This document shows, one piece after another, positions 1-43,714 of a DNA stretch of 43,714 bases (its first letter is position 1; every line of letters begins with the position of its first letter). Source of the DNA: an uncultured cyanobacterium (lineage in GTDB: Bacteria; Cyanobacteriota; Cyanobacteriia; Cyanobacteriales; Microcystaceae); the NCBI GenBank assembly GCA_903887375.1, contig CAISPN010000030.1:1-43714 (forward strand). The letters run 5' to 3'. Both the position numbers and the translations under genes were made by a program. The notes under the pieces are model-generated. The model ran no database searches. It worked only from the letters and a program-made list of their open reading frames with translations, and had not been told where the DNA came from.

Positions 1-1463
1 CTAATATTTGTAGTTGGCACTCTGGGCGCGATACCATTCGCAATACTTTTGCCCGCCAAGCAATACCTATGACATGGGATTTTACTGAAGCGAATCCCAT
101 GAGTGACTCGACGGGCAATTTTAATGGTGCAATTGATTGGGTAGTCGAAGTCATCAAGAATTGGTCTTGTTCCCCACAAGGAAGAGTTGTACAACTAGAT
201 GCTACCGCTAAAATCGATGGCAAAACAACGCCCCGAATCATTTCTACAGATCCTCCATACTACGACAACATAGGTTATGCCGACCTCTCAGACTTTTTCT
301 ATGTCTGGTTACGACGTTCGCTTAACTCAGTCTACCCAAACATCTTCAGCACCCTACTCGTTCCGAAAGCACCCGAATTAGTCGCTACTCCACATCGTTT
401 TGGTGGAGATAAAGCAAAAGCACAAATCTTTTTTGAAGAAGGTTTAACTAAAGCCTTTGCAAGAATGAATGAGATAGCAGATTCTGACTATCCTTTAACT
501 GTTTATTACGCTTTTAAACAATCTGAAACAGAAGAAGATAGCAATAATAATAAAAAAACTGCTGTAGCTTCAACTGGTTGGGAAACTATGTTAGAAGGCT
601 TGATTGGCTCTTGTTTTAGTATTAATGGCACTTGGCCCATGCGCACAGAATTGAGCAATCGCAGTGTGGGTTTAGGTACTAACGCCCTCGCTTCTTCCAT
701 CGTCCTAGTCTGCCGCCCCCGTCCCACCGACGCCCCCAAAGCCACCCGCCGCCAATTCCTCAACGAACTCAAACGCGATCTACCCCAAGCCCTCAAACTC
801 TTGCAACAAGGCAACATCGCCCCAGTTGACTTAGCTCAAGCCAGTATCGGCCCCGGCATGGCGATCTTCTCCAAATACACCGCCATTCTTGAATCCGATG
901 GCTCCCCCATGCGCGTCCGCACCGCCCTGCAACTGATCAACCAAATTCTCGACGAATTTCTCACTGAACAAGAAGGGGAATTTGATGGGGATACCCGTTG
1001 GGCGCTCACCTGGTTCGAGCAGTACCAATTCAATGATGGACAGTATGGCGATGCAGAAACTCTCTCCAAAGCCAAAAATACAAGTGTTCAGGGCATGGCT
1101 GAAGCGGGAATACTAGAAGCAAAGGCAGGTAAAGTGCGACTGCTCAAGCGAGGCGATCTGACGGCTAATTGGAAGCCTGAAAGCGATTCACGGATACCTG
1201 TATGGGAAGTCTCTCAGCACCTTATCCGTACCCTCGACCAAGACGGCGAAACCGGAGCGGCAGAACTGCTTACCAAACTCGGTAGCCGAGGAGAGTTGGC
1301 AAGAGATCTCGCTTATCGCTTGTATAGCCTCTGCGATCGCAAAGGCTGGACACAAGAAGCAATTGCCTACAACAGTCTTGTCATCTCCTGGCCAGAAATC
1401 ACCCGTCTTGCCAGTGCATACAAACAAAGTAAGTCAGTACCCACCCAACTAAATTTGCTCTAA
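1..1463 (+). CDS. DUF1156 adenine-specific DNA methyltransferase, C-terminal part (5' cut by window edge)
   Basis: Likely N6-adenine DNA methyltransferase of the DUF1156 (COG1743) family, found next to DUF499 ATPases in restriction/defence loci. The frame is open from base 3, so the gene starts outside the window; an internal ATG at 69 is not the start. The catalytic DPPY motif is encoded at 249-260 (DPPYYDNIGYADL), followed by the FFYVWLRRSL stretch typical of the family. About 487 residues are visible; family members as I know them are about 900-1000, so the N-terminal half is missing. The stop is 4 bp before the DUF499 gene, so the two are probably co-transcribed. The gene is richer in GC than the core genes, mainly around 690-1000, which suggests transfer. 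DNA methylation is known for the family; a defence role here is inferred. Confidence 0.85.
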   Translation, partial: NICSWHSGRDTIRNTFARQAIPMTWDFTEANPMSDSTGNFNGAIDWVVEVIKNWSCSPQGRVVQLDATAKIDGKTTPRIISTDPPYYDNIGYADLSDFFYVWLRRSLNSVYPNIFSTLLVPKAPELVATPHRFGGDKAKAQIFFEEGLTKAFARMNEIADSDYPLTVYYAFKQSETEEDSNNNKKTAVASTGWETMLEGLIGSCFSINGTWPMRTELSNRSVGLGTNALASSIVLVCRPRPTDAPKATRRQFLNELKRDLPQALKLLQQGNIAPVDLAQASIGPGMAIFSKYTAILESDGSPMRVRTALQLINQILDEFLTEQEGEFDGDTRWALTWFEQYQFNDGQYGDAETLSKAKNTSVQGMAEAGILEAKAGKVRLLKRGDLTANWKPESDSRIPVWEVSQHLIRTLDQDGETGAAELLTKLGSRGELARDLAYRLYSLCDRKGWTQEAIAYNSLVISWPEITRLASAYKQSKSVPTQLNLL

Positions 1464-1467
1464 CCCT

Positions 1468-4400
1468 ATGGCCATAAGTAATCGAGAACGAGTCGGACGC
1501 GCATTAGAGTCTCTTCGAGACGGAATCTATCCATTTTTTGAGCGAGAGATGATTGCGGCCTATGGCGAAAAGTGGATTGCCACCGCCTTAAGTTGTCTAC
1601 CTGATAGCTACACAGCTCGAAAGACAGGTGATGCGGTTCTCAAGGAAGACGTTTCCTCCTTACTGATTGCCATGTGGGAGCAGTGGAATTCTGTCTTTCG
1701 TAAAACCCTAGGGCAGACCGAGCGCAGTTTAGTGAGTGAACTGCGGAATACTCGAAATGCCTGGGCGCATAATGACCCTTTCACCCTCGATGATGCTTAC
1801 CGCGCATTTGATAGCATCTCTCGCTTGCTAAGTGCTGTTTCAGCACCAGAAGCCCAAGAAGTCGAGAAGCAAAAGCAGGAGATCTTGCGAATTCGGTTTG
1901 AAGAACAGGCCAAACGAGAGACGCGCCGCGCCGCTATCGCACCCACAGAAGGGCAGCCACAACAAGGACTAAAACCTTGGCGGGAGATCGCTACCCCGCA
2001 CCCCGATGTTGCATCAGGCCGCTACCAGCAAGCCGAGTTCGCCGCCGACCTCTGGCAGGTATATCTCGATGAAGGTTCTGATGAATATCGTCTTCCGAAC
2101 GAATTTTTTCGGCGTACTTACATAACTGAAGGACTCAAGCACCTTCTGACGAATGCCCTCGTTCGTCTTGCCGGAAAGGGAGGAGATCCGGTTATTGAGC
2201 TACAAACAAACTTCGGTGGCGGTAAGACTCACGCCATGCTCGCGCTCTTTCATCTTTTCTTTGGTACGGCAGCTAAAGACCTTCCTGGTATGGAGCCAGT
2301 CTTTAAGGCAGCAGCCGTCAGCGAGCCGCCCAAAAACGTCAATACTGTTGTCATCGTTGGCAACAAGATTTCTCCCGGTAAGGCAGAAAAGAAATCTGAC
2401 GGGACAAAGGTTCACACGATTTGGGGAGAGATCGCGTGGCAGCTAGGCGGAAAAGAAGCCTATGAAATGGTGCAAGAGGCTGATGAGACAGCCACCAACC
2501 CTGGTGATGTCCTTAAAAATTTGTTCAATCGCTATGCCCCTTGCTTGATTCTCGTTGATGAGTGGGTTTCTTATGCCCGCCAGCTTCACGAACGAGCCGA
2601 TCTGCCCGGAGGCAGTTTTGATACTCACTTCACCTTTGCTCAGACGTTGAGTGAATCGGCAAAAAATGCAAATAGCACTCTTTTAGTGGTGAGTATCCCT
2701 TCCTCTGACATTGAAATTGGGGGAGATCGCGGCAAAGAAGCCCTAGACCGACTCAAGAATGCCATCGGGCGGGTAGAATCCCCTTGGCGGCCTGCCAGTG
2801 CCGAAGAAAGCTTCGAGATCGTCCGACGCCGATTATTCCAGACCACTACTGACCCACGAGCTTTTGTGGAACGCGATGCGGTCATCAAAGCCTTTTCCGA
2901 TATGTATCGTAGTCAGGCACAAGAATTTCCCACTGAATGCCGAGAAGCAGATTACGAGCGCCGTTTGCGCGAAGCCTATCCCATTCACCCAGAGTTTTTT
3001 GATCGCCTCTATTCGGACTGGTCAACCCTCGATAAATTCCAGCGAACCCGTGGCGTGTTGCGCCTCATGGCCAAAGTGATTCACTCCCTCTGGGAGCGGG
3101 ACGACAAGAGTTTGTTGATCATGCCCGCTCATATCCCGATGGATGATGCTCAGGTACAGTCAGAAATGACTCGCTACTTGGATGACAATTGGGTTCCAAT
3201 CATCGAGAAAGATGTTGATGGATCTAATTCTTTGCCCCTTGATATAGATCGACAAAATCCCAACTTTGGCCGCTATTCTGCTTGTCGCCGAGTCACGCGC
3301 ACCATTTACCTTGGTTCTGCACCCACGATGCGCGCCGCCAACCGAGGGCTGGAAGATCGACGTATCAAGCTCGGTTGCGTTCAACCCGGGGAGAGTGTAG
3401 CTACTTTTGGCGATGCCCTACGGCGACTTACGGATCGCGCCACCTACCTCTATATCGATGGCAACCGTTACTGGATTTCTAATCAGCCGAACGTGACTCG
3501 CACTGCCCAAGATCGGGCTACTCAGATCCTTGAGGAGCGTTATAAGGTCTGTGACGAGATAGTCCGTCGATTGAAAAGCGACAAATTGCGAGGAGAGTTC
3601 GGAGCAGTTCATATTGCCCCCGAGTCGTCTGCGGACATACCAGACGATCCTAATCTGGGGGTTCGGCTCGTTGTTCTTAGCCCAGTACACTCCCACGGCA
3701 GATCTGCGGAAGACAGCCTAGCTCACCATTTGGTGGAGGAGATTCTCAATCAAAGAGGAGGTAGTCCTCGTTATTACAAAAACACACTGGCGTTTCTTGC
3801 CCCTGACAAGACGAACTTGGAAACCGTAGAGAAGAACGTTGCCCAGTATTTAGGCTGGAATTCGATTGTTGCGGACAAAGTAGCACTTAATCTGGATGTT
3901 TCCCAGAGTAACCAGGCGACAACCAAGCGCGACCAGACCGACAAAGACGTAAGCACGATTCTCAACCAAACCTATCAGTGGTTGTTAGTTCCGGATCAAC
4001 CTGACCCGCAAGGCAAGATTGAATGGATAGAAACGCGCCTGCAAGCGAGTGATGACTCGCCCATCATGAGAGCCAGTCGAAAGCTTGTGCATGAGGAACA
4101 GCTCATCTCGGGATATTCGGGTAGCCGCCTTCGCCTAGAAGCGCTAGACCCTTACCTATGGCGAGATACCAACCACACCGATCTCAAGCGTCTTTGGGAA
4201 TATCTCGCGCAGTATATATACTTGCCCCGACTTAAAAACCCTGACGTTCTGCTTCAGGCAGTGAAGGAGGGTTTGGCCTCAACGATTATAAAAGATAACT
4301 TTGCCTACGCTGAGGGCTGGGATGAAGCGAATCAAAGATATATGGGTCTAAAGATCGCTCAACTCGTAAATCCCACCATCAGCAGTCAGAGCCTTTTAGT

Positions 4401-4797
4401 GAAACCAGATGTCGCCAATAAGCAGTTAGAAGAAGATAAACCTATCACGGCTGCTGGAGATCGTTCTACCGATACCGCGTCGAGAGACTCGGTACCGCCA
4501 TTGTCTCCAGATGTTGGAAAAGCAAATCCACCTGATAACGGTAGTGTCGAAAAGAAACCAGTCCTGCGAAGGTTTTACGGAAGTGTCGAGATCGATGCAT
4601 TACGGATCAATCGCGACGCTCCGGCGATTGCCAACGAAATTATCCAACACATCACCTGCCTGAAGGGTGCTCGTGTTAAGGTAACGCTGGAAATTGAGGC
4701 AGATATTCCTGACGGCGTACCGGATGATGTCGTAAGGACGGTGACGGAGAATTGTCGGACGCTGAAGTTCAGTAATCAGTCGTTTGAGCAGGAGTAA
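1468..4797 (+). CDS. DUF499 AAA-type ATPase with N-terminal Swt1-like HEPN domain
   Basis: Large P-loop ATPase of the DUF499 (COG1483) family, 1109 aa, near full family length. Residues 1-125 look like a Swt1-type HEPN domain and contain R96-N-A-W-A-H101, fitting the RX4-6H signature of HEPN ribonucleases. A charged coiled-coil linker (about 128-155) follows. The Walker A is GGGKTH at 250-255 and the Walker B is ILVDEW at about 361-366. A low-complexity, Pro/Asp-rich linker (about 1005-1050) precedes a small C-terminal domain ending SNQSFEQE. The gene starts 4 bp after the DUF1156 methyltransferase stop, so the pair forms one module. GC content is high relative to the core (31 of 60 bases in 2041-2100). 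Related ATPases occur in BREX-like and other methyltransferase-linked defence loci. RNase activity is inferred from the motif only. Confidence 0.85.
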   Translation: MAISNRERVGRALESLRDGIYPFFEREMIAAYGEKWIATALSCLPDSYTARKTGDAVLKEDVSSLLIAMWEQWNSVFRKTLGQTERSLVSELRNTRNAWAHNDPFTLDDAYRAFDSISRLLSAVSAPEAQEVEKQKQEILRIRFEEQAKRETRRAAIAPTEGQPQQGLKPWREIATPHPDVASGRYQQAEFAADLWQVYLDEGSDEYRLPNEFFRRTYITEGLKHLLTNALVRLAGKGGDPVIELQTNFGGGKTHAMLALFHLFFGTAAKDLPGMEPVFKAAAVSEPPKNVNTVVIVGNKISPGKAEKKSDGTKVHTIWGEIAWQLGGKEAYEMVQEADETATNPGDVLKNLFNRYAPCLILVDEWVSYARQLHERADLPGGSFDTHFTFAQTLSESAKNANSTLLVVSIPSSDIEIGGDRGKEALDRLKNAIGRVESPWRPASAEESFEIVRRRLFQTTTDPRAFVERDAVIKAFSDMYRSQAQEFPTECREADYERRLREAYPIHPEFFDRLYSDWSTLDKFQRTRGVLRLMAKVIHSLWERDDKSLLIMPAHIPMDDAQVQSEMTRYLDDNWVPIIEKDVDGSNSLPLDIDRQNPNFGRYSACRRVTRTIYLGSAPTMRAANRGLEDRRIKLGCVQPGESVATFGDALRRLTDRATYLYIDGNRYWISNQPNVTRTAQDRATQILEERYKVCDEIVRRLKSDKLRGEFGAVHIAPESSADIPDDPNLGVRLVVLSPVHSHGRSAEDSLAHHLVEEILNQRGGSPRYYKNTLAFLAPDKTNLETVEKNVAQYLGWNSIVADKVALNLDVSQSNQATTKRDQTDKDVSTILNQTYQWLLVPDQPDPQGKIEWIETRLQASDDSPIMRASRKLVHEEQLISGYSGSRLRLEALDPYLWRDTNHTDLKRLWEYLAQYIYLPRLKNPDVLLQAVKEGLASTIIKDNFAYAEGWDEANQRYMGLKIAQLVNPTISSQSLLVKPDVANKQLEEDKPITAAGDRSTDTASRDSVPPLSPDVGKANPPDNGSVEKKPVLRRFYGSVEIDALRINRDAPAIANEIIQHITCLKGARVKVTLEIEADIPDGVPDDVVRTVTENCRTLKFSNQSFEQE

Positions 4798-4846
4798 ACG
4801 TAGTAATTCTTTCTTTCTCTCTATACCAATGAATGTATACAAAGTC

Positions 4847-5290
4847 ATGATAGCCGAGCAGTATCTAAGACAAATTTTGTCCCGAGAGAAAATTGATACA
4901 AGCCCTACATCACCTCTTTCTTTACCAGGTTCAGAGTGTAATTTCCCCAATAGTTAAAGGATGGGCTGGGAATCTTTTTGTTGATATTGTACCAAGTGGT
5001 TCTTTCGCAAAAGGAACTGCAAATAATAGCGGGACGGATATTGATTTATCTGTGTCACTGTCGTCTCTTACCAGGGAGACGTTGGAACAGATATACAATT
5101 CTCTAGCTAATGAATTCAGTAATAAGGGATATACGCCCTGTAAGCAAAATGTATCAATAGGGATAAAAGTTGGTAGCTATGATGTTGATGTCATTTGGCG
5201 CAATCAGAAGGGACTTGAATTTCCTTCCTTTTATCTTGAAATAACAACAATCAATGCGCTTAAGTATGCTCCTTTAGGGGATCTTGTAAA
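4847..5290 (+). pseudogene. CD-NTase-like nucleotidyltransferase, broken (frameshift and internal deletion)
   Basis: Remnant of a nucleotidyltransferase of the OAS/CD-NTase-like group. The N-terminus (MIAEQYLRQILSREKIDTSP) is read from ATG 4847. The frame then shifts near 4910-4930, and the rest (QVQSVISPIVKGWAG onward) lies one base over. The second part has the polymerase-beta motif GSFAKGT followed by D-I-D, and a third acidic site in SYDVDV. After SYDVDV the protein jumps straight to WRNQKGLEFPSFYLE. In the homologs I recall, about 50-60 residues separate these blocks, so an internal deletion is inferred. The C-terminal part is also missing: after NALKYA the sequence becomes HEAT-repeat-like. 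Intact relatives are about 300 aa. An uninterrupted ORF from TTG 4893 to 5384 exists but is not a functional protein in my view. It lies 49 bp after the DUF499 gene. Confidence 0.7.
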
Positions 5291-5292
5291 CA

Positions 5293-5502
5293 ATGCCAGA
5301 TCAGCGCATTCTCTCTACAGTAATCAATTTATTAGTAGATCCAATGTCAGATGTTCGCAAAGAAGCAGCAATCACCCTAGGTAAATTGGCAAATCAGCAA
5401 TCTCTGCAAGCTTTAGAACAGACATTAGATGATCTAGATCGAGATGTCTCTATCTATGCTGAGCGTGCTATCAAAGAAATTCAAAAATCTTTACTCAATT
5501 GA
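5293..5502 (+). pseudogene. HEAT-repeat protein fragment
   Basis: A 69-aa ORF with two HEAT-type helical repeats (TVINLLVDPMSDVRKEAAITL, split here as VRKEAAITLGKLANQ, then ALEQTLDDLDRDVSIYAERAI). It resembles the last repeats of a longer cyanobacterial HEAT-repeat protein. An in-frame stop lies at 5287, just upstream. The HEAT pattern seems to begin earlier but in the neighbouring frame (APLGDL, about 5267-5285), fused to the end of the broken nucleotidyltransferase. This suggests a deletion that joined two genes, then a frameshift. It ends 22 bp inside the convergent endonuclease V gene. It could be expressed as a tiny protein, but a remnant is more likely. Confidence 0.55.
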
Positions 5503-6092
5503 TCTGCTAAACGTGTTGTCTCTGGCAATCGATATTTTGTTGTGCAATTTAAAACATATTCAACAGCCGTATTTAAACTAATGCGATGCCCAAGAGAAAT
5601 ATAGAGGGGTTTAACTTGATTGCGTGTACATAAAGCGGCCCCAATTATTTCTTTGTTATCTGTTAAAGCTTGACAATTACCTTTTTCAAGAGTTAGAAAA
5701 TCATGTTTACCTATCAATATTGATTTGGCAACACCTATAGTAGGAACATCTAATAAAACTCCCAGATGACAAGCTATTCCTTGTCCATCACAAAAAATTA
5801 ACTGCAGTGGATAGCTCAGCGCTTTTAGGGCTTTAATGATTACAGGAACTTCTCGAAAAGAAAGAAAACCTGGAATATAGGGAAATTCTGTTGGTAAAAA
5901 GGCAATCGAGCTTTCTAATAATTCTAATTCTGGAAAACTTAAAACCACCGCTGAGGCTTTACTGATTGAATAATTATCCTGAAAACCAACATCAACCCCT
6001 ATTACATAGTTGACCTGCTCAAAAGAATCTTTCCTAACTACTTGCTCTGCCAGTTGTTTTTGTATGGTTTTGGCTTGGTCTAGAGATAACAT
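5481..6092 (-). CDS. nfi: endonuclease V (deoxyinosine 3' endonuclease), internally shortened
   Basis: Endonuclease V nicks DNA near deaminated bases (inosine) and starts alternative excision repair. The 203-aa product carries the expected blocks: VIGVDVGF with Asp34, YIPGFLSFREVP with Glu81, CDGQG with Asp102, then LLDVPTIGVAKS and GHRISL. The usual family length is about 220-230. Between CDGQGIA and CHLG the family normally has a His-Pro-Arg-Arg block (E. coli: GHGISHPRRLGVASH). Here the sequence reads GQGIACHLG, consistent with an 8-residue in-frame deletion that removes a conserved His. The nucleotide sequence near 5765-5790 reads through with no frameshift, so this is not an ORF-calling error. 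Activity may be lost. It converges on the HEAT fragment and sits in a zone with other damaged genes. Confidence 0.85.
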   Translation of the reverse strand: MLSLDQAKTIQKQLAEQVVRKDSFEQVNYVIGVDVGFQDNYSISKASAVVLSFPELELLESSIAFLPTEFPYIPGFLSFREVPVIIKALKALSYPLQLIFCDGQGIACHLGVLLDVPTIGVAKSILIGKHDFLTLEKGNCQALTDNKEIIGAALCTRNQVKPLYISLGHRISLNTAVEYVLNCTTKYRLPETTRLADQLSKDF

Positions 6093-6121
6093 ATGAATAT
6101 TACAAATAAACTTTGCATATA

Positions 6122-7405
6122 ATGAAAGCGACCAAAATCACTTTATCTAATTTTCGTGGGGCAGAGTCAGTGTCTCTGGATTTAGACGAACGATTAAATG
6201 TCTTTTGTGGAATCAATGGAGCGGGGAAATCGACGGTACTTGATGCTGTTGCTATTATGCTTTCTTGGGTAACTGCTCGTATTCGTTCTCCTCATGCTCA
6301 AGGCCGTGCTATATCAGAATTAGACATTACTAACGGCAAATCTCATAGCTCAATTGAATTATTGTGTATAAAGAATGATAATACAGATGAAATTATTGAA
6401 TGGCAAATAGTTAAAAGTAGACAAGGCCGTCATGGATCTCAGACAAAACATACTAATTTAAATAACTTGAACCAATTCGCCAAAAATATTCAAACAGAAA
6501 TAGACAAAAATCATGAAAAGGTAAACTTACCTCTATTTGTATATTATCCAGTTAACCGAGCAGTTTTAGATATTCCATTAAGGATTAAAAAAAGGCATCA
6601 TTTTAATCTACTTAGTGCTTATGAAGAATCATTAACCTCAGGTGCCAATTTCCGTTCTTTTTTTGAATGGTTTAGAGAAAGAGAAGATTATGAAATTCGA
6701 CAGTCTGGGGAATATCATCAAATTGGTTTATTTCCCGATTTACAACTTCAGGCAGTACGTCAAGCCTTAAAAGGATGTTTACCTGAATTTAACAATCTAA
6801 GAGTAAAAATCAGACCTCTTAGTATGGTAGTAAATAAAAATGACAGGACAACTTTACGAGTTGATCAGTTATCTGATGGAGAAAAATGCTTGATTTCTAT
6901 GATTGGAGATTTAGCGCGCAGAATAGCTATTGCCAATCCTGCAAGAGAAAATCCCCTAGAAGGAGAAGGTATCGTTTTGATCGATGAAATAGATCTTCAT
7001 TTACACCCATTGTGGCAAAGAATGATAGTACCAAACTTACTAGAAGTATTTCCAAATTTACAATTTATCATATCAACACACTCACCTAGCGTACTAACTA
7101 ACGTTAAACCACAAAATCTTTATATACTCTCACGCCAACCTTTAACCGATAATATAATAGCCAAAAAACCGAATGAATCATATGGAAAAACTGCAGATAG
7201 AATTCTAGAAGATCTGATGGGTTTAACAACAACCAGACCCGATATAATTAGCACTGAGCTTCATGAGATTTACCAAAAAATCGAAGAGAAAGAATATGAA
7301 AAAGCTAAAAGCATGATCGCTGCAATGAAAGATAAAATTGGTAATGATTCCGAATTAGTTAAAGCTGGAGTGTTGATTAGTCGAAAAGAAATGATTGGAA
7401 AATGA
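6122..7405 (+). CDS. ptuA: Septu system ATPase PtuA
   Basis: ABC/SMC-type ATPase of the Septu anti-phage system, about 427 aa. The Walker A is GINGAGKST (residues 30-38), the signature is LSDGEK, the Walker B is GIVLIDEIDLHLHP, and the switch is STHSPS, in the usual order for AAA_21/AAA_15 ATPases. In known Septu systems PtuA acts with the HNH nuclease PtuB, and here the ptuB start overlaps the ptuA stop by 4 bp (ATGA). I chose ATG 6122 (MKATKITLSNFRG) over an upstream TTG at 6113. The gene is very AT-rich compared with the flanking core genes, a sign of horizontal transfer. It is transcribed away from nfi with only about 30 bp between the starts. The identification rests on the pairing with an HNH partner; the ATPase alone would be less specific. 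Confidence 0.85.
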   Translation: MKATKITLSNFRGAESVSLDLDERLNVFCGINGAGKSTVLDAVAIMLSWVTARIRSPHAQGRAISELDITNGKSHSSIELLCIKNDNTDEIIEWQIVKSRQGRHGSQTKHTNLNNLNQFAKNIQTEIDKNHEKVNLPLFVYYPVNRAVLDIPLRIKKRHHFNLLSAYEESLTSGANFRSFFEWFREREDYEIRQSGEYHQIGLFPDLQLQAVRQALKGCLPEFNNLRVKIRPLSMVVNKNDRTTLRVDQLSDGEKCLISMIGDLARRIAIANPARENPLEGEGIVLIDEIDLHLHPLWQRMIVPNLLEVFPNLQFIISTHSPSVLTNVKPQNLYILSRQPLTDNIIAKKPNESYGKTADRILEDLMGLTTTRPDIISTELHEIYQKIEEKEYEKAKSMIAAMKDKIGNDSELVKAGVLISRKEMIGK

Positions 7406-8028
7406 AGCATATCATTAAAGCACAAGAGCCTAGTTCTTTTACTCAATGGAAGAATCAAGAGAATGATCAATGGCAAGCAAATTATAAAAATCTTAGTGGT
7501 GATGTAAAGCAAGATATTAAAAAATCTCTCATGATTGAACAGGGTTATCTTTGTTGCTATTGTGAATCTAAATTAGAAGATAATAATTCACATATTGAAC
7601 ATTTTAAGCCTAGGAAAAAATACCCTGATGAAGAACTTAATTTTTCTAATTTACTCTGTTCTTGTCTAAGTAATCTAACTAAAGGTGACCCTAATCATTG
7701 TGGTAACCTGAAAAGTGATTATTTTGATGAAAAACTTTTAATATCTCCTACTGATCAAGAGTGTGAAAATAGTTTTAAATATACTGGAGATGGCTATATT
7801 GAGCCAAAGAACTCTCAAGATAAGCCTGCAGTAGAAACTATTAAAATATTGGGTCTTAATATTACTAAGTTAATTGCTGATCGTTCGGAAATAATTAATG
7901 TATTTTTAGATCCAGATATTAATCAATTTCAATTTCAAGAATTTGTTATTAAATATCTACAAAAAGATGAAGAAGGAAAATTCAGACCATTTTGGAGTAC
8001 TATTAAATATATTTTTTTAACAGAATAG
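7402..8028 (+). CDS. ptuB: Septu system HNH nuclease PtuB (TIGR02646-type)
   Basis: HNH endonuclease of 208 aa, partner of the upstream ATPase. Key residues are a CxxC-type zinc site (C51-C-Y-C54, in GYLCCYCESKL), the H-I-E-H box at 64-67 (SHIEHFKP), the NLLCSC segment with Asn83, and a further HCGN. This arrangement is the one I know from TIGR02646 / retron-associated HNH proteins and PtuB. Retron Ec78 uses a similar ATPase-HNH pair, but no reverse transcriptase or ncRNA is recognisable here, so the stand-alone Septu form is preferred. The gene overlaps ptuA by 4 bp. Base composition is extreme: 14 G/C in the 60 bases 7561-7620. It seems intact, ending FLTE, with an AT-rich gap before the convergent DUF427 gene. 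Confidence 0.88.
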   Translation: MKHIIKAQEPSSFTQWKNQENDQWQANYKNLSGDVKQDIKKSLMIEQGYLCCYCESKLEDNNSHIEHFKPRKKYPDEELNFSNLLCSCLSNLTKGDPNHCGNLKSDYFDEKLLISPTDQECENSFKYTGDGYIEPKNSQDKPAVETIKILGLNITKLIADRSEIINVFLDPDINQFQFQEFVIKYLQKDEEGKFRPFWSTIKYIFLTE

Positions 8029-8059
8029 ATAATTTGATATTAATTTTTTTTTAATTCTA

Positions 8060-8554
8060 CTACCAACCAAAAGTACCAGGTTCTCCTTTAAAAGGTCCTA
8101 CAATATCAGAAGTAATCCAACCGCCATAGAAATCGCCAGGTTGTGGGATAACCAGTTCACCATCAACATAGCATTCATCCATTAACCCGGCATAAAAACT
8201 GTAGTGATCTTTAAGTTGGCTGAATTCTAAAGTTGGTTCACAATAGCTCCAAGCAGCAGAAAGTATATATTTTTCCCCAATTGATACATCATAATAGCTA
8301 CTTTTTCCCTTCCATTCACACCAAGATTTTTTAGAAGTTGCGACTAAATATTGCATTTGGATATCCTTGGCAGGAATGTAGTAAGTTGGAGGATGGCTAG
8401 TCTCTATAACTCTTTTGGCTTGATTGCTAGAAGCTAGGACAATACCATTGCAGATTATCTTGATTTGCTTATTAATATTTTCCCAACGAGCAGGTCTTGG
8501 ATAGTCCCAAACAGATTCTTGGCCAGGTTTTGGGGGGATAGGTATTGGTTTCAT
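8060..8554 (-). CDS. DUF427 domain-containing protein
   Basis: A 164-aa protein of the DUF427 family, whose biochemical role is not established. Recognisable family features are the opening PIPPKPGQESVWDYPRP, the ARWE block, the middle SHPPTYYIPAKDI and the CEWKGKSSYY motif, and the end MDECYVDGELVIPQPGDFYGGW. It is full length for the single-domain form, with no signal peptide or membrane segment. It converges with ptuB (32-bp gap) and is monocistronic as far as can be seen. The function is unknown. Confidence 0.85.
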   Translation of the reverse strand: MKPIPIPPKPGQESVWDYPRPARWENINKQIKIICNGIVLASSNQAKRVIETSHPPTYYIPAKDIQMQYLVATSKKSWCEWKGKSSYYDVSIGEKYILSAAWSYCEPTLEFSQLKDHYSFYAGLMDECYVDGELVIPQPGDFYGGWITSDIVGPFKGEPGTFGW

Positions 8555-8632
8555 ATTATGATCTAGCTATCAATTAATAAAAATGGCTATGACATCTCAA
8601 AGAGATTGGTATTGGCGAGGATGGCGAATTCA

Positions 8633-8818
8633 TTACCTTTTCCAGGAGTTCCCTGGAAGGGCTCGATCTTTTTCACTCTTCTTAGGCGTGCTTCCTACGC
8701 GTTCGTAGCCCTCGGGAATAATAATTATATCGGAGTGAATGTCAACTCCAAACTCTAGTGTTCTTGCATTGCATGAACTGCGGTACCATCTCTTGCTTTC
8801 AGTCTTATTCCAGTGCAC
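8633..8818 (-). CDS. doubtful small ORF, hypothetical (61 aa)
   Basis: This ORF lies in a 320-bp gap between the DUF427 gene and the pseudouridine synthase. The reading frame encodes a basic, Cys/Trp-containing peptide (start MHWNKTESKRWYRSS, middle ARTLEFGVDIHSDIIIIP). It ends in a part (GYERVGSTPKKSE) encoded by DNA that looks like an interspersed repeat (TACGAACGCGTAGGAAGCAC on the minus strand). A short hairpin, TTCCAGG-AGTT-CCTGGAA type, lies near 8639-8657. No clear ribosome-binding site was seen. It may be a fragment of a longer gene interrupted by a repeat. I do not recognise the family. Confidence 0.3.
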   Translation of the reverse strand: MHWNKTESKRWYRSSCNARTLEFGVDIHSDIIIIPEGYERVGSTPKKSEKDRALPGNSWKR

Positions 8819-8874
8819 ATAATGAGTTTTGATAAATTTTTTTATTATTTTACTTCAATGGTTGATTTTCTCGC

Positions 8875-9480
8875 TTAACCTTGTATAACTGAGATGATCT
8901 TTATTTCTCCTTGAGTTAGTTCTCTCCATTGGCCAGGCTCCAAGCCATCTATGCTTAAGGAAAGATTTCCACTTTTGCTAAGTGAGAGAGAAACTCTGAC
9001 TAGCCGTAGCGTAGGAAAACCAATTTTAGCGCTCATCCGCCGTATTTGGCGATTTTTGCCTTCGGTAAGAGTTATCTCTAACCAGCTAGTAGGTACGCTC
9101 TTGCGATAACGAATGGGAGGATTTCTCGGAGGTAATGTTGGCTCTTGAGCTAAGATTTCAACCTTAGCTGGTCGAGTTCGATAACCTTGTAAGAGAATAC
9201 CACCTCTGCGCAAAGGTTCAAGAGAATCTTCATCAGGTATTCCTTCTACTTGAACCCAATAGGTTTTAGGATGTGCATATTGCGGATCCGATAGGCGATG
9301 TTGCAGCAGACCATTATCGGTGAGTAAGACTAACCCTTCGCTATCTTGATCTAACCTGCCTACAGGATAAACCCCAGGTATTGGTACATAATCTTTGAGT
9401 GTAGGGTTATCATTGCCGTTTGGACTGAATTGGCAAATTACATTGTAGGGTTTATTGAGCAAGATATAGCGATACATCAA
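8875..9480 (-). CDS. rluE: 23S rRNA pseudouridine synthase, RluE-like
   Basis: Pseudouridine synthase of the RsuA/RluB/E/F family, 201 aa. Such enzymes isomerise a specific uridine in rRNA. The catalytic block is [17 protein letters not shown] with the active-site Asp in RLDxDSEG. The N-terminal [15 protein letters not shown] and the RRM motif [12 protein letters not shown]-like segment ([14 protein letters not shown]) fit. It lacks the S4 domain of RsuA, and the short length fits RluE. The start ATG 9480 lies 6 bp after the TPR gene stop, so it is the last gene of a minus-strand cluster (sensor kinase, serS, TPR, this gene). The exact target uridine is inferred from family similarity only. 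Confidence 0.88.
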
Positions 9481-9486
9481 TTTGGT

Positions 9487-10032
9487 TCAATTGAGATTGA
9501 TAAATTGATCCAGAGCGGCTGCCATTTTGGGAGGCCATCTTCTGGTATTGACTACCCAATCGATATCTCCATAGCGCTGATCTATCCCTATGGCCGAGAC
9601 CCAATTACTCTCAGCTTCACCTTGGTAACCGCAGTTCCAGAGAATTGCAGTTAGTGCTGCGCGAGCATCTGCAAACATTGGATAGTTGCGTACAATTTCA
9701 CGTAAAGACTTGAGGGCATTTTCACTATTTCCCAGCTCAAAAAGAACTAGAGATTTATTAATTAGAGCTATCTGAAAATTGGGATCTAGATCGATTGCCT
9801 TTTGATAATCAGCTAAGGCTAAATCCCAAGTTCGCAAAAGACTATACGCATCAGCCCGCTCGTTATAAAGTTTAGCTTTCTCAGGATTTAGTGCAATCCT
9901 GCTAGTCAACACCTCAATGAGTTCATTGACAGATTTTTCAGCATTTCCAGATGGACTAGTTGTCGCTGCCCAAACAATAGGACTATTGCAAAAAATTAAA
10001 CAGCTCAGCAAAAATGTAAAGATTAACTTCAT
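9487..10032 (-). CDS. TPR-repeat protein with signal peptide
   Basis: A 181-aa exported tetratricopeptide-repeat protein. Residues 1-22 form a signal peptide (basic start, hydrophobic core, cleavage near VWA-A). Two to three TPR units follow (AKLYNERADAYSLLRTWDLA; FQIALINKSLVLFELGNSENA; DARAALTAILWNCGYQGEA). The C-terminus holds RRWPPKMAAALDQF, which I recognise from cyanobacterial TPR proteins but cannot assign to a function. It lies 18 bp downstream of serS and 6 bp upstream of the pseudouridine synthase, so it is probably co-transcribed. It likely acts in the periplasm or thylakoid lumen as a binding scaffold. Confidence 0.8.
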   Translation of the reverse strand: MKLIFTFLLSCLIFCNSPIVWAATTSPSGNAEKSVNELIEVLTSRIALNPEKAKLYNERADAYSLLRTWDLALADYQKAIDLDPNFQIALINKSLVLFELGNSENALKSLREIVRNYPMFADARAALTAILWNCGYQGEAESNWVSAIGIDQRYGDIDWVVNTRRWPPKMAAALDQFINLN

Positions 10033-10050
10033 ATAATAAATTTATACCCT

Positions 10051-11319
10051 TTAGAGAAATTCTCTTTTGAGATAGGGTTGGAGAGCTCTAGGTACTTGAA
10101 CTTTTCCATCGATCTGTTGGTAATTTTCAAGTATTGCCGCCATAGTTCTGCCAACTGCCAAGCCAGAGCCATTGAGAGTATGAACATAGTTAGTACCTTT
10201 TTGTCCGCTTTCTTTATAGCGAATATTAGCTCTTCTAGCTTGAAAATCACCAAAATTGGAACAGCTAGAGATTTCGCGGTATTTACCAGCGTAAGGCAGA
10301 TAGACCTCAATATCGTAGCATTTCGCTGCTCCAAAACCCAGATCGCCAGTACACAGTTCTATCACCCGATAGGGTAACTTGAGTATCTGTAAAATAGCCT
10401 CAGCATCTTGTAAGAGTTTTTGATGTTCTTTTTCAGAAGTTTGGGGAGAGACGATCTTAACTAGTTCTACTTTATTAAACTGGTGTAAGCGAATTAATCC
10501 TCTAGTGTCTTTGCCATGGCTGCCAGCTTCGCGCCTAAAACAGGGAGTATATGCGCAGTGATATATAGGCAGTTGAGCTAAATCGAGAATTTCATCGCGG
10601 TAGAGATTGGTAACTGGAACTTCAGCAGTTGGAGCCAACCAGAGATTATCTTGAGGGCAATTAAAACCCTCTGCTGCAAATTTCGGCAATTGCCCAGTTC
10701 CTTGCATAGATTCGCTATTGATCAAAATTGGTGGCATTACTTCGGTATAGCCTGCTGCAATATGACAATCCAGCATCAAGGAGATCAGGGCTCTTTCTAG
10801 AGCAGCCCCAGCACCAAATAACGCTACAAAACGACTCTTAGCTACTTTGACGGCTTTTTCAAATTCCAAAATACCTAGCTTTTCACCAATTTCCCAATGT
10901 GGCAAGACCTGCTGAGATTTTATAAATTCATCTCCCCAGCGTTTGATTTCTACATTTTCTTGTTCATCTTTGCCAACAGGGGTACTATGACTGGGAAAAT
11001 TAGGCAAAGTAAGCAACAGTTGCTCTATTGAAGTTTTGAGCTCTTTTTCTTTGGGTTCTAAATCATTAATTTCTTGTTTAATTTTATTGCCTTCTTGCTT
11101 GAGCTGATCTACATTTTCACCCTGCTTGATCTTTTGGGGTACTAATTTGCCAATTTCATTAGATCGCCTTTGCAGCTCGGTTCGGGTTGATTCAAGCTCT
11201 TTTTGTTGTTGATCAAGCTCTAAGATTGGAGCTAAATCATATTCTTGAGAATTGCTTCTCAAATTGAGTAACTCTTGCGCCTTTTGGGTATTTTCTCTAA
11301 TATATCTAATGTCTAACAT
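10051..11319 (-). CDS. serS: seryl-tRNA synthetase
   Basis: Charges tRNA-Ser with serine in the cytoplasm. The 422-aa protein has the normal length and architecture: an N-terminal long antiparallel coiled coil (about 25-105, charged and Gln/Glu/Lys-rich) that holds the tRNA, then the class II catalytic core. Motif 2 is [18 protein letters not shown], and motif 3 is [18 protein letters not shown] near the C-terminus; the TAEVPVTN segment binds serine/ATP. It begins [10 protein letters not shown], the usual start. The gene lies 29 bp downstream of a sensor kinase and 18 bp upstream of a TPR gene. No T-box is visible, as expected in cyanobacteria. Confidence 0.97.
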
Positions 11320-11348
11320 AGCTAATGAAATAAGCTTGACTTGATCTA

Positions 11349-12644
11349 TTATTCTACGGGAAGTTTTACTGTAAATTTACTCCCTTTGCCTAAAATGCTC
11401 TCTACAAGAATTACTCCATGATGCTCCTGGACTATTGCCTTGGCTATAGCCAGACCCAAACCTGATGATCCACCAGTAACGCTCTGAGCTCTTGATGGAT
11501 CGATGCGATAAAAACGATCAAAAATATAATTAACAGAAGTTTCAGCAATACCTATTCCATTGTCTTTTACCTCAACTTGCAGATACTGATTACAGCGCTG
11601 AAAGTTTACTTCCACAAAAGAGGGAGTATTTTCTACATTGGTATATTTGAGGGCATTGCCAATTAAATTAGTAAACAATCTAGCTAATTGTTCCCAATCT
11701 CCGGTGATGTTAAATGAATCACTAGCAACAGTAGAATCCCCAATATGCAAAGAGAGAAATATTGCTTTGTGCTGGGCTATGGCTCTTTGCTCCTCAATTA
11801 CCTCAATCAAAAGAGCATCTAGTGGGACTATTTGCTTTTGGTTGGCAACTATACCGCTATCTAAACGTGCCAGAAAAAGAAGATCCCCCACTAAGATTCC
11901 CAGTCTTTTAGTGAGTCTTTCGATTACAGTGAGCTGTCTTTGCAGCAGTTGAGGATCGGCATTGGGATCAGATAAAGCCATTTGCACGTTGGCTTGAATC
12001 ATAGCTAAAGGATTACGCAGCTCATGTGAGGCATCTGCGGTAAACTGTTTTAGACTCTGATAGGATTCCTTGACTGGACCAATAGCGATACCTGAGAGTA
12101 ACCAGCCAGTAGCACTGAGGGCGAAGATCATTAAAACAGTAGCTAGAAAAAGATCAAAAAGCAACTGTCTAATCGGGACAGACACCTCAAACCAAGGATG
12201 ACTAACTCGTAAATAGCCCAAAATATGGTTATTAATTTTGACTGGTTTTGTCACCTGTCTAATAATATGCTCGTCTGATTGATGGACAGTTTTGCTACTA
12301 GAATAAGGAGAAAGCGGAATATTAGAAGGCTCCCAAAAAGTAGACCAGATCATTCGACCTTCAGGATCGAACCATTCTATATCGATATGGTCATCCTCAA
12401 TGCTTTGGGCTGGATTAGGAAAACTCGATTCAATATCTAGACGATATTTTCCTTCACTGGCAGAGACTGGTTCAATTACCAGAGATCTAGTCAGCACTTC
12501 TATTACATGCTCAAGGGTATCATCTACCCTCTCAATTAGGGTATGGCGGACATATAGATAAACTCCTGTAACAAAAAGAAGTAACAAAACCCCAGTAACG
12601 GCAGCATACCAAATAGTCAGACGACGGCGGGTTGCCTGAAACAT
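11349..12644 (-). CDS. membrane sensor histidine kinase
   Basis: Two-component sensor of 431 aa. A transmembrane segment (about 12-32), a periplasmic domain (about 33-163) and a second transmembrane segment (about 165-187) precede a HisKA domain with phosphoacceptor His207 (ASHELRNPL). The ATPase domain follows: N box [12 protein letters not shown]1 DNGIGIA, F box IFDRFYRI and G2 [12 protein letters not shown]. All catalytic boxes are present. No response regulator lies next to it; the nearest genes are serS (29 bp downstream) and the divergent rfaE2-like gene. The stimulus is unknown. It resembles cyanobacterial Hik proteins, but I cannot assign a particular Hik number. Confidence 0.9.
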
Positions 12645-12668
12645 AAAACACTAAAAGGAAATTAAATT

Positions 12669-13151
12669 TTGTTGACTCAAATATATAACCTAGATCAACT
12701 CAATCAGTTGGTTAAACAAGATCCCCAAAAGTGGCGCCCCTTAGTCTTTACCAATGGCTGCTTTGATCTTTTACATGTAGGACATATTAGATATCTAGAG
12801 ACAGCAAAAAGCCTAGGTAATAAATTAATTGTAGGGGTTAATAGTGATCATTCAGTAAATCAAATTAAACCCAACAAGGGCCGCCCCATAATCCCGGAAC
12901 AACAAAGATTAGAAGTTTTAGGATCTTTGCGATCTGTCGATGCTGTAGTTCTTTTTTCACAAAAGACTGCGGATAATTTGATCAAAGTTTTAGAGCCTGA
13001 TATCTATGTCAAAGGAGGAGACTATGACATTCAAACCCTTCCAGAAGCAAATACTGTCCAAGAATATGGAGGCAAAATAGAACTAATTAAGATAGAAATC
13101 CCTACCTCGACAAGCAAAATCATTGAAAAAATCCGCAACACTTGTCTTTAA
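12669..13151 (+). CDS. rfaE2: RfaE2/HldE-C type heptose-1-phosphate adenylyltransferase
   Basis: Nucleotidyltransferase of the cytidylyltransferase-like fold, 160 aa, matching the adenylyltransferase half of HldE (ADP-heptose synthesis for lipopolysaccharide core). The active-site motif is TNGCFDLLHVGH (HxGH at 36-39), followed by VGVNSDHSV and KGGDYDI, which are typical of this family. It is a stand-alone domain, as is usual in cyanobacteria. The start is TTG; an AAAGGA-like ribosome site lies about 10 bp upstream, and no ATG fits the family N-terminus. It is divergent from the sensor kinase with a gap of about 24 bp. The substrate is inferred from family resemblance. Confidence 0.85.
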   Translation: MLTQIYNLDQLNQLVKQDPQKWRPLVFTNGCFDLLHVGHIRYLETAKSLGNKLIVGVNSDHSVNQIKPNKGRPIIPEQQRLEVLGSLRSVDAVVLFSQKTADNLIKVLEPDIYVKGGDYDIQTLPEANTVQEYGGKIELIKIEIPTSTSKIIEKIRNTCL

Positions 13152-13198
13152 ACCCCCAAAACAGCTAATATTCAGAAGAAATACTTAGCCCAAAATCA

Positions 13199-13891
13199 AT
13201 GTTCGACCTTGTCCAGCTTGAAAGTCAACTTTTCCAAGAATCAGAGAAAAATCAACTTCAATCGATTGCTAAATTAGCAACTCTCGATTCATCTGGTTTA
13301 GAAGTTTTGGGCAAATTCCTTCTCTCCCAAAAAGACAAAGCTCCCAATCCAGCCTTAGGAAAAGCCTATCAATTCCTTTATCAAGCTCAAACACCTGAAA
13401 CTATTAGTCTACTGGCAGAACATTTTCCCTTTGGTATTGTACCTCTTGTTTCTAAGCGAGGTATTGATTATCTTGAATTGCAAAGGGCTTTAGCTGATGG
13501 AGATTATCAGCAGGCTGATACCCTCACTAGAGTAAAAATGTGTCAATTAGCTGGAGAAGGTGCCATCAAGCGCAAATGGGTTTATTTCACCGAAGTTAGC
13601 CAGTTTCCCTCTGAAGATTTAAATACCTTAAATTCTCTCTGGTTCAACTATGGTGAGGGTAAATTTGGCTTTTCGGTGCAGCGCAATCTTTGGATATCAG
13701 TTGGGAGAGATTATAATAAGCTCTGGCCCAGAATCGGTTGGAAAAACGGCAACAACTGGACTAAATATCCTGCTGAGTTTACTTGGGATTTATCTGCTCC
13801 AGTGGGACATCTTCCTCTACTTAACCAACTTAGGGGCGTCAGAGTTACTGATGCGCTATTTGCTCATCCATTTTGGAGCGAAAAAATATAG
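13199..13891 (+). CDS. gun4: GUN4-domain protein, Mg-chelatase activator
   Basis: GUN4 binds protoporphyrin IX and Mg-protoporphyrin and stimulates Mg-chelatase in chlorophyll synthesis. The 230-aa protein has the usual cyanobacterial layout: an N-terminal helical bundle (about 1-85, with LAEHFPFGIVPLVSKRGIDY at its end) and the GUN4 core (about 88-230). The core has YLELQRALADGDYQQAD, LWFNYGEGKFGFSVQ and LWPRIGWKNGNNW. The end HPFWSEKI is close to the normal terminus. It is followed 75 bp later by ndk on the same strand. There is no kinase fusion as in some multidomain GUN4 proteins, so a dedicated chlorophyll role is likely. Confidence 0.93.
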   Translation: MFDLVQLESQLFQESEKNQLQSIAKLATLDSSGLEVLGKFLLSQKDKAPNPALGKAYQFLYQAQTPETISLLAEHFPFGIVPLVSKRGIDYLELQRALADGDYQQADTLTRVKMCQLAGEGAIKRKWVYFTEVSQFPSEDLNTLNSLWFNYGEGKFGFSVQRNLWISVGRDYNKLWPRIGWKNGNNWTKYPAEFTWDLSAPVGHLPLLNQLRGVRVTDALFAHPFWSEKI

Positions 13892-13966
13892 CTTGTTCAG
13901 AGATCCTCAAACTGGGTTAATCTATTTTCTGGGTATATTCAAAAACAATTTGGGAGAATTTCAGTT

Positions 13967-14416
13967 ATGGAACGTACATTCTTGATGATCAAACCCGATG
14001 CCGTCCAACGCGGCTTAGTGGGTGATATTATTAAGCGCTTTGAAACTAAAGGCTTTACTCTAGTTGGTTTAAAGCTATTATCGGTATCGCGTGAACTAGC
14101 TGAAAAACACTATGATGTCCATAGAGAAAGACCTTTTTTCCAAGGATTGGTTGAATTTATTGTCTCTTCTCCAGTAGTAGCAATGGTCTGGGAAGGGGAT
14201 GGTGTTATTGCCTCCGCTCGCAAGATCATCGGAGCAACCAATCCCCTCAATGCTGAACCTGGAACTATCAGAGGAGACTATGGTATTAATGTTGGCCGCA
14301 ACTTGATCCATGGCTCAGATGGACCTGAAACTGCAGCTAGTGAAATTGCCCTTTGGTTTAAGCCAGAAGAATTATCAAATTGGCAATTGACAAACAAAGC
14401 CTGGATAGTTGAATAG
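13967..14416 (+). CDS. ndk: nucleoside diphosphate kinase
   Basis: Transfers the gamma-phosphate between nucleoside triphosphates and diphosphates through a phosphohistidine. The product is 149 aa, the normal length. The start [17 protein letters not shown] is typical, and the active-site block is [12 protein letters not shown] with His115. Lys9 and Arg/Thr residues of the nucleotide site are in place. It lies 75 bp after gun4 and converges on the M16 peptidase gene with a 56-bp gap. Confidence 0.98.
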
Positions 14417-14472
14417 TAGTAATTAATAAAATTGTGGACAAGCAGATTTCACTCAGCTTGATCCCAATTTTT

Positions 14473-15723
14473 TTAAATATCTCGGATAGAGACTATACCG
14501 TAGGCAGAGGTATTGAGATAATCTCTAGCTACTTTTTGGATATCTTCTCTGGAAATGGTCCTGATAATATCGGGATAGTTTAAAGCGTGAGTGAGATCGC
14601 CCATTTGGCAATAGTAATAGCCATAGAGATTAGCCCTATCTCCGGGCTTCTCACTGTTGAAAATATATCTGTTAGTAACTTGGGTGCGGATACGCTCAAG
14701 TTCAGATTCGCTGACTCCATCTTCTTGAATTTTTTGGATTTCCTCAATAATGGCACTTTCAACTTTATTAAGGTTTTCAACTTCCAATTGAGCTGATACA
14801 TAGAATGAGCTCTGAACCATTTGAGTGAGATTATTAGCTCCAATTTGACTTACTAGTCTCTGTTGCTCTCTAAGTCTTCTATAAAGAGGGGAAGTCTTAC
14901 CTTGCCCTAAAATAGCGGCCAAAACATCCAGAATATCACCTGTTTTGAGATCATTTAAACCAGGTACTCTCCACATCATCACTAAGCGAGACTGGACAAG
15001 AGCCTTATCTATTGAATCTGAGCGAACTATTTCACTAAAGGGAAGTTCTGGCTCAAGCTCCTGCTTAGGGGAAAGGACAGAGCCAGTCCAATTGACGACA
15101 TTTTTTTCGACAGATTCAATCAGTTGTTCTTGGGGCAGATTGCCAACTACCACTGCTGTAACTGATGATGGCTGATACCAACTTTGGTGAAACTCACGCA
15201 TCTGCTGGGAGCTCAAACTTTCAATAACTTCCAGAGATCCTAGTACTGGACGTCGATAGGGAAGACGCTCAAAACTAGTTTCCATAACTTTGCTAGATAA
15301 TCTTCTACCTGGGTTATCTTGTGAACGCCTGATTTCTTCTAGAACGACTAATCTCTCTTTTTGAAATTCGGCATCTGGAAAAAGCGGATTAAAGACTAGT
15401 TCTAATTGCCAAGGTGCTAAATCAGCAAAATCCGCTGGAGCGGTGGTGATGTAATAGTGAGTATATTCCTGACTAGTAGCGGCATTTGTTATTGCTCCTT
15501 TTCCTTCTACAAGACGCTCAAATTCACCCTTGGGTAGTTTTTCGGTTCCTTTAAAGATCATATGCTCTAAAAAATGGGCCATCCCATTGATTTCATCACT
15601 TTCTAAAGCTGAACCAATATTGAGCCAAATATTCAAATTGACTGCCTCAATGGGAATCGATTCAGCAATTATGGTCAAGCCATTGGGTAAATGTTTAACT
15701 GTCGGATTGAGTAATTGAGCCAT
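14473..15723 (-). CDS. M16 family zinc metallopeptidase
   Basis: Pitrilysin/processing-peptidase type protease of 416 aa. The inverted zinc motif HFLEH (His50, Glu53, His54) lies in GMAHFLEHMIFKGT, and the downstream conserved Glu lies in VLEEIRRSQDNPGRRL. Two M16 domains are present, but only the first has the catalytic motif, as usual. No signal peptide is visible, so it is probably cytoplasmic. It starts MAQLLNPTVKHLPNGL. The start codon is about 60 bp from the divergently oriented 6S RNA promoter. The substrate is unknown. Confidence 0.92.
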   Translation of the reverse strand: MAQLLNPTVKHLPNGLTIIAESIPIEAVNLNIWLNIGSALESDEINGMAHFLEHMIFKGTEKLPKGEFERLVEGKGAITNAATSQEYTHYYITTAPADFADLAPWQLELVFNPLFPDAEFQKERLVVLEEIRRSQDNPGRRLSSKVMETSFERLPYRRPVLGSLEVIESLSSQQMREFHQSWYQPSSVTAVVVGNLPQEQLIESVEKNVVNWTGSVLSPKQELEPELPFSEIVRSDSIDKALVQSRLVMMWRVPGLNDLKTGDILDVLAAILGQGKTSPLYRRLREQQRLVSQIGANNLTQMVQSSFYVSAQLEVENLNKVESAIIEEIQKIQEDGVSESELERIRTQVTNRYIFNSEKPGDRANLYGYYYCQMGDLTHALNYPDIIRTISREDIQKVARDYLNTSAYGIVSIRDI

Positions 15724-15778
15724 GCCAAGATTAAAGAGATTATTTTCTTTAACTATAGTGTTTCCTCTGAAAAAAGAC

Positions 15779-15784
15779 TATAAT
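15779..15784 (+). promoter_or_regulatory. putative -10 element of the 6S RNA promoter
   Basis: A perfect TATAAT lies 7 bp before the start of the RNA closing stem, at the position expected for a SigA-type promoter. A matching -35 is not obvious at normal spacing. The element sits between the divergent M16 peptidase start and the 6S RNA. Confidence 0.55.
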
Positions 15785-15790
15785 CGAAAA

Positions 15791-15976
15791 AGTTAGGCTA
15801 CTGTGTTGGTGACTGCCAACATCGTTTGTTGATCTATGCTTGTTTGTTTAGGGAGTTTGCTAATTTTGTGCTGCAGTAGACCGGGCTTTGACCCGGAAAC
15901 GAATGCGTAAAGCGCGAATGCCCACCTGGAATTTTCCAGGTCATAAACTGAGGTAAGACGGCACAGCGGTCAACTA
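15791..15976 (+). ncRNA. ssaA: 6S RNA (ssaA), regulator of RNA polymerase
   Basis: No protein fits this 330-bp gap. The ends pair into a long closing stem: GTT-A-GGCT-A-CTGTG at 15792-15805 with CACAG-C-GGTCAAC at 15962-15974, interrupted only by a bulge and a mismatch. The 3' arm (GCCCACCTGGAATTTTCCAGGTC, hairpin at about 15923-15942) and the following GTAAGACGGCACAGC match the layout of E. coli 6S (CACCTTGAACC hairpin, then GGCGGCATCTCGG). The internal hairpin CCGGG-CTTTGA-CCCGG lies at about 15881-15896. The length of about 186 nt equals that of cyanobacterial 6S RNAs. 6S binds the RNA polymerase holoenzyme and mimics an open promoter. A TATAAT lies just upstream and a strong terminator downstream. 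The exact ends are estimates. Confidence 0.8.
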
Positions 15977-15999
15977 GTTTATTTATTTTTTGACATACA

Positions 16000-16029
16000 A
16001 AAAAGCCAAGTTATAAAGCTTGGCTTTTT
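16000..16029. terminator. bidirectional rho-independent terminator between 6S RNA and speD
   Basis: A perfect 10-bp stem AAAAGCCAAG / CTTGGCTTTT (16001-16010 with 16019-16028) with loop TTATAAAG. It is followed by T-rich sequence on the plus strand and preceded by an A run, so it can end both the 6S transcript and the convergent speD transcript. Confidence 0.85.
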
Positions 16030-16055
16030 ATTTTCCTAGTTGCAAGATTGATATT

Positions 16056-16460
16056 CTAAACTACAGTAGGAAGGAGATTTCCTTGAGAAGAATAAACAGC
16101 TTCTGGATTTGTTGGCGTGGGATAGCCGCGGGTAAAATCTCTGACTTCAAAATGTTTAGCCTGAAGCTCAGCAACTAAAATTTTGAGCGCTTCTTCAGGT
16201 TTACCTCTTCCACAAAAGAACAAATCTGCAGCAAAATAACCTAACTCAGGCCAAGTATGAATCGCGATATGAGATTCAGCCAAAGTAGCAGTAGCTGTGA
16301 CCCCATGGGGGCTAAATTGATGAACACACATATCAATGAGGGTTGCCTCTCCGGCAGCAATGCCATCGAGTAGAGCGCGGCGAATCCTTTCTGGATCATT
16401 CAAAAGGTCTGCGGGTGCCTGCCAAGCGTCTACAATAAGATGGGTCCCCAGTTTTGCCAT
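16056..16460 (-). CDS. speD: S-adenosylmethionine decarboxylase proenzyme
   Basis: Makes decarboxylated S-adenosylmethionine, the aminopropyl donor for spermidine synthesis. The 134-aa proenzyme matches the bacterial class with self-cleavage. The cleavage site is in LAESHIAIHTWPE: Glu62-Ser63, with Ser63 becoming the pyruvoyl group. The catalytic His (IHTWPE) and Cys (LFFCGRGKPEEA) are present. The start MAKLGTHLIVDAW is standard. It ends about 27 bp from the shared terminator hairpin. Confidence 0.96.
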   Translation of the reverse strand: MAKLGTHLIVDAWQAPADLLNDPERIRRALLDGIAAGEATLIDMCVHQFSPHGVTATATLAESHIAIHTWPELGYFAADLFFCGRGKPEEALKILVAELQAKHFEVRDFTRGYPTPTNPEAVYSSQGNLLPTVV

Positions 16461-16539
16461 TCTTTTAATTTACTCCGTTTTAATTTTTTTCAACCTTTAC
16501 TAATATAACATATTTTTTTTGAAATTAAACGATTTTGTT

Positions 16540-16965
16540 TTAATAAATATTTTCAATTACTTTTGCTTTAATTTTAGCTTTGGCCAGTTTTTGAGCCACT
16601 AAATTAGCTTGAGAGAGATTTTTAAAGAGTCCCGCTTGAATGAACCCACCCTCTTTATGGCTTATAAAAGCACCTGTAGCAATTTTTCTAACTCTCATTA
16701 ACAGTTGGTAGGATTGACCGTTGACTTTGACGCGGTAAAGCCTATATCTCTTTTTGCTGTGACTAGAGCTTTTAGACTGTGTTGGCTTATTTTTTTTGGG
16801 GCGTGAAAAAACATACTCCCTAACAACTGCCTTGGATTCTTTTGTTGAAGAACCTTGGGTAACCACGCTAGATGAGTTTGTCTGTACGTAAGGCTCAGCT
16901 GGAGTTTTGGCAGCGATGAGATTCAGATAGATAAAGATCACTAGTATTAATGAGCGATTGGACAT
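16540..16965 (-). CDS. small secreted protein with SPOR-like C-terminal domain
   Basis: A 141-aa protein. Residues 1-23 look like a signal peptide (MSNRSLILVIFIYLNLIAA, cleavage near AKTPA). A Ser/Lys-rich low-complexity linker (about 25-75) is followed by a domain of about 65 residues: RVKVNGQSYQLLMRVRKIA, then FIQAGLFKNLSQANLVAQKLA and AKVIENIY. That pattern (one beta strand pair, FxxxxxAxxxAxxL helix, final strand) resembles SPOR peptidoglycan-binding domains. I chose ATG 16965 because GGGAGGG lies about 9 bp upstream, whereas a longer frame from 17001 has no such site. The function is unknown; a cell-wall role is inferred. Confidence 0.7.
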   Translation of the reverse strand: MSNRSLILVIFIYLNLIAAKTPAEPYVQTNSSSVVTQGSSTKESKAVVREYVFSRPKKNKPTQSKSSSHSKKRYRLYRVKVNGQSYQLLMRVRKIATGAFISHKEGGFIQAGLFKNLSQANLVAQKLAKAKIKAKVIENIY

Positions 16966-17008
16966 AGAGATACCCTCCCTATAATTTTTACAGGGAGGCA
17001 ATCATCTC

Positions 17009-17128
17009 TTAAAGATCTCCGCCTCGAAAAGCCAAAAGAAATACAACAATAGGTCCAGCAATCATAATCAAAGCGACAAAGGTCACTTGAAAGATTGGTT
17101 CCAAATTCAGTGCGGCCAATAAATTCAT
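17009..17128 (-). CDS. psb30: photosystem II protein Psb30 (Ycf12)
   Basis: A 39-aa single-span thylakoid protein. The sequence is [20 protein letters not shown] followed by [19 protein letters not shown]. The hydrophobic span (about 12-32), the central AGP and the end LLAxRxGxL match Psb30/Ycf12, a small subunit at the PSII periphery. A ribosome site AGGAG lies about 7 bp before the ATG at 17128. The gene is separated from the SPOR-like gene by about 40 bp and could share its transcript. An AT-rich box (TTATATAATATA, about 17193-17204) upstream could be the promoter for this gene or for the divergent YkgJ-like gene. It shows that PSII is retained. Confidence 0.85.
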
Positions 17129-17261
17129 AAATTCTCCTATCTAAAAATCGAAATACTCTATCTGGCTAACTAGAAGGTGCAAATTCCATCCGTTATATAA
17201 TATAGGAGATGAAGACCCCCTTTTTTATCTGCGATACAAAACTATATAAATTTTTGTTAAG

Positions 17262-17612
17262 ATGCCCAATTGGCGATGTGTGAAGATGTGCGGAGCCTGT
17301 TGTTTTCTAGATCCTCAAGAAAGAGAGGATCTAGAAGATTATTTGACCAGTGAGCAGTTATCTCACTACTTGAGCTTGGTAGGAAGTGATGGTTGGTGCA
17401 TCAACTTCGACCACGGTAAGCGTGAATGCAAAATTTACCAAGATCGTCCCCGTTTTTGTCGGGTTGAGCCTGAAACCTTTTGGGAGATGTTCGAGGTTGA
17501 ATCTGATGAGTTTAACCAATTTGCCATAGATTGCTGTCACGAGCAGATCGAGAGTGTCTATGGGCCAGATACAGATGAGATGAAACACTATGTGAGTGAA
17601 GTTGGCTGGTAA
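17262..17612 (+). CDS. YkgJ-family cysteine cluster protein
   Basis: A 116-aa protein of the YkgJ-type zinc/iron chelating family. Conserved Cys residues are arranged as C-x3-CGACC near the N-terminus (VKMCGACCFLDP), GWCINFD, RECKIYQDRPRFCR, and DCCHEQI. These probably bind a metal cluster. It is full length for the short cyanobacterial form. The start MPNWRCVKMCG is the first good ATG. The 3' end overlaps the convergent NlpC/P60 gene by 25 bp. The biological role is unknown. Confidence 0.9.
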   Translation: MPNWRCVKMCGACCFLDPQEREDLEDYLTSEQLSHYLSLVGSDGWCINFDHGKRECKIYQDRPRFCRVEPETFWEMFEVESDEFNQFAIDCCHEQIESVYGPDTDEMKHYVSEVGW

Positions 17613-18256
17613 CTTTGTTCTATCCTGCCATAGGAAACAATTTGGCTATAGTATTTTTGAGAGACTTCATCGCCATTATCTGAAAGCTGATCAATCTCAA
17701 TTCTATTGCGCCCACCAGAGCTGTGGATATAGCTTCCATATCCAAGATATAAGGCAACATGGTTAATTCTAGGAGATCCAAAAAATATTAAATCTCCAGC
17801 TATTAATTGCTCTTTAGTGATTTTGCGAGCAAATTCCTCCTGCTGATAAGAATCTCGAGGAAGCCAGATTCCAACAGAAGCAAAAGCTGCCTGGATTAAT
17901 CCAGAGCAATCATAATTAGGTCCAACGGTTCCTCCCCAAAGGTAATAATTATCTTGCTTCCTAGCTAATTGAGTGAAATTGATTACCTCAAGGAGATGTT
18001 TTTCAATTTGAGCACGTTGAATCACAGCAGCTTGATAGGGTTTTGTTGATTCTTTGATTTTGTTAAAATCTCTACTAGCTAAATAGCCCTTGTAATCATC
18101 TTCACAAAGCCTAACTCGGGCATATTCCTGGGACTGCTCTAGTATAACTAAATGTCTAGTTTTAGCTACTTGGGTAGCGAGTTTTAGAAATTCTGGTAAA
18201 TCGTAGAGATTAAGATTATCCAAACAAATATACTCTTTTGTGGGATCTGTTGGCAT
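17588..18256 (-). CDS. NlpC/P60 (C40) family peptidoglycan endopeptidase
   Basis: A 222-aa cysteine peptidase with an N-terminal SH3b-like region (about 10-100) and a C-terminal NlpC/P60 domain. The catalytic residues are Cys117 (NYDCSGLIQAAF), His166 (RINHVALYLG) and His178 (YIHSSGG). This matches the cyanobacterial gamma-D-glutamyl-L-diamino acid endopeptidases, which cut peptidoglycan stem peptides in recycling. There is no signal peptide, which also fits the cytoplasmic recycling enzymes. Its start is 71 bp from the divergent nfu gene, and its end overlaps the YkgJ gene. Confidence 0.92.
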   Translation of the reverse strand: MPTDPTKEYICLDNLNLYDLPEFLKLATQVAKTRHLVILEQSQEYARVRLCEDDYKGYLASRDFNKIKESTKPYQAAVIQRAQIEKHLLEVINFTQLARKQDNYYLWGGTVGPNYDCSGLIQAAFASVGIWLPRDSYQQEEFARKITKEQLIAGDLIFFGSPRINHVALYLGYGSYIHSSGGRNRIEIDQLSDNGDEVSQKYYSQIVSYGRIEQSYQPTSLT

Positions 18257-18327
18257 GAGATTTAGTGTTTTTAATAATTTTATTTGTTAAAATCTAGAAA
18301 ATTATACCTAAACAATTCAAATAAATT

Positions 18328-18567
18328 ATGTCGACTTTAGCCTTGACCAAAGACAATGTTGAACAAGTACTAGATGATCTGCGTCCCTATTTGATGGCCG
18401 ATGGCGGTAATGTTGAACTAGTTGAGATTGATGGGCCCATAGTCAAACTTCGTCTTCAAGGTGCTTGTGGATCTTGTCCTAGTTCAGCAATGACCTTAAG
18501 AATGGGGATCGAACGACGTCTGAAAGAATATATTCCAGAAATTTCCGAGATAGAACAAGTATTCTAA
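18328..18567 (+). CDS. nfu: NifU-like iron-sulfur cluster scaffold (Nfu/CnfU)
   Basis: A small 79-aa stand-alone NifU C-terminal domain. The motif ACGSCPSS carries Cys47 and Cys50, the two ligands that hold a transient Fe-S cluster between monomers. [14 protein letters not shown] and [16 protein letters not shown] are family hallmarks. In cyanobacteria this form is the main Fe-S scaffold feeding photosystem I and ferredoxin. It lies 20 bp before mrp, another Fe-S carrier, so the two probably form a functional pair. Confidence 0.96.
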
Positions 18568-18587
18568 GCTGGTCCCCACCCCCTAAT

Positions 18588-19637
18588 ATGTTAGATAAGC
18601 AAAAAATTTTAGAAGTTTTAAGACCAGTAAAAGATCCAGAACTCCAAAAAAGTCTGGTAGAGCTCAACATGATTCGCCAAATTGAGTTTGAAGATGGCAA
18701 AGTTAGTTTTGATCTCATTTTAACTACGCCGGCTTGCCCTCTCAAGGAGATGATTGTGGCTGATTGCGAAGCTGCCCTCAAAAAATTACCAGAGGTCAAA
18801 GAAGTATCAATCAGGGTTGGCGCAGAAACTCCGCAACAAAAAGGATTACCAGATCGCCAATCTCCAGTTGGAGTAAAAAATATCATTGCCATTTCCAGTG
18901 GGAAAGGAGGAGTAGGTAAAAGCACTATTGCAGTTAATATAGCAGTAGCTTTAGCCGCCTCCGGTGCCAAAGTAGGGCTACTAGATGCAGATATCTACGG
19001 TCCTAATACTCCCACTATGCTTGGTCTGGGTGATAGTTCTCTCAATGCTAAAGGAGATGTGTTAGAGCCGGCCATCAGCTTTGGTGTGAAATTGGTATCT
19101 ATGGGCTTTCTGCTGGGTCAGGACCAACCAGTAGTATGGCGTGGTCCGATGCTCAATGGAATAGTCAGACAGTTCCTCTACCAAGTCGAATGGGGTGAGC
19201 TGGATTATCTGCTGGTAGATATGCCACCTGGTACTGGAGATGTTCAGCTAACCCTTGCCCAGGCAGTATCGCTCTCTGGAGCTGTCATTGTTACTACACC
19301 ACAAACAGTCTCTCTTCTTGATGCTCGAAGAGGGCTGAAAATGTTTGAGCAGATGGGAGTGAAGGTCTTAGGTATAGTCGAAAACATGAGCTATTTTGTA
19401 CCTCCAGATCAGCCCGAGAAAAGCTATGATATCTTTGGCTCTGGTGGTGGAATGAAGACCTCAAAAGAGCTCTCAGTTGAGCTATTGGGTACTGTTCCTT
19501 TGGAAATCGATCTTAGAGAAGGAGGAGATCGTGGGGTTCCTATAGTCATTGGCCGCCCTGAATCTATCTCGGCTAAGGCCTTGATCAATCTGAGCAAAAA
19601 AATTGCAGCTGCTGTCTCTCTGGCCGCTCTTACCTAA
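18588..19637 (+). CDS. mrp: Mrp/NBP35-type P-loop Fe-S carrier ATPase
   Basis: A 349-aa protein with an N-terminal MIP18/DUF59 domain (about 1-85) and a ParA/MinD-type ATPase (about 95-345). The deviant Walker A is GKGGVGKST (105-113); LLDADIYGPN and DYLLVDMPPGTGD follow. Where many homologs have a C-terminal CxxC, this protein reads ENMSYFVPPDQPEKSYDIFG. I recall the same form in other cyanobacteria, so this is not a local mutation. It probably carries or inserts Fe-S clusters. It follows nfu by 20 bp and precedes rodA by 2 bp. Confidence 0.95.
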   Translation: MLDKQKILEVLRPVKDPELQKSLVELNMIRQIEFEDGKVSFDLILTTPACPLKEMIVADCEAALKKLPEVKEVSIRVGAETPQQKGLPDRQSPVGVKNIIAISSGKGGVGKSTIAVNIAVALAASGAKVGLLDADIYGPNTPTMLGLGDSSLNAKGDVLEPAISFGVKLVSMGFLLGQDQPVVWRGPMLNGIVRQFLYQVEWGELDYLLVDMPPGTGDVQLTLAQAVSLSGAVIVTTPQTVSLLDARRGLKMFEQMGVKVLGIVENMSYFVPPDQPEKSYDIFGSGGGMKTSKELSVELLGTVPLEIDLREGGDRGVPIVIGRPESISAKALINLSKKIAAAVSLAALT

Positions 19638-19639
19638 AG

Positions 19640-20869
19640 ATGCGACATCGCTTTAGAGCATATTCCTCAAGGTTAGACTATTTGCTTTTGTTTTTAGTAA
19701 GCAGTCTAACTTTTTTTGGAGGGATCACAATTCTTAGCACTGAAATTAATACTCGTTACAATAATTGGTTACAGCATATTACTTTTGGTGCTATAGGTGT
19801 AGGAATATGCCTGATTATTGCCCGCTGGAACTATAGACGCTTGCTAGAATTACATTGGGTAATCTACGCTTTAACTAACTTGATCTTAGTTACAGTCAAA
19901 ATTATTGGCAGTAGTGCCAATGGAGCCCAAAGCTGGGTTTCAATTGCTGGAATAAAAGTAGAACCTTCGGAATTTGCCAAGATAGGAATTATAATAACCC
20001 TTTGCGCCCTACTGCATAGGAAGCCCATTAATAATCCTTTTGATCTAGTTAAGGTTTTGGGCATCACAGCATTACCTTGGCTTTTAGTTTTTTTTCAGCC
20101 AGATTTGGGAACTTCTCTAGTTTTTGGAGCTATCACCCTAGGTATACTCTACTGGTCAAATATCAACCGAGGCTGGCTCTTGCTGCTTGTCTCACCAATA
20201 GTCTCAATGATCATTTTCAATGTTTATTTTGTAGGCTGGATTGTTTGGGCTATACTGCTAGCTGTAGTAGCTTGGTTGAGTTTACCTTGGAAAAGAATTG
20301 GCACTCTAGGCGTCTTGCTAGCTACATTTTTAACAGGCTGGCTCAGTAAATTGCTCTGGTCTGTTTTGAAAAACTATCAAAAAGAGCGAATATTGGTATT
20401 TCTGGATCCTGATAAAGATATTATGGGCTCAGGCTATCAATTAACCCAATCTAGAATTGCCATAGGCTCTGGTGGACTCTGGGGCAAGGGTCTATTTCAT
20501 GGACCGCAAACTCAACTAAATTTTGTGCCAGAACAGCATACCGATTTTATTTTTTCGGCAGTTGCCGAAGAGTGGGGCTTTGTGGGGGCAGTTGCAGTAG
20601 TGCTTGTATTTTGGCTGATCTGTTTGCGCTTATTATTGATTGCCAATAGTGCTAGGGACAATTTTGGTTCACTATTGGTCATTGGGGTATTTTCTATGAT
20701 TCTCTTTCAGGCGATAGTTAATATAGGAATGACCATTGGACTTGCTCCGATTACAGGAATACCTTTACCCTGGCTAACTTATGGGCGATCTTCTTTGATG
20801 ACTAATTTCATTGCTATTGGTCTGGCAGAATCGGTGGCCAATTTTCGACCTAACCCAAAAGACTACTAA
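19640..20869 (+). CDS. rodA: rod-shape peptidoglycan polymerase RodA (SEDS family)
   Basis: A membrane glycosyltransferase of 409 aa that polymerises lipid II during elongation. About ten hydrophobic segments are seen. SEDS signature blocks are SIAGIKVEPSEFAK, FFQPDLGTSLVFG, GSGYQLTQSRIAIGSGGLWG, FVPEQHTDFIFSAVAEEWG, and GLAPITGIPLPWLTYGRSS. These favour RodA over FtsW. The gene starts 2 bp after mrp and is followed 8 bp later by scpB, so it belongs to the nfu-mrp-rodA-scpB run. Confidence 0.93.
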   Translation: MRHRFRAYSSRLDYLLLFLVSSLTFFGGITILSTEINTRYNNWLQHITFGAIGVGICLIIARWNYRRLLELHWVIYALTNLILVTVKIIGSSANGAQSWVSIAGIKVEPSEFAKIGIIITLCALLHRKPINNPFDLVKVLGITALPWLLVFFQPDLGTSLVFGAITLGILYWSNINRGWLLLLVSPIVSMIIFNVYFVGWIVWAILLAVVAWLSLPWKRIGTLGVLLATFLTGWLSKLLWSVLKNYQKERILVFLDPDKDIMGSGYQLTQSRIAIGSGGLWGKGLFHGPQTQLNFVPEQHTDFIFSAVAEEWGFVGAVAVVLVFWLICLRLLLIANSARDNFGSLLVIGVFSMILFQAIVNIGMTIGLAPITGIPLPWLTYGRSSLMTNFIAIGLAESVANFRPNPKDY

Positions 20870-20877
20870 AAATCCAC

Positions 20878-21348
20878 TTGGCAGACTTGAAACTCACCAA
20901 CAAAATTGAAGCAATTCTCTACCTCAAGGGCGAACCAGTGAGCCTCAATCAGCTCGCACTCTACGCTGATTGTCAGCGCTCCCAAGCTAATGAGGCAATC
21001 GTTGAATTAATAGCAGAATATGGCCATAGAGAATCAGCCTTGGAAATCGTCGAAACTAGCGCAGGTTATAGTTTGCAATTGCGTACAAGCTACCAAGGAC
21101 TAATCCAAAGCCTACTGCCGGCTGAGCTAAGCACTTCTTTATTAAGAACATTAGCTGCCATCGCTTTAAAACAAACCATATTACAATCTGAATTGATCGA
21201 ATTGAGGGGTAGTTCAGCCTATCAACATGTCCAGGAGTTGATCTCTTTGGGCTTTGTCAAAAAAAAGTCCGCTGGGCGATCATTTGAGCTGAGCATCACC
21301 GACAAGTTTCATCAATATTTTGAAATAGATCAACTGCCTGAAATTTAA
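20878..21348 (+). CDS. scpB: segregation and condensation protein B
   Basis: Subunit of the SMC-ScpAB condensin, a 156-aa winged-helix protein. The start TNKIEAILYLKGEPVSLNQL is the usual ScpB opening. A second winged helix contains LRTLAAIALKQTILQSELIELRGSSAYQHVQELISLGFV, quoted here only as the segment covering about residues 82-125. The start codon is TTG at 20878; no nearby ATG matches the family. It ends overlapping the next gene start (TAATG). No scpA or smc gene is in the window. Confidence 0.93.
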   Translation: MADLKLTNKIEAILYLKGEPVSLNQLALYADCQRSQANEAIVELIAEYGHRESALEIVETSAGYSLQLRTSYQGLIQSLLPAELSTSLLRTLAAIALKQTILQSELIELRGSSAYQHVQELISLGFVKKKSAGRSFELSITDKFHQYFEIDQLPEI

Positions 21349-22901
21349 TGTTAGTCACTAAAGAATTAGTATCTTTCTATACCTCTGATGCGACTAGATT
21401 AGATGGCGATCTCTACCGCCCCGAAGGAGAAGGACCATGGCCAGTATTGCTCATGCGCCAACCATATGGCCGCCAAATCGCTTCTACTGTAGTCTATGCT
21501 CATCCTCAATGGTATGCTAGCCAGGGTTATCTGGTGGTCATCCAGGACGTCAGAGGCTGTGGTAGCTCTCAAGGGGAGTTTACTCTTTTTGAACATGAAA
21601 TAGAAGATGGAAGAGAAACAGTCAACTGGGCAGCCAATCTTCCAGGTAGCAATGGTTTAGTGGGAATGTATGGCTTTTCCTACCAGGGCATGACTCAGCT
21701 TTATACTGCCATAGGACAACCTACTAGCTTAAAGACCATTTGTCCTGCAATGTTGGCTTATGATCTCTACGAAGATTGGGCTTATGAAAATGGTACTTTT
21801 TGCTATGAAATCTCCCTAGCCTGGGCTATCCAGCTAGCAGCTCTGAGAGCCAAAAAACAAGGGGATTTAGATGCCTTTAATTTTCTCTTTCAAACTAGTA
21901 AAAATATCACTATCAGCCCTAAAGTAAGCGAATATCTGCAACAATACGCCCCTAGTAATTTTTATCACAAGTGGCGTGAGTATAGCCAAAATAACGATTA
22001 TTGGCAAAAGCTATCTCCAAAAACATACATAGATAAACTCAATCTACCGATGTTACATATTGGTGGAGCTTTTGATGCTCATCTACGCGGAACTGTTAAA
22101 TTGTATCGGCAAATGAGCAAGCAAGCTGATTATCCTCAATCGCTGGTTATTGGCCCTTGGTCTCATCTACCTTGGGGAAATAGAGTCGGTGAGCTTGACT
22201 ATGGAAGTGAGGCTATTAGCAACATCGATAGATTACAAATCAGATGGTTTAATCACTTTTTAAAAGGTGAAGATCAATCGTTTACTCCAATTAGTTGGTT
22301 TGATCTGGGCAATAGAAGCTGGTCTTTATTTTCAACCTGGCCCACCAAGGCAAAAGAGACAATTTTCTATCTCACCAGTAGCGGACTTGGTAGTACCAGA
22401 AAACTTACTCCTGTTAACCAATTAGAACAACTAAATGATGTCATCGTCCATGATCCTTGGAGAGCCGTACCTAGCCTAGGAGGACACAATAGCCTCAATG
22501 CGGGTCCATTTGAGCGCTCTAAACTAGATTGCCGCAATGATATATTGTGCTATACCAGTCAAGCTTTAACTGAGCCTTTATCTATTGCAGGAGATATAGT
22601 TATTGTCTTGCAAGCCCAGGCAGAAGCTGAGAACTTCGATCTTGTCGTAATCCTCTCAGAGCTCAAGCCCAATGGAGAAATCTATAATTTTTCTCAAGCT
22701 TTCGCCCATTTCCCTAGATCAAGCTTTCTAGAAATAGCGCTACAGCCAGTTCATAAAACATTGGCAATAGGAGATTGTCTACGTTTGAGTATCAGTGCTA
22801 GTTCTTTTCCCTCCATCGATCTCTACCCAGAACTATTGACTGTCAAACTACTCTATGGCGAGCTTAAGCTCTGTAATATTGCTGAAGTAGAGACAATATG
22901 A
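21348..22901 (+). CDS. CocE/NonD family alpha/beta hydrolase
   Basis: A 517-aa hydrolase of the X-Pro dipeptidyl-peptidase/cocaine-esterase group (S15-like). The nucleophile is Ser111 in MYGFSYQGM; the acid is probably in GGAFDAHL and the His in GPWSHLPWG. The C-terminal jelly-roll domain (about 310-515) is typical. No signal peptide is visible. The natural substrate is unknown; relatives hydrolyse acyl esters or amides. It overlaps scpB by 1 bp, so it is translationally coupled, and its 3' end overlaps the convergent HdrB-like gene by 49 bp. Confidence 0.9.
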   Translation: MLVTKELVSFYTSDATRLDGDLYRPEGEGPWPVLLMRQPYGRQIASTVVYAHPQWYASQGYLVVIQDVRGCGSSQGEFTLFEHEIEDGRETVNWAANLPGSNGLVGMYGFSYQGMTQLYTAIGQPTSLKTICPAMLAYDLYEDWAYENGTFCYEISLAWAIQLAALRAKKQGDLDAFNFLFQTSKNITISPKVSEYLQQYAPSNFYHKWREYSQNNDYWQKLSPKTYIDKLNLPMLHIGGAFDAHLRGTVKLYRQMSKQADYPQSLVIGPWSHLPWGNRVGELDYGSEAISNIDRLQIRWFNHFLKGEDQSFTPISWFDLGNRSWSLFSTWPTKAKETIFYLTSSGLGSTRKLTPVNQLEQLNDVIVHDPWRAVPSLGGHNSLNAGPFERSKLDCRNDILCYTSQALTEPLSIAGDIVIVLQAQAEAENFDLVVILSELKPNGEIYNFSQAFAHFPRSSFLEIALQPVHKTLAIGDCLRLSISASSFPSIDLYPELLTVKLLYGELKLCNIAEVETI

Positions 22902-23746
22902 CGAGCTAGCCCCAACTGCTCAGGAGAAATACCAATAGCCAAGCCAACTAGTTGAGGTAGGTGCAATATAGGAATATTGAGCTTTTGCCCAATCACCTTT
23001 TCTATTTCAGGTTGACGTGACTCTAGATTGAGATGGCAAAGGGGACAAGGAGTTACTATACAGTCAGCTCCAGCTTGTTTGGCTGCTAATAAATGCTGGC
23101 CAGCTAAAGTAAAAGACTCTTTAGGCGCGTAACTAGAGATAGGCCAACCACAACATTGAGTACGTCCATCATAATTGATACTAGTAGCACCAACAGAGGT
23201 AAATACCTTCTCTAGTGATTGAGGATTACTAGGATCATCTGGAATTGACTTTTGGCCGCGCAGGAGATAACAACCATAAAAAGCAGCGCATTTGAGTCCA
23301 GTTAGAGGCTTAGTTACTTGGGATTGCAATTTCTCTAGCCCATAGTCTTGTACCAAAGCCCAGAGAAGATGAGTGACCCTACCATTTCCTTGATAGGGAG
23401 AACAATGCTCTTTTTGCAACAGTCCATTGATCTGCTCTAAATAGGCAGGATCTTTTTCTTTAGCTTGTTTGAGACGCTCATCTACATGTCCAAGCACACC
23501 TTGGCAAGTACTACAATGGGTCAGCAATGGTAAAGATAATTCTTCTGCTAGGGCAATATTGCGGGCATTGATAGTATCTTCCAACAGTTGCGAGTCTTCC
23601 TTATAGGTTCCTGAACCACAACAGGCTGCTTTTTTTAATTCGATTAATTCTATTCCCAATTTCTGAGCCAGTGCGCCGGTAGATATATACAATTCTCGGC
23701 AAGCACCTTGGGCCACACAACCCGGATAATAAGCGTAACGCAACAT
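22853..23746 (-). CDS. HdrB-like (heterodisulfide reductase subunit B family) Fe-S protein
   Basis: A 297-aa protein with two CCG (cysteine-rich) domains. The first has YYPGCVAQ, AACCGSGTY and HCSTCQG; the second has FYGCYLLRG, QCCGWPI and TPCPLCHLN. These bind the non-cubane or [4Fe-4S] cofactors seen in HdrB and in the SdhE-type anchor. Cyanobacterial copies are annotated as HdrB-like or as a succinate dehydrogenase anchor candidate; both are possible. No partner subunit lies beside it. The start is MLRYAYYPG. It overlaps the hydrolase gene tail to tail by 49 bp. Confidence 0.9.
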   Translation of the reverse strand: MLRYAYYPGCVAQGACRELYISTGALAQKLGIELIELKKAACCGSGTYKEDSQLLEDTINARNIALAEELSLPLLTHCSTCQGVLGHVDERLKQAKEKDPAYLEQINGLLQKEHCSPYQGNGRVTHLLWALVQDYGLEKLQSQVTKPLTGLKCAAFYGCYLLRGQKSIPDDPSNPQSLEKVFTSVGATSINYDGRTQCCGWPISSYAPKESFTLAGQHLLAAKQAGADCIVTPCPLCHLNLESRQPEIEKVIGQKLNIPILHLPQLVGLAIGISPEQLGLARHIVSTSAILQSLSSP

Positions 23747-23821
23747 GCCTGAAACCTCAATAACACTCCATTGTATTCGACTATGTTAAAATAGCATACC
23801 TAGAGAACAAAATTAAAAAAA

Positions 23822-25162
23822 ATGACTCAGACCCCTCGCCACTACCACATTACTACCTTCGGCTGTCAGATGAATAAGGCTGATTCTGAGCAGATGGCTG
23901 GTATTTTGGAGAAAATGGGGTTTCAATGGTCCGATGATCCTAACCAAGCAGATCTGATTCTCTACAATACTTGCACTATTAGAGATAATGCCGAGCAAAA
24001 GGTTTACTCTTACTTGGGGTTACAAGCCAGAAGAAAACAGGAAAACCCTAATCTGACCCTTATCCTCTCTGGCTGCGTAGCTCAACAAGAGGGCGAAAAA
24101 CTACTACAGCGGATACCAGAGCTTGATCTGGTTATGGGACCACAACATACCAACAGACTAGAAAATCTCTTAGAAGATGTCTTCAATGGCAATCAGGTGG
24201 TAGCGACTGAATCTAGGCATATCACCGAGAACATCACCCAGCCGCGCCGTGAAAGTACAGTCACTGCTTGGGTCAATGTGATCTATGGCTGCAATGAACG
24301 CTGCACCTATTGCGTAGTACCCAATGTCAGAGGTGTTGAGCAATCTAGAACTCCTGTATCTATTAAAAAAGAAGTCGCAGATTTAGCCACCCAAGGTTAT
24401 AAAGAAATCACTCTTCTTGGGCAAAATATAGACGCTTATGGCCGGGATTTACCAGGATCTACCGAGACTGGTCGGCACCTTTATAACTTTACAGATTTAC
24501 TCTATTTCCTTCATGATGTGCCTGGTATAGAGAGATTTCGCTTTGCTACGAGTCATCCGCGCTATTTCACTGAACGATTAATTCAAGCCTGTGCCCAGCT
24601 CGATAAAGTTTGCAAATATTTTCATATTCCCTTTCAATCCGGTGACAATGATATCCTCAAATCTATGGGCAGAGGCTACACAATTGAGCGCTACAGAGAG
24701 ATCATAGATAAAATACGCGAATATATGCCAGATGCGGCAATTAGCGCTGATGTGATCGTTGGCTTTCCCGGAGAAAGTGAGCAACAATTTCAAAATACCC
24801 TCAAACTGGTAGAAGAAATAGGCTTTGATCAGCTCAATAGCGCCGCTTATTCTCCAAGACCGGGAACTCCTGCTGCTCATTGGTCAGATCAACTCTCTTT
24901 TGAAATAAAAAGCGATCGATTGCAAAGAATCAATCATCTGATCAATACCAAAGCAGCCCACAGATCCCAACTTCGTCTAGGTCAAATCGAAAAAGTTCTA
25001 GTAGAGCAGGTCAATCTTAAAGATCCCAGTCAAGTTATGGGTAGAACTGACGGTAACCGTCTTACCTTCTTTGCTGGTGATATCAATCAGCTAAAGGGTA
25101 AAGTAGTCTCTGTTAAGATAACTGCAACTCGCCCCTTTAGCCTGACTGGTGACTTAGTTTAA
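23822..25162 (+). CDS. miaB: tRNA-2-methylthio-N6-dimethylallyladenosine synthase
   Basis: A radical-SAM methylthiotransferase of 446 aa that modifies A37 of tRNAs that read UNN codons. The N-terminal UPF0004 domain has auxiliary-cluster cysteines Cys15, Cys51 and Cys85. The radical-SAM motif is Cys157-x3-Cys161-x2-Cys164 (GCNERCTYC). [10 protein letters not shown] distinguishes it from RimO. The C-terminal TRAM domain (about 380-446) is present. The stop directly abuts the ATG of the next gene, so the two are co-transcribed. Confidence 0.97.
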
Positions 25163-25930
25163 ATGTTAACCCGCTCGATTGCCACGCTAATACTATGTTT
25201 TTGTTTTGGAGTTACTAGCTCTCTATCGGGCACTCTCAAAGAAATTCAAGCAAAGGGTAAATTGAGAGTTGGAGTTAAAGATAATCTAGCTCCACTTGGT
25301 TTTTACAACAGCCAAGGTCAATTAGTGGGACTAGAAATAGATCTAGCCAGAGAAATAGCCAGAGAAATTCTTGGCTCATCAGAGGCGATTGAGTTCTATC
25401 CCATGCTCAACCAAGATCGTCTCAAGGCGCTTCTAGAAGATAAAGTAGATTTATTAATAGCAGATCTAACTATTAACCAGTCCCGCTCTCGTTTGGTGAA
25501 CTTCACTGACTATTACTATTTAGATGGTACCGGAATCATCACCAGTGATCCAATGATTGAAAAACTCTCAGATCTGCTAGAAAAAAAGATAGCCGTCTTA
25601 AAAGGATCTAGTGCAATAGCTGCTCTTAAATTTTATTTAAGTAAAGATATCAAACTAGTTGAAGTGCAATCTTACCTAGAGGGTTTTGAAAAGCTTGAGT
25701 CCAAACAGGTAGATGCAATGGTAGCAGATCGTAGTATCCTAGTAGGCTGGAGATCTGATCATCCCAGCTATCATCTTTTAGAGCAAAGGCTTTCAGTAGC
25801 TCCTTTGGCTATAGCTCTGCCTAAAGGAATAGCTTACAATGAACTACAAAAGAGGGTCGCCAAAGTGATCCAATCGGCCAAACAGTCCGGCTGGTTAAAA
25901 CAACGTATAACTTACTGGGGATTACCCTAA
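25163..25930 (+). CDS. amino-acid-type substrate-binding protein (SBP family 3)
   Basis: A 255-aa periplasmic binding protein of the polar amino acid family. Residues 1-22 look like a signal peptide with no clear lipobox. The body starts GKLRVGVKDNLAPLGFY and has LVGLEIDLAREIAREI, DLLIADLTINQSRSRLVNFTDYYY and the hinge IAVLKGSSA. The ligand is probably an amino acid, but no permease or matching ATPase lies next to it; the LivF-type ATPase downstream belongs to a different transporter class. It starts right after miaB and ends 2 bp before the Ycf37-like gene. Confidence 0.88.
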   Translation: MLTRSIATLILCFCFGVTSSLSGTLKEIQAKGKLRVGVKDNLAPLGFYNSQGQLVGLEIDLAREIAREILGSSEAIEFYPMLNQDRLKALLEDKVDLLIADLTINQSRSRLVNFTDYYYLDGTGIITSDPMIEKLSDLLEKKIAVLKGSSAIAALKFYLSKDIKLVEVQSYLEGFEKLESKQVDAMVADRSILVGWRSDHPSYHLLEQRLSVAPLAIALPKGIAYNELQKRVAKVIQSAKQSGWLKQRITYWGLP

Positions 25931-25932
25931 AT

Positions 25933-26463
25933 ATGCAAGAAAACCTTCCAGTTGTCTATCTTTTTGTCCTATTAGTACTGCTTTTGGGTGTAGCAGTTTT
26001 TCTGATTCAGCAAGTATTTAAAACTGTTCGCCAGGAAAAAACAATTACACGGTTGCAAAATTTATTAAAACAAAACAAAGCAACAGCCAAAGATGCCTAT
26101 GAACTTGGTAGTCTTTATCTAGATAAAAAGCTCTATGTCCAGGCAATAGCCTTATTTCAAAAAGCCCTCAAACTGAATGAAGATGAGACTGAACCTGAAA
26201 ATAAAGCCCTGATCTACAATGCTTTGGGTTTTTCCTATTTTGCTCAAGAGCAATATGATCTTTCTATTCGCAATTATAAAGATGCCATTAAACTCTATCC
26301 TGACTATGTCGTAGCTTTGAACAACCTAGCTAACACCTACGAAAAAAAGCAGATGATCACAAAAGCTATAGAAACCTACGAAGAGACTTTAAAATATGAT
26401 CAGAGCAACAAAATCGCTCGCAAAAGAAAAGAAGCTCTCAGTAAACGTCTGGCAGCTTCATAA
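25933..26463 (+). CDS. ycf37: Ycf37-like TPR protein
   Basis: A 176-aa protein with one N-terminal membrane span (about 7-28) and three TPR units (AYELGSLYLDKKLYVQAIALFQKAL; NALGFSYFAQEQYDLSIRNY; LNNLANTYEKKQMITKAI), quoted here to locate them at about 55-165. Length, span and repeats match Ycf37, a thylakoid protein that helps assemble or stabilise photosystem I trimers. It sits 2 bp after the SBP gene and 36 bp before the ferredoxin gene. A generic membrane TPR protein is the alternative. Confidence 0.75.
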   Translation: MQENLPVVYLFVLLVLLLGVAVFLIQQVFKTVRQEKTITRLQNLLKQNKATAKDAYELGSLYLDKKLYVQAIALFQKALKLNEDETEPENKALIYNALGFSYFAQEQYDLSIRNYKDAIKLYPDYVVALNNLANTYEKKQMITKAIETYEETLKYDQSNKIARKRKEALSKRLAAS

Positions 26464-26499
26464 TATCTTTATAATAATTGAGTTAATTGAGAGGAAAAA

Positions 26500-26727
26500 G
26501 TGCCACATACTATAGTTACCGAGATTTGTGAAGGGGTGGCAGATTGCGTCGATGCTTGCCCGGTTGCCTGTATTCATCCAGGTCCTGGAAAGAATATAAA
26601 GGGAACCCAGTGGTACTGGATTGATTTTGCTACCTGTATCGATTGTGGGATATGCCTTCAAGTCTGTCCAGTTGAAGGAGCTATACTAGATCAGGAAAAA
26701 CCGGATTTGCAAACAACACCTCAATAA
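26500..26727 (+). CDS. bacterial-type ferredoxin (3Fe/4Fe plus 4Fe-4S)
   Basis: A 75-aa soluble electron carrier. The first cluster motif is C-x5-C-x3-CP (EICEGVADCVDACPVACIH) and the second is CIDCGICLQVCP, a full C-x2-C-x2-C-x3-CP. The first motif differs from the simple 2x[4Fe-4S] form and resembles 7Fe ferredoxins. The start codon is GTG at 26500, with an AGAGGAAA ribosome site 5-8 bp upstream. It is followed 2 bp later by the ABC ATPase gene. Its redox partner cannot be told from context. Confidence 0.92.
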   Translation: MPHTIVTEICEGVADCVDACPVACIHPGPGKNIKGTQWYWIDFATCIDCGICLQVCPVEGAILDQEKPDLQTTPQ

Positions 26728-26729
26728 GG

Positions 26730-27452
26730 ATGGATAACTTATTAGAAATTCAGGATCTCTATGCAGGTTATATCAAGGATCTCAATATTCTCCAGGGTGT
26801 GAGTTTGATAATAGCTCCAGGTGAGTTGGTAGTTGTCATAGGCCCCAATGGTTGCGGAAAATCAACACTTTTAAAAACCATCTTTGGATTGCTAACTCCC
26901 AATCAAGGTACCATCAACTTTAAAGGGAAAACTCTAGTAGGACTTAAGTCAGAAAAAATTGTACAGCAAGGATTAGGCTATGTACCTCAAATTGCCAATG
27001 TCTTTCCTTCTCTAACAATTGAAGAAAATCTAGAAATGGGAGCTTTCCTCACAAGTGGTTCAATCACAAGTGAAAAAGAGGTTATTTTTAATATGTTTCC
27101 GCGTTTAGCCCAACGGCGACGCCAAAAAGCAGGTACCCTCTCTGGTGGAGAAAGACAAATGTTAGCTATGGGCAGAGCTTTGATGTTGAAGCCTGATTTG
27201 CTCTTATTAGATGAGCCTTCAGCAGCTCTATCCCCTATCTTGGTGGGAGATGTATTTGCCCAGATCAAGGCGATTAACCAAAGCGGAACCTCGATTCTTC
27301 TAGTTGAGCAAAATGCCAAAAAAGCGCTATTAATGGCAGATAGGGGATATGTTTTAGAAAGCGGACGTGATCGCTACCAAGGAAAAGGATCTGAACTTCT
27401 CAATGATCCTAAGGTTGCAGCTCTCTACTTGGGCGGTCATCACTCCATCTGA
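26730..27452 (+). CDS. livF: LivF-type ABC transporter ATPase (branched-chain/neutral amino acid, NatE-like)
   Basis: A 240-aa ATP-binding subunit. The Walker A is GPNGCGKST, the Q loop is GYVPQIANVFPSLT, the signature is LSGGERQMLAMGRAL, the Walker B is LLLLDEPSAALSP and the switch is LLVEQN. The VPQxxNxFPxLTxxENL pattern is typical of LivF/NatE/UrtE. In cyanobacteria the Nat-I genes are scattered, so an orphan NatE is expected; UrtE is less likely without urt genes nearby. It begins 2 bp after ferredoxin and ends 57 bp before cysH. Confidence 0.88.
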   Translation: MDNLLEIQDLYAGYIKDLNILQGVSLIIAPGELVVVIGPNGCGKSTLLKTIFGLLTPNQGTINFKGKTLVGLKSEKIVQQGLGYVPQIANVFPSLTIEENLEMGAFLTSGSITSEKEVIFNMFPRLAQRRRQKAGTLSGGERQMLAMGRALMLKPDLLLLDEPSAALSPILVGDVFAQIKAINQSGTSILLVEQNAKKALLMADRGYVLESGRDRYQGKGSELLNDPKVAALYLGGHHSI

Positions 27453-27509
27453 ATAGAGAAAAATAGTTTTAGAATGCTTAGAAAGCAGGATGATTTTAAC
27501 CAGTAAATT

Positions 27510-28292
27510 ATGTCAAAGCCAGATCTGATGGAAAACTACCCAAATAAATTATTCCAATCTGGTACAACTCTAGAGTTGGATTCTATCAATGTTCAATTAG
27601 AAAATAAAACTGCCCCAGAGATAATCAACTGGGCATATGATTCCTTTCAAGAAGGTCTGGTACTGAGCACTAGCTTTGGAATACAATCTGCTGTGATGCT
27701 CCATTTAGTAACTAGCATCATACCCAATATCCCGGTTATCTGGATCGATACAGGCTATTTACCAGCAGAGACCTATATCTTTGCTCAGCAGCTTAGCCAA
27801 AGATTAAACCTTAATTTAAAAGTATACCAATCTCCTTTGAGTCCTGCCAGAATGGAAGCTCTCTACGGTAAGCTCTGGGATAGAGATGATGTCGAATCGC
27901 TCAATCGCTACGACCAAATTCGCAAGGTTGAACCAATGCAGAGAGCTCTAAGTGAGCTCAAGGCGACCGCTTGGTTAGCAGGGCTAAGGCGCTCACAGAC
28001 CAGTCATCGCCATGGACTCTCTACAATAGCTAAACAAGGTGAATTCTACAAAGTGCACCCTATTTTGAACTGGCATTCTCGCGATATCTACCAGTACCTA
28101 AATCAACATAACTTGCCTTATCATCCTTATTTTGACTTGGGCTATGTAACTGTGGGAGACTGGCATTCGAGCCGTCCTTTAATGGCCGCTGATACTGACG
28201 AAAGAGATACTCGTTTTAAGGGAATCAAACAAGAATGTGGCTTACATTTGACTCCTAGTGAAGCAAAAAGTTTAGATTCAAGTACATTGTAA
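27510..28292 (+). CDS. cysH: phosphoadenylyl-sulfate reductase
   Basis: Reduces PAPS to sulfite with thioredoxin in assimilatory sulfur metabolism. The 260-aa protein has the PP-loop region [17 protein letters not shown], the [11 protein letters not shown] block, and [13 protein letters not shown]. The catalytic Cys is in the C-terminal ECGLH (about Cys243). The extra CC...CxxC cluster of APS reductases is absent, so it is a PAPS reductase. It converges on the DrmB gene with only 2 bp between stops. Confidence 0.96.
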
Positions 28293-28294
28293 TT

Positions 28295-30163
28295 CTATTC
28301 AAAAAAAGCCAGATCGCTATTGGCAAGAGTTTTAACCAACAAGCTACGATCGAGAAATTTATTGCCCTTTTCACAGGAAGTCTCTGGGGTAAACAGACAG
28401 GAATGACAAGCAGCCCAATGCAGACTGCCATCTTGGGAATTGGCATCATGTTCAGCGCAAAGAGGATCCGAGGCGCAGAGTTTGACCTGTTCAAGAGCTT
28501 GAGAGATATGATAGCCAAGGGTACTAGATTCTCCCAAGCTCACTAAACCTCCCATAGTCCCTTCACTATCAGAAGCCGCTGTATAGATCAAAATACCAGC
28601 TTGTGGTCCGCCTTCTTGATCCGGTTTTTTGGAATAGATTCTCTCTCGTAAACTGGCACTACTATAACCGCAGGCAATAGAAAACTGACGGATTAAAGCA
28701 TGCGAGAGGGAATGGAGCAGCAGATACCTCATACTCGGGGTAAGAGACTTGTTAGGATTTAGATTGCGACGACTGAGCCAATCACCATAAGCTAATTTAA
28801 CCTTGTTGGCTTTATTGCGCAGATCTTGGCTATCTTCCCAAACTTGTATAGTAGATTCATTAAATTGGATAAAAATACCCTCTCCTCTGGTTTCACAGCT
28901 AGGGACCCATTGCGGAGGATTACTGCTTAGTGGGACTATTGTAATTTCCTCAGATTCAATCTCATCTCCAAAATCTCCAGAAGATTGAATTCGGCTAAAG
29001 CCAACTAGAGACATGAACTCCCGTAGTTTTTCTACCAGGACAATTTGACTGAAATATTTAGTAAAGCCAGCAGGCGGTTCTACAGGACGAAGGCGAAAAT
29101 TCTCATTATTTAAATTCACATTGGCTTGTGAAAAAACTTGCCATTCAGGGCTTTTGAGATCTATTTTCTTTTGTTCGAGTTCTGGTTGTTGACTATTGTC
29201 TTTTTTCTTGAGAATAATCTGCCATATCTCTTCAGTTGGATATTTGGCTAGAGGTTTAAGATCACTTTTGGCAAAGATACGAGCCATACTCCTGAGCTCT
29301 TCTATGCTTAAAATTTCACTTAGATCAGACCAAAACTCCTCAACTAGTTGCTCAAGCTCAGAAGAATTCTCCGGCAAAGAGAGAACAGAGAGAGTTAGAG
29401 GAAACCAGCTATTAGAAGCGCCAAGTAACATAGTGCTCATCTGCTCTGAGCATTTCTCATCAAAGTCATTTAGATGAGGATTCCTAGCACGGCATCGGGG
29501 CATATGGGTTTTTCCAGATTCACCAAAAGCATCAGAGAGGATACGGGGTGACAAGTCAGCGCACTTAGTGCATTTTACGCTGATTTCTGTAGTTGAGCCG
29601 GAAGAGCCAGATTCTTCAAACTTTAAAGGACCTGTGCATTCACTATTGCCCCGATGGACAAAATAGAGCCAGGGAAAATCATCCAGATGTCCCTGACTGC
29701 AGGCTACTAAAAAACGAGCAGGAATTGCTGCTGGTTCTTTTTTATATTTGGGTGAACCTTGACAATTAGCATGCACATAACAAATATCATTGAGACGAAA
29801 TGGATTTGATTTGATCTTAAATAATCCTGATTCTAGAGGAGCTAGCAGACGGCAACGAGAACAAACCATCCAGCTAGGAAAAGGCGCTACTGGCACTCCC
29901 ATAAAAGGATTGACATTCTCCCCTCCCTCACTAGGAACTATTGGCGGCCTGCGAAGGCTTTTAACCTGATTGCCTAGCCTAGTTTTCACCGCAGCCAATA
30001 ACCTAGGTTCATATAGCGCTTGTGAATCGTCAATTAGCCATTGATCCAATCCCATAACCAAAACAGAAAGCTGGGGCAATTCAGCTATTGCGCCAATACC
30101 ATAGGTAAATAGGAGCTGACTGGGTCTGATATTACCAACTTTATACTTATTGTTCTCGCGCAT
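28295..30163 (-). CDS. drmB: DrmB family protein (DUF1998), DISARM-type, orphan
   Basis: A 622-aa protein of the DrmB family, known from DISARM anti-phage systems, where DrmB works with the helicase DrmA. The opening RPSQLLFTYGIGAIAELP is the family start. Zinc-binding candidates follow: MVCSRC, YVHANC, VKCTKC and PRCRA. The C-terminal DUF1998 region has LLHSLSHALIRQFS, GILIYTAASDSEGTMGGLV and the final cysteine cluster HWAACHSCLFTPETSC. No DrmA helicase, DrmC phospholipase or methylase is adjacent, so it is an orphan here. It lies between core genes cysH and cimA. A TATTATA box about 30-40 bp upstream of the ATG could give it its own promoter. Confidence 0.88.
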   Translation of the reverse strand: MRENNKYKVGNIRPSQLLFTYGIGAIAELPQLSVLVMGLDQWLIDDSQALYEPRLLAAVKTRLGNQVKSLRRPPIVPSEGGENVNPFMGVPVAPFPSWMVCSRCRLLAPLESGLFKIKSNPFRLNDICYVHANCQGSPKYKKEPAAIPARFLVACSQGHLDDFPWLYFVHRGNSECTGPLKFEESGSSGSTTEISVKCTKCADLSPRILSDAFGESGKTHMPRCRARNPHLNDFDEKCSEQMSTMLLGASNSWFPLTLSVLSLPENSSELEQLVEEFWSDLSEILSIEELRSMARIFAKSDLKPLAKYPTEEIWQIILKKKDNSQQPELEQKKIDLKSPEWQVFSQANVNLNNENFRLRPVEPPAGFTKYFSQIVLVEKLREFMSLVGFSRIQSSGDFGDEIESEEITIVPLSSNPPQWVPSCETRGEGIFIQFNESTIQVWEDSQDLRNKANKVKLAYGDWLSRRNLNPNKSLTPSMRYLLLHSLSHALIRQFSIACGYSSASLRERIYSKKPDQEGGPQAGILIYTAASDSEGTMGGLVSLGESSTLGYHISQALEQVKLCASDPLCAEHDANSQDGSLHWAACHSCLFTPETSCEKGNKFLDRSLLVKTLANSDLAFFE

Positions 30164-30222
30164 AAAATCCCCAGATAAAATAATAATCTGTGCTTATAAT
30201 ATACTATTTTTTCTGATTAAGG

Positions 30223-31809
30223 TTAAAATGTATTGCGATCATTGAGCAACAGTCCATATTCTACAGCTTCAACTGTTGCTTTATAGGAAGCCTCTAGAAT
30301 ATTAGCTGAGACCCCAACAGTACTCCAGCGCTGCCTTCGGTTACTTGATTCAACCAGAACTCTGGTCTTAGCATCGGTTCCAGATCCACTATCAAGAATC
30401 CTGACTTTGTAGTCTGTTAAATAAAATTCAGCTAAAGATGGATAAAATGCTAAAAGAGCTTTACGCAATGCCTGATCTAAAGCAGAAACTGGTCCATTGC
30501 CTTCTCCAACTTCCAGGATATCTTTGCCATTGACAGAAAGCTTGATAGTGGCCAAAGATCTGCTCGATGGAGTCAATAGGTCACAATGTACCTGAAATCC
30601 TTTTAACTCGAAGAGCTCTTTTCTTTTTCCCAGAGCATCAAGCATCAATAGCTCAAAGCTGGCTTCAGCTGCTTCAAATTGATAACCTTGGCTCTCAAGA
30701 AGTTTGAGTTTCTCTAAAATTATACGAGCTGCTTTATCTTCTTTTTCTAAGGTAAGTCCAAAAGTCCGAGCTTTAGATAATATATTACTGATCCCTGCTT
30801 GCTCGGAAATTACAATTTTTCTTTTATTGCCTACTTTGTTTAGGTCAATATGTTCATAAGTAATTGGATTTTTCTGAACTGCCGAAACATGAATACCACC
30901 TTTATGCGCAAATGCAGAACTACCGACAAAAGGCGCGTGATCATCAGGTGCCAAGTTCACTATCTCGGAAATTAAGTGACTATTGGGAGATAATTGAGCC
31001 AACTGTCTATCTTCTAGGCAGTAATAGCCCATCTTGAGCTGAAGGTTAGGAATCAATGTACAGAGATTGGCATTTCCGCAGCGTTCACCATAGCCATTGA
31101 TGGTTCCCTGGATCATCTCTACTCCTTCTAAAACCCCTGCTAGAGCGTTAGCCACAGCTAAACCTGAATCATTATGGGTATGGATTCCCAGAGGAAGTGA
31201 TTCTCCTAATTGCTCGCGCAATTGTTTGATGCTTTGAGTGATCTGCCCCGACAAAGTACCACCATTGGTATCGCAAAGAACCAGCCATTGCGCTCCAGCT
31301 TGTTGAGCTGCTTGGAGGGTAGAGATGGCATATTGGGGGTTATGGAAATAACCATCAAACCAATGCTCAGCATCATATATTACTCTTTTTCCTTGGCTGA
31401 TTAGATATTCAATACTGCCATAGATCATATCTAGATTTTCCTCTAGAGTAGTACCTATGCCCTCAGTAACATGAAGATCCCAAGATTTACCAAAAATCGT
31501 CACCCATGTAGTTTCAGCAGCGAGTATCGACTGCAGCAATGGTTCATTTTGAGGCTTACGTCCAGGCCTACGAGTAGAACAAAATGCTACTATTTCTGAA
31601 TTTTTGAAATTAATCTCTTTAGCTTTGGCAAAAAATTGTTCATCTTTGGGATTAGCACCAGGCCAGCCACCTTCAATGAAAGTTATACCCATTTCATCTA
31701 GGGTTAGAGCAATCTTGAGTTTATCTTCTAGAGAAAGGGAAATGCCCTCCATTTGAGAACCATCTCTGAGGGTTGTATCATAGAGCCAAATTTGACGTTC
31801 CTTTCCCAT
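30223..31809 (-). CDS. cimA: (R)-citramalate synthase
   Basis: Condenses pyruvate and acetyl-CoA to citramalate, the first step of a threonine-independent isoleucine route. It is about 528 aa, an HMGL-like TIM barrel followed by a LeuA-type allosteric domain. Motifs are LYDTTLRDGSQMEG, IHTHNDSGLAVANALAG (metal-binding HTHND), NGYGERCGNANL and HKGGIHVSAVQKNP. The C-terminal regulatory domain includes the DYKVRILDSGSGTDAKTRV region. I chose ATG 31809 (MGKERQIWLYDTTLRDG), which matches the family start; a GTG at 31833 would add eight residues. Divergent from the VWA gene. Confidence 0.93.
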   Translation of the reverse strand: MGKERQIWLYDTTLRDGSQMEGISLSLEDKLKIALTLDEMGITFIEGGWPGANPKDEQFFAKAKEINFKNSEIVAFCSTRRPGRKPQNEPLLQSILAAETTWVTIFGKSWDLHVTEGIGTTLEENLDMIYGSIEYLISQGKRVIYDAEHWFDGYFHNPQYAISTLQAAQQAGAQWLVLCDTNGGTLSGQITQSIKQLREQLGESLPLGIHTHNDSGLAVANALAGVLEGVEMIQGTINGYGERCGNANLCTLIPNLQLKMGYYCLEDRQLAQLSPNSHLISEIVNLAPDDHAPFVGSSAFAHKGGIHVSAVQKNPITYEHIDLNKVGNKRKIVISEQAGISNILSKARTFGLTLEKEDKAARIILEKLKLLESQGYQFEAAEASFELLMLDALGKRKELFELKGFQVHCDLLTPSSRSLATIKLSVNGKDILEVGEGNGPVSALDQALRKALLAFYPSLAEFYLTDYKVRILDSGSGTDAKTRVLVESSNRRQRWSTVGVSANILEASYKATVEAVEYGLLLNDRNTF

Positions 31810-31898
31810 AAACAATTTTTTGATATCTGACACAATCTTTGATTATATTGTAGAGCAACAATTTATTTGAGTAACAGAGAAGTTTGGTGTGTAGTACA

Positions 31899-31912
31899 AT
31901 AAGCGCTTATTT
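31899..31912. repeat. perfect 14-bp palindrome AATAAGCGCTTATT upstream of the VWA triad
   Basis: A perfect inverted repeat in the 170-bp gap between cimA and the VWA gene, about 50 bp upstream of TATAAT-like boxes. It could be an operator for the triad or for cimA. No regulator is recognised. Confidence 0.4.
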
Positions 31913-31964
31913 ACTGTTTTTTGATTCAGAAGTGAGGGAAGAGGGATATATATAATTCACATAG

Positions 31965-31970
31965 TATAAT
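31965..31970 (+). promoter_or_regulatory. putative -10 box for the VWA/PP2C/kinase operon
   Basis: TATAAT lies 33 bp upstream of the VWA start codon; another TATAAT lies at 31951-31956. No good -35 is visible. The gap is otherwise AT-rich with nothing else recognised except the palindrome at 31899-31912. Confidence 0.4.
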
Positions 31971-32003
31971 ACACATAATAATCTCATCTACTTTTATCAA
32001 TAT

Positions 32004-32663
32004 ATGGCTATTGGATTTCCAGAATTTGTTGATAACCCCGAAAGTCGTTGTCCAGTGTTGCTTCTACTCGATACTTCTGGATCTATGGCAGGTCCTGCTA
32101 TAGAAGAGTTAAACCGTGGGATAGCCTCTTTTAAAGAGGATGTATTGAAAGATTCTCAAGCCTCACTCAGCGTCGATTTAGCGGTGGTTACCTTTGGAGG
32201 AACCGTCAAAAAAATACAAGACTTTGTCACGGTGGATGAGTTTACACCACCTCTACTGAAACCTGATGGTTATACTCCTATGGGTGAAGCCATTGAATAT
32301 GCTCTAGATCTGATAGAAGATCGCAAGGTAGCCTACAAAAATCATGGTATACAGTATTATCGTCCTTGGATCTTTATGATTACAGATGGAGCACCTACAG
32401 ACGCATGGACATTAGCCTCTCAACGTCTCTTGCAAGCAGAAAATGAACGCCGCCTCCTTTTCTTTGCTGTGGGTGTACAGGGAGCAGATATGGATAAACT
32501 ACGTCAAATAGCATCCCCTGAACGTCCTCCTATCTTTTTAAATGGTTTAGACTTTCGCTCCCTCTTCCTCTGGTTAAGTAGTTCTATGAAAAGGGTTTCG
32601 ACTGGTAAAATTGGGGACTCTATATCCTTACCTCCCGTCAGTTGGGGCACTATTAGTACATAG
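32004..32663 (+). CDS. TerY-like von Willebrand factor A domain protein
   Basis: A 219-aa single VWA domain. The metal-ion-dependent adhesion site is complete: DTSGSM (about 23-28), Thr in DGYTPMGEA and Asp in MITDGAPTD. The start MAIGFPEFVDNPESRCPVLLLLDTSGSM (as positions 1-28) matches TerY-like proteins. It is the first gene of a VWA-PP2C-kinase triad, known as TerY-P from comparative genomics of tellurite-resistance-linked systems. It has no signal peptide, so it is cytoplasmic. The next gene begins about 14 bp after its stop. The role in sensing or protein assembly is inferred. Confidence 0.88.
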   Translation: MAIGFPEFVDNPESRCPVLLLLDTSGSMAGPAIEELNRGIASFKEDVLKDSQASLSVDLAVVTFGGTVKKIQDFVTVDEFTPPLLKPDGYTPMGEAIEYALDLIEDRKVAYKNHGIQYYRPWIFMITDGAPTDAWTLASQRLLQAENERRLLFFAVGVQGADMDKLRQIASPERPPIFLNGLDFRSLFLWLSSSMKRVSTGKIGDSISLPPVSWGTIST

Positions 32664-32676
32664 AAGGGGCTTGATT

Positions 32677-33447
32677 GTGGATTGTAAAGCGGTCGTCTCT
32701 AGCGAGATAGGTACTAGTCATCAAAAGTTAAATTTACCCTGTCAAGATTATGCTCAATATTGTCTCCTAGAAAATCGGGCTATTATAGGCGCTGTCAGTG
32801 ATGGTGCTGGTAGTGCTAAACATTCTGAAATAGGCTCTAAATTGGCCGTAGAAACTGTTTTAGGCTACCTTAAAGGGGTTGAAGGGCATACAATAAAATC
32901 TGAAGACTCCTCACCTCCATCTTTAAAAAATGTCAGACAAATATTTACTACAATAGTTGAAAAAGTTCAGGAGGAATTACAAAAACTATCAGACAAAAAT
33001 AACTATAAAATCGAAGACTTAGCTTGTACTTTGTTGATTTTTATAGCGACTTCAGAGGAAATAATGGCTATGCAAATCGGAGATGGTTTTATAGTTATAC
33101 GTCCTTCTAATGAGGAATATCAACTTCTTTTTAAACCTAATAAAGGAGAATATGCCAATGAGACTACTTTTATAACTTCATCTACTGCGATAGAAGATAT
33201 GCAGGTGGATATTATCTCTAAGCCTATATCTTTTATTTGTGCTTCTACAGATGGTTTAGAAAAGGTTGCTATTAAGTTAAGTAATTACTCACCTTATGAG
33301 CGCTTTTTCAGTCCCTTAGAAACCTATCTTCAAGAGACAGTAGACCTAAAAGAAGAAGACTATCTTAAACCGTTTTTACAGTCACCATCTCTTAATAGTA
33401 GGACAGATGATGATAAGTCATTATTAATAGCTTTATTTAAGGAATAA
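32677..33447 (+). CDS. PP2C-type Ser/Thr protein phosphatase (TerY-P triad)
   Basis: A 256-aa metal-dependent phosphatase. Motifs in order are NLPCQDY (metal Asp), AVSDGAGSAKHSEIGS, ACTLLIF, MQIGDGFIVI, STDGLEK and the final TDDDKSLL with its metal Asp. All acidic ligands are present. I chose GTG 32677 (MDCKAVVSSEIGTSHQ), because AAGGGG lies 7 bp upstream and the family begins near here; a longer frame from ATG 32611 runs inside the VWA gene. It is followed 10 bp later by the kinase gene and probably opposes that kinase. Confidence 0.88.
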   Translation: MDCKAVVSSEIGTSHQKLNLPCQDYAQYCLLENRAIIGAVSDGAGSAKHSEIGSKLAVETVLGYLKGVEGHTIKSEDSSPPSLKNVRQIFTTIVEKVQEELQKLSDKNNYKIEDLACTLLIFIATSEEIMAMQIGDGFIVIRPSNEEYQLLFKPNKGEYANETTFITSSTAIEDMQVDIISKPISFICASTDGLEKVAIKLSNYSPYERFFSPLETYLQETVDLKEEDYLKPFLQSPSLNSRTDDDKSLLIALFKE

Positions 33448-33457
33448 AGGTGCATCC

Positions 33458-35362
33458 ATGCCTTATCTAATCTGCGCTGAGACCAACAAAGCTATTCAAT
33501 TAACAAAAAAAATTGCCGATAGTGGAGAAGGGACCGTCTGGAAAACAGAAAGAACTGGAATATTAGCTAAAGTCTATAATTTGGCTACATCAGAAAGGGC
33601 AGATAAACTCAGTTTAATGGTAGTTAACAAGCCCAGTGATCCTAATGATCATAAAAATCATATTTCTTTTGCTTGGCCTCAATCACTATTAACTGATGAT
33701 GCTAGTCAAATTGTCGGTTTTCTCATGCCCCAAGTTGTTGGAGGAAGAGAGCTAATAGATATATACAGTCCTAGACTACGTAAAAAACAAGGCCTAGAAG
33801 TAGACTGGAGATTTCTCCATGTAGTATCAACTAATATTGCTCAAATAGTCTGGTCTATCCATAATAAAGGTTATATTATTGGTGATATTAAACCACAAAA
33901 TATTCTAGTTAATAATCAAGCGTTACCTTCAATTATTGATACAGATTCCTTTCAAGTCATAGATCCACAAAATGGGAGAATACATCATTGTTTAGTAGGA
34001 TCACAGGGCTTTACTCCACCAGAATTATTGGGAGAAGACTTATCAACCACTAGACAAACTACCTATCATGATCGTTTTCGTCTGGGGGTAATTCTCTATT
34101 TTCTCTTGTTTGGTACTCATCCCTTTGGAGGAAAGTGGACAGGGGCAGGAGATTCTCCCCAACAAGACGACTTGATTAAAAATGGTTGGTGGCCTTATGC
34201 CAAAAATAGCCCTATTCAACCGGGACCAAGTACCATCAGTCTGGATATTGTAGATTCTCAAATCAAGCAATATTTCCTAAAATGCTTCAATGATGGTTAT
34301 GACAATCCTGCATTACGTCCTTCAGCAGAAGATTGGTACTACGTCTTGAGAAGATCTGTTGAGGATTTGGTGGATTGCCCTGATGTAAATACTCATATAT
34401 ATAGAGCAGGTTATCAAAGTTGTAATTGGTGTCAACGTGAAGCAACCCTAGGAGTTGATATTTTCCCAGGAAAGATTAAGCCTAAACCTTCAGTGCAAGT
34501 GAGTTTTTCTAGCTTAGAATTTACTGCTCAAAATTTAGGGGAAAGAATCACCCGAACTATTACTATTGTTAATCCCACTCCAAAAACTCTTTTAGAAGGT
34601 AAATGGTCAGTTGAACCTCACCCCAACGATCCACCCCATACACCCGACTCTCATACTTGGATTTCTTTCTCTCCTAAAGAATTTCAAGGTAATCAAGTTG
34701 ATTGTAAAATCACAGTTGATACTAGCAAACTAAAATCACAATCCAGTGGTAGTCGAGTAATTGTATTAAAAACTAATGCTATTCCTGAAAGTTATTCCCT
34801 AAAAATACAAATTAAAACAGCACAACCCATCTCACTAGAGATCAAGAAATTACCTTACCCAATTATGACAATGCTGCTATTTGTATCTCTTTTTGGTGGG
34901 TATTCTTTGGTGGCGGGGCTATTGCTGCTGGTGCTGCTGGGGCTGGTGCTGAAGGGGCTGGAGCTGGGGCTGAAGCAGTGGCTGGAGCTGGTGGCGGGGC
35001 TATTGCTGCTGGTGCTGGCGGGGCTGGTGGTGATGCCGGGGCTATTGCTGCTGGTGCTGGTGCTGCTGGTGCTGGCGGGGCTGCTGGGGCTGGGGCAGTG
35101 GCTGGCTATCTATCTCAACCTACCCAAAGCAGAAAGATATGGGTCAGGCTTTATTTTATTCTTTCATACTCTTGCAGTAATCTTAGGGACTAGCATAGGA
35201 ACCGCGTTAAAAATAGGACTACTAGCAAATAATTATGTATTTTTAGCTATTTTAGGAAGTGGTGGTTTGTTGTATTTCTTAATAGTGCGTCATTATTTAC
35301 GGAGTAAATCTCTGATTGCAGATTTTAAAGAAAAAGATAGAAATTTAATCTCGTTGAGTTAG
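33458..35362 (+). CDS. membrane-anchored Ser/Thr protein kinase (TerY-P triad)
   Basis: A 634-aa protein. The kinase domain is about 15-300: glycine loop SGEGTVWK, Lys38 in AKVY, catalytic Asp143 in IIGDIKPQNIL (the usual HRD is replaced by IGD), DTD 161-163 in place of DFG, and a D-x-F-x-LGV helix. A Cys pair (SCNWC) and an Ig-like beta domain (about 345-445) follow. Hydrophobic segments fill about 465-625. The segment 484-550 is Leu/Val/Gly-only low complexity encoded by a GC-rich repeat (34909-35108) within AT-rich DNA. ATG 33458 has AAAGGTG upstream. It probably senses stress at the membrane with the VWA and PP2C partners. Confidence 0.85.
   Translation: MPYLICAETNKAIQLTKKIADSGEGTVWKTERTGILAKVYNLATSERADKLSLMVVNKPSDPNDHKNHISFAWPQSLLTDDASQIVGFLMPQVVGGRELIDIYSPRLRKKQGLEVDWRFLHVVSTNIAQIVWSIHNKGYIIGDIKPQNILVNNQALPSIIDTDSFQVIDPQNGRIHHCLVGSQGFTPPELLGEDLSTTRQTTYHDRFRLGVILYFLLFGTHPFGGKWTGAGDSPQQDDLIKNGWWPYAKNSPIQPGPSTISLDIVDSQIKQYFLKCFNDGYDNPALRPSAEDWYYVLRRSVEDLVDCPDVNTHIYRAGYQSCNWCQREATLGVDIFPGKIKPKPSVQVSFSSLEFTAQNLGERITRTITIVNPTPKTLLEGKWSVEPHPNDPPHTPDSHTWISFSPKEFQGNQVDCKITVDTSKLKSQSSGSRVIVLKTNAIPESYSLKIQIKTAQPISLEIKKLPYPIMTMLLFVSLFGGYSLVAGLLLLVLLGLVLKGLELGLKQWLELVAGLLLLVLAGLVVMPGLLLLVLVLLVLAGLLGLGQWLAIYLNLPKAERYGSGFILFFHTLAVILGTSIGTALKIGLLANNYVFLAILGSGGLLYFLIVRHYLRSKSLIADFKEKDRNLISLS
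34909..35108 (+). repeat. GC-rich GCTGGTGCT-type low-complexity repeat inside the kinase gene
   Basis: About 200 bp built from variants of GCTGGTGCT and GGGGCTATTGCTGCTGG. The core GGGGCTATTGCTGCTGGTGC occurs at 34915, 34996 and 35038. The kinase frame reads Leu/Val/Gly; the frame one base behind (34909 register) reads only Gly/Ala and a few Asp/Glu. Both are open through the block. Confidence 0.85.
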
Positions 35363-35445
35363 ATCGTCGATAATACGTAATAGGGGTTATGCCGCAGCAT
35401 ATCTTGGGATAATAAAGAGACCTTAGATATGCACATTTTATATCC

Positions 35446-36339
35446 ATGACTAAAACTGAAAATAAAAAACTGTGGCTAGCTGCTCTCAAACCTCCTATGT
35501 ATACTGTGGCAATTATGCCTATTATCGTAGGTTCAGCTATTGCTTTTTATCAAACTGAACAATTTAAATCTCTGATATTTTGGCTTTTTTTGAGTTCAGC
35601 AGTTTTTATTTTAGCTTGGCTAAACCTTAGTAATGATGTATTTGATTCTGAGACTGGCATCGATGTTAGAAAAGCTGAATCAATAGTCAATATCACAGGT
35701 AAAAAGAGTTTAATTTTTATAATTAGTAATTTAATTTTAATATTGGGTATTATTCAAATCTTTGCTATTGCTTGGCTACAGAATGATTCAACAGTTCTAC
35801 TTATTGTCTTGCTATGCTGCGCTTTGGGTTATAGCTACCAAGGACCACCTTTTCGTCTTGGTTATCAGGGCATGGGTGAGATAATCTGTTTTATCACATT
35901 TGGTCCTCTGGCGATTGCTGCTGCTTACTATTCACAAACTATGCATTATTCATACGTGAGTTTAGCTACTTCAATCATCGTTGGGATTAACACTTCTTTA
36001 ATATTGCTTTGCTCACATTTTCATCAAGTTGAAGATGACTTGGCAGCCGGCAAGTTATCACCAATTGTGCGACTTGGTACGGCAAAAGGTGCTCAAATTG
36101 TCACTATTTTTTCTCTGGCAATTTACATTTTACCGCTTATCTATACTCTCATTGGAGTAATGCCATCTACTTGTTTACTGATTTTAGCTAGCTTCCCTAT
36201 TGCCTATCAATTAATCACTCATATGCTAGCTAATCACTCTGAGCCTAGGCTCATTAGAAATTCTAAATATATTGCAGTTAAATTGCATTTCTTTTCCAAT
36301 TTATTACTTGCAATTGGTTTTATACTGGCTTCTGGTTAA
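35446..36339 (+). CDS. menA: 1,4-dihydroxy-2-naphthoate phytyltransferase
   Basis: A UbiA-family membrane prenyltransferase of 297 aa that attaches the phytyl chain in phylloquinone synthesis for photosystem I. About eight to nine membrane spans are seen. The first Asp-rich motif is NDVFDSETGID; the second region is GYSYQGPPFRLGYQGMGE and the later HQVEDDLAAGKLSPIVRLG. These match cyanobacterial MenA. A DUF4079 gene follows 75 bp later on the same strand. No other men gene is nearby. Confidence 0.94.
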   Translation: MTKTENKKLWLAALKPPMYTVAIMPIIVGSAIAFYQTEQFKSLIFWLFLSSAVFILAWLNLSNDVFDSETGIDVRKAESIVNITGKKSLIFIISNLILILGIIQIFAIAWLQNDSTVLLIVLLCCALGYSYQGPPFRLGYQGMGEIICFITFGPLAIAAAYYSQTMHYSYVSLATSIIVGINTSLILLCSHFHQVEDDLAAGKLSPIVRLGTAKGAQIVTIFSLAIYILPLIYTLIGVMPSTCLLILASFPIAYQLITHMLANHSEPRLIRNSKYIAVKLHFFSNLLLAIGFILASG

Positions 36340-36414
36340 GCAAAATCATGCTATCTTAGATTGAGTACTAGAAAAAGCCATAGAACATTAGATTAAGCTC
36401 AGAAGGAGAATAGT

Positions 36415-36891
36415 ATGAATTTGACGATACCTGAAGAAGTGAAAGTATGGTCCCAGTTTGGTCATCCTATTCTCATGTGGACATTGTTGGGGCTATCAGT
36501 ATATGCGTTGTATTTGGGTATTCAATTGCGCCGCATTAGAACAGCTGAGAAGGATATCAGAAAAGAACTAGTCAAAGGTAAATTTAATATCAAACATTAC
36601 CAAATTGGCTCTTTAATTTTAGCCTTGATGGTCTTGGGATCAATTGGGGCAATGGCTGTTACCTATATCAACAATGGGAAGTTGTTCTTTGGTCCTCACC
36701 TATTAGTGGGACTAGCAATGACTGGTTTGATTGCGATTTCTGCTTCACTTTCTCCACTGATGCAAAAAGGTAATGATCTAGCCCGCTATACTCATATAAC
36801 TCTCAACGCATTCATCTTAGGTCTTTTTGGTTGGCAAGCTATCAGTGGCATGGACATAGTTCAAAAGATCATTGCTCGTCTGTCTTCTTAG
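36415..36891 (+). CDS. DUF4079 family membrane protein
   Basis: A 158-aa cyanobacterial/plastid-type membrane protein with four predicted spans (about 18-36, 60-82, 90-110, 125-146). VWSQFGHPILMWTLL and a later THITLNAFILGLFGWQ give conserved His residues that could hold haem, as in related cytochrome b561-like folds. An AGAAGGAGAAT ribosome site precedes ATG 36415. The function is unknown; position after menA is suggestive but not proof of a quinone link. Confidence 0.88.
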   Translation: MNLTIPEEVKVWSQFGHPILMWTLLGLSVYALYLGIQLRRIRTAEKDIRKELVKGKFNIKHYQIGSLILALMVLGSIGAMAVTYINNGKLFFGPHLLVGLAMTGLIAISASLSPLMQKGNDLARYTHITLNAFILGLFGWQAISGMDIVQKIIARLSS

Positions 36892-36918
36892 CATATCTCT
36901 CCTTTAAAAATTAAAAGT

Positions 36919-37479
36919 ATGTTGACTGAATTTCACCGATGTTATCCCAATGGAACTCTCCTATCTGAGTTGATTCAGATAGATCATGGATACTATATTG
37001 TCCGCGTTTTATTAAAAAACAGTGGAGAAACTTTGGTAAGCGCTCTAAGTAGCTCAAATAAACTAGAAGAAGCTGAAGATCAAGCAATCAAAAGAGCTTT
37101 ATCTCTTCTGGATTTAAGCAAAAAAAACAAATCTAATGATATTGCTCCCTTGAAAGAGCCTGAGCAACCAGTTATTCTGATAGAACAAAAGCCAAGCCAG
37201 AAAAATATCCCCACCGTCGAAGAACCCGTTATCCCTATTGTCAATGGAAGTCAACCTCCTCAACTTCCCCTAGAAACTATCGCTCCTATCGATAGTTCTC
37301 AGATGATTGCCATGATTAACCTTGAATTGAAACGTATAGGCTGGAATACAGAAAAAGGCAGAGAATACCTTTTGTCTACTTACGGGAAAAAATCGCGCCA
37401 TATGCTCTCTGATCAAGAACTTGCCGATTTTCTAGAACATCTCAAAAGTGAACCTTCTGCCTCCATAGAGCCCTACTAG
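36919..37479 (+). CDS. conserved cyanobacterial hypothetical protein
   Basis: A 186-aa soluble protein. The N-terminal part (about 1-65) has ELIQIDHGYYIVRVLLKNSGETLVSAL and a helix with AEDQAIKRAL; this looks like a small double-stranded-nucleic-acid or annealing-type fold, but I cannot confirm it. A Pro/Glu-rich linker (about 75-125) leads to a C-terminal domain (about 128-180): MINLELKRIGWNTEKGREYL then LLSTYGKKSRHMLSDQELADFL. It resembles the tail of cyanobacterial proteins of unknown function. It lies 27 bp after the DUF4079 gene and overlaps the convergent ubiD-like gene by 4 bp. Confidence 0.75.
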   Translation: MLTEFHRCYPNGTLLSELIQIDHGYYIVRVLLKNSGETLVSALSSSNKLEEAEDQAIKRALSLLDLSKKNKSNDIAPLKEPEQPVILIEQKPSQKNIPTVEEPVIPIVNGSQPPQLPLETIAPIDSSQMIAMINLELKRIGWNTEKGREYLLSTYGKKSRHMLSDQELADFLEHLKSEPSASIEPY

Positions 37480-38978
37480 GATATTTCATAACCAAAGAGA
37501 TTGGCATTTACTTCATCTAGCTTGAGATCTGCAAGTCCATATTCAGCCCATCTTTTGCTGACTAATTCAGCAGTAGAAGGATCTGTTTCTAGGGCTTCAC
37601 CCCATTGATGTTCGGTTTCTGGAGGAATTTTAGTAGTAGCATCAATACCCATCCTTCCTCCTAAACCAATCTTGCTGCTGGCAAAATCAAGAGTATCAAA
37701 TGGAGTTTCCGGTAAAATAAATACATCCCGAGAAGGATCAACTTTGGAAGAGATTGCCCAGACTACCTGTCGGGGATCTCTGATGTTAATTTGCCGATCT
37801 ACCACTATGACAAATTTAGTATAGGTAAATTGAGGCAGGGCGCTCCAAAAAGCAAGAGCAGCTCGACGAGCTTGTCCTGGATAGGCTTTGTCAATAGATA
37901 TGACAGCGGCTTTATAGCTGAGCGCCTCCATAGGCAAGAAGAAATCCGTAATTTCTGAGACTTGCTGGCGCAATATAGGAGTATAGATTCTATTAAGAGC
38001 AATGGCCATCATTGCTTCTTCTTTAGGCGGCCTGCCACTAAAGGTAGTTAAATAAATCGGGTTTTTGCGATGAGTGACTAGATGGAAACGAACTAAAGGA
38101 GAATCCTCTACTCCACCGTAGTAGCCCATATGATCTCCAAAAGGACCATCTGGTAGTACTTCACCTGGAGTAATCGTTCCTTCTAAAATAATTTCAGCCT
38201 CAGCCGGCACCTCTAGATCCAAGGTTTTACACTTAGTCAATTTGACTCCTGAACCACCATAGAGGCCGGCAAAGAGCCACTCAGAAAGATCTACAGGGAT
38301 GGGCGTAGCCGCGGCCATAATCAAAAGGGGATCTATGCCCAGGGCAATAGCAATTTCTAAAGGTTTACCTGCCTCTTGGGCCTTGCGCAGATGTCTCGCT
38401 CCGCCTCTGACTGAAAGCCAATGAACGGTCATTGTATTTTTGGATTGTAACTGTAAACGATATACACCAACATTGGGCGTACCAGTTTGGCAATCTTTAG
38501 TGATGACCAGACCCAAAGTCACAATTTTGCCGGCATCTTTGCTATAGGGTCTGATAAAAGGAAAAGAATTGAGATCAAAATTTTCAACTACCACTTCCTG
38601 ACAAGGAGGAAACAAACTGCCAGAGGGCTTAGCCCTCAGTACATCAAACAATACTTTGCCAAAATCTACAAACTGTGAGAGTTTTTTTGGAGGTTTGGGT
38701 TGCTGCAGAAGTGCTAATTTTTGGCCTAGTAATTCCAATTCAGCAGGCTGCTCCATATTCATGGCCCAACAGATGCGCTCTAATGTTCCCAACAGGTTAA
38801 CAGCTACCGGAATTGAACTGCCTTTAATATTTTCAAATAGCAAAGCAGGACCACCTGCTTGGAGAAGACGATTAGAGATTTCGGCGATCTCCAGATCGGG
38901 ATCAACCAAGGCCTTGATCCTTCTTAGCTGACCCCTTTGTTCTAATAGTTTAATAAATCCTCTGAGATCCCTAGCCAT
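37476..38978 (-). CDS. ubiD: UbiD family decarboxylase
   Basis: A 500-aa prenylated-FMN-dependent decarboxylase family protein. Key blocks are the start ARDLRGFIKLLEQRGQLRRI, NVGVYRLQLQSKNTM, HWLSVRGGARH, LEGTITPGEVLPDGPFGDHMGYYGG (Glu/Asp catalytic region) and the C-terminal GGRMGIDATTKIPPE. It is full length. In cyanobacteria this protein is thought to act in plastoquinone head-group synthesis by decarboxylating a 4-hydroxy-3-prenylbenzoate; that assignment comes from family knowledge. The ubiX partner that makes the cofactor is not in the window. Confidence 0.92.
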   Translation of the reverse strand: MARDLRGFIKLLEQRGQLRRIKALVDPDLEIAEISNRLLQAGGPALLFENIKGSSIPVAVNLLGTLERICWAMNMEQPAELELLGQKLALLQQPKPPKKLSQFVDFGKVLFDVLRAKPSGSLFPPCQEVVVENFDLNSFPFIRPYSKDAGKIVTLGLVITKDCQTGTPNVGVYRLQLQSKNTMTVHWLSVRGGARHLRKAQEAGKPLEIAIALGIDPLLIMAAATPIPVDLSEWLFAGLYGGSGVKLTKCKTLDLEVPAEAEIILEGTITPGEVLPDGPFGDHMGYYGGVEDSPLVRFHLVTHRKNPIYLTTFSGRPPKEEAMMAIALNRIYTPILRQQVSEITDFFLPMEALSYKAAVISIDKAYPGQARRAALAFWSALPQFTYTKFVIVVDRQINIRDPRQVVWAISSKVDPSRDVFILPETPFDTLDFASSKIGLGGRMGIDATTKIPPETEHQWGEALETDPSTAELVSKRWAEYGLADLKLDEVNANLFGYEIS

Positions 38979-39055
38979 TGATTTTTTTCTTTTTTTAATT
39001 CTGGTTGCTTACTCCATTATCGATTTTTTTTAGCCTTAACAAGACACTAGTCTCA

Positions 39056-39084
39056 TTGACTTGTTTTGTCATAGGATATATTAA
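39056..39084 (+). promoter_or_regulatory. putative psbV promoter (TTGACT-17-TATTAA)
   Basis: TTGACT at 39056-39061 and TATTAA at 39079-39084 are spaced by 17 bp, 55 bp upstream of the psbV ATG. This is a good SigA-type match in the right place. Confidence 0.65.
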
Positions 39085-39138
39085 GGACTCTATTTGTTCG
39101 GTTTCTCTAGAATAAACCTATCTTTTTTAAGGAAAACG

Positions 39139-39624
39139 ATGATCAAAAAAATACTATGGGCTGTAATGGCTTCATTGGTCTTCTTCTTTAGTACTGGCGT
39201 GGCCCCTGCTTCTGCTGTAGAATTAACCGAGGCCACTAGAACTGTAACCCTCGATACTGCAGGACAAAAAACCACACTCAGTACTCAACAGGTTGCTTCT
39301 GGTCAGCGTCTGTTCAACCTGCAATGTACTAAATGCCACTTACAAGGTAAAACAAAAACCAATAATAACGTCAGTTTGGGTTTAGAAGATCTAGCAGGTG
39401 CTGAGCCAGCCCGCGATAATCTCGTAGCTCTGGTTGACTATTTACAAAACCCCACCAGTTATGATGGGGTTGATAGCCTGACAGAACTGCACCCTAACAC
39501 ATCTAGACCAGATATCTTTCCTGAGCTGAAAAATGTCACTAAAGATGATCTGAAAAATTTAGCTGGTTATATGCTGATTGCCCCCCGCTTGGATGAGCGC
39601 TGGGGAGGAACCATTTACTTCTAA
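39139..39624 (+). CDS. psbV: photosystem II cytochrome c-550 (PsbV)
   Basis: An extrinsic lumenal haem protein that stabilises the oxygen-evolving cluster. The 161-aa precursor has a signal peptide with cleavage after ASA26, giving a 135-residue mature protein. The haem site is CTKCH (63-67); the second axial ligand is His118 (His92 of the mature form) in LTELHPNTSRPDIFPELKN, quoted as its region. The C-terminus ends RWGGTIYF, typical of PsbV. I chose ATG 39139, with AAGGAAAAC 4-8 bp upstream, over a longer frame from 39094. It has its own promoter and a strong terminator, so it is monocistronic; psbV2 or petJ-like partners are not adjacent. Confidence 0.96.
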   Translation: MIKKILWAVMASLVFFFSTGVAPASAVELTEATRTVTLDTAGQKTTLSTQQVASGQRLFNLQCTKCHLQGKTKTNNNVSLGLEDLAGAEPARDNLVALVDYLQNPTSYDGVDSLTELHPNTSRPDIFPELKNVTKDDLKNLAGYMLIAPRLDERWGGTIYF

Positions 39625-39647
39625 ATTGTGTTTCTAAATGTTTTTTT

Positions 39648-39680
39648 AAGTAATCCTCGGTAAAAAGAGGATTACTTTTT
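39648..39680 (+). terminator. rho-independent terminator of psbV
   Basis: A perfect 11-bp stem AAGTAATCCTC / GAGGATTACTT (39648-39658 with 39667-39677), followed by a T run. It is oriented for psbV; the minus-strand side lacks a T tract, so pfkA does not use it in the same way. Confidence 0.88.
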
Positions 39681-40763
39681 TTAATCACCCAGACAGATTC
39701 CTAAGCCCCTAGCTGTTTTAATTAATGTACTTTGGGGATCAACATTGCGATAGGTTTTAATTGCCTCGGCAATAGGCACACTGATAATTTGGTTATTCTG
39801 CCAAGCAACCATATGATCAAATTTACCCTCAGCAATTAAATCTACAGCAGCTACCCCGAAAGCCGAAGCCAATACTCGATCAGTAGCTGATGGGATTCCA
39901 CCACGTTGTATATGGCCTAAAACCGTTACACGAGTCTCAGCTTCGGTATATTTGGTGATTTGCTGGGCTAGATGATTGCCAATGCCGCCAAGTCGGATTT
40001 GATTATCTACCATCATTTGTGTTAACTGATCCCCGCTTGAGCTGACAACTGCTTCCGAGACAATCACCAAACAAAAATGTTTATCCATCTGTTGCCTTTG
40101 AATAATTTTCTGGCAAACTTTTTCAATTTTGTAAGGAATCTCAGGAATCAAAATAATATCAGCCCCACCTGCAATACCCGCGCCAAGGGCAATATGTCCA
40201 GCATCACGACCCATAACCTCTAGAATCATCACCCGATTATGACTAGATGCCGTAAAATGAAGACGATCTAAGGCTTCTGTTGCAATTTCAACAGCAGTAT
40301 CGAAACCAATGGAAATTTCAGTTGCCCCGACATCATTGTCAATTGTTTTGGGAATACCTACTAGGTTGAGATTACCCTGTTGAGCGAGATTTCTGAGTAT
40401 AGCCAGACTACCATCACCACCAATACCAATCAAGGCATCTAGTTCCAACTCATAATAACCTGCAATAATATCGGCAGATCGATCACGTATCGTTCCATCT
40501 GCCATAGGAAAGGCAAAGGGATCGCCTTTATTTGTAGTGCCTAAAACAGTGCCACCCATGGTTAATAAATGATCTACCTTGTCTGAAGCAAAGTGCATTA
40601 CCTTTGGTGGAGTACTCATAAGGCCAATAGTTGCCTGAGAAATTCCCAACACTTGCCAACCATAATTACCAGTAGCATGGTGAACAACTGCTCTTATAAC
40701 AGGGTTTAAACCAGCACAGTCTCCACCACTAGTTAAGATGCCAATTTTTTTTATCTCATTCAT
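39681..40763 (-). CDS. pfkA: 6-phosphofructokinase
   Basis: Phosphorylates fructose 6-phosphate in glycolysis. The 360-aa protein has the ATP/substrate motifs ILTSGGDCAGLNPVIR, GIGGDGSLAIL (Gly in the GGDGS position that favours ATP over pyrophosphate), IPKTIDNDV, the EVMGRDAGHIAL block and LGHIQRGG. I chose ATG 40763; an in-frame TTG lies two codons upstream. It is longer than E. coli PfkA (about 320 aa), as in the group III type. It converges on psbV. Confidence 0.95.
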   Translation of the reverse strand: MNEIKKIGILTSGGDCAGLNPVIRAVVHHATGNYGWQVLGISQATIGLMSTPPKVMHFASDKVDHLLTMGGTVLGTTNKGDPFAFPMADGTIRDRSADIIAGYYELELDALIGIGGDGSLAILRNLAQQGNLNLVGIPKTIDNDVGATEISIGFDTAVEIATEALDRLHFTASSHNRVMILEVMGRDAGHIALGAGIAGGADIILIPEIPYKIEKVCQKIIQRQQMDKHFCLVIVSEAVVSSSGDQLTQMMVDNQIRLGGIGNHLAQQITKYTEAETRVTVLGHIQRGGIPSATDRVLASAFGVAAVDLIAEGKFDHMVAWQNNQIISVPIAEAIKTYRNVDPQSTLIKTARGLGICLGD

Positions 40764-40879
40764 TAACAAAAAGATTACTAGGATTGTATTTTGTTTATCT
40801 CCCCCACTTTCATTATTAATCTAGAATAGATAGACATATTATATTTAATTCTAAATATTTTCCTAAGATTTCAAATTAT

Positions 40880-41548
40880 ATGTTAGTCCCGCTAAGACAA
40901 GAAAGTTTTCAGCAGATAATTCCCATGGTAGCTACCGGTCCGCAGTACGGTTACTACTGGGGTAAACCATCTGACTTGCTCAGACGAGTGTTAATTTCTT
41001 TTCTTTCTGCTCTAGTTTTTTGGATAATACGTTCAATAGGACCAGATGGGCTCAAAGAATTAGCACTTTTATTTATTTGTATTTCTTTAATTTATTGGCT
41101 ATGGGCACCGGTATATTTAGCTAGTAAGCGCAATGCCAGATATCGCAAATATCCCTACAGTGGTTTTTGGCAAGGTAAGGTGACTAATGTCTTTATAAGT
41201 GAAGAAGTAGTCAGAGAAGAAATGACTGTCAACTCCAAAGGACAATTAATAACAATCGAATCTTTGGAAAAGAGAATCAATATCGAAGCTAGAGATGAAA
41301 CCGGTTTCAAGGTTAAAAAATTTGCTCCCTTGCGTCCAATATACAAAAACATTAAGCCTGGTTTGACTGTAGAGTGCTTGATTATCTCTGATAGAGAAGA
41401 TCTTAGTGAAGTAGATCACGTTAGCGATCTATATTTACCACAAGTGAAACTCTGGATTGGGAATTATCCCTATCTCAGAAGAGATTTATTTATGCAAGTC
41501 AGTGAAGAAATCAACAGAACAGATAAAAGAGCAAGATACAATAACTAA
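40880..41548 (+). CDS. cyanobacterial membrane protein of unknown function (annotated elsewhere as phosphate permease-like)
   Basis: A 222-aa protein with two N-terminal hydrophobic segments (about 35-50 and 58-75) and a soluble domain (about 85-215) rich in beta strands and charged residues. Recognisable segments are PMVATGPQYGYYWGKPSDLLRR and ASKRNARYRKYPYSGFWQGKV, quoted as locators. Some cyanobacterial homologs carry the label phosphate ABC transporter permease, but no permease signature is visible, so I do not accept that. It lies 24 bp before tatC on the same strand and may be co-transcribed. Confidence 0.75.
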   Translation: MLVPLRQESFQQIIPMVATGPQYGYYWGKPSDLLRRVLISFLSALVFWIIRSIGPDGLKELALLFICISLIYWLWAPVYLASKRNARYRKYPYSGFWQGKVTNVFISEEVVREEMTVNSKGQLITIESLEKRINIEARDETGFKVKKFAPLRPIYKNIKPGLTVECLIISDREDLSEVDHVSDLYLPQVKLWIGNYPYLRRDLFMQVSEEINRTDKRARYNN

Positions 41549-41572
41549 TTAAGTTCAATATTTTTTAAGACT

Positions 41573-42325
41573 ATGACTATCTTAAGCGAGCCCAAGAGCG
41601 AAGAAGAATACCTAGACAAAGCGCCAGATGATGTTGAGATGTCTATCTTTGACCATCTTGAGGAATTAAGATGGCGGATATTCTACAGTCTAATTGCCGG
41701 GGTCTTGGGTATTGTTCTTTGCTTTTTTGCTGTCAAACCACTGGTGCAGTTATTGGAAATACCAGCTCAAGGGATCAAGTTTTTGCAGCTCTCGCCTGGT
41801 GAATATTTTTTTGTCACCCTTAAAGTTGCTGGTTACAGCGGCTTGATCCTAGCTAGTCCTTTTATTGTTTACCAGATTGTTTGCTTTGTTTTGCCTGGTC
41901 TAACTAGAAGGGAAAGACGTTTACTGGCGCCTGTTGTACTTGGTTCGGGGGTGCTTTTTTTGGCAGGATTACTGTTTGCTTATTTTGCTTTGATCCCGGC
42001 CGCTTTGCAGTTTTTTATCAGCTATGGGGCTGATGTTGTAGAGCAGGCATGGTCAATCGAGCGCTATTTTGAATTTATTCTGCTACTGATGTTTAGCACT
42101 GGATTGGCTTTTCAAATACCAATTATCCAAGTAATTTTAGGAGTTTTAAAAATTGTTTCATCAGAGAGGATGGCCTCAGCCTGGCGCTACGTTATTCTCG
42201 CTGCAGCAGTTCTCGGTGCTATTATCACCCCTTCTACTGACCCACTGACTCAATCTCTTTTAGCTGGAGCAGTTCTGGCACTTTACTTTGGAGGTATTGG
42301 GCTGGTGAAACTAACTGGTAATTAA
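41573..42325 (+). CDS. tatC: twin-arginine translocase subunit TatC
   Basis: A receptor subunit of the Tat export pathway in thylakoid and plasma membranes, 250 aa, six spans. The conserved N-terminal [19 protein letters not shown] (Glu and Leu-Arg-Arg-like motif), [29 protein letters not shown] and [11 protein letters not shown] are present. It lies 24 bp after the membrane protein. Its stop overlaps the convergent DUF3067 gene by 4 bp. Confidence 0.96.
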
Positions 42326-42633
42326 ACAAACCATTCTGAGGCTATATCTTTTGGTAAATCTAAGGGAATGCTGATAGCTTTGCCAATACGGGGCGTTTCT
42401 TTGCTGCTTTCAAGATAATTAATAACTTGCTCCCATACTCCCCAAGAAATCAAATAACCCACTACAGCATTTAAATGCTCAAGGTAAGCTTGCTCTGAAA
42501 GAGGAAATGAAGACTGCTCAAGATATTTCCACATTACCTGAAAGTACATTTTACTTTTAACCGGTCGTAGCTGAACATCGTAAGAATAGCCCCACTTATC
42601 GCGCAAAATTAGCTGGAGTTTTCTGCCATCCAT
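42322..42633 (-). CDS. DUF3067 family protein
   Basis: A 103-aa protein conserved in cyanobacteria and plants, of unknown role. The start [24 protein letters not shown] and the W-rich [12 protein letters not shown] segments match the family. In many cyanobacteria it sits near tatC and petC (Rieske); here tatC is adjacent (4-bp overlap), but petC is not in view. It is a single small soluble domain. Confidence 0.88.
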
Positions 42634-43131
42634 ATAAAAAACCTCTATGATTTTATTTTAACTAGGATTTATAGCCCAAGTCTGAATCTTACAAAGAGGC
42701 AAGATGGATGAATGCCACTGCTTACTATGTTCAATACTGAGTTTTACTAATTTGTTTCTTGTTGGATTATGGCTAAGACTCAATGAGCAGAGCGCGCTCT
42801 ATCTCTGCAAAACCTTAGATAAGATTGTAGTACTAAACTTACTCCCGATATGGTCTTGTTTTTTCTCTTGGGGGCAGACCTAGGACCATGTTAAAATCCA
42901 TAAAGGCTATCTTGAAAATAACAAAACCCTAATTCAAATGCTTATATTTCAATACGAAAATATTTATTAAATCATACATTAACTGAATAAAACTTGTTGC
43001 TCATAGAGCTATTGAGCATAATCTCAGCCTGCTTCATTTTATTTGAAAAAAAGATTACTGATTCTAGAGAGTCATTGATTTTAGCTGAGAAAATTGACAT
43101 TTATTCTGATAAAAAAACTCTTTAATAAAAC
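42634..43131. other. 500-bp non-coding gap
   Basis: No convincing gene. A 59-codon plus-strand frame from ATG at 42703 has no family resemblance and no ribosome site. A perfect 12-bp palindrome AGAGCGCGCTCT lies at 42789-42800, and ATGGTC/GACCAT inverted copies lie near 42850-42890. The last 200 bp are very AT-rich and probably hold the promoter of the next gene. Confidence 0.5.
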
Positions 43132-43714
43132 ATGATTATCCTTAAGGAAATAAGAAAAAATAGCAACGAATTTCTTTTGTTGGAAATTTTAATAATTATT
43201 TTGACCATAATTACGGGGATATATGCTTGTAAGGTCAAAATCTTATCTAATATAGATTTCTTCTTAAACTCAATATTTCTTATTGCTTTTTTAATAATGG
43301 GTTTTAGATTACCACAAAATAAATATCAGAAAATTGGTTACAACATAGCTCAATCATTTATTATATTTATTTTACCAATTATTTTTTCTGACCATATTTT
43401 ATTTGTACCTGATTTGGGTGTGCTTGCATTTTTTCGTAATTACCAGATGTTTGGTATCAGAAAGTCTATTTATTACCTAGTTTTTCTGGTGATATTTAGC
43501 ATAGCTACATATGAATATATCAACAGCCCATATAAAATAGTACAAAAGTCAAATTATACAATGATCAATAGTATATATTTTATTTTGGCTAGTGCTATAG
43601 CTCTCTGCTTTGTGATTATAGCTAAAGAAAGTCAAAAAAAACTTGCCATTGCCTTAAAACAAGTTCAAGAATATTCAATAAAAATTGAAGAGCAAGCGAT
43701 ACAAATTGAACGCA
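43132..43714 (+). CDS. membrane protein, probably N-terminus of a sensor histidine kinase (3' cut by window edge)
   Basis: The frame from ATG 43132 is open to the window edge, 194 codons. It starts MIILKEIRKNSNEFLLLEIL and has about five hydrophobic segments (about 17-35, 46-60, 74-90, 118-130, 150-170). Then follows a coiled-coil-like stretch, AKESQKKLAIALKQVQE to EEQAIQIER. In cyanobacterial NarL-type sensors such a linker is normally followed by the RxAREIHD H-box, so a histidine kinase is inferred, but the catalytic part is outside the window. It is very AT-rich. Confidence 0.6.
   Translation, partial: MIILKEIRKNSNEFLLLEILIIILTIITGIYACKVKILSNIDFFLNSIFLIAFLIMGFRLPQNKYQKIGYNIAQSFIIFILPIIFSDHILFVPDLGVLAFFRNYQMFGIRKSIYYLVFLVIFSIATYEYINSPYKIVQKSNYTMINSIYFILASAIALCFVIIAKESQKKLAIALKQVQEYSIKIEEQAIQIER

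Follow-up and report, generated by a model that had tools for sequence, protein, structure and literature searches.

The drmB gene that stands alone on contig C30 of this draft genome seems to encode one half of a DrmAB pair whose other half is made at a separate locus. We analysed the whole contig as one window (43,714 bp, source genome G000). Judging from sequence, we consider it reasonably probable that the window DrmB belongs to a dispersed class-1 DISARM of the alpha subtype and assembles in trans with the DrmA of contig C94. This reading rests on the presence and integrity of both proteins, their motifs, their separate loci in draft assemblies, a placement shared between species, selection, and the match of an alpha DrmA to an alpha DrmB. 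Assembly in trans is the simplest reading of these observations, and the window DrmB would most likely work as part of a DISARM core complex. The labels alpha (the window's subtype) and beta were coined in this analysis. G001 is the sister species, G002 a near relative in the same genus and G098 a near relative; G073 and G116 belong to another family, G116 being an uncultured Gloeocapsa MAG that is 77% complete. All assemblies are drafts of 124-430 contigs.

The preliminary description had placed a complete 622-aa DrmB between cysH and cimA, and this is confirmed by the open reading frame, NCBIfam, PADLOC and an alignment to the protein of a solved structure (Table 1). The protein covers 604 of 604 positions of the NCBIfam model DrmB_fam (NF038324) at 698 bits, against a cut-off of 240, and matches PADLOC DrmB PDLC02583 at 271 bits. 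Residues 4-621 align with 7s9v_B, the DrmB of the solved Serratia DrmAB complex (E 1.6e-179). The sole Pfam match is the MrfA zinc-binding (MZB) domain at residues 486-590, and the four zinc cysteines are kept; a DrmB with DUF1998/MZB, one of the features of class-1 DISARM, is present in the genome. The plus strand of 28295-30163 carries 34 stops. On control genomes the DrmB model gave matches in 2 of 14, one of them above the cut-off.

Table 1. Positions of the window features discussed in the text
Feature	Position	Strand	Remarks
HmaB (C-terminal half, frame open to contig start) and HmaC	69-4797		Hma defence system
cysH, convergent neighbour of drmB	27510..28292	plus	PAPS reductase domain; an M1 peptidase gene takes its place in the sister species
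drmB, alpha subtype, standing alone	28295..30163	minus	622 aa, full length, ATG start; alpha clade by tree
cimA-drmB gap, 59 bp	30164..30222	minus	Probable drmB promoter or leader (putative function)
cimA, upstream neighbour of drmB	30223..31833	minus	HMGL-like and LeuA dimerisation domains; adjoins drmB in the sister species too

Of the order cysH-drmB-cimA, one side is conserved. The pair cimA-drmB is found in two of three genomes of the genus, but cysH adjoins drmB only in the window. Of 30 cimA loci inspected across the family, two have cimA next to drmB, both from G000 and G001. In one other genome (L188) cysH lies near cimA, on cimA's other side. The gap between cimA and drmB is probably the drmB promoter or leader. 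Between the window species and its sister, 52 of its 59 aligned positions are identical; for the same species pair, the gap before the split drmA is identical at 49 of 81 positions and that before the lone drmD at 93 of 141. A 28-mer from the gap core matches only the two cimA-drmB loci (seven overlapping records among 256 loci), and G002 has a different gap, of 21 nt, after cimA. A hairpin in the gap was considered and rejected, its fold being no better than those of shuffled sequences (z 0.18). Next to cimA, genes for a VWA protein, a PP2C phosphatase and a protein kinase lie in a row (window 32004-35362), presumably a TerY-like triad, and a relative of the kinase also stands beside cimA in the sister species.

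A drmB without drmA at its side is the exception among related loci. An order-level search with the window DrmB gave a match in 54 of 291 genomes. With matches under about 240 residues set aside, 23 genomes, the window's included, held a DrmB at least 49% identical over at least 426 residues; other full-length matches were 32-36% identical, and the rest consisted of short fragments together with a group whose matches fall into two segments at 28-36%. Two subtypes of class-1 DISARM can be told apart among these loci, each with its own DrmA, DrmB, DrmMI and DrmD. In 18 of the 23 genomes drmA, or a piece of it, lies beside drmB. Three have no drmA there (G000, G073 and G116), one (G229) has the two genes at the two ends of a single contig, as a circle would give, and in another (G254) the drmB locus is cut by a short contig. 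A wider scan of a contig collection of 84,980 species with two peptide patterns gave 466 DrmB relatives; the best 80 were kept, a set that does not include the split DrmB of G073. A drmA ORF lies directly upstream on the same strand in 75 of these best 80, "upstream" meaning that drmA ends no more than 400 bp past the drmB start and no more than 1500 bp short of it. Two clearly lack it, L095 (the sister species) and L104 (G116). Of the other three, L123 has drmA and drmB in one ORF, L096 starts at a contig edge, and L155 is broken, with a drmA piece upstream of drmB. DrmMI occurs in many of the nearest relatives with paired genes, and DrmD is present too where it was retrieved. In L123 (3996-9854) DrmA and DrmB form a single ORF of 1952 aa. 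In G098 (L080, 6006-11216) beta drmA and drmB are convergent with an overlap of 24 nt, perhaps an intermediate of operon break-up.

The gene had been called an orphan away from any DISARM locus. It does stand alone locally: C30 yielded no match when the genome was searched for DrmA, DrmC, DrmMI and DrmD. An alpha drmA, however, lies on C94 of the same genome. This second DrmA, found by the DrmA search, is 1221 aa long and alone on its contig; its counterpart on contig C92 of the sister species has 1231 aa and is 83% identical. With one DrmA model the two reach 991 and 1007 bits; no beta DrmA in the six genomes searched exceeds 563 with it. The two DrmA models also gave matches in 7 and 2 of 14 control genomes. 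DrmA as a membership feature of class-1 DISARM is present twice, alpha on C94 and beta on C69. The sister species repeats both placements, with drmB right after cimA and alpha drmA after holB (on the opposite strand) and a 120-122-aa ORF. Alpha drmA again lies apart from drmB in G073 and G116, and in both genomes it overlaps the same next gene by 4 nt, which suggests co-transcription (L083 7019-11487, L084 1141-4151). By Pfam this gene is ldpA in G073. LdpA is a redox/clock protein. Presence is concordant in six of six genomes: alpha DrmA and DrmB both occur in G000, G001, G073 and G116, and neither occurs in G002 or G098. Pairing is not perfect, however, as G117 (at a contig edge) and G046 have DrmA matches above 800 bits and no DrmB match; the G046 match covers model positions 6-646 of 837. 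The earlier proposal that DrmB may work in trans with a partner elsewhere is probably right, with an alpha DrmA on another contig in both G000 and G001.

If drmA and drmB were adjacent in the real genome, their separation would be an artefact of assembly. The assemblies are drafts, the contigs of G116 are short and carry its drmA and drmB at their edges, and drmB in G073 and drmA in G001 lie close to contig ends, at 0.2 kb and 1.5 kb. Contig ends in G000, however, are at least 13.5 kb from drmB and at least 7 kb from drmA, and two separate assemblies place the same upstream neighbours before drmB and before drmA. We regard an artefact as the least probable of the alternatives considered here.

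The phylogeny of solitary DrmBs proposed in the preliminary description unites the four split DrmBs as a single clade (98/97) within the alpha group; the tree holds 74 of 103 collected DrmBs, after removal of duplicates and of distant loci. Split DrmAs occupy the equivalent region of the alpha group but do not group together. The starred branches of the quick DrmA tree (64 of 92 collected DrmAs, 86 without fragment loci, the partial L084 kept) force two changes, and in the careful tree (24 rows, without L084) 0% of bootstrap trees join the split DrmAs. A single origin of the split DrmAs is recovered in neither tree, but the AU test does not reject a single clade (p 0.105). Both partners, split DrmA and split DrmB, have long stem branches. 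It is possible that there was one break-up with later moves, or that there were two break-ups.

Split drmA and drmB are under purifying selection, with dN/dS about 0.1. Between G000 and G001, dN/dS values (NG86) were 0.133/1.25 for drmB, 0.102/1.34 for drmA and 0.102/1.30 for the lone drmD, and 0.091/1.16 and 0.158/1.51 for the housekeeping genes cimA and holB; dS in this pair is near saturation, and the ratios are therefore rough. For G073 against G116, drmB gave 0.137/0.84 and drmA, over the part common to both, 0.099/0.83. The resulting drmB ratios are 0.11 and 0.16 for the two pairs. The G000 DrmA aligns with residues 128-1317 of the 1325 of 7s9v_A and the G073 protein with residues 126-1313; nothing in the split DrmA alignments corresponds to the first 125-127 residues of 7s9v_A, and G073 DrmA is missing the first ~100 residues of paired DrmAs. 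The motifs GGGKTEA, DELH and QATSRVGR are present in the DrmAs of G000, G001 and G073, with alanine instead of proline ahead of the Walker A glycines in the genus. The split DrmA also keeps the valine aligned to V1296 of Serratia DrmA, proposed as a methylation sensor in PMC9142583.

These data bear on the notion that drmB is a relic, the decaying leftover of a lost DISARM operon. A broken operon, no DrmC match and no alpha DrmMI in the genome would agree with it. But drmB is a full-length ORF in four genomes, its dN/dS is 0.11 and 0.16, and the gap before it is conserved, so that as a reading of drmB decay is largely rejected; we consider it very improbable. The stable DrmB that had been envisaged is upheld by the full-length frame and dN/dS of about 0.1 between species, and the relic envisaged beside it is not.

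Other DISARM parts are scattered through these genomes. Beta drmA and drmB are paired on C69 of G000, with no DrmC, DrmD or DrmMI within the 22 kb examined around them; the beta drmD lies on C33 and the beta drmMI on C103. A DrmD of 1046 aa stands apart on C33 (1101 bits to PDLC02621) and is 59-65% identical to full-length DrmDs of beta loci. Its counterpart in the sister species (contig C166, 1048 aa) has the same neighbourhood, with genes of 434, 153 and 379 aa. G002 (next to a contig end) and G098 likewise have a beta DrmD away from drmA and drmB, and the same is true of the alpha DrmDs of G073 (1072 aa) and G116 (996 aa, truncated by its contig). Five of these six lone DrmDs score 1095-1349 bits against PADLOC DrmD PDLC02621, and the sixth, from G098, is 65% identical to the G000 protein. 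Because the search model also gave matches in 7 of 14 control genomes, the name DrmD rests on PADLOC, identity and the tree. In that tree of 20 DrmD ORFs of at least 990 aa, the four beta lone DrmDs group together (93/99) and the two alpha ones do so too (100/100). PADLOC PDLC02572, labelled DrmA, scores DrmDs up to 1269 bits over their whole length (L231 3784-6936), and the label looks wrong.

Searches of G000 and G001 found no alpha DrmD or alpha DrmMI in either genome, and the DrmMI search gave no match at all in G001. In G000 the beta DrmMI breaks off with the end of contig C103, near residue 918 by comparison with a relative of 1335 aa, and a C-terminal DrmMI piece lies at the start of contig C101. 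All that G116 shows is a short N-terminal stretch of alpha DrmMI, at the edge of a contig. The DrmMI model gave matches in 6 of 14 control genomes. In G000, G002 and G098 the beta DrmMI gene is interrupted by the end of its contig (L225 7835-10333, L226 3-3110, L227 3-686), and C-terminal pieces lie at or near other contig ends (L252, L253, L254); perhaps a variable target-recognition part breaks assemblies. In G000 and G073 a SNF2-type helicase gene lies next to a methyltransferase gene (L228 92-4753, L229 5163-10141), with DpdE as the best PADLOC match in both, possibly another DISARM-related pair. For DrmC, one model (PDLC02605) found none in six genomes and gave matches in 3 of 14 control genomes. 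Thus the earlier question whether DrmA, DrmC or helicase genes lie elsewhere in the genome is answered for alpha DrmA (C94), beta DrmA (C69) and DrmD (C33), but DrmC was not found with the one model. Class-1 gene adjacency is lacking in this draft (drmB C30, alpha drmA C94, drmD C33, drmMI C103, beta drmAB C69) and there is no DrmC match; we therefore do not file the set as a canonical DISARM locus.

The pair on C69 raises two points. The preliminary description had weighed its view against a full DISARM locus elsewhere with its own DrmB and a window copy confined to one strain. A second drmB does lie beside a drmA, on C69, in the other subtype, but the window copy is not limited to a single strain. 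It could also be asked if the alpha DrmB, acting as a second regulatory subunit, partners the beta DrmA encoded on C69 rather than the C94 DrmA. G000 has the C69 DrmA and G001 a homologue of it. However, G073 and G116 each hold one DrmB and one DrmA match, both alpha (G116 being incomplete), an alpha DrmA occurs in four of four genomes with a split DrmB, and alpha and beta DrmBs are only about 32-36% identical. Such a partnership seems improbable.

Partnership with the methyltransferase/ATPase island at 69-4797, suggested earlier, is rejected: the island encodes HmaB and HmaC. The Hma system consists of HmaA, HmaB and HmaC together. It is a defence system with two of its parts, HmaB and HmaC, seen in the same window as drmB, but its protein families are unlike DrmB's; no link to DrmB was seen, and DrmB is not part of it. 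The HmaC of the window has an N-terminal Swt1-like HEPN domain.

The closest known system is class-1 DISARM (DrmD, DrmMI, DrmA, DrmB, DrmC; Serratia 7s9v/7s9w), with which the pair shares homologous DrmA and DrmB, the motifs, the V1296 equivalent and the zinc cysteines; unlike there, the G000 genes lie on separate contigs, and neither a DrmC match nor an alpha DrmMI or DrmD was seen in that genome. The repair helicase MrfA/YprA also combines an SF2 helicase with an MZB/DUF1998 zinc module (PMC12458937). There it is one polypeptide; in the split pair, helicase and MZB module are separate proteins encoded at separate loci, and by sequence both are members of DISARM families.

This likeness leads to the main rival: a domesticated DrmAB, in which the split pair serves chromosome maintenance, like MrfA (YprA), and no longer defence. 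Under it, the housekeeping neighbours and the loss of methylase and nuclease would be found because the role is one of maintenance. G001 has no DrmMI and no DrmC match, the neighbours are cimA, holB and, in G073, ldpA, evolution is apparently vertical, and DUF1998/MZB is common to DrmB and MrfA (PMC12458937). On the other hand, alpha DrmD persists with the split pair in G073 and G116, the putative methylation-sensor valine is kept, and the distribution is patchy, the pair being absent in one of three genomes of the genus and one of three of the other family. We consider this rival unlikely, though it deserves to be taken seriously.

For the favoured reading, a split pair that assembles in trans, we propose that an alpha class-1 DISARM operon was broken up and that DrmB and its cognate DrmA (C94) are made from separate loci and would join after translation. 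DrmA would be the SF2 motor, and DrmB would supply the MZB/DUF1998 (HAR) module. The complex could load on 5'-overhang DNA without host marks and so stop incoming DNA. Helpers may come from other scattered genes, beta drmD and drmMI in G000 and alpha drmD in the G073/G116 lineage; alternatively, host nucleases may stand in for DrmC. We infer complex formation, antiviral activity and the sharing of helpers between subtypes from sequence comparison. Several findings weigh against this reading: no alpha DrmD or DrmMI in G000 and G001, no DrmC from the one model, DrmA trees that keep the split DrmAs apart, the uncovered DrmA N-terminus, and the DrmA matches without DrmB in G117 and G046. According to PMC9142583, DrmA and DrmB associate 1:1, with DrmA wrapped around DrmB; phage targeting requires that the complex form, and DrmC is dispensable. 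Antarctic cyanobacterial MAGs have drmMII and drmD without a complete DISARM, according to PMC9716671. Among the matches listed in a literature search whose coverage mostly leaves out subscription journals, there was no report of separate drmA and drmB loci.

More broadly, and tentatively, DISARM may in these lineages have dissolved into separate genes, probably with their own promoters, whose products meet in trans; it would be vertically inherited, possibly serve maintenance, and be invisible to neighbourhood methods. Gene neighbourhood is the usual basis for finding and counting defence systems. A DISARM with its genes apart would be called absent or "orphan", though its genes are conserved and matched in subtype. 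The split also amounts to a natural experiment on the mutual dependence of DISARM parts: DrmA with DrmB, and DrmD, survive separation, and DrmC seems lost. It raises the question why a defence island turns into scattered genes in some lineages. If the reading is true, DISARM would here be a vertically inherited cellular machine and no longer a mobile defence island.
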